Origin: Aspergillus flavus
Lineage: Eukaryota; Ascomycota; Eurotiomycetes; Eurotiales; Aspergillaceae
Direction: 5' to 3'
Length of the DNA stretch: 64,000 bases
Assembly (NCBI RefSeq): GCF_009017415.1
Contig: NC_092407.1
Coordinates: 4,650,001-4,714,000 of the forward strand
The position numbers and the translations under genes were made by a program. The first letter of the stretch is position 1, and the number at the start of each line of letters is the position of its first letter. Below are positions 1 through 64,000 of the stretch, in pieces. The notes beneath the pieces are model-generated. The model saw only the letters and a program-made list of their open reading frames with translations, ran no database searches and was not told where the DNA came from.

Positions 1-721
1 AACCAGAACCATTCGCAGATAATATAGACTTTATGTGGGCGACAGCCCTGACATCTGGATCTGTTTTATCTTCCACGGGTAGATAGACGAAGGCTACTAT
101 GAACCTAGCATGAAGACAGTTCGTTAAATGACCTTGAGGTTCATGAGCCTTTCCTGTTAGTCTGGGTGACTGAAGAGCATAACTGGGATGTCATATTCGC
201 TTATTGAATATAGGATTGTGTCAGCTGTACTCTTAGAAGCATGAGGAGCCATGGTCTTAATACAAGCGCCGCGGTGGGTCCAAGCAATGAGCTGAGTTGT
301 TGATCAGATTGATGCACAGACGTGGATCCTAAAATAGCCTGACAGCGGCTACGTACTGTGTTGTGTTATCGGTCTTGCAGGCTGCGTCTCCCAAGCCCCG
401 TCGAAGGTTGGTTCATGCTCTGGATACAAGCGCCAGATTTAGTCCAAGGAGTGATCTGGGCTATTGATTCGATCAACACACAGGCGCCGATCCTGAATAG
501 CGTGACAACAACTACTCACTTAGTATGTACAAATTGTTCACTGTTTCAATAAAATAACTGCCCCATCAGGGCGCTTAAATCATGTGACATCTGGACCAGC
601 TCCTCACCCCACAGAAGGTTGTTTTGAATGCCTTCTTCCTCATTGTGCAACTACAGTTAATATAGCATCCCTAGTCATTTCATATTCATTATCTTTGGGA
701 ATCTGACACTATACCGCCTAA
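1..721. other. Intergenic region upstream of the F-box-like gene
   Basis: No convincing gene is visible. The only open frame (358-552) begins with GTG, is 64 codons long and has no recognisable features. The stretch contains an imperfect direct duplication (see the repeat at 261-514). The last 100 bases presumably hold the promoter and leader of the gene starting at 722. Confidence 0.6.
261..514. repeat. Degenerate direct duplication, two copies of about 90-95 bp
   Basis: Both copies (about 261-354 and 425-514, offset about 164 bp) begin with TACAAGCGCC. They share the ordered blocks GTCCAAG, GATC, CACAG, GATCCT, AATAGC and TGACA, and both end near a CTAC/CTACT run. The copies differ by substitutions and small indels. 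They could be the remains of a tandem duplication or of a small mobile element. No coding role is apparent. Confidence 0.55.
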
Positions 722-2152
722 ATGTCTGCATATTTATCATTATTGTCACCTGAATTACTAGTGAATATCCTGCAGTCTCTAACTTCCGCAAGAGATCTTG
801 ACGCGATAGTCAAAGCATCATCACAATTCTATCGGGTTTTTGCAGCATACAAGCAATCTATTGTTTCCTCTATCTTACTTCATGCCATACCCCAGGAGGT
901 TGAGCTAAACTTTGTCTTGGCGTACCGTGCGCAGAGAATCTGGAAGTTGGTTCCTGAAGATGAAGAACGGCGTGGTGGATATCGACGCAGGAGGTACCAA
1001 GAGCTTTTCGATAGCTTAAATCAAGAGTCCACTACTATCCTTGACCAATATAAGTCAGGAAAAGGCGAACAGCTCTACGAGTTAGTTTCCGATCGCGCGC
1101 TTTTACTGGACATATGGAAATTCTACAGCAGTTTCGAACACCTTCTGGTTTCCTACGGCACCAGGGCACTCTCAGACCTACAGCAATCTTCCTGTGTGTC
1201 AAATATGCTGTTATCATTTACCGAGCAGGCTCGTCTGCAAAGAGCTTTTTTTCGATGGGAGATTTACACATGCCTGTTCCAAGTATCACAACTTTCTGGT
1301 AATGGTCCCCTCGACCAGGTACCTTCAACAGATCCAGCACCAAGGTTTGCAGCAATGCTTCATCCCTGGGAAGTTGAAGAACTATCCTGCGTGGCTCAGT
1401 TCTATAAAGTTCTTATGGAAGAGCTTAGCGATAGGATCGAGGAAGACTTCGTGACAATGGCAAAGGAGAAAATGGATGCGCGCCCCGATGTCGGTGGTGA
1501 GAAAAACGACATTGGGGGTTTGCTGGATTGGTTTTGCCTATGGTGGTATGACGAATCCTTTAAGAGAAGTCAGCGGCCGTGGCATATAGACTATCTGGTC
1601 TCGCGAGGAATGTTAGCCGTGCGGAAGCTGACCAACGCACCATTTCCAATTGTGAGAAGGATGATTGTAAACTCAGGTTCCGAAGCTAAAGGCAAAATAT
1701 CTATATTAGCCAGACTGGATCACTTTGAATATCAGGCTGAAGGAGAAGAAGACGAAGGAGAAATCAGTAAAAGACACCCCGCGGAGGACAATTCAGACGA
1801 TGAATGTCTTGAGCATTGCAATTTTGGTTGGCTATGGGCTGTCGGGAATGAGAAGACAAAATGGAGATGGGATATTGATCTCCCTTCTAACTATGAGCTG
1901 AGGAATCGTGGCTACGTCTTCTGGGATGAAGCACGACTGCGAAAATGTAAAGAGTTCCAGTCTCCTCGTGATCCAGTGAAAGATGATTTTGAGTTCCCTT
2001 CCGACTATCAAGAGCATTCTAAACAGCCAGGTATTCAGACAAAGCTCAAAGATACCCTTATCCATGGGGATGTTCTCAGAGAGATGTCTGATGAAATTGT
2101 CTTTCGGCAGATTGAGGGTGATGGTCCGTCTGTGACAGGCTGGAGGGACTAG
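722..2152 (+). CDS. F-box-like protein of 476 aa, hypothetical
   Basis: A single uninterrupted reading frame from an ATG, with no introns. The first 45 residues (LSLLSPELLVNILQSLTS followed by a helical region with SSQFYRVF) have the spacing of a fungal F-box: a leading L-P/S-E-L-L core, a second helix, then an aromatic-rich third helix. In many fungal proteins this segment recruits Skp1 in SCF ubiquitin ligases. The rest is a large helical domain with many Trp and acidic residues. It includes an acidic patch around residues 335-365 and a WLWAVGNEKTKWRWDIDLP segment. Such large F-box-like families are expanded in Aspergillus and mostly uncharacterised. No kelch, WD40 or LRR repeats are visible. 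The substrate is unknown. Antisense frames within it are shadows. Confidence 0.75.
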   Translation: MSAYLSLLSPELLVNILQSLTSARDLDAIVKASSQFYRVFAAYKQSIVSSILLHAIPQEVELNFVLAYRAQRIWKLVPEDEERRGGYRRRRYQELFDSLNQESTTILDQYKSGKGEQLYELVSDRALLLDIWKFYSSFEHLLVSYGTRALSDLQQSSCVSNMLLSFTEQARLQRAFFRWEIYTCLFQVSQLSGNGPLDQVPSTDPAPRFAAMLHPWEVEELSCVAQFYKVLMEELSDRIEEDFVTMAKEKMDARPDVGGEKNDIGGLLDWFCLWWYDESFKRSQRPWHIDYLVSRGMLAVRKLTNAPFPIVRRMIVNSGSEAKGKISILARLDHFEYQAEGEEDEGEISKRHPAEDNSDDECLEHCNFGWLWAVGNEKTKWRWDIDLPSNYELRNRGYVFWDEARLRKCKEFQSPRDPVKDDFEFPSDYQEHSKQPGIQTKLKDTLIHGDVLREMSDEIVFRQIEGDGPSVTGWRD

Positions 2153-3787
2153 TTTCATATTTCTGCGCAAATTACTGATAGATCCAATACCTCCTATTTG
2201 AACATTCAGGTGTTTTCCGATTTCTTTACCCGAGATCCCAAACAGTAAACAAACATCGCCACCCACCTTTATGCTACGAAGCAGGCTTTGGCTGTTACCA
2301 ATACAAAGCAGAATCAACAATTGACGTATCTCAGAGAAGACTATTCCAACGTAACGTACAGGAGTGCTCTGAGGTCTATTGAGCTAGAAGACGAAATTGA
2401 CTGCTTTAAGAGGGCTCGTGGTCTCGTTCTTCTTTCATAATCCTCCATCAATTTCTGTTGCTGGTCCCAGCCTGTCTATATTGGCCTTAAATCTACCTGT
2501 AGTCAATCAATGAGCATTATCAAGCAAGGGCTGCGTGGACAATACTCTTGGCTAACGCAACCTTCTATGTACTTGAATCCACCTGTTAACATCTCCTTTA
2601 TAGTACAATACATATGTCCATCGTCCTTTGCGCCATATAACCCGTTACGTTTCTATGGTTAAGACATCGTAGAAAGAGATGGCCTCGATACCTATGTACA
2701 TGGTAAATGTACCCCACCGAGGCCTTTATCCAGATACCTATATATAAGGGTACCAGGAATCAACAGGGCTCATTTACCACCTTCATCACGCATGGTCTTC
2801 CACGTACAACAACCTCCCAAATTGGTGAGTTCTTTGATTCATTAGCCTTTGTAAAGATGTCACATCGCAAGGCTCAATTACACCACCTTTATTAACTAAG
2901 ATTATGGGTGTAAGTGGCTTGAGCATCAGGAAATATACAAAAAGAAACTGTAATCTAAACTCATAATCTGCAGCACATTGGAGGATAGTATACAAACAGG
3001 CTTTCGTAGACAATTGGCCTAGAACTTGGTTAATGTGGTAAGCTGCTACATCCGGTGGTGCATAAGACGGATAGTATTAGGTCAGTGTAGAGTTTAGTAG
3101 TCATAACGTGTGTCTGAGCTAGAATTACACGAAGGGTTGTATTTCCGGACGCACTAATGTTCTTCCTCTATCCTTGAAGGATAGCCTTCTACTCTGAGTA
3201 GTAAAGCTAATCTGGGATTGAAAGACTAGTAAAGTTGGAGGTCAAAGAGCCAAATCTTGACTTGAGAATCATAGAATTATGATTTCCTTACACTTTAATT
3301 GGTATATGTAACATTACTTTGTCATGGAGTAGCTTATAACAGCTGCCTTGGCCTCCGTGTGTAGATAAGCTATTATATCGTATGGATGCACTTGCTTATA
3401 GATCTATGTCATATAGTGGATCCGGCAGATCTTTGGACATTTGAATAAGGGTTTTAAAGGGTATTCTAGTTTGGAAACGTCATTGGACGCAAAGTTTTAC
3501 TTGTCACAGGTTTGAGTGCCCGTGTTGAGCCTTAAGCTCTTTCGAACCAATTTAACAATGAAAGTTTCTTGTTCTAAAATGGATAAGACTGGCAACTTTA
3601 TGCAAAATATGCCCTCAATATCTCAAGCAGTACAGATTAGATATGATTCAGGCCGAACCCTCCAATATGGGTTGCCGTCAACAGTGTATGTTTAGAGCTT
3701 CGATTATTTGGATGCGATTGGAACTACACGTCCAAGTCCAGGATTCCATACTACAAAGCAACACCATATGTACCGGTAAAAGCCCCA
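2153..3787. other. Gene-free interval of about 1.6 kb
   Basis: This lies between the 3' ends of two convergent genes (F-box-like on +, metallo-beta-lactamase fold on -). The short open frames at 2707-2895, 2786-3013 and 3643-3831 have no family resemblance and no credible splice partners. I see no tRNA, repeat or transposon signature. It must contain both 3' UTRs. Confidence 0.5.
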
Positions 3788-4907
3788 CTAGAAAGGCTGT
3801 TGCTGTGGAAATGCTGCACGCATATCCTTAACGAATTTCTCATCCAGTAAAGAAAGTAAGACCGGATCGCTCTCGTCCTGCATCCAAGTAGGGTCATGGG
3901 CCAAGGCAACGTGTACCCCTAGCTCTTTTTCTATGAGTCTAATCCGTGCCAGTGTGTCCTTTGCTGCAGTGACATCTGTGTGGAGACAAGCCATGTTCCC
4001 GTTGAGTTCGAAAGTCCCAAACTCCTTGGTACCATCAAGCAGTGCCCTGCGTAAGAGTTAGTCTAACTCGTGAATGAGGTAAGGAACTGTGTACCGTGAA
4101 TGACAACAATCAGAAGCCAGCATAACCCACTCCCCTGTGGAGAGTCTAGCACAAGCACCCAGATTACCTGGCATATGGCCCGGAGCCTGAATGACCCAAA
4201 AGCTCCCGTCTCCAAAGAAGTCCATCGCTCGTTCAAAAGGCCCGAAACGCGTCCACGGACCTTGTAATGTCTCCCACCGTTCTGTCGCTCGTTCCGGGTC
4301 GAAGTATCTTCCGTCCCATGGAGAGGATGGGTTCACCAAGTGACCTGGAGCGCAGTATTCGGATGTACCAGGGCCGAAAAGAACGGTCGCATTCTTAAAG
4401 GTCTGGCTTACCGGTCGACAGTGATCCCAATGTGCATGGCTATATATATAAGTAAGAAAGTGCATCCAACCCACAAAGGGGCTTTAAATGTTTTCAAACC
4501 TGAGCAAGATAGTATCTATTTCATCAGCCGCAACGCCATTGCGGCGCTCGATTTGCTTTTCAATCGGCTCGCGGGGGTCCTGGGCCTGGACCTCTTTTAA
4601 TGGCCCGTTGGCAATAGCCGGGGGGAAATCTTCGGGGACCTTTGACCTGTGAATAACGTATGTTTCTGGGCGGGACCCGAGCTCTGGAAAGCGGAAGACG
4701 CACCGATGACATTCCCAGATCCCAGAGCATGCGTCGCCCCTGCTTGGCGTGATGGATGAAAAAGGCCCAATTATACAGCCGAAACTCCGTTGTCGGCTCT
4801 TCCCCAGCGTGGATCAGGTGGGATCTGGCCGTCATGCTTCCCCCATTAAGGAGTTGGACATGAACGTAGGCATCCGTGACGGGTAGTTGGATCTTGGGAT
4901 CGGGCAT
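3788..4907 (-). CDS. Metallo-beta-lactamase-fold hydrolase (lactonase-like), 315 aa, 4 exons
   Basis: Reading on the minus strand, the exons are 4907-4704, 4639-4500, 4439-4095 and 4046-3788. Introns of 64, 60 and 48 bp have GT...AG ends, and the exon sum is 948 nt. The spliced protein carries the zinc-binding HxHxDH signature as S-H-A-H-W-D-H. The first H codon directly follows the intron 2 junction. Downstream are APGHMPGN (third His ligand) and an ASDCCHS motif (bridging Asp). This matches the fungal MBL-fold family related to N-acyl homoserine lactonases, which hydrolyse lactones or other esters. The true substrate cannot be told from sequence. No signal peptide is visible, so it is probably cytosolic. 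The gene appears intact and is one of the few undamaged genes in the first 16 kb. The intron 1 acceptor used here is AAAG/GTCCCC, because the nearer CACAG would put the next exon out of frame. Confidence 0.88.
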
Positions 4908-5681
4908 GGTAGGCAGCCTTTCTGGTTTCTCTTCCGCGCGCAGTTGGAAATGTGTTTCTCATCAACTAATGACTGTAAGCCAGTCAGTAGATGGAATATG
5001 GGACGAGTGACACCGAGTTAGTAGTTGTGTTGCATAGGTAACAACCACAGTCCAGTAGGTTAACTGGATCCATCTCAGAAACTTGAACAGATTGATACAG
5101 GCGGGGTAGGAGTGGGTGCCCCACATAGGAAAAGAAACTGAGGGTATCAACAGTGATATTCTTCTATCCTCTGTGATCATTTTTTCTTTCTATTGTTTAT
5201 TTTAAAATGGTACTGAGTAAATGCCATTGAAGCTCATCGGCTGACCGTTGGATTACCTAGCTTCTGGATATCTACTGCCTCAGTTCACGACGGTAGCTCG
5301 TCCTGTATGTACGGCGTAAGCCCAAGTCTTCAATGATTATCTGGGTCTTGCTAGTCCGTCAGTCTTACTACGCAGCGAATGGGGTACAGCGTAGAACTAG
5401 CTATTACTAGGTCTTTGTGTGCTATGTGATGTTTCTGGAGCCACATCGCATCTACTATGCACGCCTCATGCACATCTAGCGGGGTACTAGACTTATACAC
5501 AGAGGTGCGTGCTGATAGTGTATACGCTAAATATGGGTGCGAGGTCCGTGCAAGAAGTAGTATTTATGTACGCGTGGGCCGCGGCAGATTGTTGTTATGC
5601 TCTAGAAGTCAAAGCTTCTCTCTTGGGGCAGACCGGGGAACACTCTTTATATCATTGTAATTTGTGTCGCGACTTGGGAAG
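4908..5681. other. Gene-free interval upstream of the MBL-fold gene
   Basis: It contains the promoter of the minus-strand MBL gene. Small frames at 4962-5180 and 5457-5660 have no recognisable content. No repeats are evident by eye. Confidence 0.45.
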
Positions 5682-6025
5682 ATGCCTAGACGAAAATATG
5701 CCCAGCCCTCAACACCCCCGGATCTCCCGACCCCGCCAGCGGACTGTCGCAAAAAGGCGTATTACCCAGCGGGGAACAAAGTCTACCACTGTCGTGCAGG
5801 AGGCAAGACGCCCTTTCGTCCCTGATGAGATTAGACCAAAACCTGATTTATTAGATTCCGAATGGAGCACCCGGGAAATTGATATTGGAACTTCTAGTGC
5901 ACAGTTGCATATGGTATGCGAATACATCACATCAATTCATCTGCTAACATCCCTGACAGGTCAAGGATGATGTGACTGGGAGCATTTATAACATAAGTGC
6001 TGAGTATATTCGCCAGCGGTTGTGA
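5682..6025 (+). pseudogene. Possible relic of a small gene, frame-shifted
   Basis: Two overlapping frames each look protein-like over part of the interval. From the ATG at 5682 one frame gives MPRRKYAQPSTPP, then a segment with CRKKAYYPAGNKVYHCRAGG, and ends at a TGA after PFRP (5811-5813). The frame one base away continues with EIRPKPDLLDSEW and IDIGTSSAQLHM. It then reads through a good intron (donor ATG/GTATGC at 5914, acceptor TGACAG at 5959) into VKDDVTGSIYNISAEYIRQRL and a stop at 6023-6025. An alternative intact 93-residue model starting at ATG 5698 has a poorer N-terminus. The most economical reading is a small gene broken by a single frameshift near 5800-5820. I do not recognise the family. 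Confidence 0.35.
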
Positions 6026-6047
6026 CACATGCCGGACAAAGCGGTTA

Positions 6048-7330
6048 TCAGAACGCATCCTCTCTCTCTTGTATGAACTTTGAGACCCACTTCCATAGCT
6101 TGGAATCCGCAATGAAGAGGTCCCCCCTTCTAAGGCGTGGTTCATGGCTTGGATCGTACTGAAGTTGCCATTGTGACGTCATGGTTAGACTTCTAGCTAT
6201 TGACCTTTTCAGTACATCGTCCCTGAAGTAGTCGCGTTCCGCTTTGTCTATCTTTTCTGGAGGCTGATCTTCCATTTGTATCTCTTTGTAGCGGTTTATG
6301 TTGCAGGATAATGAACTTTGATCGGCAAAGTAAGACTCGAAGTCTTTCCCGGAGCCATGAATCCATTCCCAGGCTACAGCAAGTAGGCCATGATCATCTA
6401 TCGAGTCGAAGTTCAGAAGTCGATTTAGCGACCAAGCGCATTTGCTCTGTTGAAATAACTTCGATGTCGTGCTTCTGAGATATCCTATTCCTTTAGCTTG
6501 CTTAGAGATCGCAGTCAGGAAGCCGTCTTTAAAGGAAATGGCGAGATCATCATGAAGTTCATCACGCGACTGTGGTAGTCCGTGGGGGGATGAGAGCCAT
6601 AGCCTCAGGGACTGATGAGCAAAAGGCCCAGTCAATGATGCATGTGATATTATAGTCTTTGTCAACGTATATGTTATTGACACTTAAGTCCGAGTGGCAT
6701 AGGGGAAATGAATTAGAATCCAGTTTTGGTAGATATTGCTGCCATTTTGGTACTATATCCCGAAGAGCCTCGCCAGCAATTATATAATCAAGCCTATTGT
6801 CCGAGGAGTCGATTTTGCATCCTACCGTGACGAAATCATTGCAGAGGTCACACGCCTTATTATAAAGCTCACTGGAATCATATAGCTCCCGGCGAGGAAC
6901 AGGTGCGACAAAACAATGATGCGATAGTGGTGAAAGTTTCAGCGTGCTGGATTAGTGCCTCGATAAGGCTATAGAATTGTGTCTCTGAGGTGAACGGGCC
7001 CCGAGGAACATCTTCCAAAGAGTACCGCTCATGAAGTATGTGGCCTCGTGAGAAACACTCACCCACTTGGACAATCCCATCATGTTCAAAGAGTGACCCT
7101 ATGCAATCAAAGCGCAATTGCGAGAGTTTGAATGCGATGGACCCTAGTTGGAAAAGTACCTTGCTTTTTATTTCGGCTGATATTTCGGTCTGTCCAGATT
7201 TAGTCGACTTCTCACACTCTTTGGAGCGGAAAGCCGGTTGCTTTACTCATGAGAATGTACGGTATTCCAACGTCGTTTGTTTCGGTCGAGCTTTCAAGGT
7301 TAGTGACCGATTGTTGCGACCATCCATTGT
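6048..7330 (-). pseudogene. Decayed fungal phosphotransferase (APH/AIM9-like kinase family)
   Basis: Pieces of one protein occur in order on the minus strand but in different frames. They are IPYILMSKATGFPL (about 7254-7298), LRFDCIGSLFEHDG with SRGHILHERYSLE and PRGPFTSE (7117-6960), PVPRRELYD through LDYIIAGEALRDIV (6900-6740), FPLCHSDLSVNNIYVD and ITCIIDWAF (about 6700-6625), then GLPQSRDELHDDLAISFKDGF to the stop at 6048. The HxDLxxNN and IIDW elements are the catalytic-loop and metal-binding motifs of the aminoglycoside-phosphotransferase-like fold. The order and wording match the large fungal APH family. At least three frameshifts are needed: near 7212-7240, near 6945-6960, and near the six-C run at about 6587-6592. 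The N-terminal lobe is missing and is replaced by the tail of the adjacent regulator relic. No intron explains the frame changes. Confidence 0.8.
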
Positions 7331-8114
7331 ATGGGGACTCCGAGGTCAAAATGGTCCAGGTACCGATCTTGAATATGACATGCCAAAGCTTTGATGTGGG
7401 CCTCTCGGTCACTAACTGATATCTTCGAATTTCGACCGAAGGAAGGACCTAATTGGGAAACGCTAGTCGTGACTTCGCAGCTGATAATGCAAAGAGTAAT
7501 ATCGGTGTACCCTAGCCTTTCGGATGGTAGCTCTGACATTTCTGGAACTAAGTCATAGCCATCAATATTAGAGGGGAGGCGAGTGTCAAACGTGTCCGGT
7601 TTGATTTGGGTGTCTGTTCCTTAATCCTCGGAGGCAAGCATGTCCAGAATACACATATGCCACCACAGTCGGCGACGGATCTCTATTTCGAAAGGGCTGA
7701 GGTCGAATTTTGAACCATCGCGATGGATACCTTGGCCCTGAGCGACCCGCACAACCACGGCAACCGACTCCTCCCATCTTTAACTACCAACCGGCCACTC
7801 TGATCTGGCTTCTCGAGATATATTTCTGGTGAGCCGCGTCCTTCTATATTAGACCCATGGTCAGGGTCATCCTTGTCTGCAGGACGCATCAATCGAACCC
7901 TCTCAGCATCTTCCAATTGTCTCAAACGAGCCATTAATTCAGAAGCCGGAGGTCTATTCAATTTCCGGGACGCCCGTTTCGGCCCCGGAAATACGCATTC
8001 TTTTCCCGACCTTAAGCATGCTTCACAGGGATGTTTCCTATCGCATCGGACTTTCCGTTGGCGACAGTTGTTGCAGCTGCGCTTGCTGACCTCACCCATT
8101 GGGTGGTTTGGCAT
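7300..8114 (-). pseudogene. Decayed Zn(II)2Cys6 transcription factor with internal deletion and in-frame stop
   Basis: The N-terminus from ATG 8114 is a good binuclear zinc cluster with six cysteines in the pattern C-x2-C-x6-C-x5-C-x2-C-x6-C (starting CNNCRQRKVRCDRK). A linker follows and ends in EIYLEKPDQSGRLVVKDGRS. The sequence then jumps directly, in another frame, to the late part of the fungal-specific regulatory domain: GIHRDGSKFDLSPFEIEIRR, RLWWHMCILDMLASED, a TAA stop, then GTDTQIKPDTFDTRLPSNID and YLDHFDLGVPIQWMVATIG. I infer loss of the segment normally lying between the linker and the IHRDG motif, a frame change, and a Tyr-type codon turned into TAA (about 7620-7622). The C-terminal part is missing and abuts the APH relic near 7300-7330. 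It is non-functional as a full-length factor, though a truncated DNA-binding peptide could still be translated. Confidence 0.82.
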
Positions 8115-8922
8115 AGTAACCTTACGTGGTGGGAGAGTTAGTGCACTCCGGATGGTACTTCATAGCTTTGTTAGGTGAATTAGTGGCATTTATGGTTTAT
8201 TGTAATAATTGTTCGTGGTTTAAGGAGGTTCGATGTAGATCGACATTGAGTTTGGGGATTAAGCTTGGCAGGCAGACCCTTGCTCTGGTTGTTACGTCAT
8301 CATTCTTTCTGCCAACATCAAATCAGTCGTAGAGAAATATTTCTACGGAGCACTACTGTGTAGTGTCCTCAATACGTCTATTACTGTTTAGAGCTTCTAA
8401 TCCAATTTATCAGAGGGTTATGTGTGAAATAATTAGGCAACTTAGAATAATTGGAGACCCGCAGCTGCGCTAATTAGGGAACTGATCGGTGCCGTACGAG
8501 CAAGCTCCGGGCGGATGGCATATCCATATTAATTATTTAGCTATAGGTTGAAGGATTGCATTCAGCTACCGATCTGGAAGTACTTTGAAGCTTACCAAAA
8601 TGCTGGCAGGTTAAGGCCGAAGCTTCGGTAATCTTATGCTGCATTTTATCGTCGGGGTTGAGATCAACGCCGAGAGTGGAGCCGATTACCAATTGACGAT
8701 ATGAACATAGGTTGTATTCTTAGCCACCCGAAGAAACATTCCAAATGGAAGATATTTAACCAAGGGAGATGAGATAAGGGGCGAATATGAGTTTGGCGGA
8801 TGGGAAAGCAGATTGGATTATAACCTATTATATAAACGTCGCTTGTTCTTGCTGTTCCTTCTCGTACTGACTACATCTCACTACTATCGTACGGTCTTCC
8901 TATCATATCACAAGTTGAAGAA
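8115..8922. other. Intergenic region between regulator relic and NmrA-like relic
   Basis: No gene is recognisable. A TATATAAA-type element at about 8829-8836 lies about 90 bp upstream of the ATG at 8923 and is probably the ancestral promoter of the NmrA-like gene. Confidence 0.5.
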
Positions 8923-9879
8923 ATGTCGAGGACGCTTCTAATTACCGGTGCTACCGGGAAACAAGGCGGCAGTGTAATCAATAACCTCCTCATCCAGGAC
9001 GCGGATTTCGAGATTCTTGCGGTAACCCGAGATGCCCAATCAAACGGTACTCAAAAGCTACTCAAGAAGTCGTCGAAGATCAAATTGGTGGAAGGCAATC
9101 TCGATCACCCGGAGGATATCTTCAGGCAAGCCCAAAAGGTCACTAGGCAGCCTATCTGGGGTGTGTTCAGCGTACAGGTATGGCTTGGCTTAACTTACCA
9201 ACCTCAGCCATTCCAAAACCATGAAGCATATCACTCACACTTTTAAACATAGACACCTGTCCCAGGACTCTTGAGGAGGATTCCAAAGAAATACAAGGCA
9301 AAGCACTTGTCGACGCAGCTCTCAACAACAATGTGAAGTTCTTCGTATATACGTCGGTCGATCGCGGTGGTGATGCGTCCATCGGATAACCCAACTCCCG
9401 TCCCCCACTCCATTAACAAAGACAACATCGAGCACCACCTTATCAACCGATCCAAGGGAACAGATATGCAATGGGTGATCTTACGCCCCGTGGCATTCCT
9501 CAACAACTTCACGCCTGATTTCTTTGGATCCGTGTTCACGACTAGTTGGAAGATCGTTCTTCGCGGGAAGCCATTACAGCTGATATCTGTCACGGATATT
9601 GGGTTCTTTGGTGCGCAAGCATTTTTGCACCCGGATGAGTACAAGTATAGAGCTCTTTCTTTGACAGGCGATGAGCTATCATATGATGAAATGGCGAGGA
9701 TCTTCAAGAGGGTCACTGGGAAGGATGTCCCTCTTACTTACGGGTTCCTTGCTCGATTGTTGATGTGGGCGTTTAAGGAATTGGGGGTTATGTTTCGATG
9801 GTTTCATGACTCGGGGTATAAAGCCGATGTTCGAGCATTGCGAAAATTACATCCAGGTCTGAAGAACTTTGAGTCGTGA
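8923..9879 (+). pseudogene. NmrA-like / atypical SDR family gene, frame-shifted
   Basis: The first exon (8923-9177) encodes an N-terminal Rossmann motif, LLITGATGKQGGSV (GxxGxxG), and ends in IWGVFSVQ at a good donor (GTATGG, 9178). After an intron ending in ACATAG at 9252 the family sequence resumes as TLEEDSKEIQGKALVDAAL and KFFVYTSVDRGGDASI, but one frame off. A second frame change at about 9380-9384 (ATCGGATAACC, apparently one extra base) is needed to continue into DNPTPVPHSINKDNIEHHL and WVILRPVAFLNNF, then through to the stop at 9879. NmrA-like proteins are NAD(P)-binding redox sensors or regulators without full dehydrogenase activity. The C-terminal 170 residues are well conserved, so inactivation may be recent. 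No alternative donor restores the frame. Confidence 0.8.
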
Positions 9880-11186
9880 CTGGAGACGGAAAGTGGGTTC
9901 TTGTCCAAGTAGTCGCCGGGTTTGTTCGGGTTTGTACTGCGTGGGTCTGTAATGATATATTTGTCAGAAAGTCAGGTATCGTGAAATTGTTGATCCTAGT
10001 TTCGATTTGCACCGCGTTGTCATATCACCTCGGTCAACGAGAATAGTATTATTTTATGTATTGCGTATGCGTCGGATACATTTCGAATCGTCCGAGGTGG
10101 GGCCAATTTCTAGCTCAACTCCGTACCATGTCAGCGTCCAAGTTCCCACCTTGTCTGCACTCCTACCCTGCATTGTATCGCAAAGTTCGGGTATGATGGT
10201 CTGGTCTGTTTGGGTGGATTCGGGACCGGAAAAAACTCGGTATTAGGCTATACCACTTCATCGACCGTTATGAGTGCTATTCGAAGGTTCGTATTGCTCC
10301 AGATAGGACTAGATCAGGTAGTCAGACATAGTTGAAAACATATACATCTGGTGGGGGAGTATCGTGCGGTGGAAAACGGAGTGCCACTTGTCGTTCTCCT
10401 GAGGGCAAACGGAATGTACTTGGAGGACGGTGCGTAAGTTCGGATACCTCGTAACTGGTGCAAAATTGGATAATGTTAGAGTAGACACTGACTGTCAATA
10501 TGAACCTACCTCTTCAAACGAAGTGGGTAGGAAGGATGATAGCAAGACTTCATTCACTCAGTCCTGTTAAGGCGTGCGAGTCACATTCCAAGATACTCAC
10601 AGTCTCACACGCTCAGGCCTATCGGTCATATGCCGGGTTGACAGGCTGATGAGGGGCATAACACGGAATGACGGGTAGGTTTTGTGGAAACTAAGTGGGA
10701 AATAGCTGATGTCCAAACTTGCTGGATTGCGGGTCTAAGGGCTTGGATCACGAGTGTGGATAGGATAGACACAACCACGGAAATTATTTCCACTAAATAG
10801 TCGCTCGGGTTGATATTCCAACCAATGATTGGTTTGGGATAGACGCGAGGTTCCTAACTTAAGTTATAACAAGTGCAGTGTAGTTTAAGACAAAGGAATA
10901 TTTGGCAGTTCAGTGATGTAAGGAAAATTACTAATTCTAGAATTGAGCAACCCGACGGAAATAAAGAGGGGTGAAATTATGATCACTTTGTAAGAAAATA
11001 CCTGTCCCTCTAGACTATGTGTCGCGGGGTAATACTAAAGAGAAAAAAAGCCTCTATGCCGCTATTACCGTGTATTCGTGCTCCCAACAACGCCCCTGAA
11101 AACATATGAATGCTAGATCGAAATCGAATGTAACTCCTATCACTCCTCTCGTCCGATGCAATATAGGGGGTGGGGGGCGGTTAGAG
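9880..11186. other. Gene-free interval of about 1.3 kb
   Basis: Only short frames without recognisable content are present (for example 10007-10246). I see no tRNA, repeat or element ends. Confidence 0.5.
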
Positions 11187-11784
11187 TTAAGCTTGCTGCC
11201 AGGCTGCAATATCACTTGCCGACAGGTCAATGTTCTCTGGGATGAGGCTTTGCAGTTTGGTGACCTGCGATGGAGCTTTAAGCGAGTTAGCCGTTAGGTA
11301 GCCGTCCTAGAGGAGCAGGTCGTGCGATGGATGAAGTTGTCAACTCACTAGGCCTCTGAGCTGCCGGAGCACCAGCATGAACCTCAATGACACCCGAGTC
11401 GATATAATCTCGTGTCGTCACTCCGTTGGCAGACGCAGCGCCCAGCATTACTCGCAGCCGATATCGTCCTGGCTGCGCAATGGTGAGCCGGTTGAATCTT
11501 CCAAACCCAGTCGTAGTGTTTCCATGACGGCTGCGCACACTCGACGTCAATGTGCCGGTCAGCCCAGGACAAGCTGCGGTTCCTGACTCGTTTCGTAGCG
11601 ACACATTCACTACCAGCTGCTGCACAGAACTGTCTCGGGGAGCGCCGACAGGTCGAACCGCAACGATCACCGGTAGGGTGAAGGGAACTCCGGGACGAAC
11701 GGCTGAGGGAGGCGCACATTCGAATGTGATGCCGTATTCACGGCTGGAACTACCGGAGCTGGCTCTTGCAGCGCTTTGGACCAT
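11187..11784 (-). CDS. Small velvet-like protein, 174 aa, 2 exons
   Basis: Exon 1 is 11784-11349 (ATG to donor TA/GTGAGT). A 73-bp intron ends at CTTAAAG, and exon 2 is 11275-11187, giving 525 nt in total. Splicing replaces a meaningless tail with PTPSQVTKLQSLIP, ENIDLSASDIAAWQQA and a stop, which reads as real coding sequence. The centre holds APPSAVRPGVPFTLPVIV, QQLVVNVSLR, and FGRFNRLTIAQPGRYRLRVML with a following VIEVHAGA. The last part resembles the F-x-F-x-x-L-x-V-x-x-x-G-x-Y-R-L-R-F core of the velvet domain (VeA, VelB, VosA, VelC), a fungal NF-kappaB-like DNA-binding fold controlling development and secondary metabolism. At 174 aa it would be a minimal stand-alone domain. The family call is by motif only. 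It could be an unrelated beta-sandwich protein. It has no damaging mutations, unlike its left neighbours. Confidence 0.65.
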
Positions 11785-14700
11785 ATTGGACTATCACTTC
11801 TTTTCGTAATGGCGGTAATAGGGATTGAGACGTGATAATGTCGCTTTATGTAGCACCGATATGAGCGTGACTGGAGGACTCAACAAAGGGTGTGTGTATG
11901 ACACAAAACAAAGGAGCATGCGCCTTGCAAGGAGCAATGAGCAAGCAACTAATACTATACTGAATGGGATGACTCTGATAAGGAGAATGTTGGAATTGGA
12001 TGGTTCATGAAGATTGCCGGCTTCCATGACATATTCATATACCTCTGACCCGTCAAAGCTCCGCATATAATAGGCAGTAATATAGATGCAATATAAAATG
12101 GAACCATGGTTACTCTAATGAGCTCCGCGAGTTTGCCACCACAGGAGACTAGAGGTCAATAGATCTCAATGACCAAATGGCGCCGATCTGTAGAGGGAAA
12201 AAAGGGTCGGACAGTATGGGGAGAGGATGTCGGGGTTGTTAGGGTTTGGTAGGGTTCGCACCGATAAGACCTGCAAGATTCTGCAAACAGGACGTTGGTG
12301 TGGGACACTTCCCGGAATGTGGGCTCTCACTATTGATTTCTGGTTGACGCACGTTCTTATTTTACTTTTCCCAGAATTCTGTCTTTGTTATTTTCTGTCG
12401 CTATCTTACCGTTACGTGTCAACCACGAAATCAGATTTGATCTAAGTTTATCGTACTTTGGTCGAATTGAGTTGGCTTCTGGCTTGCCTAGAAGGCAAAA
12501 TGCAATGAGACATGTTGCAGCGAAAACTTTCCATTGCTTGTCGGTAAGTCGATCAGATCAGTCGCGGGATATGCAACAAGATTAGGGATTTGCTGACCAC
12601 GCTAGCGCTTGCGGAATTAAGGGTCATTGGTGCACTGATCCACATACGTATTCCTTTTCTAATTTATTTATTTTTTCCTTTTTGGGTGACCTGTCCATGA
12701 GCTCCTTCCCTTCAGTGTAGCTGGAATGTGAGCCTGCTTCCGTAAACTTCGGAGTTTTAATCATTGCTTTCCTCCTTTTCCTTCCTCCTTTCTAGGCCCA
12801 CCTATGGTGCAAAGAGATAGCACACTCCGTTTTTCTTTTTCCTACGAAATGTTCCTTGCCGTTTGTCTGCCAGATGATGGGGCTAGGATCTCCAAATCGG
12901 GCTCCTTGCATAGATCGACCGTATCGGCGGAGCTCAAGGACCAGAAACTTACCGGGACTGATTACCATCGCTTTTAACTACGTCCACGACAGCGGAGTCC
13001 TGATCTCGATCTTGGATATGCAGCGCCGGCACTCACTATACACGCTAAACCATCGTATCAGTGCCTCCTAGGATCACCAGCATGTTCGCTTGTCAAAGTT
13101 GTAGCCTAAGCGACGAGGGTGCCATCTCACTAGAGAAAGGCTAGAGGGCGAGTAGAGTCTGTGCAGCGGCGGATATGCAGGCCCATTGTCTTCGTGTAGA
13201 AGAAACATGATGATCACTCCTGGTATGGATCCCGGCCCAATAGATGCATCCTCTTGGAGAGGATGAAGTTTCCAGGACAGTACCCACGGAACGGAAGCGA
13301 AGGGTCTGGAACGGAAGTGATGGGATACAGCCAGTACAAATTTTTCGTTCGTGAAAGAGGAGGATTGGAACGGAACATGTGAGCTACGGAGTTGAAGTGA
13401 GAAGACTGAAAGAGGAACAATGAAAGTGGGTCCGATGGACACCCGCCTCAACAACTTCGCCACACTCTTCCTACCTTTTCAGGTTAGAAGGGGAAACAAG
13501 CCACAGTGTCAATGCCGAAGGATCTCCACCTCAGCCTCACGAACTATATGAACCAGGCAGCCGGATTAGAAATCGTCTCTGAGCCAAACTCTATAGGTTC
13601 TGATTGCAAAGCTACAAAAAGCTAACATTTACTGCTGCCTTGACTGGTCCTATCTTCCCAGCATCCCCAATTTTGAGATCCGTGGATCTGAGTACGCAAC
13701 AATCGGTGGGTCCCCACGAGGTTCTTTGTGGCTGCAGGTCCTTCACCCTGTGTTATCTAGATCGACCAATCATCGATTCGCAGTCTGACCTAGACGAAGT
13801 CTAGACAGGGTCCTTTCTGATTTTCTTTGCCGTGATTACCGGCATGGCTACATTGCTGAAGGCCGAAACGCTACTTTGCTATTATTTCCCGGCTGCATAA
13901 CCTCATGATGGAGTAAAGGAAGCCACCAGCAACCGTACTGCAATTTTTATTGAAGGAAATCAGCCAACAGTTATAGTGATCAGCTAAAGTAAGATCTTGG
14001 GTGATCAGTATGGCGCATAGGCGTAAAAGTGCAGGGGGAGAAGAGGCATAACAGGAATGGCGTGTCTAGTGACCTCTTCAATCACTCTCACTCAACACCA
14101 TGATCTGGTGAATAGCTTCTGTATTTTGGGCCAAGACTACGAGTATGAGCATGTCAAAAAAGGGGGTGAAAAGTAAGGCATAGTCTGTAGATTAGGCTCA
14201 AGCCTGTGTTACCCCATCGGCGATCCATGATCCCAGTTTAGCGGAATATGCGACACACAGAGATCATTGCTTTCTTTTTCCCTGTACCGACTTTTCGGAT
14301 CGTATTTTGCGCAGGGCATGCAGGATCCATCAGAATTTTCTCATGAATCGGCCCTCAACCATGCGAGAGCTCTCTCATATGATTGGACCGTGACCCACTA
14401 GCCACAGGTGGCTCAGACTATTGATCAACGTTCATACTGTGGCGGTGAACTATGGAGGATTCACCATTTCATCACCAACACTGTCACACTCCTTGCGGAA
14501 TCAGTTCACTCAGCATAACAGGGCAGTCGGTGAGAAACTGATTGGTGTTGGTATTGTCCAGCGCTAGCATCTGGATCAATCTATGCGGACCCTTACTTGG
14601 TCAGTTTATGTGTCCAAGTGCCGCTAAGGCCTCCCCTTCTGGAATCCGGATGCTACCCAATTATCCATTCTCACCGAAGGACTTCTGCTTCTTTGGTGTC

Positions 14701-17223
14701 ATAATACTCAATGTGACACCGAGATTCGGCCGCCCTTTCAATGCTAGGTGGCCCCTCTTTTATTTTCTTTTTCTTCTTTCTTTTCTTTTTTGCGGTTTCG
14801 GCCGGAACCTGAACCTCTGATGACGTGACTAGCATTCATCCTTGGTAAACAATCATTGCTTTACCTAATACCTATAGATCCAGGATCGGCAAACTATATC
14901 TTATGCAGGTGCTATCTCAATCTGCTCCTAACTGTAAACGTTACATCCGCCCCCAACCACGCGTACGCAGGTGGCAACAGGCCGATCGATTAGTATCTGA
15001 CATCAGAACGGCAGAGCGTCCCTGATCCGATGCAGCGCCTGTTTTCAGATCATTGCTTCATATTACTTATTCCGGTTACTTATCTCCATCACCACATATC
15101 GTCCATGCGGACCCACTTAGTCCGTGTGAGGATTTCACTTTGTTGTCGAACCTGTTTTTCTTTTTACGCCCTTCAGCAGTCTACAATCACACAGCATTGA
15201 CTGACGCCCTTCCTTGATTTGACTATCTAGTGGTCGCCACTGAACCAGGAAATCCATTATACTACACTGGGGGTAAGACATTGACTTGAAGATCGGCCGG
15301 AATTCCAGGATCAGATCTCAGATCAAACTTCACCGAAAAAAGTACCGAAATAGGCAAATAGAAAACAAGGAAATGTGGTAGTCACATTAGGATCTGCTGT
15401 TTGTGACGAACCAGCGGGTTGGTAAACGATGCGGTCGGTAAAAAGGCTATCAAACGAGCCGATTGGTTGAATGGTGATTTTGCTTTATAGTTTAGGCTAA
15501 TTGAAACCCTTATAGACAGGGATCTTTATTGTTCTGCCTGGGATTAGAGAACGGAAGGCGAATGTACTTTTTTCCAGAAATGAGAGTTTAGTCCTGAATA
15601 ATCGGAAGCAGTGGCGGGACGTGTCCACGTATCCGATCTATAGTTGGCGTTTTATAGGGACTTCCGGAAGGATATTTTTCTTTGTGAAGCTGGATCATGG
15701 ATAGAGACTGTTGTCTCAGATCCAAGCGCTACTTCACCTTGCGCTAGAAAAAAACTCTTTTGGCCACTTGGAAGATCTTGAATGTGACACAATGAAGCTG
15801 AAAAAGGATATGGAAAGAGCTATCACAGATCTTAAAACATACAAGGATACAAAGACGTATGCGAATTTGCCATCGCAGTGTTGCCTGTTTCTGATGGTTC
15901 CAACGAATTCACGCAATACATCTAGTAGAATATAGCCGACCCAATGAGCGTGGGTTATTCAAACACCTTAACTAGGAGTGTGATAACTCTGATGGCGAAT
16001 AGGAGATAAGTGAACATTTCCAGGACTTATGGGCTTCTCATTGAAGTATCTACCAATGGACAGGGGGCAATTTCGTCATCAATGACTTTTTTTTTCTAGC
16101 CAAGAGTGAAAGAAATCTGACCGGGGAGTTATCAGTATTTGACCTAGAGACGAAGTTAAATTTCTATAAAGTTTTGGGAGAACTAGAAGCGTTCCTGCAT
16201 ATGTAAAGCTATCCGGATCAGCTCTATTGGTATACGAGACGTAGGCATTGGACAGGAAGTAGAACTCACATACTTCCCAGACAGTTTCTGGGAAACTGGT
16301 ATATACTTAGCGAGATCGGAAATACGTCATCCATCCACCGCTCTTCGTTACCTTTAAGAAAACAATTTAGTGCTGAATACTTGCTAGGGGATGCAGATAT
16401 ATATATTTTAGCAAGCTTTCTCAGAGGACATATGCTCCACGTGACGTGTATTTGCTCATACTTACTAGAAATGGGAGCCAAGATAGACAATCAAGTTCAG
16501 TTGATGAACACTCTGATAATGACTGATTTTGGAAAACATTCGGACTGCAAAACCGAGACTCAAAATAGAGATTGTAGAGGATACTAAGTATCATGCACGC
16601 ATTATGCTGTCTGGTATTCGCGTGAAGAGACTATCTTGCGCATACGACTAAATATGGAGCCCCGGTAATGTCTACGTGGACTTGAATGGGGCCTGTGGAT
16701 GGCTAATAGAATACATCTTTCAGCTGTGAAGCGACAGAAGATGGAAGCAATATGCATGGTTGTTCGATTGTCATATCTATCAGTGTGCTATTGATCGCGT
16801 AGGTGGCGAGTACTACAGAGTCTATACTGGGATGAAAGTCTAGGTACTCATGCTGGTAAGGAAATGCCATCGGGATGTATCCGTTTGTAGATGGATTGCT
16901 TTCGATATATGGCTTGGTGGTGGGGGTTTCCGCTTGATTGTCTGGGAGTGGTAAATGGGCTTCGTTTTATAATGGTTGGATATGACCCTGGGAGCGATCT
17001 CATCCAGAAGTTGACAATCACCTATGCCTTAAAGCATTTCGAACAAGACTTGCTAAAGCAGGGTTAGTTGAGTAACAACATGAGGCAACCAACTTCAGTC
17101 ACGCCTTCCTCTTGTAGCTCCCACGTGCTTCTCACGACTTTGTTGTTCTCTTCCAACAAGTCCCACAACAGCTTCACTTCAATTCCCATATTGTTATCAG
17201 AATGATCATCAAAGACCCCTCCG
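11785..17223. other. Gene desert of about 5.4 kb
   Basis: I see no convincing gene. Frames such as 11794-12066, 13074-13463 (GTG start) and 14542-14820 look random or low-complexity. Around 15711-16590 several adjacent frames have mild protein-like character (for example LECDTMKLKKDMERAITDL and a downstream LSVFDLETKLNFYKVLGE). This may be a long-decayed gene, but no family is recognisable and stops are frequent. No long terminal repeats or transposase motifs were seen. The last few hundred bases are the promoter of the gene at 17224. Confidence 0.5.
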
Positions 17224-19389
17224 ATGGCACCGGTCCTTCCCCGACTCTCTCATACGCTACCTGGCTATTACCCACCAATTAGAGGCGCACCTCCCATGTC
17301 TATACCAGGCCCAAAGACCATTACTCTCAAGGCTGTTCTCGAGCTCTTCACTGGTACATTCTGCATATTTGTTGTCGCCGTTCTAATCTGGAAGCTTGGG
17401 AATTTCTTCCGTCGCTTTACCAAGAAAAATGTCATCGGAGGAGGAAACAGCCCTGCGCGTCGCTACGTAAAGGCCTGGTACGGGTGGGTGCCACTCAAAC
17501 GAAAAAATGCCGATAGGTCCATTGTGCAAAAGTGTTTCGCGAAAGTCCGACAGTGGACGACATGGAAATCAGCGAAGAATAGTTATTGTTCGATTTGGTG
17601 GAGTTCTAATCAAACGGAGCTGGAAGCATGCAAGCAGGACTCAATGCGCCGGCAACGTTTACGAACGCATCTCAGAAAATGTAAGACTATAGCAGCAGAC
17701 ACTATTCGCACTCCTTATGGATACACTCAAAGAGCAGGCAAAGGCGGCGAGTCGTACTCCTCCCAAAAGATGACTGGAGTTCTCCAATCCGAGAAAATGT
17801 TCAACACTGGTGCTGAAAGATATAAAGTACCAAGAAAGAGAAAGCGCAGGAATTTCTCCTCTGCAAAGGAGTTGTTCAGGGATGATCTTGCATGTGTAGC
17901 CCCTGCGACCCGAGCAAAGCAAGCTACAATGATTCTTAACTACTGTACAATTCAAACAGGAAAATCCTCGGTACGCTCTCTCAACCATAAAAGGTTCCTT
18001 TCCTTGGATCAGTCCGCTTGCTTCCTTACGAGGAAAGACCTCGTTTTCTATATCTCAAATAACGATCCTTTGGCAAAACGAAACCACTCCTTTCCTTGTC
18101 TACCAGATCTCAAGATTACCTTTCGGAGAGTGAGAAAACGCTCTGAGGCTTCCTCGAATTACCAAAGACCAACTAATCGTCACCGAAAATCAAAGAACCT
18201 TCGGGCATTACTATGTTCACGCAAATACCAAATTTGGTCTGCCGGGATGGCATTGAATGTTCCAGAGTGTGGGGAATATAGCAGGCATCGATTTCCAGTT
18301 CCTCCAGGGACTCCCAGGTCCGAGTTGCTGACCGGGTTCTCATCTCATCAGACGACTCTCACTAGGACGGTAGAAAGAGACAGAAGTGCCGCTGAGTGGA
18401 GTTCATTGAGTGGTTCGAGTGGCCCCAGTATCTCCAGCACTCAGAGAGGACGTGTCGAAAGAGCTAGTGTGATAAGCTGTCAAGCAAAACCCACCACTGC
18501 CAGAGCGCGACAGCCGGCAACAACGCTGTACAGGCAAGATCAATGCCAAACCCGGACTGCTCTTTTTGTTCCTATGTATCAAAACCAAGTCCAGATTGAT
18601 AAAAGTCAATGTCCATCTACGCGGTTACGAGTGTCAATACGGTCCCGAGGAAGTGATAAAGAAGAAACGCCCCTGACCAAGAAGGAGGCCAACCTGGGTG
18701 GAACAACGTCCGCACAGATCACTATTCCATTGAGACATTTGAGTAATTGGGAGATTAAGTTGGTTTATGGTTTGGACCGAAAACTTGGATGGCTCTCTTA
18801 TCAGCTTATGCCGGGTCGAAAACCGTTTCACTTCCCCCTACTTCCCAACCATTGGCTTAATATTCGCACTTGGATTGTTTATGACCCTGCATCGCGTGCC
18901 CCTATCGATGTAAAACGGCGGTTCGGGGATCCTAGATTCAACACACCTTCCCCAACACCTCAGCGTCCCAAGCGCAAGTATCCTAGAGTGACTCGCAAGG
19001 TTGCCAACACACCGCGGATAGAATCATGGAGGGTGGCTGTCAATCAAAACAGAAAAGCATCGGGGCTGAAAGACCTTGTCAAACGAGTTGAATTATACGA
19101 CGACTCGGCCGATGATCCCCCGGATGGATATATCGATCCAGCCTGCTGGTTAATTCGAAAGCCACCACAAGGACATCAGCTGTCTGCCAGACAAAAGGCC
19201 ACATACTATGAAGGTGGAGCAGGCTGGCAAGAAAGATTAGATGATTGGCAAAACATCCGCCGTTGGTATCGAATCCGCAAGGCAATACATGAAGGTAGGG
19301 CCAACAGAACTAGAGTAAAGCAAATTGCAGCTGGCATCACTCGGTTCTACCAAACATTATGGTATCGGCGACAGAAGCAGCAGACCTGA
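17224..19389 (+). CDS. Conserved basic single-TM protein, 721 aa, function unknown
   Basis: One long frame from ATG to TGA without introns. Residues 36-58 (AVLELFTGTFCIFVVAVLIWKL) form a transmembrane helix, preceded by a short proline-rich N-terminus and followed by a very basic region. The middle (about 130-470) is rich in Arg, Lys, Ser and Thr, has low complexity and is probably disordered. The last 210 residues are ordered and Trp/Tyr-rich: WLSYQLMPGRKPFHFP, WLNIRTWIVYDPA, IDPACWLIRKPP, WQERLDDWQNIRRWYRIRKA. That composition suggests a conserved globular C-terminal domain facing the cytosol. I do not recognise the family and assign no function. It marks the left boundary of well-preserved coding DNA. 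Confidence 0.75.
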   Translation: MAPVLPRLSHTLPGYYPPIRGAPPMSIPGPKTITLKAVLELFTGTFCIFVVAVLIWKLGNFFRRFTKKNVIGGGNSPARRYVKAWYGWVPLKRKNADRSIVQKCFAKVRQWTTWKSAKNSYCSIWWSSNQTELEACKQDSMRRQRLRTHLRKCKTIAADTIRTPYGYTQRAGKGGESYSSQKMTGVLQSEKMFNTGAERYKVPRKRKRRNFSSAKELFRDDLACVAPATRAKQATMILNYCTIQTGKSSVRSLNHKRFLSLDQSACFLTRKDLVFYISNNDPLAKRNHSFPCLPDLKITFRRVRKRSEASSNYQRPTNRHRKSKNLRALLCSRKYQIWSAGMALNVPECGEYSRHRFPVPPGTPRSELLTGFSSHQTTLTRTVERDRSAAEWSSLSGSSGPSISSTQRGRVERASVISCQAKPTTARARQPATTLYRQDQCQTRTALFVPMYQNQVQIDKSQCPSTRLRVSIRSRGSDKEETPLTKKEANLGGTTSAQITIPLRHLSNWEIKLVYGLDRKLGWLSYQLMPGRKPFHFPLLPNHWLNIRTWIVYDPASRAPIDVKRRFGDPRFNTPSPTPQRPKRKYPRVTRKVANTPRIESWRVAVNQNRKASGLKDLVKRVELYDDSADDPPDGYIDPACWLIRKPPQGHQLSARQKATYYEGGAGWQERLDDWQNIRRWYRIRKAIHEGRANRTRVKQIAAGITRFYQTLWYRRQKQQT

Positions 19390-19895
19390 TCCGGTGGCTC
19401 TGCCTCAACAACAGCCCTGGGGAGCAGTTACTTGAAATCTGGTGGTTCGCTAACTGGAAAACCGCAGATTTACTCTACAGATAGGGATGTTCGTCTTTTC
19501 TCCTGCGATCTATTTCTTCCATCGGCTCATGTTCGCATGTCATTTCAGGTCACTGTAGGCGTCCAGTCCTTACTATATGGCGGGTTCACGGGTAACCCGG
19601 TGGAAACAAACCAAGTAACTGTACATGCGCTCGAGACTAAATGTAACTATGATTGTAACTAAACAAGGAAATTCAACACAGTCATGGTGCGATTTGCCCA
19701 GTTGCCAAAACTCCGGTAATCCCTCATGTATCCGTTTTCTAGTTTAAGACGTTCTCCCTTGAGAAAGCATGGCCCGTAAGCGCCAAAGTGTATCGTACAA
19801 TATGAATCCCAGTATTTATTCGCAGGGTTCGGCCCCAAAAGCTTGGTGGCAGTGTTCGCATCGAATCGCTTCGAGATAGTGCCCCAAGCACCATT
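19390..19895. other. Short convergent intergenic region
   Basis: This lies between two gene 3' ends (17224 gene on +, mL60 on -). It holds only 3' UTR sequence. The open frame 19432-19662 has no recognisable content. Confidence 0.5.
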
Positions 19896-20495
19896 TTAGA
19901 AACCGGGAGGGTTCACGCGCTGGCTGACTCGTGTCCATTTCGGCAGCTCTGTCACATAATATATCAGCTACAGACTCAAATATCCCATCATCCAGCTTCC
20001 CATTCTATACTGGCTGTTCTTTTTCGCATTTCCCAAGCCAATGCCGTGACGTTCGAGGTGGAGAGGGATTGTAAAATCAAAGGACGAGCGATAAGGGGCA
20101 ACATACTGTGAATACCCTTGCGGTACGTCTTTTCCTTCTTGTCGAACAGCGTGTATTTATCCTTTGGCAGCATCTCCTCCTCGCGAGGCATTTCCCGGTA
20201 CCACCGATCGACGGATCGCGCCTTCAGGCCGTTACGTGCAAGGGCGGCGCTGATGGTGTCTACCACATTATCAACGGAGCGAAGGCGCTTCCTCTGGCGA
20301 GCCTTCTGGGGCTGCGAGATTCGCCATGGGATCTTCCTGTTTTGGGACAAGAAGGAATGGTCAGTATTCAAGCTAGACCTCTTGACGAAGACGTTCGGGG
20401 AGGGGCAATTGCGAAGGGTTCGAAGAGTCGACGACAATTAATTAGAATACATACCAAAGAAGACCCGAAAAGAGAGGAGACGTCGCTTTGAACAT
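19896..20495 (-). CDS. MRPL31: Mitochondrial large ribosomal subunit protein mL60 (Mrpl31 family), 107 aa, 3 exons
   Basis: Exons are 20495-20455, 20336-20107 and 19948-19896 on the minus strand (41 + 230 + 53 = 324 nt), all with GT-AG introns. The start peptide MFKATSPLFSGLLWKIPWR splits its Trp codon across intron 1. The body contains QKARQRKRLRSVDNVVDTI, RWYREMPREEEMLPKDKYT and DKKEKTYRKGIH. The last exon gives KLPKWTRVSQRVNPPGF and the stop. This is the hallmark order of fungal mL60/MRPL31, a small basic protein of the mitochondrial 54S subunit. Its length agrees with the family. A longer unspliced frame in the same place (to 19988) is an artefact of reading through intron 2. It is divergently transcribed from tafazzin across a 275-bp promoter. 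Confidence 0.95.
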
Positions 20496-20770
20496 CTTGT
20501 GTCTCGCAGAATATGGGGTTGCGATAACAAAGGGCAGGTGTTCAAAGGTGTAGTCACGGACGAAAATCCCGTTCTGAGGTCAGGTTCACGTGGTCCGTGC
20601 GTTCTCCTCCGCGGATTAAACAAAAAAAACCAATTAAGTTGCCAACTGCTGACACGCCGTTTTGATCCGGGGTCCTCTTTTTACCCCGTCCCTGTTTTCT
20701 TTCCCTTTCCTCCTTCTTCCCCGCCAGGCTCGAAGCGTTCCGACTATTTACATGGAGCTTCAATAACTTC
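20496..20770. promoter_or_regulatory. Bidirectional promoter between mL60 and tafazzin
   Basis: The interval between the two start codons is only 275 bp and must contain both core promoters. It is pyrimidine-rich toward tafazzin (about 20690-20720). No canonical TATA box is obvious, as expected for housekeeping mitochondrial genes. Confidence 0.6.
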
Positions 20771-22155
20771 ATGATGTCGGGCGATAGGGATTCCGGTGCA
20801 ACAGGGGAATGTCCCTCCTTACCCTGGAGGGCCATGTCCTCCGCGACAATATTTGGTGTCGCTGCGCTATGTCGCTCTTTTTTGTATACGCTCAGTCGAC
20901 CCGAGGTCAACGGCCTCGAGTCGTTCTTGGAGTTGCTCGACTCTCGAAATGATCCGTCCCAGAGAAAAAGAGGCCTACTCACAGGTACTGTTCCCGCTTT
21001 CTTTATTGTCTTTCCAACAATGGCCAGGGCTGGAATGGCTGACCTCATTATTTTACGATAGTTTCCAACCATATCAGCGTGTACGTATGTACGATGCGCC
21101 TCAAAATGGCCGAGGCGACCTGATTACTCGCGACAAAGAAGAGTACACTGACCGTGGTCGAACGAGCAGCATGGATGATCCGATCATGTGGGGTTTCCTA
21201 CCATTGCGATACAATTTTGGCTTCTCGAACTGGAACCGAAGATGGGGATTTGGCAGTCATGACATCTGCTTTCAGGGCAGGTATGACTTTGTTTACGACC
21301 TACCGCAACGAATAGCCCAGCTAACAACGAGGGACTAAAAGGCCCTTGTCCCTGTTCTTCACCATGGGTCAGGTTCTGCCCACCCATCGACTTGCACACT
21401 CACCCTACGGTGGTGTCGCACAACCAGCCGTAACCCAGGCGATCCGATTGTTATCGAAAGGACCCTTCCCCGTTAACGCGCACAATGCCCGCCCCGAGCG
21501 ACAACACTGGAGCCTACAAAACGTCTGCGTCGATCCATTTTCCGACCTTCCTATGGCGTACACAACTAACGGAGAGGATTCGCATCTGGCTCCGTCCGCA
21601 TTCTCTTGCAACTCCTACGCCTGGGTTCATATTTTCCCGGAAGGCAAAATTCACCAGGCACCGAACAAGACAATGCGCTATTTCAAATGGGGCGTTGCTC
21701 GACTGATTCTAGAAACCAACGAATGCCCTGACGTCGTTCCTATGTGGATAGAAGGGTTCGACCAGGTCATGCACGAGAGTCGCGAGTTTCCACGGTTTCT
21801 TCCACGACCCGGGCAGGACGTTAGTGTCACTTTCGGACAAAAGGTTGATACTGACGCAGTATTCGGGGATATGAGGCGGCGATGGCGGGATTTGAAGGCC
21901 AAGGCCGAATCGAAAGCTCCGGAGACTCGCGACCTCCCCGTCGGAGTGCTGAGCGACGAGCTTCTTAACGGAAAGGAGGCAGTTGAGCTGCGGAAAGAGG
22001 TTACAAAAAGGGTCAGGGACCTTGTGTTAGATGTAAGACGCTCGAGGGGGCTGCCCGATGAAGATCCAAAAGAAGGTCTGGTAGAGACTTGGATCCAAGA
22101 AGGACCCAAACGGGAAGGAAAGATGGATGATGAATCTTGGGTTCGTGATATATGA
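20771..22155 (+). CDS. TAZ1: Tafazzin-family phospholipid-lysophospholipid transacylase, 385 aa, 4 exons
   Basis: Exons are 20771-20984, 21062-21080, 21170-21280 and 21342-22155 (214 + 19 + 111 + 814 = 1158 nt). The second exon is a 19-nt microexon. The catalytic acyltransferase HX4D motif is assembled from exons 2 and 3 as SNHISVMDDP (His75, Asp80). Other family landmarks are LPLRYNF, GSHDICFQ, FFTMGQVLPTHR, a GGVAQPAVTQAI helix, and HIFPEGKIHQ, which carries the FPEG acyl-acceptor motif. Tafazzin remodels cardiolipin acyl chains in the mitochondrial membranes facing the intermembrane space. The C-terminal 110 residues are a charged fungal extension with LREVTKRV-like helices. The first exon (SATIFGVAALCRSFLY) supplies the membrane-embedding hydrophobic helix. 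The first ATG is used because upstream sequence is non-coding. Confidence 0.95.
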
Positions 22156-22383
22156 AGGCCTTCATGTGTCAATGTATAATAGGCAGAAAGACAGCCAGAA
22201 GTGTAAACCATCAAATTAGAAAGAATTCTTGGCTTAGACTCAGCCTTTCTGTGATATCGAATGACCCCGTGTTAGTGACTCAGGGGTGGGGGCGGATTTA
22301 TCGATAAGATTTAAAGCTTACACCTTCCCGCATCTCAGCGTCATTTCCAACATCCTCCGTCCTCCACTCTCACACATTCCTCG

Positions 22384-24129
22384 ATGCCCAAAAAGCATCA
22401 TAGGTCTAATTTCACCAAACCGGCTAGCACCGCTCACCATACTCTAGCTTCTTCTGGACTCCGAGATGACCGTTTCCGGTCGTCATCAAATGAGCAACCA
22501 TCCGTCAACGACCTGATCAACCATCTCCGCCGTACTCAGGTAACCAGCTCTCCTTCCGAAGATGGCACCAGAGCTCCTTTCAGGACAGTCGCGCCGCGAT
22601 CCGTCCATCCCTCGTTGCGGAACCTACTAGAGCTCCCCGAAACCCCGCCTCCCCGCCCTCGCCCGGATGCCCGCCGCGCCGGAGTTGGTGGGCGACGGCT
22701 GAGAAGGACCGCCGGACCACCGCCGCCTGAGAGCTGGCTGCTGGGAAACTATTCATTGGAGATTTCAGAGGAAGCTGGCTTGGAAGCTGGTGCCGCGGAA
22801 GCCGAGAGAATCATATATCGCCTCGATCGCCTCCCGGGGACAATGTTTCCACAGAGAACCTCCCTGCTACATATGCTGCTCAAATCTATGGCTATGCATT
22901 GGGTCTGGCATCTTGAATATGACGGGCAGTTTCTTGCACTCCTACCTAGTCATATCAAGGTGCTGCTACTCAGCTATATCGCCATCCACGCGAGAGACCA
23001 GCCGTTGCGGGGTATGATGCATGGCCTAAGACCGCTGATTGAGAAGCATCGGCCAGAAGGAGACGATATATCACAGGATAGTGATCTGGAGATAAGCCGT
23101 TTGGATTTAAGTGGTGCGCTTGGGCGCTGGATGACCTGGAAACAGCTCACTGGCGAATTGATCGTGTCCGCGAAACCTAGTACAGTGCAACGTACGATGA
23201 AAGAGCCCATTCCAGCGTCCTGGGATGATAAATTGGACGAGGATGACGGCCCTGCTATCGCTGGAGAGACGATTTTTCCTAAAGCTGTTACTCAAGGACT
23301 ACGCTTTGAGAACCTACGTTATCTCTCGCTAGCGCATCCAATCCCATCTGCTACGAATTGGAATTCGCTCATCAACCTCCTCTCTCGCCTTTCAACCATA
23401 ACCCACTTATCGTTGGCACATTGGCCCGTCCCGACAGTCACACCGAACGCCGTTAACTCCCGTGTACGACACCCAACGCAAAGATCCCTAACCTTCGCCT
23501 ACGGCGGTACAGACACATACTCCTCATTCGAGAACAACTGGGCCGAGGCAGCCGGTATCCTGCGGAGGCTCTGCCGCGCAACTTATTGTCTGAAATGGCT
23601 GGACCTCGAAGGTTGTGGTGACTGGGTCCCAGCACTCAATTGGGATGGCGTTGGTCCAGATGGTGAAGCGTACGCCTCCGGCCCAGAGTGGAATGGGTCA
23701 TGGAGAGATGTCGAGTTTGTCCGTCTGGGTCCGGGATGGCTTCCCCATATTGATGATAGCGAGTTACTACCTCTTCCCCCTTCTTCTTCTTCTGGACGAA
23801 CCGCTACTGCCTCTTCGTCTCTCGCATTGTCTCCTCCCGTCCCCCGTTCTCTAGCATTCTCTATGCATGCTCCATCTCCGGATGAGTCGACGGATTCTGA
23901 TGCTCTCCCATGGGACGTCGAAGTGGAACGGGTCAAGTACCGTCGCGAGAAGGAGTTGGAACGATATCAGGAAGCCGTGCAAGCTGCGAAAGCAGTTCAG
24001 CAGCGGGTACAGCGGGCAAGGAAGGCGGGCAAGGGAAAGTGGGTACATTTTTCTTTCGGCTTAGAAGGATTAGAAGAGGGGGTCCTTAGACGGTTGCTCG
24101 GGAAGGAGTATTTAAGTCTTCTACCTTGA
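22384..24129 (+). CDS. Conserved LRR-like fungal protein, 581 aa
   Basis: An intronless frame starting 228 bp after the tafazzin stop, on the same strand. Residues 1-115 are disordered, with a proline-rich PETPPPRPRPD. Residues about 115-330 are helical, including WLLGNYSLEISEEAGLEAG, FLALLPSHIKVLLLSYIAIH and LDLSGALGRWMTWKQL. Residues about 310-470 carry leucine-rich-repeat-type strands: LRYLSLAHPIP, ITHLSLAHWPVP, LKWLDLEGCGDWVP, VEFVRLGPGWLP. The C-terminus (about 505-560) is a charged coiled coil. The overall plan suggests a scaffold or F-box/LRR-like adaptor, but I see no clear F-box and assign no function. It should not be fused with tafazzin: the intervening DNA has stops and its own leader. 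Confidence 0.8.
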   Translation: MPKKHHRSNFTKPASTAHHTLASSGLRDDRFRSSSNEQPSVNDLINHLRRTQVTSSPSEDGTRAPFRTVAPRSVHPSLRNLLELPETPPPRPRPDARRAGVGGRRLRRTAGPPPPESWLLGNYSLEISEEAGLEAGAAEAERIIYRLDRLPGTMFPQRTSLLHMLLKSMAMHWVWHLEYDGQFLALLPSHIKVLLLSYIAIHARDQPLRGMMHGLRPLIEKHRPEGDDISQDSDLEISRLDLSGALGRWMTWKQLTGELIVSAKPSTVQRTMKEPIPASWDDKLDEDDGPAIAGETIFPKAVTQGLRFENLRYLSLAHPIPSATNWNSLINLLSRLSTITHLSLAHWPVPTVTPNAVNSRVRHPTQRSLTFAYGGTDTYSSFENNWAEAAGILRRLCRATYCLKWLDLEGCGDWVPALNWDGVGPDGEAYASGPEWNGSWRDVEFVRLGPGWLPHIDDSELLPLPPSSSSGRTATASSSLALSPPVPRSLAFSMHAPSPDESTDSDALPWDVEVERVKYRREKELERYQEAVQAAKAVQQRVQRARKAGKGKWVHFSFGLEGLEEGVLRRLLGKEYLSLLP

Positions 24130-24725
24130 TGAGATACACACGGTTGTATATACATTCATTACTGATAAATAGGACGACGGGAATATGGTGAGCTGGAGGC
24201 CGTTGCAGGGCTATCCTAACGTATATATTTGAATAGAGCAATTTTTAACAGCTGAAGTGTATGCACTTCTGCTTTAATTAGTTCTAGTTTTCCTATCTGA
24301 CTGCCTGACAACTCAGGTCACTTGGCTTCCTGAATTCGTAGCTGGAATACAACGTCCAGCGTAAAACCTATTTCCTAAAGTGGATAAGGCAGCAAGTGCC
24401 CGTCGGGCCCTGGGGCATCCGCACCTACTACCTAACTAGTAGTACCAGAATATGAGTTCGGACCAATGAGCATAATGATTGCGGTTTCAGGTTATCGTCG
24501 TATACACCTGCAGGGTTACATTAGTATGTCACAGGGTAGTTAGAAGTTGTGCTAGCGTAGTCTTGGTGTATACCGCGTGTATATAGATAGCTGTATACAT
24601 CGAAAACGCCGGAGAACTTTTATCCGGAATGCTTAAAGTAACTTTTTCATTTCCCAAACCAGTATGTACAGTAAAATGAACAGCATGATGGTATTTTCTT
24701 TGAAGCACAACAATTATCCCTGATT
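24130..24725. other. Convergent intergenic region
   Basis: It holds the 3' UTRs of the LRR-like gene and Dbp9. No open frame, repeat or RNA gene was seen. Confidence 0.55.
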
Positions 24726-26726
<2,001 letters not shown>

Positions 26727-27264
26727 GGCAGCGATTTACTAGTTCCAGGAACCTTCGAGTGTCCTTGGTTTGGGTGGCTTTGAGGTGGTGAGGTTGTCTG
26801 CATGGAAGTTTTCCTCATCGGGCGGTTCAGAAAATCTGTCGGGCGGTGAGAGTTTGAGTGGCAGTATTTTCTTTTCAGCCCCACCGCTAGAGAACCTTAT
26901 TCTTGTTATCGATTTGGGAAATCATAAACATTGCCTGCCCATGTCGCCTTACCCTATGTCTGAACATGCTGTCCTTGGTTTAGTGATAAGACACTCGATC
27001 TATACTACAATATTGTACTTATTTTAGATGTAGTAGCAGTCACCCCGGCCATTATTTACTGCTACAGAGGGAATATCGCTAGTAGATCGATGTAGAGAAA
27101 TATATTTAGAAGGCAAGGTGTAATATTCTGCATCTTAACAGACAAACTTGACAATAAATCAACGCTGGTTCCAACATGTAAGGGTGTTATCATCAGAAGT
27201 CTCGTATTCTCGCATAAAGCAAAGTGCGACTAATATATATCACCATGCCATGCACCAATAAAGA
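26727..27264. other. Promoter-side region of Dbp9 and spacer
   Basis: It contains the 5' region of Dbp9. The plus-strand frame 26770-27027 has no recognisable content. Nothing else is seen. Confidence 0.45.
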
Positions 27265-27579
27265 TCATAGTTTCACTCCTGGGCCATGGTTGAACACAGC
27301 CACGATAAGTAATCCCCAGAGGTGCAACACAACGGAGTAGAACCAAACGTTACGGGGTTCCTCAAGATGTGGTGCATAGAAATGGAAAACGTATTGCGGG
27401 AAAGAAATAACACAAATGAAGCTTGCCTTGAGCGCATAATAGCAGGCCATTCGAGCAATGGCACACGTTTGGTGGAGGGGGTCAACAATTGTGGCTAGCA
27501 AGAAAAGGCTCGCAAGAGGATCAATGATCATGGCTGGAAAACTTAACACAAAGAACGAAGACGAAGCAAACGTTGTCAT
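27265..27579 (-). CDS. Possible small three-TM membrane protein, 104 aa
   Basis: The frame starts with ATG (27579) only 33 bp after the stop of the DUF6590 gene, on the same strand. It contains three hydrophobic segments: VLSFPAMIIDPLASLFLLA, YYALKASFICVISFPQYVF and FYSVVLHLWGLLIVAVF. A second overlapping frame is also open. The regular hydrophobicity is suggestive, but the frame could lie entirely within the 3' UTR of its neighbour. No family is recognised. Confidence 0.3.
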   Translation of the reverse strand: MTTFASSSFFVLSFPAMIIDPLASLFLLATIVDPLHQTCAIARMACYYALKASFICVISFPQYVFHFYAPHLEEPRNVWFYSVVLHLWGLLIVAVFNHGPGVKL

Positions 27580-27612
27580 TGACCCACATGCGAGGTTACG
27601 TATTCAAGGTCT

Positions 27613-29146
27613 CTAATACCCAAGTTCAGTTTCCCTTTTCGCATATAAATGGAATTTGGCCATGGATTCCTCGCTGATTTTCCCAACTGGAAGAACTTTT
27701 TGGTTATGCTCGACTGTATAGATTTTGCCAAAATTCAATCGAGACATCGCGTGTAGTTTTTGATACGGCTCAGGGGTTACCTCTAGGGGTTCCTTTGTCA
27801 TTCTTGGCTCGTTGGGACCGGATTTCGGTTGTGCACCGTTCATATAGATGATTGCATGTTTTGAGGGATCTACACTCGCTTTGGCGACTCCCAGACGACC
27901 GTACGTATGCACCGGGCTAATTGAGTAGAATTAGTATACGTTGCTGGAGATGAATGCTGTCTAAGCGACTTACAAGCACCATGCACACTGAGCTTGTTCC
28001 TTGAAGACCACCATGCGGCGGATGTCCGTGTAGATCTTGGTGCCGAACTTTCCCACAGTCATCAATTCACGATCGCTTGCAAGGCTTTTGGTGGCAAGAC
28101 TTTTGGTGCCTCCTTTTAGTGGCGCTGCATTCCCCATACCCTCGTGCCAAACGACAGCAAAGACCTGTAAGTCCAGTTAGGTGATAGATGCATGGATTCA
28201 GCTCGGGAAAGACGGCCGTACTCTTCCAACTTTGAAAAACCTCTTAGGATTGGTCTGGACTTGGTAACCTGGATATAGTCAGTCCATGCCTCGCATTATG
28301 GGAAGCTACATGAACGTTGAAACGTACGGTCATCAAGCGTTTCATTGGCGGTAGGCCCGGATGTGACAGGTGGGGGGATATTCTGGTGAAAGAATTGTCC
28401 GTTCTGTCATACACGTCAAAATTTTCATAAATTTGCTGCTTTTATTTCCTTTACACTTACACTCGTGGCATTGGCAGCTGGTGTATACCCATTAGTGCCT
28501 CTGGTATAGTCAGGAGAAGGCCCAATCTTTGCATTTGAAAGCGCATGCGTCACGTCATTCACACTCTGTGGATGGGGTGGACTGCCAAAATAGGCCCCTC
28601 GACCGCCTCCAGTACCATGGCTAGTCAAGGCTGATGGGATGTGGCCAGTATGAGACATTCTGGCATGTGCTGACTGGGGCTGGCTCATGAACTGGCCCTG
28701 TTGTAGAGTATAGTTACCGCTAGGATGTCTAGTACCAGGTTGTTGACTTATGTCAGTCGTTAAGAAAACGCCATCGCTTTATGGAGTTCAGACTCACGTT
28801 GGCAGTGGAGGCTGCTCATTAGTGGCTCCGAAGGGCAGGGTATGACTACCATGATACCTCGAGAAATCTGCATACTCGGGCGAAGGTAGTATTGGCTGGG
28901 AACGAGGTAGTGCTCTAGCACTAAGCGTCTTAGCAACATGTCTACCTAAGTAAGGCGCGTCGGGTTGCCATACCTGCTCGTGGCTAAGACCTGGTCATTC
29001 AAGTCGCGGCCCCCTCTTGGAAAAGCAGAGGCTCCTAGGTGATGCTATTAGTGAGATGCTGTAAGCGGGAGGAGCCATGTATAGGCCCGCTTACCACTCT
29101 GACGGCGGCGGTTCGGTTCTCTTCTTGGGTCCCGTTCGGAAGCCAT
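27613..29146 (-). CDS. DUF6590 domain protein, 377 aa, 8 exons
   Basis: Exons on the minus strand are 29146-29095, 29034-28974, 28914-28798, 28746-28461, 28403-28328, 28268-28222, 28164-27974 and 27916-27613. They sum to 1134 nt, and every junction has GT-AG ends with matching phase. The N-terminal half (MASERDPRREPNRRRQS onward) is disordered, rich in Pro, Ser, Gly and Gln. The C-terminal half is a DUF6590 domain: FKVGRVFAVVWHEGMG, then VFKEQAQCAWCLPVHTYG, then GKIYTVEHNQKVLPVGKIS, ending at KRETELGY. The domain is widespread in ascomycetes, often in multi-copy families, and has no established biochemical role. The unusually dense intron content (7 introns in 1.5 kb) is typical of this family. 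Confidence 0.85.
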
Positions 29147-30322
29147 GATTGCAGCATCTCCTAAGGGTCACAGACAAGCAAGGATAAGGTTGGAGGGGCT
29201 AATCTGAGCTTTAGAACCGGCGTGATCAAGAAGAGTTGAGTCCCTGGCATTGTGACTGCAATCATGGGACGGGATTGGGACTATAAATGTTCCTAGGAAA
29301 TGCGATCGTCCATTTTCGCTGGACGCTTAGAATGGCAAGAGAGGACATGCGGCTCTCTTTTCTGGTTCTCTACCCATCCATAGCCATTCCGATGGAGTTC
29401 GTCGCATATTCCCTGTCGACATTTAGTCGAGCTGCGCGCCATATGCCGCTGGGTCTTTGTTGGCAGACGCTGAGTCGCAGACGTGGGATGCACCTGACGC
29501 TCAGGTCCGAAAAAGAAAAAAAAGAAAATCGACCTTTCACGAGGATCGGAGGGTTTGATGTTTTCTGGATTCCGGTTGGTCTTCCCCATAATTGCACTTG
29601 GACACCCCGACCGCCAGACAGAACTCACAGTGCTTTCCTTTGGTGCTGATTCCCCGCCGGAGATATGGAGGGTCAGCCTGAAGCGCCAATAGACCGTTGG
29701 TTCATATTCTTCTAGCGTCAGTCTAATGCTCTAGTCATAGTCGCTAACCAACACCGGTCGCGGGCCAGTCACCATTCCGTCCCATATATACGAGTCAGTC
29801 TCACCGTTAATCCGGAACTGAAGGAATGAATTATGAAACGTGGTTCAATGGATGTCGTCATCCGCTAATCTACCGTATGTAGGGATCGTCGTTCTCGAGA
29901 TTAGAATTTCCCATGCAACCATCCATCGTCTATATGTGATCCGTACGCTTTCGGCGCAGGGATTCACTGGAAGGTTGCACAGCGCTCTGTTTGCTAATCT
30001 CGGATTCATCCAGAAGACGTGTCATAGAGAAGTGCCTTTCATCGCTGAGTCAAATTCACGCAGAAAGGAAACAAGAGCCAAACAAACAAACACCACCCTC
30101 TGCACCACTACAAAGGAAGAAAAAAGAAAAGAAAAGGAAAAACGAATGAGAAACCCCAAACTGGACGCTGACAACACCACACAGACTCCGGAAAAAACAA
30201 CCGACCTTGACGGATGAATTAATAAATATCTAATATGGCCCCGGCCCGTCCCGCGGTGGATGAGGTCGTTTCTTTGGGCGCTGTTTTTACTTCCCGTTGC
30301 GTGAACGGTGGTTCTTCCCGCC
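29147..30322. other. Divergent intergenic region
   Basis: This lies between the starts of the DUF6590 gene (-) and the coiled-coil gene (+). Frames at 29287-29649 and 29840-30217 lack family resemblance. The stretch near 30110-30160 is A-rich. It probably holds two promoters and leaders. Confidence 0.5.
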
Positions 30323-32018
30323 ATGTTCGCATGGAAAATACCTGAGAACATGCCAAACCTAGGCGAGAGTGTCCGCAAATTTTTGAGGTGGAATTGGCAT
30401 TCTTCGTCCCAGCAAAATGAAACGGTGAGTCCCGTTTATTTGCATGTCAAAGTATACCATAAAACCCAGTAGTAACCATGGATACTTGTACCTCTTCTTG
30501 CCCTGAAACCCTACTACTTGCTATATAATAAATTATTACTCACATTACATATGTGTTATTACCCATCAGGGTCAGAGTGAGGAACATCCTACGCAGCCGA
30601 TACCTACGGAAAAGTCTGAGATGCCGGGAGCAGCCACGCATCCTGTTGGAGTGCCCTCACCGACTTCTCCAGAGAGTCCACATGAAGTGAATTCGGAAAG
30701 AGGATCTGAGCCATTTAATTTTTACCAAATTGCTTCCTCTCTCGGCTACCATGTTGAAGCTAAGGAATCCCTGTCCCATCCTCATGAGGACTCACCCATT
30801 GTCAATTCCCCCTTGAATCCGTCTCAAAATGAATCTAGTAAGGACGCCGATGCTGGTTTTTCACTCCCGGGCAGATCTAAAGACCCACAGGAACACCAGA
30901 TTGTGTCAGATGGTCCCGATGCTGCGCTCATCGCTAAGATATTGCGCGCCAACAATAGATTACTATCCCTGCAGAACAAGGTTGCCTTGAAAAGATCCGA
31001 GGTACAAGAGCTACGCACGGCCCTAAGGTTCAAAAGGGAAGAAGAAGCCGATATCAGAGCGGAGTTTATTAGACATGTTACCGTGGCACAAGGCACCTTG
31101 AGAAACGTCCAGCCCTTGCTTCAGAACAATGAGGCTCTTCTTTCCGCCACTGGGATATACTCGGATATGGAAGCAGAATACAACAGGGCAGAAAGTGAAC
31201 TGGAACGGGATGAGTACATGCTTATCAAGGCAATGGAAGAATTTGCCCGTTTATCGCAGGATCACCACTCCCTTCCATCGCCCGATGAGCCGCCCCTCAT
31301 TGATCATGATAGTTTGGGTGATGCGATATCGACTATCAGCTCAGCTCCGGAAGATCCTCCCGATGTAGTGGATTATGTGTCCCGCGTAGCCGACGTACGC
31401 ATGACCCAGGAGCACCTGATTGACCTAGACAGGGAGTGGCTCTTCATACAGGAGAAGAAAGAGGAACGAGAGTCTATGAATATACCCATGGACGATGAAT
31501 CTATCGAGTTTCTTCGCACCTATGAAGAAGAAAGGAGAGAGATTTGCGATGAATTGTTCCATTTGCAACTGGATATGAATCAGCTACGGACAGTTTGTTT
31601 CGAAAAAGGGCATCTGACACATGAGTACATCCAGGGCCGTGACTTTGTGTATGAACTTTATCCAGCTGCTCCTACCAACCAACTGGAGGATCCGCTGAAG
31701 GTGTCTACGGAAGAGGATACGTCCCCTTTTGAGCCTATGGAAGAGAAGGTCAGCCAGACTAAGTTCGTCAACAAATGGATCCTCCACCGGCTTCGGCAGT
31801 CAACTGTCGAGATTGGCCACCTCAAGTCCCTACCCGAGATCAAAAGTCTATGTGATCAGGGTTATGACGATCGAAAGGTCAGTCAGTTGTCCCTGAAACA
31901 GTGGTTTGAGGACGAGACCACCATATCACCCCCGCCGCCACCAGCAACCAGTGATATGAGCGTTCAGGAGCCTGGAAGCGTTGTCAGGGATACAATTTCC
32001 GGGAGCCATTCGGTTTGA
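30323..32018 (+). CDS. Coiled-coil protein, 516 aa, 2 exons, function unknown
   Basis: Exon 1 (30323-30424) encodes MFAWKIPENMPNLGESVRKF, then LRWNWHSSSQQNET. It joins exon 2 (30570-32018) in phase 0 through a 145-bp intron (GTGAGT to ATCAG). The join is in frame with the long frame starting at 30621, so the protein is longer than that frame alone. After a Ser/Pro-rich N-terminal region, residues about 150-260 form a heptad-like coiled coil (LIAKILRANNRLLSLQNKVA, then KRSEVQELRTALRFKREEEA). Helical segments follow around WLFIQEKKEERESM, and there is a conserved KFVNKWILHRLRQSTVEI element. The C-terminus is acidic and proline-rich. No enzymatic motif is visible. A structural or cytoskeletal role is conceivable but unproven. 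Confidence 0.8.
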
Positions 32019-32854
32019 GGAGAGCACACCTACATCGACAGAAGAGCTTTTGGTATGAAACAGACGTACAGAGAGGCGTGGTCTTTGTCTTTTTTTATTA
32101 TTACATTTCCTCCTTTCCAAATTTATTACTCCCTATTTCTTCATTTTGTATGACGCCATTTGTTCTTTCATTCATTCTAGTTGACGTCCCTGACTACCAG
32201 TCTTCACCCTTCAATCCTGGGTTCGCTTCATATCTGCTACCACCAAGATTATTCTTTGCGTTGATTTCGGGCTATGCACAATATTGTACTATAAATTGGT
32301 AGATTGGGATTATTGGCGTTTGCTGATTTACCTATGGGGGTTTCATTCATTGCCATGCATTCAATCGTCTCTTTCTTTTCATATTACTGAATTGTTTTTA
32401 GCACTTGCAGGGTTTAAATCCACTACATTCGTTCTATCGACTGGTATTATTGATCAGGCTTCTAATATATGTGAATGTATAGTACATCGGATATATACTT
32501 TAACGTGTTTGATTATGAAACACACCTCAACGGATAAATTGATTATACCTAATGTACTTAATGTACTTGGTGTACTTAATTGTATTGTTGTATTGTTGTA
32601 TTGTTGTATTGTTGTATTGATTGTATTTGATTCATCTACCTTGATTGGTTCCATTAGCCATGACCATATCCATACCATTCATAACATAAAAGACCGTGTT
32701 CCCGATATTCTTGTGCAGGTGCCCGTCCCATTCGTATCCCGTGCGCTCATCGAATTGTTGAAAAGAAGTTGACAAAAAAAAAAGAAACAGCATATTATTT
32801 ACATTTACCGATGAAAATTTGTTGTGCAAGTTCTGAATAGGATGAATCCAGATC
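32019..32854. other. Convergent intergenic region, AT-rich
   Basis: It holds the 3' ends of the coiled-coil gene (+) and the one-TM gene (-). It contains the short tandem repeat at 32581-32620. The long frame 32284-32772 is AT-rich low complexity across that repeat and is not considered a gene. Confidence 0.55.
32579..32628. repeat. Microsatellite-like tandem repeat, 8-bp unit TGTATTGT
   Basis: Four to five head-to-tail copies of TGTATTGT are visible, decaying into TGTATTGA and TTGTATTTG at the right edge. It is non-coding and lies between convergent genes. Confidence 0.85.
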
Positions 32855-34006
32855 TCACGAGTAGCGAGTTTCATCGCCGTCACTGTCACTAAGACTGTCG
32901 CGGCGACGGCTCCGTCCTCCATCACGACGGTATCCCTTGCTCAACCCGGGGATCGGGTGATGGTAGCTTCTGGTTCCAGTATCCTCCGTATCAACGTTCG
33001 AGTACTGATAATCGGAGCGCGAGGGAGCGGACGAAAAGTCGAGCGGTTCGGTGTAATGACCCGGCACAGACCGTCTGTCACGCTTGCGAGGGCTACTCTG
33101 GCGCGAGGACGATGTCGGGGGTGCATGGTGGCGTCGTTCGCGACGCCGATTATGGCGGCGAGTAGAGGGTTCGCGAATGCGGTGATTTTCTGTTGGAGGC
33201 TGGCTGAGGACTTCTTCGGTGCCCGGGGTGAAAGAGAAATCACGACGCTTGCTCTTCTGACGGCTCGGCTCGTAGGCGTAATCGCGAACCTGGCTCATCT
33301 CGCTCTGCTGGTAGTAGCTGGGTGGATTGGAAGTGTCGTAGTCACTGCCGTAGTAGGTGCCGTCGGCATCGGCGTTGATACCGCCGATTCGAGCTGGCTT
33401 CTCTTTACGGTATGCGCGCACGTCCTCATCTGCCTCGTTCTCATATCGTTCGTGTTTCTTTCCAAGGAGTTTCTCTTTTAGTCCGCGCTTGCGTCTCGGT
33501 CCGTCCTTCTCTGTTATTTCGGTCGCTGTGTCGGTGTATCCCGAGACAGTGTAGCCGTCCTCATCATAGCGTTTGCCGACGACACTGCCACCGCCCAACT
33601 TGGTACTCTTGGTCGCATTACTTAGGGTTTCACCGTCGGGACCCTTGCGTCGTAGAACTGTCGACTTGTAGTCCTCCCAGTCTCCCTTTCGCCAGATGAA
33701 TCCACCGTTCTTGGCCCAGAAGAAGAACCAGATGGCGGCGAGAACGAAGGCGGCTCCGATGAGGGCAAAAAGCGCCAGCAGACCTTGCATGTTGATCTTA
33801 TCCGGGTCTACCGCACCGTCACCTGGAATATACTTCGGGTTATCTCGTGCCACGAGGGAATGGGGCTTTTCCGCGAGTGGCGCTATCACTGATCGGTCGG
33901 TGAGGGCTTCGACCTCTGGTGACGGTTGGATTCCACTGAGCATGTCATTGTTGTCGGTTGCTGGAATGCTGGGGAAGTCATCCCCAGCTTGTATAACTGG
34001 AGGCAT
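32855..34006 (-). CDS. Single-TM protein with long disordered basic tail, 383 aa
   Basis: An intronless frame from the ATG at 34006. Residues 1-72 form a hydrophilic, probably lumenal or extracellular region without a signal peptide. Residues 74-97 (GLLALFALIGAAFVLAAIWFFFW) are a strong transmembrane helix, followed at once by a conserved aromatic/basic segment, AKNGGFIWRKGDWEDYKSTV. A GYTVSGYTDTATEITE patch comes next. The remainder is charged and disordered, rich in Arg, Ser and Tyr with many S-P and RRxS sites that look like phosphorylation targets. The design (short N-terminus, one TM, long basic tail) suggests a membrane-anchored adaptor. The family is conserved in filamentous fungi to my knowledge, but I cannot name a function. 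Confidence 0.8.
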   Translation of the reverse strand: MPPVIQAGDDFPSIPATDNNDMLSGIQPSPEVEALTDRSVIAPLAEKPHSLVARDNPKYIPGDGAVDPDKINMQGLLALFALIGAAFVLAAIWFFFWAKNGGFIWRKGDWEDYKSTVLRRKGPDGETLSNATKSTKLGGGSVVGKRYDEDGYTVSGYTDTATEITEKDGPRRKRGLKEKLLGKKHERYENEADEDVRAYRKEKPARIGGINADADGTYYGSDYDTSNPPSYYQQSEMSQVRDYAYEPSRQKSKRRDFSFTPGTEEVLSQPPTENHRIREPSTRRHNRRRERRHHAPPTSSSRQSSPRKRDRRSVPGHYTEPLDFSSAPSRSDYQYSNVDTEDTGTRSYHHPIPGLSKGYRRDGGRSRRRDSLSDSDGDETRYS

Positions 34007-36540
34007 GTTGGGCGAAGAGAGTTGTCAAGAGCGCGTAGCTCAAGACGGCACTCTGATGCGGTCAGTTGGTATGTCCGATGAAGAGATATGACATTCCAGA
34101 TTGCACAGGAATGTGGATGTATTACCCGCTGGCGAGTACAGGAATGGTGGTGTTCTTAGTCTGGCGGTAGCGGTCCACTATTGTAGATAGGGCTCGATCG
34201 GGATCGTGGATTGGCGGTATGGTGGAAGGTATTCGGGCACTATTTGCTTCTTGCGTTAATGAACACTTGATTCCTGGTTAGTACGTAAGAAGGGAGAATT
34301 ATAGATATTGAGGGCTTAGGGAGCAGGAACAGATCGATCGCCGCCCGAAATTGCGGTGGTTGGAGTAAATCGAGAGGCTGGGGAATGACGCCCTTCTTTT
34401 GTTTGGGTGATCGCGTTGGTCCGGCAACCCGCTGAGTCAGCGCAGCTTATCTTATCGATGTTTATCGCGACAAGACATCACCAGATCTCATACAGGGAGT
34501 CAACAACAGATCTCCACGATCTTCGTTTTCCGACAAATCTGAAGACCCGTGGTGGATTAGCAGTCTCCGGAACCGCTATCGGAGACGACAAGGTGTGCCT
34601 AGAACCAGGAAATTGCGAGTTCGGGGCCCCGCGTCCAACGCCGCGTCAGAACTTGCGGATGGCCTAGAGTGACTACAACGGCATAATGATATCATGCATC
34701 AGCTCCCAGCGTATAGCTAATGGTAAACAAGCTACGGAAGATCCTACAACCCATTTCGGACATTGGGCATCAACTATCATGAGAATAAGTAACCGTCACT
34801 TGGCATCGTGCAACTGATAAAGCAATTCGCAGTGACCGCATCCATCAGTTCCGTTGCTAAATGGAAGCGCTGTCTGGTTGAAAAAGCAATACCCTGTCCC
34901 GACGCGCTGCGTTTCTTGAGCCAATCCGGCAAGGGGACGGCTTTGGAGGAGATAGCATGACGCAAAGCTTGGGATAAGGTTAGATCCACTCAGCCTCAGC
35001 TGGGAAATGAGCCAGGATAGTCGGCTGATTTGAAATGCGCATCTTAGCCTGTCATTGTGAATGTACTGCGATGGGTTCCATACATCCGTGACAGCAAATC
35101 CCATGCGGACGGGAAATTAAGCCACTGCTGCATGAGACTCATGTAGCTGATTGCCAGAATACATCTATCCCTTACTTCTAGTCAGATGACTCATTATCAG
35201 ACCGACCCTTTAGAATAACGATTGTTATTCGAAGGTCTCCAGCCGAGCCCTTGAATGTGATGGAACGTGACAAGTGAACCCCGTTAGTGCCCAAAAGTCT
35301 TATTATCTGAACCGCTCACAGTCAGATGTTATCGCCAAATACGATGCTGTGGTCGTGTGCCCTAAGTCCGTTTCCAGCATCCCCTGTAGAGAACTCTTGG
35401 AGGAGTCGCAGAGACAATAGGAATAACGGGCGAGAGTTGTCCGAGGCAAACGGCTATTTGTCAAGCTTTGAAACAAAGATCAAATATTTTGATCGTATTT
35501 AACCAAGCGTTCATATCCTCGGATCGACACTTGTCGAGGATAATTTTCTAGCGTGCTTCCATGCCGTTCATACACCGAACGCTCCACTGAAAGCCTGACG
35601 GGTAGATGGCTGGAAGGAAATGGGATACTGAGTATATATCGTTAAGAAATAAATTACTAAGTGGGGGTTGAATGCCAATCAAGGCTATGATCTAAATGCA
35701 GGATGATGGAGAGTGAGAAACCTATTGCTGACTCTGCAGATTCTGCCCCTCCAGTTGCGACATTTTGCGTTGACAATACTCCGGGTACAGCAGGGAAAAC
35801 ATTTTTTTTTTCTTCAATTAATAACATTTTTTCTCTACAAAATATGCCTCAGTGGAGGCGATACATTATGATTGGGCCGCTACCTTCTGCAGTTTCCGAG
35901 GTGTTGGGCAGCGACTGCGGAGTGAAATTATCGTACCGGCTGAGGTGAGGTTCTACATATATATCCGTAGGAGTGATGGTGGCAATAGGTTTAGCCGTAT
36001 GTTTAATAGTAGACTGAAGGGGTCATAGGAAAATGAATTGTAAACGCGAAGGGTGGGAAGAATAGCATTAGGTACCTGAAGGTGACACTAGTCGTCGGTA
36101 TATACTTCAGTTCTGAGACGGTTATTTTTGTCCCACTTCCATGGATTGGGTCCGTTGAGAACCACGGTTCTCAGTCGGAGCCGTAGTATATCGGGGCTGG
36201 GCCTGACAACAAAAAAGATTCTAATCAAAAAACTAAGAAGAAAAGAAAGGAAATATCGTTGACCAATATCTGGCATGCTCATAACCACTGGGTTATTATT
36301 AGATGATACGTAACATCCCGGTCTTCTGCTGTGTTCAAATCCGACGTTTTTAATACGTCAATTGATGAAAGGGGACGCATCTGCAGGTCGTCTGTACGAC
36401 TGTTTGGTATTGTTGAAGTGGCGTTGAAGAGAAGAAAATTCGACATGGAAGTAAGGATGAATCTTGACTTGATTTGACTTTTTGTTGGAACAATCCGGGA
36501 CCTGTTGATATACATACTAGTACTACTAGTACTCTTCGAT
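34007..36540. other. Large intergenic region without recognisable genes
   Basis: It separates divergently transcribed genes. Frames at 34407-34667, 34796-35104, 35703-35948 and 36279-36545 have no recognisable content. The promoter of the minus-strand TM gene is at its left edge. Confidence 0.5.
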
Positions 36541-36566
36541 GCCACCGGTCAAGGCACCTCCGATGT

Positions 36567-36595
36567 ACATACATACCGGTCACGGGTATGTATGT
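36567..36595. repeat. Perfect inverted repeat, 11-bp arms with 7-nt loop
   Basis: The arms are ACATACATACC (36567-36577) and GGTATGTATGT (36585-36595), separated by GGTCACG. A TACTAGTACTACTAGTACTC block lies just upstream (about 36519-36537). It lies 1.6 kb upstream of the ORF at 38237, in its promoter or distal leader. It could be a cruciform, an RNA hairpin or a dimeric factor site. Confidence 0.7.
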
Positions 36596-38236
36596 CTACT
36601 TCGCCCATCAGAACGGGTAATAAATCTCAGTCAAAAAGTCGATCAGGCATCAATCGCACAAGTGGATTTCGGAGGGTCTCCACTCCCTCTCCACTTTCCG
36701 TTCCGACTTTCTTTCTTCTTCCATTTGCTCAACAGTTCATTAGAAAGTCTCACCCTACAGATAATAATCTTAATCTATTATTATTATCATTATTACTATG
36801 GTGGTTTGGACTGTGGGTTGATTGATCGTTTTTCTTAATCTTTGACAGATCAATCTGTTCTTTGAATAAAAACGAAATAGAAATTCAAATCAAATCGAAC
36901 GAAGAAAAAAAAGACAAACAAGAAATGATTTTTTCCAAATAAAACCACGAAGGCAAAATCCGTAATGATCACAATTTCCCTCAGAGAGATTCCGATCCAG
37001 GACAAAACCTGGTGTTGACATCGCCATTTTCTGTGATTTTTAATTTGAATTTCTTTACAATTTCTTCCGGTGGTCACGACCCCCGAACTTAAAACCATCG
37101 CCTTTCGTCCCTTTTCATGTGTCGATCGCCCACTCTTTTTCTTCCTCGACTTGTTGCTTTCGCTCCTATCAGTCCGTTCGTCTGTTCCATTGTAGTGTGG
37201 TTGACTGCTTGATTGATTCTGAACCCAATACTGTATCTGGATTGGGTCATCCAATCTCTCAGAGTTGTTTTCTTTTCCTACTAGTCCCAAGTGTTTGTTT
37301 TCTCTGCTCCCCGATTTTAAATTTTCCATCGAGCCTGGTTTGTCTGTGTCTTTTATCTCCCAATCCCCACTATTAACCCCACCTTGTCGTGCCCTTCGTC
37401 AGGCGCAGAAGCACTCCTCCATTCATCATTCATTGTCTTTCATCCTTCACCAACCAGACCCTCGCCGGTGTCACTTCTTCCCTTTTCTGCATTTACGTAC
37501 TGCAGCCCCGTCCGCTTCTCGTCTCTCACTCCTCCACTCACCGTCTGCCAGAGCGACGCTGCAGCGCGCTTTTCTCCTCTTGACTCCTCTTCGCTCTTCC
37601 TCTCTTTTTCCATTCTTTGACCCACGCACGCCGTCTTCATCCACTCTCCATCCGACTGCCACCATTTCCACCACCCATAGTGTTCCTACCAAATTAGCTT
37701 AACAGCCGACGCTTACTAGTGGTTTTTTCTTCCCTGTCGATTTTTTTTTTCGATGGATACATTGCATGCGAAGGACGACTGCCACATCGCACCCACTGCT
37801 CATCGTTGACATACAGCAATTTAGACGCGCCGCCATCGAACTATTACTTGATTGATCTGCAGGCTCTGCTCCATCTCTGACACTATCACAGAGAAAGTGG
37901 GTTACCGGTAGAGCGACCTAATTGGGGAGGGAGAAGTATCGCAGGGAAGAGAGGGACCGAGAAAAACGATAGGCGAAAAACAGAAGCGACTGAACAGGCA
38001 CCCAACAAGAGAGAAAAAAAAAAAAAATCGAAAAAAAGAGGTGGGAAGCGACTAAAAATATTATTGAGTCATTCGGATGAGCAGCAGCACCGGTGGCTAC
38101 TATACCTAATCTACAAGCGAAGCCCTGTTGGATCACCACGTTTCACGTCATCCACACTGCACCTTTCCCAAACCAGCCCCCCTTCCCCCCTCACCCCCTT
38201 TAGGGTCCCAACCTGGGCCTTGGCTGTCCAGGAGTC
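36596..38236 (+). promoter_or_regulatory. Promoter and probable long pyrimidine-rich 5' leader with upstream ORFs
   Basis: From about 37120 to 37700 the plus strand is markedly C/T-rich, typical of Aspergillus core promoters and leaders. Long frames here (37265-37702 and antisense 36850-37329) are low-complexity by-products. Short upstream ORFs are present, for example ATG at 37753 to TGA at 37809 (18 codons) and ATG at 37117 (31 codons). They would be in the mRNA if transcription begins in the C/T-rich tract. The extent of the leader is an inference. Confidence 0.45.
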
Positions 38237-40153
38237 ATGACTGGAAAAGTTCCTCATGCTGCTTTCTGTGAGGAATACGACGAAGACGCTCATGTTATCA
38301 TCCCGGACACCCGTCAAGTCGCCAATCTCGCTGCTAAACGTTCAAAACTGGACCTGAGATCAGCTGGCGAAGCCCTAGTTGACATCGCAAGCGATTCTGG
38401 CTACTCTAGTCGCACAGCCGCCACCGTGAACAGCACCCAATCTGGCCCGTCGGGCCGGAAAGACCCTGTCCCTCTTAAAATTGACACGACGCCCAAGAGG
38501 GCCGAACTTGAACGTGTTCGCTCCCACCGCAAAGACCGTCCAAAAGAACGACCTACTCGCCCTTCCTGGGACGAGAAAATGCAAGTTGGCACCTATCCTG
38601 CTGTGAGCCATCATCACGCCTCCATGCAGCGGTCGCCGTCGCGGTCCCGCAGACGGGAAAATTCCCAGATGCGGCACTTCCCTGGCACCTGTTGGGAGTG
38701 TGATCAAGGCTTGTATCATGGTTCGACCCCCGTTGAACCGCGAGCCATCGAGTACCCCTATTATATGTCGCCATCTACTACGTCGTCCGTCCACGACTAT
38801 CCCCCTCCGTCGCCACAAGGTCCGCGGTATGCTCCTTCCGCCGTCCAAGATGTCCATGTCTCCCACAGCAACCGGCCTCGCAGTGGTCGCTCGTACACCT
38901 ATCATACGAACAACAACCGACCGGTGAGCTTTCATGGTATGATTCCTGGGATGGGTGGTGGAGTTATGTACCCTCCCAGCCATATGGGTCGCTACGAACA
39001 TGGACCCCCTCCATCCTCGTCCGCCTACACCAACACGCCAGCCTATGCTCCATCTCCTTATGGCCAACCGTCCCCGTATTTTGCCGCCATGTCCGAGTAT
39101 GGCCCACCCGATCGCCAGGAACGGTCGGCTTCCAGGACGCGGGACCAAGGTAGGCCACGGCGCGGATCCACTTACGGGCCACCCGTCGTCGACTACGATC
39201 CGCCTTCGGCTTATGAGGATGATGAGTCTCTGGATCTCGGGCCGCCCCGCGCACCCCGACCACGGCTTCCCTCCCATTCTTCCCATGACCGAGACGAGGA
39301 TTATTACCGCATGCCGCCCCCGCCGGTGAAGCACAAGCCCGCGCCGCACGTTATCCAGAAAAGGCCAGAACTCCACCGTAAAGCGGTGACTGCGCCATCG
39401 GTTACATCCGATCGCCACCCATCTCGCTCGATGGACCTGTCCGAAATGAGAGATGCTTTGCCAGAGTACAGTTATCGACGGTCATCCCGGGAGACCGTGA
39501 TTCCTGCGCGAACCCGCAGCATTCGAGACAGTCGACGCTCTACATCCTATCATGAGTCTTCGCGCCCTGCACGGGTTGCGGTCGAGAACTCCCGTCGCCG
39601 ACGGCCAACCGTCTATGAGTACGATTACGTTGACGATGATGACGAGGATGAGGAGGAGGACGGTGATGAGATCGAGGAGAAGCAACGGTCGGCCGAGGAG
39701 TACCAGGCGTCTCGTTCCGGCAAAGTAGTGCCAACGCCATTGACGGAGGATGCCCTGTACAAGTCTAAGGCGTCTCGTGCGGAGAGCGACAGCGGAAGCC
39801 AAAAAAGCCGCTCGAACAGCAGCCGTGGTAGCGACGCACGGACCCAAAATGGCAGCGGCAGCGTGGCCAAGCCGGAGGAAGACAACAATATCGTTATGAC
39901 GATGAATGGCGTTACGATGAGCTTTACACAAGAGTCTGTTGGCGGAAAGAAGATCAGTCTCCGAACAGGTGACGCGGGTGCAGTCGAACTGAACATCGAA
40001 GGGAAACGACCAAAGAAGTACCTGACAAGTGGTTCTGACTACACGGGAAGCGTGGCCCAGAGACAGTTAGAAGACCCACGGCGGGCTCGTCCCGACCGAC
40101 GGTCCGATCGCGCGAGTCGGCGGTCGAGTCGGTCAACCTACAGCGGCCGATAA
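38237..40153 (+). CDS. Disordered Pro/Arg/Ser-rich conserved fungal protein, 638 aa
   Basis: An intronless frame starting at the ATG at 38237. The N-terminus, MTGKVPHAAFCEEYDEDAHV, is followed by a helix (RQVANLAAKRSKLDLRSAG). A SDSGYSSRTAATV motif looks like a phosphodegron or kinase site. A short CWECDQGLYH element (residues about 155-165) with two Cys could bind metal or be a conserved docking site. The middle is proline/tyrosine-rich (many YGPP, PPSP and SPYGQPSPY units), then Arg/Ser-rich. An acidic run of Asp/Glu (about 465-485) precedes a conserved block, NNIVMTMNGVTMSFTQESVG. Its composition is like fungal RNA-binding or nuclear scaffold proteins. I do not recognise a domain and assign no function. 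Several long antisense frames are shadows of its GC-rich codons. Confidence 0.78.
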   Translation: MTGKVPHAAFCEEYDEDAHVIIPDTRQVANLAAKRSKLDLRSAGEALVDIASDSGYSSRTAATVNSTQSGPSGRKDPVPLKIDTTPKRAELERVRSHRKDRPKERPTRPSWDEKMQVGTYPAVSHHHASMQRSPSRSRRRENSQMRHFPGTCWECDQGLYHGSTPVEPRAIEYPYYMSPSTTSSVHDYPPPSPQGPRYAPSAVQDVHVSHSNRPRSGRSYTYHTNNNRPVSFHGMIPGMGGGVMYPPSHMGRYEHGPPPSSSAYTNTPAYAPSPYGQPSPYFAAMSEYGPPDRQERSASRTRDQGRPRRGSTYGPPVVDYDPPSAYEDDESLDLGPPRAPRPRLPSHSSHDRDEDYYRMPPPPVKHKPAPHVIQKRPELHRKAVTAPSVTSDRHPSRSMDLSEMRDALPEYSYRRSSRETVIPARTRSIRDSRRSTSYHESSRPARVAVENSRRRRPTVYEYDYVDDDDEDEEEDGDEIEEKQRSAEEYQASRSGKVVPTPLTEDALYKSKASRAESDSGSQKSRSNSSRGSDARTQNGSGSVAKPEEDNNIVMTMNGVTMSFTQESVGGKKISLRTGDAGAVELNIEGKRPKKYLTSGSDYTGSVAQRQLEDPRRARPDRRSDRASRRSSRSTYSGR

Positions 40154-41163
40154 TAGCTTGTCTCTTATGGTATTATGTTTCACTTCCATGCTTGTGAGCT
40201 TTGGTCTTATATTTACTGAGGTCCCACTTGAGAGCGCTGGATAAAGACTCGTTTGCCAAAAGTTTGTCATTTCTCGTTTCTGGGTTGGCCGCCTTTGCTT
40301 GGACCAAAGAAAAGGAAAAACACAAAAAAGACAAGATGCGATAACGCGCGGAAAAGTTCGATGATTCGTTGCTTAAAAGATTCTGGTTGTGGGAGGTATT
40401 CTGGATTCGGTTTTTCTTGCTTTGGTTTGACTTGTTCGGGTATAAATTATAAAGACAAGGGCGGGTTTGAGGCTCTGACCGATCACGTCCATCATGGCGA
40501 CATGATTGTATGATTCTGATGACCTGCATGATTGATGTTTTTTATGTTACGGTACTATGTTGTGATGCTGATGTTGTTGCTATTTGATGTCCTTGATGCC
40601 CTAAGCGTTTGTAACATCTTTTTCTGGAAGCCTCTTGTTTCTTCGTCGGTTTGGTTCTCTGTTGTTAGTTGGAAGAAATGAGTTGTGGCAGAGAGAGGTA
40701 TACCCCATTGTCGTTGTTTCGATCCTGTATCTTGTTGAGCTTAATATCACATGATCTTATGTCGTGTTGTAGTTCTCAGTTTATGTTGATGTTGATGTAC
40801 GCTTCCAACCATGACTTGTCTTATTGATGACCTGTGTTATTTCCTTGGTATCGTTCATATGATAGGCACTTAACTAGTTATGATATGTTTGATCGCATAT
40901 CTAATGGCTCTTACTGTAGCCAGTTTCCTCGCCCCTTCTTTGCTGCGAGCTTGCTCCAGTGAATAAGCGCCGGCTTCCTATGACAGCCGGATGGCTAGTA
41001 CTTATAACAAAGCGTGGGATATTATCTATTACCACCTTCTACGTTGGTGCTCTTTATGAGTTGGTGATGCGTAGTTTGATTCATAGTTAAGATGCCATAT
41101 ATAACTACCTTATGGTTGATCTTGTTAAAACACACATCTTCACTAGAATATAGCTCTAAGGTA
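40154..41163. other. Convergent intergenic region of 1 kb
   Basis: It holds the 3' UTRs of the disordered-protein gene and the M3 peptidase. It is T-rich on the plus strand. No gene-like frame beyond 40173-40529 (antisense, no features) was seen. Confidence 0.55.
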
Positions 41164-43377
41164 TCAAGTTTGACAAAGCTCCTTGTAAAACGCATCTGTC
41201 TGGGGTTCGCGCCCCAAGAAATCAGTCAAAATTGTCAACCCATCCAGGCTCCCTCCCTTCTCAAGGACCGTATATCGGTATCTCCGGCCTTGCAGAGAGT
41301 TCATAGGGTCGGCCTTGAACACGGTATAGAACATATCTGTGGAATAGACCTTTGAACTACATCATAGATATTAGTACAATACAAGTATCAGAAGAATGAA
41401 TCTCACAATAAATAACTGTAATACCCTGCATCATATTCCCCCAGCAAGTGTTGAAAACGTGTTTGACCATGGCCCCAGTCGTCACCCTCCGGGCCATCCA
41501 TCGGTAAAATTTCAGCCAAGAGGCTATTATACTTCGCCGAGATATCTAATTCCTCGATCACGCGATGGTCACCAGTGTCGTGGACTACCATATCAAACAT
41601 AGCAAAATGTACCTGACGTAGATGGAACAGTGCACCGTTGACGTGTTTAGCTCTGAGAAGGCTCTCAATCATCGCATCAGGCATTTGCTCTTGGGGTTGA
41701 AGTTCTCCATCTACTCTCCTTTTCCAGTGATCGAAATACTCCGAAGAAAAATATGAGTAGTGTCTACTTAACGACCGCAATACTGATGGTGTCCAGCACC
41801 AGTTCTCTAACATCTGGCTTGGGGCTTCGCCAAAATCCACTTCTGTCTCTGTACCGTGGAAATGCGAGTAGATGGTCTTTGACACAAGGTCGTGGATTGC
41901 ATGGCCTACTTCGTGGAATAAGGTGACGACTTCGTCGTGTTTTAATAGATAGGGGGCTTTGGAACTAGGTTTGGGGAAGTTGCACACTAATGCTGTGGCG
42001 GGGTATTGGCGTGTGCCGTTTTCTTTGGTGAAGCCCTGCTGGATATCAGTCTTGGTCTAGAAGAGCATGTAGGTTGTAACGAACGGGAATTAGGTTGAAG
42101 TTGGCTGCATTTGCGTATTTACCTTCCCGAAGGAATAGATCCATATAAAGATACCCGATGAAGTCACCGGCCTCGTCGCTGTTCCTGACTCTGAAGATCT
42201 GCACGTCTTCATGCCAGACGAGTGTGTGTCCATGACTTGCTAGCTTGGTCATCTCGGGTGTTTGAAGCTCGGTGAAAGAAAAACCAAATAAAGTCTCGCA
42301 GATCTCCAGCATGCCGGTGATTGTGCTTTGAAGAGGAAAGTATTCCGCAATCTTGTCATGGTGTACCGAGTATTGCTTCTCCAGCATCAATCGATGATAG
42401 TATTGATGATCCCACAGGAAGTACTGGCCATGGAATGTTTCTCCCTGGGACTCAAGATCGGCCTTCTTGAGCTGTTTTAGCTTCTCGACTTCTCTCTTAC
42501 CGTTATCTATCAGTCGAGCATGTAAATCACCGAGAAAAGAAGTCACAGTTTCCGGACACTTCGCCATCTTATCCTCAATCCGCAAAGCAGCATGACTAGG
42601 ATACCCAAGTAGACGAGCCGCTTCATTACGAAGTAGTATAGCCTCCCTGAACAAGGACACATTCTGTTCACACTTATTCTCGTTAGCGATGTAAAGGCGT
42701 CTCCGTGTCTCACTGTCCTTCGCATATCTCAGCGTTTGAAAGAGGTCTGAATCATTGAATGTGACTCGGAGCTTGGGGTCTCCTGCTTCGCTTCTCATTA
42801 ACGTGGATAGAAATTCACTTGGTAATCCATCCAACTCCCCAGCTGTAAACCAGATGCCCGTATTATTCGCCTCGGCCAAGTTCTTCTGAAACTCACCCTT
42901 AATCCAACCAAGTCGTGACTGGATCTCCCGAAACCGATATCTCTGGTAACCAGCTGACAATCTCAACCCATGACGAACGAAGCCCAGATATATCTTCTTC
43001 AACAGACGATGGGATTCTGTATCTAAATCTTCATTCTGGTGAAAGACAGCGTCCACCAGCGCAAATAAACCGTCATCCATCGTCGTCTCGAGCTTGTAGC
43101 TATCTAGCAGGCTCCGGGCCTCGGTGGAGGCACTCCGCAGTTCGGGGTCAGTCGAAACCGCTCTGTAGAAAACAAGGATATGGGTCTTGGAAGCCAGATT
43201 GTTGTCGATGTGAGCCAGTGGGAGAATGACGTTGTTGAAAGTTGCGGTCTTGGGCTGTGTATTTCTTTTGATTTGGTTATGGGTCTCGCGGGCATGTTGG
43301 ATTAGGTGTTTCGTGTTTTGGATGAGTGACTCTGGGGTTGCAGTGAATGTTGGTGGTTGCTGCTTTGGGCTGGTCAT
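41164..43377 (-). CDS. M3-family zinc metallo-oligopeptidase (thimet/saccharolysin-like), 704 aa, 3 exons
   Basis: Exons on the minus strand are 43377-42085, 42035-41407 and 41356-41164 (1293 + 629 + 193 = 2115 nt). Both introns (49 and 50 bp) have GT-AG ends in matching phase. The active-site motif HEVGHAIH (HExxH, about residues 472-479) is followed by VDFGEAPSQMLENW, which supplies the Glu zinc ligand. The flanks ALVCNFPKP and YLYMDLFLREGKYANAANFN are typical of M3A peptidases. The C-terminal exon holds VYSTDMFYTVFKADP and GGSLDGLTILTDFLGREP, also family hallmarks. These cytosolic enzymes cleave short peptides of up to about 20 residues. No presequence is visible, favouring cytosol over mitochondria. 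The length fits the family (about 680-720). It is intact. Confidence 0.95.
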
Positions 43378-44028
43378 TTTTGATGAGTTCGGGGTTTCTT
43401 CCCGATTTTGTTTGATACCGGGGGATTGGAATAATTGACATTGTTATAATACTTCCTCGTATGCGACAGGCAAGACAAGCCGCCACGCATCTCACCTAAA
43501 GAGGTAGGCGGATCGGATTCGCAATATCATCCTTGTATAGTCATCATCATCATCATCCCGGACTCCTTCAATTCCTAATACGATCAGCCCCTTTACCTTA
43601 ATGAGAGCGTCTTAGTGACTAGGCTATTCCCAATGTCAGATGAACATCTCACCTGCCCTACGTATTTCGGGTTGCATTTTGACCACACTATCGCGCGCTT
43701 TGATGGTAACCCTTATCAAACGCCGGTACCATTGCCAAGCATAGCTAAGCCTTAGATACGCAGCTTAGGGCTTATGGAGGGTCCCAGGACTTCCTCCCAG
43801 CCAGTCAGCTGCTGGTGCGCCTATTGTTTAACTTTCTTTGTTGTGGTGATAATGAAGACCCTTGTTAATCTGACTATCGCATAGCCCAACTGTCCCGGGG
43901 CGAGGAAGTGAGAGCTTTTTCCAGTCTGACGCATATATAGCCGATTGATGATCCATCGCTACTGTTTGTCTGGATCACTACCAAATCTACCTTGAGAGCC
44001 TTCTTTATCCCTGTCAATTCTCGCCAGC
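43378..44028. promoter_or_regulatory. Divergent promoter between M3 peptidase and methyltransferase
   Basis: The 651 bp between the two start codons include a TATATAG box at 43934-43940, about 90 bp upstream of the methyltransferase ATG. A short (CAT)n tract lies at 43541-43557. No other features are visible. Confidence 0.55.
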
Positions 44029-44940
44029 ATGCATGGGTTAGGCTCCTCACCTACCTCTCCAGCTAGCTTCCGCCTTGCCGATGGCCTTGGATATGGTCTG
44101 CAGCAGAACCACCGCTCCGTCATCCGCCTAAACTTGCAACACTTTCTCTGGCGTGAAGTATTTGGCTTTCACATCCACCCCTCGGTCCACCTTCCCCCTT
44201 CGGACAAGTCTACCGAGCCCTCTGACCATCCTGCCATTGCCGACGTTGCTACAGGCACTGCTTTGTGGTTGATTGACGTATCCAGGGACTTTCCACACAG
44301 CCGGCTGGATGGGCTAGATGTTGACCTCACTCAAGCCCCTCATCCTGGATGGCTGCCCTCTAACATTACCCTGCAGCATTGGGATGTCTTCACAAACGTG
44401 CCCGCGAGCCTCGAGTGCCAATATGATCTTGTGCACGTTCGATTGCTTGTCTTGGTGCTCTCGGGCGTAGACCCAATGCCTGTGATCCGGCGACTGTTTC
44501 AGTTAGTCAGACCTGGCGGCTACATTCAGTGGGATGAGCTGGACTGTGTGAACATGAAGATCAAGAAGGTGAACCCGTCTGTGGAGGCGCCTGCGCTTGA
44601 GGAAATCCGCATTGCCTCCCACGCCAATGGACGGCATGACTGGGTGTTGGACTTGCCGCGCCTGCTCAACGAGGCAGGATTCCAGGATGCAAAATTAGAC
44701 TACTATGATGAGGGGCCAGAGTTGGTCCGGGCCTTCAATGACCAACATTTGTTGACTATGGAGGAGTTCGCGTCCAAGTTGATGCAAAATGGCAGGGCAG
44801 AGGCGGCTGCGAGCTTTGTGAAACTCATTCAGGCTGGGTACCAGGAGTGTGTGAACGGAGCTTCGTTGTCCATCCCTCGGGTGGTTGTGGTGGCGAAGCG
44901 CCCCGGCTCGGCTGGAATCCCACCCGCTAGACAAGGATAA
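44029..44940 (+). CDS. SAM-dependent methyltransferase (LaeA-like class I), 303 aa
   Basis: An intronless frame from ATG to TAA. The class I Rossmann fold is shown by motif I, IADVATGTALWLIDVSRDF (residues about 70-88), an acidic strand-2 end LDGLDVDLTQAP, a motif IV region YDLVHVRLLVLVLSG, and RPGGYIQWDELDCVN. Together these are the arrangement seen in the fungal LaeA-like/UMTA family found around secondary-metabolite loci. The acceptor substrate is unknown, and the first motif has ATGTAL rather than GxGxG, as is common in this family. A TATATAG box lies 90 bp upstream. Nothing adjacent is a biosynthetic backbone gene, so a link to a cluster is not shown. No truncation is apparent. Confidence 0.85.
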   Translation: MHGLGSSPTSPASFRLADGLGYGLQQNHRSVIRLNLQHFLWREVFGFHIHPSVHLPPSDKSTEPSDHPAIADVATGTALWLIDVSRDFPHSRLDGLDVDLTQAPHPGWLPSNITLQHWDVFTNVPASLECQYDLVHVRLLVLVLSGVDPMPVIRRLFQLVRPGGYIQWDELDCVNMKIKKVNPSVEAPALEEIRIASHANGRHDWVLDLPRLLNEAGFQDAKLDYYDEGPELVRAFNDQHLLTMEEFASKLMQNGRAEAAASFVKLIQAGYQECVNGASLSIPRVVVVAKRPGSAGIPPARQG

Positions 44941-47691
44941 TAGTGCCATTACTGGACAGGTTCCGGATAGCGATTGGTAGAATTGATAAGAATCCTTGTA
45001 CTGCTATCTTCTTTGTTTCTTTTGATTTATTAGCACGCATTTGTTGCTGCGTATCAACCATCCTGCTTAGTGCAAGTTTAGGGTAGTGGTCGTGATAAGC
45101 CCTCTAGTTGGCTACTTGCACAATGGTGTCGCCTCAACCCTTAAAAGAGAATTTCGCTTCGTTATGCAAGGTAGAAGTGCCCTTACTTGTCTGGTTAGTT
45201 CTTCCCAACATATATGTTACGCAAAAGTATTCCCCGGAATCATGAAGGACAATGACTTGAAAATAACAACATGCGATGGGGTAAGTTGTCCTTCTCCTCA
45301 CCTGCCTGAGCAAGAAAACTATCATGGCCCTTCACAGTCCCTGGAGAAGCCCGGGGATCTACAAGCTGGCTACGTCGGCGAAAGTGGTCAATAGTGATCT
45401 GCGTCGCTGTGATGTATATATTGGCGTCAGTACATCCTCTAAAGCTCACCCTCGTTCGACCCTTAGGCACTACATATACTTCTGTACTCGACACTGAATT
45501 TATATAATTCAGAGTTGAAGCATGTATGGTATAATACTATCCTGCTCCCACGACTAATGTTGCTCGGGGAACGGATGCTATAAATACAACAGGCCATTTG
45601 GTGTTTTTTCGCCTGTGGCTAGAATATGTATCGTTTCTCTGACGAAAGACTTCAGGGTTTCGATTATATTTGAATCGTAAACTTCCTGGCAATACCAACG
45701 GTCAGTAAGGGGATGTTTAAAGGAACACCAGTGAAACGTCAGAAAAGGATCACACCAACTGTTCCCGGACATCTAACGTTTCCCCCCTCCCATGGGCACC
45801 ACCCCTGGTTGATATGGAGCCGGTGGATCGGAAGGTTGTTGTTCCGCTAACCCTTGTCGATCGTGCTGTATTTGCTAACCCGGTGCATTGAATCATGCGA
45901 CCCTATGCTTTCCGATCATCTATATCTACCCCACCTCTGAGATTATTCTGACGTCCACTCTTCTTCAAGGGTGCTGTCATGTAACTGAAACGGTCTGTCG
46001 CGTGGTGGAGACAGCTCCATGCAAGAAAGGTTGTGTGGAGCGGTGTGCATTTGTGACGAGTAAAGCTGTAGTACAGCACAGCTAGCCTAATGGCCGCAGA
46101 ATATTGGCGTACTACGTAACCCCAGGCCGGAATCAAGAGGGTTTCTGCGTAGAGTAGTAATGAGCTGGAGAAGTGGGACATTTGTGTCCAGTGGATGAGT
46201 AACCATCTGCTCTGGCTGACAGATCCCTTGCACGTGAGTGGCCAACCTCAGGGGATTACTGTATGACTGAGCTCATGAGCAGAAATGGAACCGCATATTG
46301 GATAGTAAACTACACAAGTGATTACACATATGCCAATACAATGGTATAACCTATATAAACTCGTTCCGTTAAAGAGTTTTAGCATGTTTAAGTCGCACAA
46401 CACTTAACCCTGAGGCCAGGTCTGGCCCAACGGCTGGCATGAGACCCCCAACAGGACTAAACCCCTGAATCGGACGAGTTAGGTAGTTATCAGTCGGTAG
46501 AATGTCCTTAACCTTTTTTCCTTGTTCAAGACGGGGACTTCTGCCTCGCCGAAAAAGCACTATCTTCAACATGGTCCGTTGTATTTCGACCATGGAGGAA
46601 ACGATGGCTATGTCGTATCGGTATTCTGAATTGTATATGAAGACGTGTATATAATCGCTTGGAAGGGCTCCGCTTTGCGTATATTCGAGAGACCTGTGGC
46701 TAACGGTGGAATTTCACCATGTCGATGGCGAGAGTGTGGGTGTAGTAGGACAGAACTCCTTCACGTCAGCTGTTTCCTGGTATATTGGAGTGGTGCTTAC
46801 TGGCTAGCCGTTTCTGTCATAGCGGTATTCTAATAGTTGACAAGATATTTACATGTTTCAGTGGGTGAGTTCTGCTGTGCATGACAAGATACCCTTGGAA
46901 ATGACTGATTGGTGTAGGCCGTTTTTCAAAAACATGGAAGAGAATGTGAAGGATTGGTGGCAGCTGAAATGGTTCAGCTACGCCTTCAGTGTGAATCCGC
47001 CCAAAGCCAGTAGGGAACGTGACGGTTTGTGACGAACGGGACCGTTGGCAAATCTAAACCTATCCAGGCAAAACGTCAAGGTAAAACGAGCTGAACGAAC
47101 AGGGACCGTGCACTAGCTTTTCCTCTGATTTTTCGGGCGAGATGATCGCTGACGAAAAGGCCAATCCAGCCCTCAACTGGAATGTTATTAAGTTGCAATG
47201 CCAATAAAGGACAAGTTTTTTCTCGCGCGAATCGGGGACCTTCCCACAAAGATAAAATTTTCCTTCCGGGAAAACAGTCCTGGTACCATGGGACTGAGAT
47301 CGGAAGGAAGGTGAAGAACGGCGTTCATCCACTTTTTCCCACCCTCGGGGATCATCCTGGTTGTTCGGGCCCACTGATCGGCAGCCTGAGGCTCCTAGTG
47401 CTCTCCAGTACTACTAGTATTAGCAAAATCACTCCTGCAAATGCGACGCTGACGGTCCTAACAATAGTCCGTCCACGAGTCGGCGACTTTTCTTTTTCCC
47501 ACCCCCGCCAGGTTAGATACATGACTGCACCTGACTCGCTTCTCGTTGGACACCGACAGGGATCCCGTCGCGGGTTGCCAACGCTCTAAAAATCCAACTT
47601 CTTATAAATCTACCCAGCCTTGTCCACAATCAGTTCATGCACTTCGTTTCTGTGGTAAAACTGGACATTTCAATCACGGCCGTTATTCACC
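44941..47691. other. Gene-free interval of about 2.75 kb
   Basis: Frames at 45086-45394, 45888-46085 (Cys-rich by chance), 46369-46593, 47060-47374 and 47182-47589 lack family features or proper starts. I see no repeats or mobile-element motifs. The last 200-300 bp carry the ABC-transporter promoter. Confidence 0.5.
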
Positions 47692-49968
47692 ATGGAGACC
47701 GACCACGCTAAGGCATCAGGTGCCATCGACCTGGAACGAAATGACCACCAGTTTTTGATGAATAACACCGTTCAATCCTTTACCTGGGATAACCTGACTG
47801 TAACCGTGAAAGATAGACGCACTAAGAAACCTCGAAACCTTATCGAGGGCTGCAGCGGGACTGCCCATCATGGTATAGCACTACAACAAACTGTATGGCA
47901 TCGAATAAAGTACTAACTATGAGACAGGCCAACTGGTCGCGTTGATGGGCCCCTCCGGCTGCGGAAAGACGACTCTCTTAAACGTTCTCGCGCGTCGCAC
48001 AGCTTCCGCGGGTGCGAAAAACACGGGGGACTGCTACATAAATGGAGCGAAGCTGGACAATAACACCTTCAACCGGATCACGTCCTACGTCGAACAGGAG
48101 GATGCGTTGATCGGATCGCTGACGGTGGAGGAGACATTGAAGTTTGCCGCAGATCTGTCTCTCCCAGGGTAAACTCCGTCGACCTCTATCACTTCGTTAG
48201 AGCATCCATGGACTGATATAATTTAGCTCAGTGTCGAGATCTCAGAGAGTGGATCGTATACAAACCCTCCTGAGCGCATTCGGGATCCAGAACCAGGCTT
48301 CGACACTAGTGGGAACACCAATCCGTAAGGGCATTAGTGGAGGGCAAAAGCGTCGGGTCAGTGTCGCCAGTCAGCTTATCACATGTCCTAAGATCCTTTT
48401 TCTCGACGAGCCAACCAGTGGACTGGATTCAACTGCTAGTTACGAAGTCATCTCGTATGTCAAGAAACTGGCGGTAGCAAACAATGTACGTCTCTCTGGA
48501 GAGGGCTTTGCGGGAATACTACAAAATAACGGACAACTGACACATCAGATTAAAGCTTATCATAATCGCAAGTATCCACCAGCCATCGACAACAACCTTC
48601 CAGCTGTTTGACAATCTTCTCCTTCTTTCGGGAGGCAAGACATGCTACTACGGACCCGTTTCGGATGTCCCCAGCTACTTCGAGAATATCGGCTGCCCCA
48701 TTCCCTCCAATACGAACCCAGCTGAGTACCTTTTGGATGCGGTCAGCTCTGACTTCACAGTCCACGAGGGCCAAGTCGAGAAGATTCAGACCTCATGGAC
48801 GCAGTCTGCCGAGTATGCCGCGTTAAGCAAGCAACCACAGAGTCCCGACGAGAAGGACATCAGGACAATGAGCATCGACGAATTAAGCCGCCCGGGTATT
48901 CCCCGAATCACCATGTCTCTTCTGCATCGGCTCTTCATCAAGAGTTATCGCGACGTTGTAGCCTATGGTATTCGGATTGTCATGTATTTGGGTACAGGTC
49001 TCCCCATAGCTTTCTCGACTGCATAGAGCTAATATGATCTCAGGACTTGCAATCATGATGGGAACGGTATGGCTTCGTCTCCACACCTCGCAGGAGTACA
49101 TCCAACCATTCATCAACGCAATCGTAAGCTCCTTATCTATCACTCTCCCGATCTATAGCCTAACGAACATCAGTTCTTCGGCTCAGCCTTCATGAGCTTT
49201 ATGGCCGTCGCCTACGTCCCATCCTTTCTCGAGGACCGGGCAACATTCACCAAAGAACGAGCGAATGGGCTCTACGGCGCCCTCCCCTTCGTTATCTCCA
49301 ATTTCATCATCGGCCTTCCATACTTGTGTACGCTATCCCCCAAGACCAAATTAGTATTTTGACCAAGCTAACAATGCCTCCAACAAGTCTTAATTTCAAT
49401 GCTCTTTTCCATAGTCAGCTACTGGCTCTCCAACTTCCGGCCCACGGGCACCGCATTCTTCACCTGGGTGATGTGGCTGTTTCTGGACCTCGTTGCCGCG
49501 GAATCCCTCGTTGTTTTCGTAACAGCCATATTCCCCAATTTCGTAATCAGCCTAGCGCTTGTCGCGTTTGCCAATGGGCTCTGGATGAGCGTGGGCGGGT
49601 TCCTTGTTTCGCCGACCATCTTGAATCCATTCTGGAAATATGTTTTCCATTATATTGACTATCAGGTACCCTACTTATGTCTCTACTCTACTTCGTTAAG
49701 CGCGTGTCACTGACTCTGGTTGCAGGCATATGTATTCCAAGGAATGATGGTTAACGAGTTTAGCGAGAGGAACTACTCGTGTGGCTCGGGGTGTCAGTGC
49801 ATGTATCAGACGGATCTGGCGGACCAGTGCATGATTCGGGGTACCGGAGTGCTTAAGGAATATGGGTATGCGACGGGTCGGACGGGGAAGTGGGTAGGTA
49901 TCCTGATAGGCATCATTGCAGTTTACCGACTGTTTGGCTACATTGCCTTGGTGTTGAGGAGGACTTGA
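47692..49968 (+). CDS. ABCG-type half-transporter (White/PDR family), 623 aa, 8 exons
   Basis: Exons are 47692-47872, 47928-48168, 48227-48485, 48556-48991, 49044-49123, 49174-49327, 49388-49665 and 49726-49968 (1872 nt). All introns are 50-70 bp with GT-AG ends. The N-terminal nucleotide-binding domain has Walker A GPSGCGKTT (68-76), signature GISGGQKRR (176-184) and Walker B ILFLDEPTSGLDS (197-209), followed by the H-loop region ASIHQPSTTTFQLFD. The C-terminal half has about six TM segments, including AIMMGTVWLRL, FISMLFSIVSYWLSN and VGILIGIIAVYRLFGYI. A cysteine-rich extracellular loop, NYSCGSGCQCMYQ, lies before the last helix, as in ABCG proteins. The NBD-TMD order makes it a half-transporter that must dimerise. 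It is probably a plasma-membrane exporter of lipophilic compounds. It is intact. Confidence 0.93.
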
Positions 49969-50554
49969 GTTGGGGGTTAGCAACATGCATAGCAGGATGG
50001 TTCAACTGCATCTAATTTAATTATGGAAGGCGTTAGGCCGGGACATACTGGGGCTCTACTGCATGCTAATTTAATCCGACAGAATAAATACGGATTTTGT
50101 GAAATGCACGCGGACCGGAGTTAATTCCAACGGCGAAACGTGGGTAAGAACTGCCCTGGCTTGTAGAAGCCTTTACACCTGGTGCTATATCCATGCTCTT
50201 AAACATTATTATAAAGCGGGGGAATATAGTAGGTTCTAGTGGATATAATGCATAATTATGCATTGTTATGTATGAAGTCACTCTCTCCTTTCCAAGCACC
50301 CCACAGGGACCTGCTAGGTAGTTATCAATTGCTCTGTATGATCGGTGAAATTTCTGGCCGATAGAAAACTCCATGAGCCATCGATTGTGCAACACCCTGT
50401 TAAAAAGAAAAATCTCATTTCCAACTATATAAAGTCAGAAAGACATAAAACAAGTCCAATACATCCACTTCCGCATGATTACTCTTCATCACTCTCTACT
50501 CTATTACACCTCACCCACATAATCCTAAAAACTATATATCAAAGATAGGATACA
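49969..50554. other. Intergenic region with TATA box for the secreted-protein gene
   Basis: A TATATAAA at 50426-50433 lies about 125 bp upstream of ATG 50555. The antisense frame 50066-50395 is not credible. Otherwise nothing is seen. Confidence 0.5.
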
Positions 50555-51125
50555 ATGAACCTCCCCACCCTAATAGCCCTCCTAACAACCCTCACCCTCC
50601 ACCTCACGACGACCACCACCGCAACACCCCTCTCAACCCGCAATGTCCCCGGAATCCTCAAAGAATTCGCCCTCATCCTCCTTGACAAAGCGGTGAAACT
50701 CTACGAACCCAAAAAAGAAGACCAAGGCCTCGAACGCAAACAAACCAACGTCGAAGTATCCCTGATCAAATCCATGAATGCTGTTCACGCCGCACCACCG
50801 TTTAAGAAACAGGAGAGTTCTCTCGTGTCTAATGTAGCTTGTAAGATGCAGCCTGTTTGGGTGGAGTATTTGCATGATGTTGTTGTTAAGGTATTTTATT
50901 TTCTTTCTGGATTTATATTGGGTTTTTGGGATGTCGGAGCTGATAAAGTAGTAGAAACGTGAGTTTGAGAAGGCGAAGATTGCAGATCGCATTCAAGAGC
51001 ATATTCGGGATCTGAAGGAGAGGTGTCATAATCTTGCTGTGTCTATAGAGGAGAAGTTGAAGCCGGAGGATAGGGAGACTATTGTGGATCGGGAGTTTGA
51101 TCGTGCTATTGCGGCGTTTGATTAG
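50555..51125 (+). CDS. Small secreted protein, 165 aa, 2 exons, unknown
   Basis: Exon 1 is 50555-50890 and exon 2 is 50964-51125 (336 + 162 nt), joined in phase 0 through a 73-bp intron (AAG/GTATTT to GTGAG). The N-terminus MNLPTLIALLTTLTLHL, ending near TATPLS, is a typical signal peptide with cleavage expected around residues 24-27. The mature part is helical and charged: ILKEFALILLDKAVKLYEP, then FEKAKIADRIQEHIRDLKER. It has only two cysteines (one before the intron, CKMQP, and one after, ERCHNLAV), which could form one disulfide. It ends in REFDRAIAAFD. No known domain is recognised. Length and secretion fit effector-like or cell-wall-associated proteins. Confidence 0.7.
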
Positions 51126-51880
51126 GGTTGTTTGAGGGGTATATAGAGTGGCTGATTGGACAACACGATAGGTAGAGCGCCAGACCAGGTTGAGTTATAT
51201 TTGATGTCAAGCTCTCAGCTACGGTCCACTTGGTTTCTTGGTATGGCTACATTGTTTACATAAATCACAACCGGTCTACTATGAAAGGCTGGGCTATACG
51301 GTGGCTTGATATACGAGAGGAGAAGCGGAGAGCGTTTAATTATTCCTCGTATATCATAGCTTAGTCGTGATACCTGTCTAAGGATAAAAATTGAAAACGA
51401 CAATCCTGAGCCCATGCTTAGTCGATACTGTTTTATTCAAGTTGGTTTTAGCCGACTACCAGTATATATATTGATAACCGCATTTCTTCTATCTTCTCAT
51501 ATAGTATTTACCCCTAAAAGTGACAGACTGACGTCTCCACTTACCCCTCCATCGCTCTGCCAAATCATCCTACTCGCCGGATTCCACCGCCCCTCCCCAA
51601 TATAACATGCACTTTTGGAGCATGACTTTTCCCACACGCTGTACACAAACAGCACCAATGTGGTTTTGTACCTCCTCGATTCAGGAGGGTACATTATATT
51701 ATGAAAGAGGAAGCCTCCTTTCTTGGTACAATCGCAACTCCGTGATGGCCAAGTTGCCGCCCAACAATCCTCATGCTCCAGTCTCACTGTCAGAATATCA
51801 ACGTCAGATTTGGAATGACCTGAACAATCCAAGGTTCGCCATTTATTTGCAACGTGACAAAATCCATTCAGCGAGGTGAA
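51126..51880. other. Intergenic region without recognisable genes
   Basis: Frames at 51414-51605, 51497-51910 and 51607-51879 have no recognisable content. No repeats were seen. Confidence 0.45.
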
Positions 51881-52614
51881 ATGCCAAAGACTACCCAACA
51901 ATTCACCCATTGCGACTACACCGTCGGATGGATATGTGCTCTGCCAGAAACTGACTTGGTGGCTTCAGCGGCCATGTTGGATGAAGAGCACCCAACGCTT
52001 CCAGCGGCGGATCCTCAAGACGCGAACTCCTACCTTCTTGGCCATATCGGTGAATGCAGCGAGGATGAGGAAGGTTCGGATGATGAGACAAAAGATACAC
52101 AAGATCTGCGACATTGGGATGTGGTGGTCAGTTTGCATTCGAAGCCAGCCGAAGCTATCATGCAATATGATTTCGGCAAGTCATTGCAGGGAAAGGAGGT
52201 CGTTCATACTGGGGGTAAACTGAACAAACCCCCAGGCATCCTCCTGAGTGCTGTTGGTCGACTCCAGGCCCAGCATGCATTGAAGGGTCACGGGATCTCC
52301 GAGCTGCTGATCAAAATGAGGTCGGACTATCCGGAAAGCACTGCAAAGTTCCAGACGGTATTATGTGCTTTGAGATGGAGGCTGCTGGTATGTTTTACGC
52401 CTACCTACGGAATCTCTACATCTAACCTCTATTTCCAAGGCTTAAATGGATTCATTTCCCTGCTTTGTCATCCGAGGCACTTCCAATTATGCTGATTCCC
52501 ATAAGAACAAGATATGGCAGCCATATGCCGCTGCCGTTGCTGCCTCATACGCAAAAGAACTTCTGTTTGTTATTCCAGGGCAGGGAACTATGGATCAACT
52601 TCCGGTTAACCAAT
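51881..52614 (+). pseudogene. Decayed NLR-type nucleoside-phosphorylase-like domain fragment
   Basis: The frame from ATG 51881 begins FTHCDYTVGWICALPETDLV and AAMLDEEHPTLP, then NSYLLGHIGE. This is the standard start of the PNP_UDP_1 domain that heads many fungal NLR-like (STAND) proteins. The expected nucleotide-binding stretch with its GIGGG motif is absent. An acidic insert (CSEDEEGSDDETKD) leads straight to WDVVVS, QYDFGKS and GGKLNKPPGILLSAV. A second gap follows. Then [29 protein letters not shown] and [19 protein letters not shown] appear in shifted frames across an old intron (about 52390-52440), with an extra A in TTAAATGG at about 52442-52446. The NACHT or NB-ARC ATPase and repeats that normally follow are missing. 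It is a broken remnant of an incompatibility/immunity-type receptor. Confidence 0.8.
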
Positions 52615-53021
52615 GTACGTAGTCTAAAGATATTGACCCTACTGATCCCAGGGTTTCGAAGCATCCTTAGAACAAAGTAGTGATTGGCCCAATATCCGGA
52701 ACGCAGGCGGACGTTGACACACCAAGGTCCAAATTGGATAGAAAGGAATAAATAAGTCAGAGTGATGGTTCAACGGCATTGTTACTCAGCTGGACTTTCC
52801 AACGCTGGAGACCATCAATCACTTGCAATATTATAACGTCAGCCAGTACGAATAGCGTTCTATTACGCGCATTCTGGGATAGCTTCAAGCTACGATATTA
52901 CTAATTTAAATATAAACTCAGTACTTTTAAAAGTCTCCCTGTATTCTGAACAGCTGCCTAAACATTCATATCATATTTCATTCTTCATCAGAGGCCAAGG
53001 TAAAATAATCCCCTTGTCAAC
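52615..53021. other. Spacer between the phosphorylase relic and the permease gene
   Basis: No gene-like sequence is seen. It should hold the 3' UTR of the minus-strand permease. Confidence 0.5.
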
Positions 53022-54785
53022 TCAAAGTGTATATCTGAACTCGGGAAGTCCTTCAATGACAAGCTTCCCCCTTGCTGCCCTTCTGTTCGAGATATAGAAA
53101 TAAAGGCTGAGTATACATACTACCACTATGGACAAGAGATTGCACCTTGTCCAACTGTCAGTAAATAAGCAAAAAAGAGGGAAGAGACCACTCACGCAAT
53201 ACAGGCATAAAGACCTGGTAGGTAGCGGGGAGAATCCTGCGACCGGAACACCAAGGACCCAGCTACACCACCAGTGCCGCCAAAGCTGACGATACTCGCA
53301 CTGCAAAAGGCGCGTTTCCACTGCCCGCGGATATTGTTGGCCTGGTATGTCAGGGCGGCTGGGATTGTAGCATTGGATGCTGATGTGACGAGAAAAATCC
53401 CGAAGTATTGCACGCCGGGAATTTGGACCCAGCCGAGAATGGCTAAACCCACGATGCATTGAACGCAGTTGTAGATGATCAAGGGAGCCCGAATGTGGTA
53501 CTTGTCACCAATCCAGCCTTGAACATACATGAAGATTCCGGCGAAGAAGTAGGGTGGTGTTGTGAGGACTTGTGATGCTGCTTGGGGGAATTTGAGCTCA
53601 CTTCTGAGGATGAGCGGAAGGAAGAACGTAATTGCGTAGGATACAACTGTTGCAGAACTATTGATGGTTAGTGTCTTTGAAACTGGTACAATGGTTTATG
53701 AGCTCACAAGAAGATGAGGGCAAAGCCCCATATTTTGGGGTCCAGAGCAGGCTTTAGGAATTCCTTTAAATTGAACGCCGCTTCAGAGGAGTCCCGTCTA
53801 TCTCGGTTTAGTCGTCGGACGACGAAGGCGGTTTCCTCCTTGGAAAGAAACTTCCAAGAGAGATTGTTCTCGTTGGGGAAGTTGACAATCAAAAAGAAGC
53901 CAACCACTCCGACAAGACAGGTGAGGATGCCTTCCATAACAAAGATCCACCTCCATGCGCTCAAATTCCCAAGGCCATTCATGTGTACGAAGCCATACGA
54001 GAGGATTCCAGAGAAAGCACCCCCGATGACACTAATCAAGTAGAAGGATGAATATCTCTTGTGTAGGTCGTCTGAACAGATTAGCCGCGAATATTCACAA
54101 CTAAGAGGGCCTAACACTCACATCGAGTATACCACATAGAAAGGAGATACACGGAGCCAGGGAAGAGTCCGGCTTCAAGAAACCCCAAAACAATGCGAAG
54201 TCCAACGAGCACCGTCCAATTATGTATAAATCCAAATCCCTACCCATGGTTAACCAAGCCTTCGGACAAAAAGGCAGGACCTTATACCATCATAACTATT
54301 CCCCAGGAGAATGTAATTCCAGCAAGGAAGATCTTTGGCCCAATTTCGCGAATCACTGTGATCAAGGGAAATTGAAAGAGGACATAGGGAATGAAAAAGG
54401 TGAGAAGCGTGATGGACTATTGAACAATTAGCACCTGTATTGGGGAGAGAGAATAGTCTGAGACTCACGTAACGAGAGCCAATGTAGAGACGAAGCTCCT
54501 CCTCCATGCTTTGGCTTTATCAGCATGATATCCATCCAGAACGTCGAGGAGGACGACTTACCCAGCAATCATAGCATTTCCCAGGTTGGTTCGATCCACC
54601 AAACTGACGCACATGAGAAGCCCTAAGCCTGTGACTAGCCTTCGATCGATCTTGTGTAGGATCTTTCTCTGTTCTCGAGGCGAGTAGACCTCATCCCTAT
54701 CCAAATCACCCTCCACATTGTCTAAGCCTGATACAGACCCACTCGAGTGTATTTTCTCGTCCAGATATGTTTCAGCGTCCGACAT
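53022..54785 (-). CDS. MFS transporter of the anion:cation symporter (Dal5/allantoate permease) family, 489 aa, 7 exons
   Basis: Exons on the minus strand are 54785-54562, 54508-54469, 54416-54288, 54239-54122, 54071-53708, 53657-53196 and 53154-53022 (1470 nt), with all junctions GT-AG and in phase. The ATG at 54785 (MSDAETYLDEKIHS) is preferred over an upstream in-frame GTG. The N-terminal cytosolic tail leads to LVTGLGLLMCVSLVDRTNLGNAMIAG, the canonical TM1 start of fungal ACS permeases. Later landmarks are FFIPYVLFQFP, WTVLVGLRIVLGFLEAGLFP, WYTRYDLHKRYSSFYL, and a central loop with LNRDRRDSSEAAFNLKEFL. The second six-helix half contains AALTYQANNIRGQWKRAF. About 12 TM helices are expected. 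Relatives carry allantoate, nicotinate, pantothenate and sulfonate-type anions. It is divergent from the alkylsulfatase at 55338 and probably imports that enzyme's substrate. Confidence 0.92.
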
Positions 54786-55337
54786 GGTGTTTGGTTTGCC
54801 GCCGTTCCAGCGGTAAGTGACGCGACCTTCGACATCTCGAGGTACAGTCCCCAGAACCTTCTTATAACAATCCTTTCCTCTCACCTCGGTTCAATGTTTA
54901 TACTTCCGTGGCATCGTTGATCACATCATTCTAGGGCGAAGTTGCACATTGATAGCCTTCTCGAGGATTGTATGAGCTACCATTGGTCCCCGCGAAATTA
55001 TAAATTTAGGGGCGGGGAAAGTGGGTATCGGCTTTCGTTAAGCTCTGCCTGCACTTAGCCATATTCGGCAAGTGAATCGTGAGGTTATCTAAGCATCCTT
55101 CTGGCTAAGCCTTCATTGAAACTTTATGGGCGGTACTGGCCGAACCGAGGCTTGCGAGTGATTCACTTTCTTTCCTCGCATGTTTGTCTTTTACTTTTTT
55201 TATTTACTTGATTATTTATTATTTTACTCGCCAGAGCACAATATATAAACACTTCCTCCCGCCGACTTGTGAAAGAGTATAGCACCAATACCAACCGATC
55301 AAACGACGGATTCCACGTGTAATACATATCCTAAATC
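54786..55337. promoter_or_regulatory. Shared divergent promoter of permease and alkylsulfatase
   Basis: The 552 bp between start codons include a TATATAAA box at 55242-55249, about 90 bp upstream of the sulfatase ATG. ATCACATCAT lies at 54920-54929. Read on the minus strand it is ATGATGTGAT, a 9-of-10 match to the ATGRYRYCAT consensus of the sulfur regulators CYS3/MetR. A G-rich block (AGGGGCGGGG, about 55009-55018) is also present. Only a binding assay could establish function. Confidence 0.5.
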
Positions 55338-57164
55338 ATGACCTTCTCGCCCTCCTTCAATGACCGAACCGATTTTGATAACGCTACCCGAGGGTTTATC
55401 CATGCATTAAAACCATGTATCATCCGAAACTCGAGTGGCCGCGTAGTGTGGAACAACGACGAGTACGGTTTTCTCCAAGACGCAGAATGCCCTGCCACTG
55501 CCGAGCCAAAACTGTGGCGACAAGGCCAATTGAACTCCATCCAGGGTCTTTTCCAAGTAACTGACGGAATTTACCAAATTCGAGGCTTCGATCTCTCGAA
55601 CATGACCGTCGTTGAGGGACACAAAGGTGTTATTGTGATTGACCCGTTGACGTCGGTCGAATGTGCAGCGGCGGCACTAGCGCTTTACCGTGAACACCGC
55701 GGGGACCGGCCAGTAACCGGTTTGATCTATTCACACTCACATGTAGATCATTTCGGTGGAGCTCAGGGCGTGCTCCAACAAGGCACAAATACATCGATAC
55801 CTATCATCGCCCCGGAGGGTTTCATGGCCGAAGCGACTAGCGAGAACATCTACGTCGGCGATGCCATGCGCCGGCGTGCAGGGTATATGTACGGCATGCG
55901 ATTACCAAAAGGGCCAGATGGTCACATTGGCTGTGGCCTTGGAATGATGCCGTCTAGTGGAACAATGTCATTGATTCCTCCAAATGTCTCTATCTGCCAC
56001 ACAGGCGAGAAACGGACGGTGGATGGCATTCGTATTGAGTTCCAAATGGTACCTGAAACCGAGGCACCGGCGGAGATGAACTTCTACTTTCCCGAGCACA
56101 AGGCACTTTGCATTGCTGAATGCGCAACTCATTGCCTTCACAATATAATCACTCTTCGCGGGGCTTTGGTTCGTGACGCGAAGGCCTGGGCACGCTATCT
56201 TGACGAAACAGCAGTGCTCTATGGGCAGAAATCCAATGTGCTCTTTGCTGGCCACAACTGGCCGACCTGGGGACAGGATGAAATCGTCAAGTTCATATCG
56301 GAGCAACGAGACCTCTACACCTATCTCCATGACCAAACTGTCCGGATGATGAATATCGGCCTGACAGGCATCGAGATTGCAGAGAGATTCACCCTCCCAC
56401 CAGCACTGCAAATGGCGTGGCATGCGCAGGGTTTCTATGGCTCTGTCAGTCATAATGTCAAGGGAATCTACCAACGCTATCTGGGTTGGTTTGATGGGAA
56501 TCCAGCACACTTATGGGAGTACCCAGCGGCTGAAGCTGGTCAGAGATACATTGACTGTATGGGAGGTGTAGATGAGGTTGTTCGAAAGGCAAGAAAGTAT
56601 GCCAGCGAAGGTGATTCACGCTTTGCGGTGACACTATTGGGCCATGTCATAGCCGCTCATCCTGAACACAAGGAGTCAAGACTTGCGCTGGCATCTGTGT
56701 ACACGAAACTGGCATATGGCTGTGAGAATGCGACATGGCGCAACTTCTACCTTTCCGGTGCCCAGGATATGCACTCTCCTCCCCCGCCAGATCGTCCAGA
56801 ACCCCCGAAGCGCGAATACAGGGCTGCGCTATCGATGGAACAACTGCTTACTCTTCTGTCAGTTCAATTGGATGGACCCAAAGCCGCAACAGAATCGTTT
56901 ACGATAGACCTGGATCTGCAAGAACAAAAGCAAAGTTGGCGGCTGATTCTGAGCAACGGAGCCTTGACATATCGCATCAAAACAGATCACGACAGGTCCA
57001 TTGACACGTCTGGTTTGCGTCTAACGCTCACCAAAAAGGAATTGGTGGAGATACTGAATGGGGGTGGAGGGATCCCAGAAAACAGCTCAGAGGGCGATGT
57101 GAGCCTGCTCTTCAAGTTGATGAGATTGGTTGGGGCATCCATGCCCCCAGCAAGCCTTTTGTAA
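55338..57164 (+). CDS. Alkylsulfatase of the metallo-beta-lactamase fold (SdsA1/BDS1 type), 608 aa, intronless
   Basis: One uninterrupted frame, ATG to TAA. The catalytic di-zinc site shows as SHSHVDHFGG (His133, His135, Asp137, His138), followed by MNFYFPEHKALCIAE and THCLHNIITLRGA, then LFAGHNWPTWG. These elements and their spacing are those of SdsA-type linear alkylsulfatases, which hydrolyse sulfate monoesters such as dodecyl sulfate to alcohol and sulfate. The middle is an all-alpha dimerisation region (RDLYTYLHDQTVRMMN, then YLGWFDGNPAHLWEYPA). The last about 110 residues form an SCP2-like substrate-binding domain (MEQLLTLLSVQLDGPKA). No signal peptide is visible, so it probably acts inside the cell. 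The absence of introns beside intron-rich neighbours, and the bacterial affinities of the family, are compatible with an ancient transfer. The yeast homologue BDS1 is a reported case of bacterial origin. Confidence 0.95.
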   Translation: MTFSPSFNDRTDFDNATRGFIHALKPCIIRNSSGRVVWNNDEYGFLQDAECPATAEPKLWRQGQLNSIQGLFQVTDGIYQIRGFDLSNMTVVEGHKGVIVIDPLTSVECAAAALALYREHRGDRPVTGLIYSHSHVDHFGGAQGVLQQGTNTSIPIIAPEGFMAEATSENIYVGDAMRRRAGYMYGMRLPKGPDGHIGCGLGMMPSSGTMSLIPPNVSICHTGEKRTVDGIRIEFQMVPETEAPAEMNFYFPEHKALCIAECATHCLHNIITLRGALVRDAKAWARYLDETAVLYGQKSNVLFAGHNWPTWGQDEIVKFISEQRDLYTYLHDQTVRMMNIGLTGIEIAERFTLPPALQMAWHAQGFYGSVSHNVKGIYQRYLGWFDGNPAHLWEYPAAEAGQRYIDCMGGVDEVVRKARKYASEGDSRFAVTLLGHVIAAHPEHKESRLALASVYTKLAYGCENATWRNFYLSGAQDMHSPPPPDRPEPPKREYRAALSMEQLLTLLSVQLDGPKAATESFTIDLDLQEQKQSWRLILSNGALTYRIKTDHDRSIDTSGLRLTLTKKELVEILNGGGGIPENSSEGDVSLLFKLMRLVGASMPPASLL

Positions 57165-57383
57165 ATGTAGTCTTCTTGGAAATGTATAATGTTATTGCAT
57201 GTTCGGGCCCACAGAAAGTTGTGTGGTAGAAAGGGTGAAAGATTGTACATAGTCGAATGTTATACAATAATGACCCAGATAGCTGGTGCGACATATGCCA
57301 TAGGATGAAAGTCTCCCTAGAAGTATATTAAGTCCACTGTCTTTGTAGGTCCACAGAAAATGAGAGAAGAGGAATTGTCGTGG
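57165..57383. other. Convergent spacer between sulfatase and regulator
   Basis: A 219-bp tail-to-tail gap. Only 3' UTR sequence is expected and none of it looks coding. Confidence 0.6.
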
Positions 57384-59023
57384 TCAAGGAACAGGGGCAG
57401 ACGTGTTTCGTATAGTTCTCGCCATGAACTGTGCCTGCCCTATACCCATGTCATTGCCAATCGTCTCCAGTCGTTCAACCACCCATTCCCGCAAGGTAGA
57501 GCCTAATGGGCTTGTATTGGCCGCTACGTATAGGGGCCAAAGAATCGTGAATCCCCCTAGACAGTGGTCAAGCGATGGAACCTCTGTGGCTCTGTTGTCT
57601 ACAAGTCTAAGTGCGAAAGGAACGCTTTCTGCAATCTCGGTAGCTAGCTGGGCCACAGTCTCTCTAATCTGGACATGTTCTGCTTGGTAGCTTATCTCTG
57701 CGGTGTTGAGAATTAATTGGTTGAGTAGTATCCGAGCACTCCGATAGAAGTTCCAGATATTGCATGCCCAAAGATCAGGGTATACATGATATACCTGGGT
57801 GTAGTAGAACTTCAGGTGGGAAGGGCTCCGGTTGCTCACAGGCCCTCGTATGGTCTGGTAAATCCACCGAGGTGGAAGGCTGTGTTTCCACCGAAGCAGA
57901 TATCTATCAATGGTTGCCGCCGAGGATACTGTATCAGATGCCAAATTCATTCTTGCTTGGGATAGTAGTCGGGCAACGTGGGCAACCAGATCAACCAGCT
58001 CATCGGCTTTCGCGTCGGCCGTTGATCTCTCTGCCATAGCCTGGAGGGACCAGTGCACGATCGATGCCGGAACAGAAAGGCGCCAATGCAAGCAGCTGGC
58101 TATCTAACCGGAGTATCAGTTGTGATAAAGGCTTCCAAGACAGTTCTATTAGTGCTTACGATCTGGACTCGCAGGTGGGTGAACATCCTCATGCCGACAA
58201 TCCATTTGATTTGCTCAGCGCCTCGCATTTCTATGAGGGCTGCAGCACCGCGAACATGCTGTGCCCATGACTGTAAAGAGGATGGAGTGTTGCAAGTCAA
58301 GACCTACTGGAATCAATAGGTTTACTCGGAATAAGGTAACCCAACCTACCTCAAACATGCCAAGAAGCATCGTCGCCGCTAGTGTAGCGTCGCTCTTACA
58401 TTGAGTTCCATCTTTCAAAGTGCAGTTGATCAGATGCAACGCTTGTGTATATTCCCCAGTCGCTTTAGTCATCAATTCAGTGGACTTTTTGATGTTCGAT
58501 AGCCCTGCTAAGCCTACTGCGACTAGACTCTGCATTACTAATGGGTTGGTTGCCGCGAGCACTTCCATTTGGGAGGCACTCAAATAGATAGGTATATTGT
58601 GTACATCGTCAAGCACATAGTACCGAAAGAAAAATCCGACTGATTCGGCGGAGGTGGAGGAAGGTAGGGACGCAGGGAGAGACTGTAGAGATTGAGCAAC
58701 AACGGCGGCTTTGAAGGCGCGGCGGCTTTGTGGAGCGATTTCTTTTGCTGAACTGACTTGTCGCTCAGTCCTGTATTGAGCAGATCGAACCCGAGATCTA
58801 ACTTTCTCGTTCTCATTGCGATAATACACTTGTTGCGGATCACGGTAGCCTGGGCAAGAGAAGGATGCTCGCACACATTGCGAACAAGTCGGTTCTGCTC
58901 GATCACACTGTCGACCAACGATTAGCAAGGTCTTCAATATAATGGGAGACGGCAAGAGGGTACTTTGATTCGGCGGGTGCGACAATTGCCACACCCTTTG
59001 CTGATACGAGGTCGATAGACCAT
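57384..59023 (-). CDS. Zn(II)2Cys6 transcription factor, 482 aa, 4 exons, likely regulator of the sulfatase locus
   Basis: Exons on the minus strand are 59023-58964, 58907-58350, 58270-58160 and 58103-57384 (60 + 558 + 111 + 720 = 1449 nt). The true start is the ATG at 59023 (MVYRPRISKGCGNCRTRRIK), after which a 56-bp intron leads into CDRAEPTCSQCVRASFSCPG. The spliced cluster has cysteines at 11, 14, 21, 28, 31 and 38 (C-x2-C-x6-C-x6-C-x2-C-x6-C). The long frame beginning at 59201 is spurious because it reads through intron 1 and loses two cysteines. The remainder is the DUF3468-type fungal regulator domain: FFFRYYVLDDVHNIPIYLS, WAQHVRGAAALIEMRGAEQI, and late helices such as ELVDLVAHVARLLSQARMN. 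Its position tail-to-tail with the sulfatase suggests a pathway-specific regulator. This is inferred from position only. Confidence 0.9.
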
Positions 59024-59293
59024 TGCACACAGTGTCAAGAATGCTAAGCTTCCATCTCCCTCGGCGGCCTGAGGAAGCCACGAAGGTCGCTTCCAGCGGG
59101 GCCGTGGCTCCACTCTCGACTAGCCGAAGACAGTTTAGTGGAATAGATTGGAGCGTCCATGGATCCTTCAAATAGATATAGTTATCGTTATCTTTGACCA
59201 AAAGAACAGTGTACTAAGCCACGACAAGGATAGAACAAAACCACTCCTTCCACTCATACCATGCTCCTTGAGCAAGTCTAGCCTAGCCTTCGC

Positions 59294-59946
59294 CTAAATC
59301 ATTCGCAGCATAGAATACCCGATCAATAGCAGAAAGTCCCACCATGCTTGCATCGCAAGAAACATAATAATCCAGTTGGGTTGTTTTGTGCCGGGAAAGA
59401 ATTGTTTGTATTCGAACCAAATGACTGCGTGTGCGAACCCCAACACTACCTTTCCAATAACTGATATCCATATGACAAGTTTCCGCTGTAACAGAGAAAT
59501 GTCATCGCGATCATAGAGGATGGAAACTAGGTAGCCGATCCACGAACAGAAAGAGAGGATGAGGGATAACGACGCAAAGTAAGGAAGCAAAGGGGCTGGC
59601 TCCAGTGGGGTCTAGAATACAGTTAGACGGCTCAAAACAGTCAGATGGACTTGTAGAGTACCCGTTCCGGAGCTGTGTAGCTCTTGTAGGCCCAGTATGT
59701 TGAAGCTATCACGGCGCCGGCAAAGAACAGGGCGCTGAGAAATTGAATCGGAGGGATTGGCGGGGTTGTGTTGATTCCTCTACCTTGCCTGTGTCGGTAG
59801 GGACGCCGCTCTCGTTCGTATCCCGGACTGGAGGAATAGGGTGGTAAAAGTGGATCGGTTTCCATAATTGGCGGACTAACTGTCAAACTGGACGAACGTT
59901 TGAGGCGTTCCAAAGAACTGGTGATCGCTGTTCGGACAAGATCCAT
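59294..59946 (-). CDS. Four-TM membrane protein, 200 aa, 2 exons, unknown
   Basis: Exons are 59946-59662 and 59611-59294 (285 + 318 nt), joined in phase 0 (CGG/GTACTC to TTCTAG). The ATG at 59946 gives MDLVRTAITSSLERLKRSSS. An in-frame ATG at 60012 would add 22 residues of low quality. A disordered N-terminus (LLPPYSSSPGYERERRPYRH) is followed by four hydrophobic helices: FLSALFFAGAVIASTYWAY, ASLSLILSFCSWIGYLVSIL, KLVIWISVIGKVVLGFAHAV and NWIIMFLAMQAWWDFLLLIG. No known domain is recognised. It lies just upstream of the regulator on the same strand, but nothing ties it to the sulfatase function. Confidence 0.75.
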
Positions 59947-60968
59947 GGTCGGGCTGTGACGGGTTGTAGCACGTGATGGCGGCCATGCATGCACCCTATT
60001 TATATCATTCATTCATCGCAGTCTGTCGATAGCACAGCCCGAGGGAAGGAGCTATACGGCCTGCTCCCGTCCTGTACAAATGTAGGGCATGAGGTTCCAT
60101 TATATATGGAGTCCTTACGACAACTAGCTCTAAACTTTATAAAGTATTTTGTTGAGGGTTTCATGACCGAGCAGGGTGTACCTAAGAATGCTCTATGTCA
60201 AATCAATTAACTTACTAATAAACTGCTTCTGTATTGTTGACTCAACTGGAAGTGTAGATAACTACTCTAATTGGGCTTAGGACGCCGCGGAAGATGTCGT
60301 CTTTCCATCATCACAGATTGACACCCAGTTTTTCATTACTATTATTATTGCGGTTGTGCCTTCGTTCAGAATAGAAGGAGTCATGCCCTTGAATTGGAAA
60401 TGATTTCTGTTTATCTCTTTTCCTCGTTCAAGTCTCTGGTACGAACTAGTACTCCACAAGTTTGGGGAACAGTTGGCCAGCGTCCTATTCTATATAACGG
60501 GACATGCATTACCACCCACCTGAACGTGGAGTATGGCTGTCTGGGTACTCCGACGGTAATCTGACTCAAATCTAATATACCTTCTAGGTTTCCAATAGGA
60601 ACCATTCTTTCAGCAGCCCAGGCGCACCTGCCGACAGATGATACCCCGTGGGAGGAACTCCGGGAAGGGTCACGGGTCTGTGCACTGTTGCGGTTCCGGT
60701 CCCCAGCTGGCAATGGTATGAACCCGTCAACAAATGAAAGAATTCAAGTACAGATGCATATATATAAAATGGATATCATTGAACAGAAATTGCACAAAGG
60801 GGATATATACATAGCTAAGAGTCAAATCGTCGTATATCAGCAGAAGCCACATGTCCGCCCAATCGTACCTGGGTATACAGTCATCAAGCGCTCTTTTTAC
60901 ATTTTTCATTTATTTTTGTTCTTGTTTCACCTTCTCCATTCTCTCAATTTATTCCCCCTTTTTTGGCA
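59947..60968. other. Intergenic region of about 1 kb
   Basis: It holds the 5' region of the four-TM gene and the 3' UTR of the receptor gene. Frames at 60411-60713 and 60688-61113 are not convincing. No repeats or RNA genes were seen. Confidence 0.5.
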
Positions 60969-62131
60969 CTATTTTTCGCGATTCATAACTCGGATATCCG
61001 TTCGGATCTTGATTCCTCCCAGCGGGATACTTGCATCACTTTCTCCCGAGTTCGCTGTTCTGGCTGTTTCGACATCCGAGACGAGATGGTCATCGCTATC
61101 CCTATCGCTGTAGCTGCGCATGGGCCGTTCCCGAACATGTTGAATAATAGTGGTGTTTCCATAGCTTCCGCGCTTCCCACTACTCCCATTGCTGGATCCC
61201 CAAGCACTCCCCTCCGGTCGGATAATGGCCTTGACCAGGGCGATACCACTTGGGACACTAATCGAGACAATGGAAACCGATCCCTCAAGGACAGACCAGT
61301 ATAGGTACAGCGGGAACTCCCACGTTAAGTCGGTCGGCATGACGGGAATGAGGTTGACGACGGCGACCAAACGGCCCAGGGACACAACGATGACGGAATA
61401 AGTCATGAAGAAGCAAATGAGGAGGTAGATGCGGCGGCGGAGGCTCATTTTGAGGGACCAGATCATCGGGATCGGGAGGAGTAGGATGTAGAAGTCGATT
61501 ACGGTGGAGAGAATCGCGGTCGAGAGATACCAGTCATATTGTTTAATGCAGGTTCCTGGTAAGGTGGTGTTCCAGGCCTTGGCAATGGGGTTGCATTGGA
61601 AGATGGTTGAGATCTCGGCGGAGATGAGCCAGCCGGCGACGAGGGCGCCGATGATCCAGAGGTTTATGCGAAATGCGCGGTTGTTGGAGCGAAAGACACG
61701 CGCGTAGAAGAGAACCGCAGAGATCTTGGGGAGGCAGACTGAGGCGTCGAAGAAGAAGATTGCGATGAAGAGATATTTGGATCCGGTGATCAGGTATTGC
61801 GGATTGATGGACGCCACGACTGACATGTGGTAGCCTAGGCCTATGTTTCGCCATACTAGGACCAGGGATAGCACAACCAGTTCACAGATCTGGGGCGAGG
61901 TAGTTAGCTCTCCTGGTGTTTATTCGGAGTTTGATATGTATCTATGCGGGAGAAAGGACTTACCACGGACAGGATTGCGAACAGGTCATCCCACCACCAG
62001 TTTTGGTGCGCAATAACCTTGCTCATAATCCGGGTGATAGTGGCCAAGATTACCAGGATCATGAGTATGATGCTCAATATCACGACGCCTTTCCCGCGGT
62101 CTGGCGTGCCATCTGGTACGTCTAGAGCCAT
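60969..62131 (-). CDS. PTH11-like G-protein-coupled receptor (rhodopsin-domain family), 362 aa, 2 exons
   Basis: Exons are 62131-61964 and 61889-60969 (168 + 921 nt), with a 74-bp intron (GTG/GTAAGT to CCCCAG). The ATG at 62131 (MALDVPDGTPDRGKGVVIL) is preferred. Seven hydrophobic helices are visible. Among them are VILSIILMILVILATITRI, QYLITGSKYLFIAIFFFDAS, LWIIGALVAGWLISAEIS and SIVSISVPSGIALVKAII. The landmark FQCNPIAKAWN, with an upstream WWWDDLFAI at the TM2 entry, is typical of the fungal rhodopsin/PTH11-like domain without a CFEM head. The C-terminal tail is Ser-rich and likely phosphorylated (SSNGSSGKRGSYGN). The ligand is unknown. Relatives include the appressorium-surface sensor Pth11 of rice blast. 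A longer GTG-started frame upstream is rejected. Confidence 0.88.
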
Positions 62132-63378
62132 ATTGGTTACTCGTGTTTGTCCGGGGTTATGGGAAGAGAAGCGACGTGGAAGCAAAATGTACGTGGACGA
62201 AAATGAACAGCAAAGGGATCTTACGGACTTGAAAATAGTCTGGTCAGCTTGCACTGGCATGTACGGAGTAGTGAGTCGTCATGCATGCTTGTCCTTGCTT
62301 AACCTGCAGAATCAGCCCCCATCGGGATAAATTGCGCCTCGTCTGGCCCCTCCATTAATTCTGACGAGGGAGGGAGGGGCAGGATTGTAGAGAGTAATGA
62401 GCGAATGAAAGTTAATCAGTCGTCCTGTCAGCATTTCATTGCTTATGCCCCTTGCGGTGGGGGCGATGGTCTAAGTTGATTGACTAAATCCAGCTTGTGA
62501 TAGGAAGTGGGTCAGCTTACGGCCTGCCATTAGTTAGTCCTCGCAGTGTTAATCATACTCCGCCATTTTTAACATTCCGCATCCAAGTATTCCCACCGCT
62601 CGGAAGATCCTTGTTCTATTTTAATAATGTTCGCTATTATCTAGTTTTGGAGTGAAAAATCGAACTCAAAATTGATATTATCTTATTTTTTTTTCTCAGA
62701 GTACCGCGAAATTAACTTCCAGAGTTCTCAATGCTGTTAATATAGCAGTAATATATCACAATTCTGAGTAGCTACATTGATTCGCTCGGTTAGATTTGAT
62801 TTCATATGCTTTATTGATTTATTCATTCATCTTGTTAACTTATTACATTTATCTCGCTTTATTTTGTACTGCTCAACCTACCACTTTCCAGGTCGAAGGA
62901 CTAAAATGCTTGGATCTCCTAAAATACCAAGCAAGTTCATAAGCGCCGACAGGGTGAAATCACGTCGGCGGCTAAAGGGACGCCGTTGTCAGGCGACTTT
63001 GCCGATCTGCACTCAATTGGGCCACAAGCCCGTGCTGACTGGATTGCCGAGGACTGGACAGGAACTCACGGCACAGCCCGTGCGGAGGTTTCCAGGCCCA
63101 CTTGAGGCAAAGGATAGCCAGGATGAACTACCGAGTATGGCCGGAGATCACAGCACGGCCCCCTGAGGGGAGTATCAGGAACACAAAGAAAAGGTATACA
63201 AGGGTGCAGAGCCAAGGCTGCCTAAATACCCTGCCCAGCAATCCTCGGGGCTGATTTAAGATTCTCATAATCCAAATGGATCACCCGCCATATTTCTCAT
63301 CAATTTTTCTCCATCTCCTAGATCGCGACACTTCCTCCTCAACCTATCTGTTCCACAAACAAGGACTACTGAGCAGTC
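62132..63378. promoter_or_regulatory. Divergent region between receptor and acyltransferase
   Basis: No gene is recognised. The region around 62930-63170 is GC-richer and contains CGCCGAC, 13 nt, GTCGGCG (about 62944-62970), a perfect 7-bp inverted repeat that could be a regulator site. The frame 62777-63166 does not resemble a known protein. It should contain both promoters. Confidence 0.4.
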
Positions 63379-64000
63379 ATGAGCTGGACAAAAGTATCAG
63401 AACGCCGCTGGGAGCGCCCTGTCACCGGAATGGAGGGATATTTTGTCTATACGGGATCGGTGTCAGCCGCTCACTGCGATGGCCGCCACCAGTACACCAT
63501 CTTCTCCAAGCTGAAGATCGATCTCGGTATCAGTCCGGCGGACGTTGAATCCGCACTGAAGCGCGCCTGGAAGCGGCTACGGTCTGAGCAGCCCCAGATC
63601 GCCACCACAGTTGATGGGACGACGATGGTGTATGAGGTTCCTGATGAGGCAGCTTTGCAGGAGTGGCTGGCCTCAACCTTTGTTGTCTCATCTGCTGCAG
63701 ATGCGGAGGATTTATACCGCAATGCTGAGCCTATCAAGCAGGTTACACTGTATTATATTCCGAAGTCATCGGAGCTTGTACTGCGTGCTCAGCATTACAC
63801 AATTGACGGCACCGGTACACTACTCCTCTGGGATCGCTATTTGACAGCCTTGGCAACCCCAGCCGAGGAGGTCACATTTGGTGACGAGCATACCCGACTG
63901 GCCCCCTCCATTGAGGATGTGCTCAAGGTCTCCGAGCCGACGGCGGAAGAAACCGAGAAGGCCACGGCTCTCCTCATGAGCTATGCGACCAAAGCTCCGG
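63379..64000 (+). CDS. Acyltransferase of the condensation/Tri3-like superfamily, N-terminal part (cut by window edge)
   Basis: The frame opens at the ATG at 63379 (MSWTKVSERRWERPVTGMEG) and stays open to the last base, giving at least 207 residues. The catalytic HxxxDG motif appears as QHYTIDGTGTLLLWDRY (His139 to Gly144). The upstream segment VTLYYIPKSSELVLRA is the strand that normally precedes this motif. The design fits fungal O-acetyl/acyltransferases related to the trichothecene 15-O-acetyltransferase Tri3 and to NRPS condensation domains. These transfer acyl groups from CoA to alcohols or amines in secondary metabolism. The C-terminal DFGWG-type motif would lie beyond the window. No intron is needed in the visible part. 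Tri3-like enzymes often sit in biosynthetic clusters, but the neighbours to the right cannot be seen. Confidence 0.8.
   Translation, partial: MSWTKVSERRWERPVTGMEGYFVYTGSVSAAHCDGRHQYTIFSKLKIDLGISPADVESALKRAWKRLRSEQPQIATTVDGTTMVYEVPDEAALQEWLASTFVVSSAADAEDLYRNAEPIKQVTLYYIPKSSELVLRAQHYTIDGTGTLLLWDRYLTALATPAEEVTFGDEHTRLAPSIEDVLKVSEPTAEETEKATALLMSYATKAP

Follow-up and report, generated by a model that had tools for sequence, protein, structure and literature searches.

A candidate sulfate-ester import and hydrolysis module in Aspergillus flavus built around a recurrent alkylsulfatase-permease pair

Introduction

In soil, free sulfate is often less prominent than sulfonates and sulfate esters (PMC5303821). 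A fungal enzyme for the esters is Bds1 of Saccharomyces cerevisiae, which is described as proteobacterial in origin, is upregulated at sulfur limitation, and was called in 2018 the only enzyme of its family in fungi characterised by both genetics and biochemistry (PMC5857272). A preliminary description of an A. flavus locus, made from the DNA sequence, compared it with BDS1 as a sulfatase for alkyl and aryl sulfates. The alkyl part of this statement stands, but the aryl part is disputed: the Linder review limits Bds1 to unbranched primary aliphatic esters (PMC5857272), while passages in two other papers still attribute aryl activity to it (PMC8951457, PMC10025432). The same description placed two Dal5-subfamily genes, YOL163W and YOL162W, beside BDS1; these are the remnants of one inactive gene, SOA2, split in two parts (PMC5303821). 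No description of the module reported below was found among the literature titles and abstract openings listed.

Results

The window analysed here is a 64,000-nt stretch of A. flavus contig NC_092407.1. Its segment 53022..59023 holds three genes, for a permease, a sulfatase and a regulator, all present and intact (Table 1). Spliced models and domain matches recovered the coordinates and arrangement described before, with the permease and the sulfatase divergent and the sulfatase and the regulator tail-to-tail. The permease introns are of the GT-AG type and 41-53 nt long. Exon matches to the permease segment number at least 76 in the A. flavus genome, and Zn2Cys6 matches at least 150 (from 150 scored out of 503 candidates). 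We therefore estimated, for a genome that we take to have ~12,500 genes, that either adjacency alone would be met at some 1-5% of them. Only recurrence in other species, and not the adjacency in A. flavus alone, goes beyond chance.

Table 1. Genes and shared promoter of the A. flavus locus (window coordinates).
Feature	Position	Strand	Details
ACS/Dal5-like MFS permease, 489 aa	54785..53022	-	ATG 54785, stop 53022, 7 exons
Permease exons	54785-54562, 54508-54469, 54416-54288, 54239-54122, 54071-53708, 53657-53196, 53154-53022	-	spliced model
Divergent promoter common to permease and sulfatase, 552 bp	54786..55337	.	
SdsA-type (type III) alkylsulfatase, 608 aa	55338-57164	+	one exon, intronless
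Zn2Cys6 / Fungal_trans_2 regulator, 493 aa	59023..57384	-	4 exons
Regulator exons	59023-58964, 58907-58350, 58303-58160, 58103-57384	-	spliced model

A profile search of the sulfatase returned Alkyl_sulf_dimr (8.8e-57), Alkyl_sulf_C and Lactamase_B, the combination of metallo-hydrolase, dimerisation and SCP2-like C-terminal domains that marks type III alkylsulfatases. The HSHVDH motif begins at residue 133 and THCLHN occupies residues 264-269, which, together with the single exon and the three domains, upheld the earlier SdsA-type assignment from an intronless frame, HSHVDH, THxxHN and an SCP2-like tail. Both HxHxDH and the further metal-site residues are present; H133, H135, D137, H138, E242, E261 and H306, which we take to be the metal-site ligands, were invariant in 13 aligned proteins. 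Six distinct alkylsulfatase sequences in the PDB matched the enzyme with E values from 2.8e-163 to 1.4e-141. No hydrophobic leader was found in its sequence, so the substrate would need to be imported; the sulfatase is predicted to be intracellular.

The closest bacterial relatives of the sulfatase are actinobacterial. A tblastn search at 1e-3 in 80 bacterial loci, 68 of which exceed 11 kb, gave no relative of the permease or the regulator. Two paralogues in the A. flavus genome (C5 and C1) have no permease or regulator neighbours: in four 9.7-9.8 kb stretches around them the best permease match reached E 0.37, and no Zn2Cys6 pattern appeared in a scan that misses intron-split clusters such as that of the window's own regulator.

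The sulfatase and the permease recur together in other moulds. In the set of listed permeases whose species also has a listed sulfatase, the window clade had 8 of its 10 members on the sulfatase's contig, compared to 0 of 12 permeases outside the clade (Fisher p = 1.4e-4), and the distances of the two proteins co-varied over nine pairs (Mantel r = 0.96, p = 5e-5). Direct adjacency is read from the locus tags of two species, Aspergillus hancockii (BBP40_003394/5/6, consecutive, all three genes) and Exophiala aquamarina (A1O9_09977/8, consecutive, sulfatase-permease pair), the latter flagged as a long branch in the permease tree. Location on contigs of equal size, which is weaker evidence than adjacency, was observed for the pair in P. 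samsonianum, P. longicatenatum, P. sp. IBT 18751x, P. macrosclerotiorum and P. canariense, for all three genes in P. lagena, for sulfatase and regulator in A. bertholletiae (one 33-kb contig), and for permease and regulator in P. discolor. The window-clade permeases of P. riverlandense and R. mackenziei lie away from the listed sulfatase. When all rows without known linkage were scored as unlinked, the linkage label needed 8 changes on the permease tree, and 85 of 500 shuffles needed no more, so that its clustering was not significant. The neighbour search and tree comparison proposed in the preliminary description thus returned co-occurrence and matched divergence of sulfatase and permease, and its claim of recurrence in filamentous fungi holds for the pair in Aspergillus, Penicillium and Exophiala. 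The label of a transferable unit does not follow, as co-inheritance with losses fits equally well.

This joint recurrence suggests that the permease and the sulfatase likely take up organic sulfate esters, which they would split into sulfate and alcohol. On balance, we consider it probable that the locus is a three-gene module for sulfate-ester import and hydrolysis, with a regulator likely switching on both other genes. From sequence, the ACS-type permease would likely import an organic (alkyl) sulfate ester, the alkylsulfatase would hydrolyse it inside the cell, and the Zn2Cys6 protein would likely activate both genes through their shared promoter; the freed sulfate would serve as a sulfur source and the alcohol perhaps as a carbon source.

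The C-termini of the sulfatase family bear on where the alcohol may go. A strict peroxisomal-type tripeptide, [SAC][KRH][LM], ends 14 of 47 named fungal relatives, compared to 0.16 expected from composition, and 10 of 61 unnamed relatives; it was found in none of 12 named bacterial relatives and in none of the 80 bacterial (actinobacterial) loci. Of the 47 fungal sequences, 31 have S at -3 and 32 end in L or I at -1, with earlier positions unconstrained, and the strict tripeptide is present in 5 of 9 linked-pair sulfatases. An AlphaFold model of the A. flavus enzyme predicts disorder for residues 601-608; its pLDDT averages 72, with values <50 in some of the active site, and it was used for the free C-terminal tail only. 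The difference between 14 of 47 named fungal relatives and 0 of 80 bacterial loci makes a peroxisomal, carbon-linked role of the sulfatase possible. A fuller version, which extends the preferred reading of an import and hydrolysis module and is not its opposite, would have the fungal alkylsulfatase gain the signal, the alcohol enter peroxisomal oxidation, and the regulator answer to substrate and not to sulfur starvation. This version appears possible, though at less than even odds. The A. flavus enzyme ends in SLL, a degenerate form outside the strict pattern, that of A. bertholletiae ends in the non-canonical SVL, and many relatives carry no signal; moreover, the rows are related, and five changes on the sulfatase tree of 44 rows account for the strict signal.

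The shared promoter speaks to the same point. Two CCTCGG-type hexamers, which we take to be linked to fatty-acid regulators, were found in it at 54884 and 55145 (0.3 expected), and no exact CYS-3 consensus occurs in its 552 bp; both observations suit a substrate-responsive, peroxisomal module. The missing consensus weighs against plain sulfur scavenging as proposed in the preliminary description, that is, induction by sulfur starvation via a general MetR/CYS-3-type regulator, with the Zn2Cys6 gene secondary. The promoter has a one-mismatch CYS-3 site at 54920, with counts in the window at chance, and a CACGTG at 55314-55319, 18 bp upstream of the sulfatase ATG, but this hexamer is not in excess (7 in the window, 11.7 expected). 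Plain scavenging would be in line with the response of BDS1 to sulfur limitation and with the direct control of sulfatase, dioxygenase and eight MFS genes by Neurospora CYS-3 (PMC8550094). Since some species with the module also have a dedicated regulator, we regard it as doubtful.

The regulator carries Zn_clus and Fungal_trans_2 domains, and its zinc cluster reads C-x2-C-x6-C-x6-C-x2-C-x6-C after removal of an intron inside the cluster, identifying it as a Zn2Cys6 protein. It could be a mere neighbour, leaving the pair alone as the functional unit: for five of the nine linked pairs, those of P. longicatenatum, P. sp. IBT 18751x, P. macrosclerotiorum, P. canariense and E. aquamarina, no regulator relative was among the matches listed in a search that needs common 5-residue words and that distant relatives can escape, and the density of CGG pairs in the shared promoter is ordinary (11 in its 552 bp against a mean of 9.8 in the rest of the window). 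We find this unlikely, because the three genes run consecutively in A. hancockii and the regulator lies on the contig of at least one partner in P. lagena, A. bertholletiae and P. discolor, while the gene on its far side is not the same in A. flavus and A. hancockii. The dedicated regulator of the preliminary description is supported in these four species and not, among the matches listed, for the five pairs. It is part of a narrower version of the module, of which the sulfatase-permease pair is the conserved core.

The permease matches the MFS family (MFS_1, 7.1e-31). TIGR00893 (2A0114) scored 145.5 bits, below its cut-off of 395, and HpaX also fell below cut-off. The only PDB relative of the permease is DgoT (E 5.5e-7), whose anion-symporter residues D46-R47, R126 and E133 are kept in the aligned permease. 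Three A. flavus permeases beside TauD genes were used as a proxy for Soa1-type carriers; one gave no match, and the others were 22-24% identical to the window permease. Automatic names given to the permease include 'phthalate transporter'. It is improbable that its substrate is a different organic anion, such as an aromatic or other carboxylate, and that the sulfatase linkage reflects another pathway or chance: such names, the sub-threshold profiles, the broad family indicated by the exon matches and the distance from TauD-linked permeases would fit, but linkage is confined to one permease clade whose divergence matches that of the sulfatase.

Discussion

An import-plus-hydrolysis module conserved in this way would name carrier, enzyme and candidate regulator together and would predict which moulds grow on alkyl sulfates, including detergents. 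Such a module may allow a mould to use soil sulfur and perhaps carbon; should the peroxisomal signal be genuine, the enzymes would supply carbon besides sulfur. A more speculative history, to which we give only limited credence, is that an actinobacterial-type alkylsulfatase was acquired by filamentous fungi and provided with a C-terminal peroxisomal address, was joined to an ACS permease of their own and later received a dedicated Zn2Cys6 switch, so that sulfate esters and surfactants would yield sulfur and peroxisomally oxidised carbon, independently of yeast BDS1-SOA2 and with A. flavus now losing the address.

The bacterial alkylsulfatases SdsA1, SdsAP (PSdsA), YjcS and Pisa1 share domain order and catalytic motifs with the A. 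flavus enzyme but have 17-47 residues before the aligned part (four best-row PDB chains and SdsA1). MaAts of Metarhizium acridum is likewise a fungal type III alkylsulfatase without a signal peptide; however, its reported role is in UV-B and heat tolerance, and the passages found in that paper mention no permease partner (PMC8951457). In the two papers scanned for the peroxisome, it is not mentioned. JLP1-type sulfonate dioxygenase genes of Eurotiomycetes and Basidiomycota are also linked with a predicted transporter gene, an MFS permease (PMC5303821), but they encode another enzyme family, and the permeases next to TauD in A. flavus are the distant ones compared above.

The nearest likeness is the yeast pair, in which the alkylsulfatase gene BDS1 (YOL164W) is syntenic with the ACS/Dal5-family permease gene SOA2 (PMC5303821). 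Kinship between the two pairs does not follow, as the proteobacterial origin of Bds1 differs from the actinobacterial affinity of the A. flavus enzyme, and the A. flavus permease, which has introns, is distant from the Soa1-type proxy; the A. flavus locus also adds a Zn2Cys6 gene. From the first two of these differences, BDS1-SOA2 is probably analogous to the A. flavus pair. If yeasts and Eurotiomycetes did bring such genes together independently, this would be a clear example of convergent clustering.

A probable three-gene module and its divergent promoter

The region 53022-59023 is taken up by three intact genes, and the arrangement proposed in the preliminary description was borne out by spliced gene models and domain content. 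The permease and alkylsulfatase genes diverge from a common 552-bp promoter. In the protein lists, A. flavus protein P0001 is identical to the sulfatase, and P0241, which is AFLA_006150 of strain NRRL3357 of this species, is identical to the regulator. Public A. flavus models (P0245, P0246, P0248) merge the regulator with the adjoining integral membrane protein, and an A. hancockii gene model merges it with an unrelated MFS gene. The open frame left of the permease, read by eye, resembled the phosphorylase-type end of a NACHT-like protein and showed no evident tie to sulfur.

Features of the module and of related loci (window = G000:C3:4650001-4714000; source genome G000, 37.7 Mb, 8 contigs)
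Feature	Position	Strand	Structure	Domains or remarks
Open frame left of permease	51824-52495			
Permease	53022-54785	-	7 exons, 489 aa	MFS_1
Alkylsulfatase	55338-57164	+	intronless, 608 aa	Lactamase_B, Alkyl_sulf_dimr, Alkyl_sulf_C
Sulfatase C-terminal end	57141-57164			relatives P0003, P0072, P0088, P0089, P0120, others
Regulator	57384-59023	-	4 exons, 493 aa	Zn_clus, Fungal_trans_2
Merged public models	57384-59946			
Other alkylsulfatase, C5	G000:C5:2863808		intact, intronless	L001, L016, L017
Other alkylsulfatase, C1	G000:C1:696840		two frame changes in alignment	L002, L018, L019
TauD-adjacent permeases	G000:C2:3543273-3545299; C1:4054633-4058496; C3:603574-606383			

Recurrence of the sulfatase-permease pair

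Linkage in other fungi was read from context in the protein lists, either from locus tags or from contigs of identical size to the base. Locus tags placed regulator, sulfatase and permease side by side in A. hancockii (BBP40_003394, _003395 and _003396), and sulfatase and permease in E. aquamarina (A1O9_09977 and _09978). Equal-sized contigs joined sulfatase and permease in P. samsonianum, P. longicatenatum, P. sp. IBT 18751x, P. macrosclerotiorum and P. canariense, all three genes in P. lagena, sulfatase and regulator in A. bertholletiae (33-kb contig), and permease and regulator in P. discolor. Assuming 30-Mb genomes, the probability of chance coincidence of six full-size contigs was ~7e-6. 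The lists comprised the best 120 of 8000 and the best 120 of 1005 matches, in which unlisted does not mean absent from a genome, and their clustering at 90% identity hides some species.

A tree was built from 46 of the 120 listed matches together with the window permease; all linked permeases fell into one 19-row set (SH-aLRT 97) and none into the other 28 rows. Among species with both proteins listed, the window being excluded, 8/10 permeases inside this set and 0/12 outside it were linked (Fisher p = 1.4e-4), the two unlinked members belonging to P. riverlandense and R. mackenziei. When rows of unknown linkage were scored as unlinked, the linkage label was not clustered on this tree (85/500 shuffles as low); the position of E. 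aquamarina was flagged as a long-branch join. Sulfatase and permease distances co-varied across the nine linked pairs, A. flavus included (r = 0.96, p = 5e-5), with a contribution from species history. On the context that the protein lists give, the predicted co-occurrence holds for the sulfatase and the permease.

The regulator is less constant than this pair. Among its 28 listed relatives, those of at least 49% identity came from A. flavus, A. sergii, A. pseudotamarii, A. pseudonomiae, A. bertholletiae, A. hancockii, P. discolor and P. lagena, with one further unnamed fragment. Five of the nine linked pairs had none listed; P. samsonianum, likewise without one by name among the matches listed, may or may not have it. 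The regulator thus recurs more narrowly than the pair. The conserved stretch seems to end at the regulator, because the next gene encodes an integral membrane protein in A. flavus and an unrelated MFS protein, without match in the window, in A. hancockii.

The same genome carries two other alkylsulfatases. The C5 enzyme grouped nearer to actinobacterial enzymes on the tree than the window's enzyme did, and the C1 copy looks disrupted unless the assembly errs. Their flanks, 9.7-9.8 kb on each side, gave no permease match better than E 0.37 and no Zn2Cys6 pattern in a scan blind to intron-split clusters such as that of the window's own regulator. Association with a permease and regulator is a trait of the window sulfatase's lineage, not of alkylsulfatases generally.

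Properties of the enzyme and the permease

The sulfatase matched six distinct PDB alkylsulfatase sequences (E 2.8e-163 to 1.4e-141), and H133, H135, D137, H138, E242, E261 and H306, which we take to be the metal-site residues, were invariant in an alignment of 13 proteins. The PDB alignments started at query residue 6 or 7 versus chain residue 23 to 54, and a search of the fungal enzyme's N-terminus for a hydrophobic stretch found none. From this early alignment start and the lack of such a stretch, the prediction is that the sulfatase works inside the cell and depends on an importer.

The only PDB relatives of the permease were two DgoT sequences (E 5.5e-7 and 1.4e-6), whose D46-R47, R126 and E133, presumably acting in proton-coupled anion symport, have paired positions in the alignment. 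Against the ACS model TIGR00893 the permease scored 145.5 bits, well under the curated cut-off of 395. At three places elsewhere in the genome, a match to the permease has a TauD-type dioxygenase match 1-3 kb away, a known sulfonate-type pairing. These three permeases served as a proxy for Soa1-type carriers. With the window permease two of them shared 22.3% and 23.5% identity, versus 47.2% and 34.4% for two unlinked paralogues of the same genome, and on these identities the window permease is not close to the proxy. The third gave no match to it at E 0.01, though its segment had matched in the earlier genome search.

A peroxisomal-type C-terminal signal

Part of the fungal sulfatase family also bears a peroxisomal-type signal, absent from the preliminary description. 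A strict [SAC][KRH][LM] end occurred in 14/47 named fungal relatives among the matches listed (twelve SHL, one SKL, one SRL), although these bearers are akin, five changes sufficing on a 44-row tree. Serine occupied position -3 in 31/47 and leucine or isoleucine position -1 in 32/47, the preceding positions being unconstrained. The strict tripeptide ended 10/61 unnamed matches listed, and none of the 12 named bacterial matches listed or of the 80 bacterial loci, 70 of which ended in VTP. The nine linked enzymes ended in SHL (4), SSL (2), SRL (1), SAK (1) and, in A. flavus, SLL. The sequences argue strongly for a peroxisomal-type C-terminus as a trait of the fungal alkylsulfatase family. Peroxisomal import of the window enzyme itself is doubtful, because its SLL end is not canonical; its final eight residues are predicted to be disordered.

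Regulation and function

An exact CYS-3 site was absent from the shared promoter, which contained one copy with a single mismatch, one CACGTG, an ordinary density of CGG pairs, and two CCTCGG-type hexamers versus 0.3 expected, a motif that we assume is linked with fatty-acid regulators. These motifs favour neither sulfur-starvation control nor substrate induction over the other. The likeliest predicted function of the module is to take in organic sulfate esters and hydrolyse them, and either sulfur or carbon may be its driver.

Origin and comparison with the yeast pair

Among the best 120 matches to the window sulfatase, the 12 named bacterial proteins were without exception actinobacterial (57-60% identity, 797-809 bits), versus at most 548 bits for the solved bacterial enzymes. 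A genome scan, which leans to Actinomycetota since its query alignment included five actinobacterial rows and only the best loci were kept, gave 80 best loci, all from Actinomycetota. On an unrooted sulfatase tree built without proteobacterial rows, 30 fungal rows including the window split (100/98) from 12 actinobacterial rows, whose side also held the C5 paralogue and a Pseudogymnoascus protein. Linkage needed six changes on this tree (4/500 shuffles as low), a pattern that losses explain as well as transfers.

In yeast, YOL163W and YOL162W, given as genes in the preliminary description, are parts of one split gene, SOA2 (PMC5303821). On the alkyl and aryl activity that it ascribed to the yeast enzyme the sources differ, one review restricting Bds1 to primary alkyl sulfates (PMC5857272) and other papers crediting it with aryl activity too (PMC8951457, PMC10025432). 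BDS1 is described as being of proteobacterial origin (PMC5857272), whereas the closest bacterial relatives listed for the window sulfatase are actinobacterial, and for this reason the sulfatase-permease pairing was likely assembled separately from the yeast pair.
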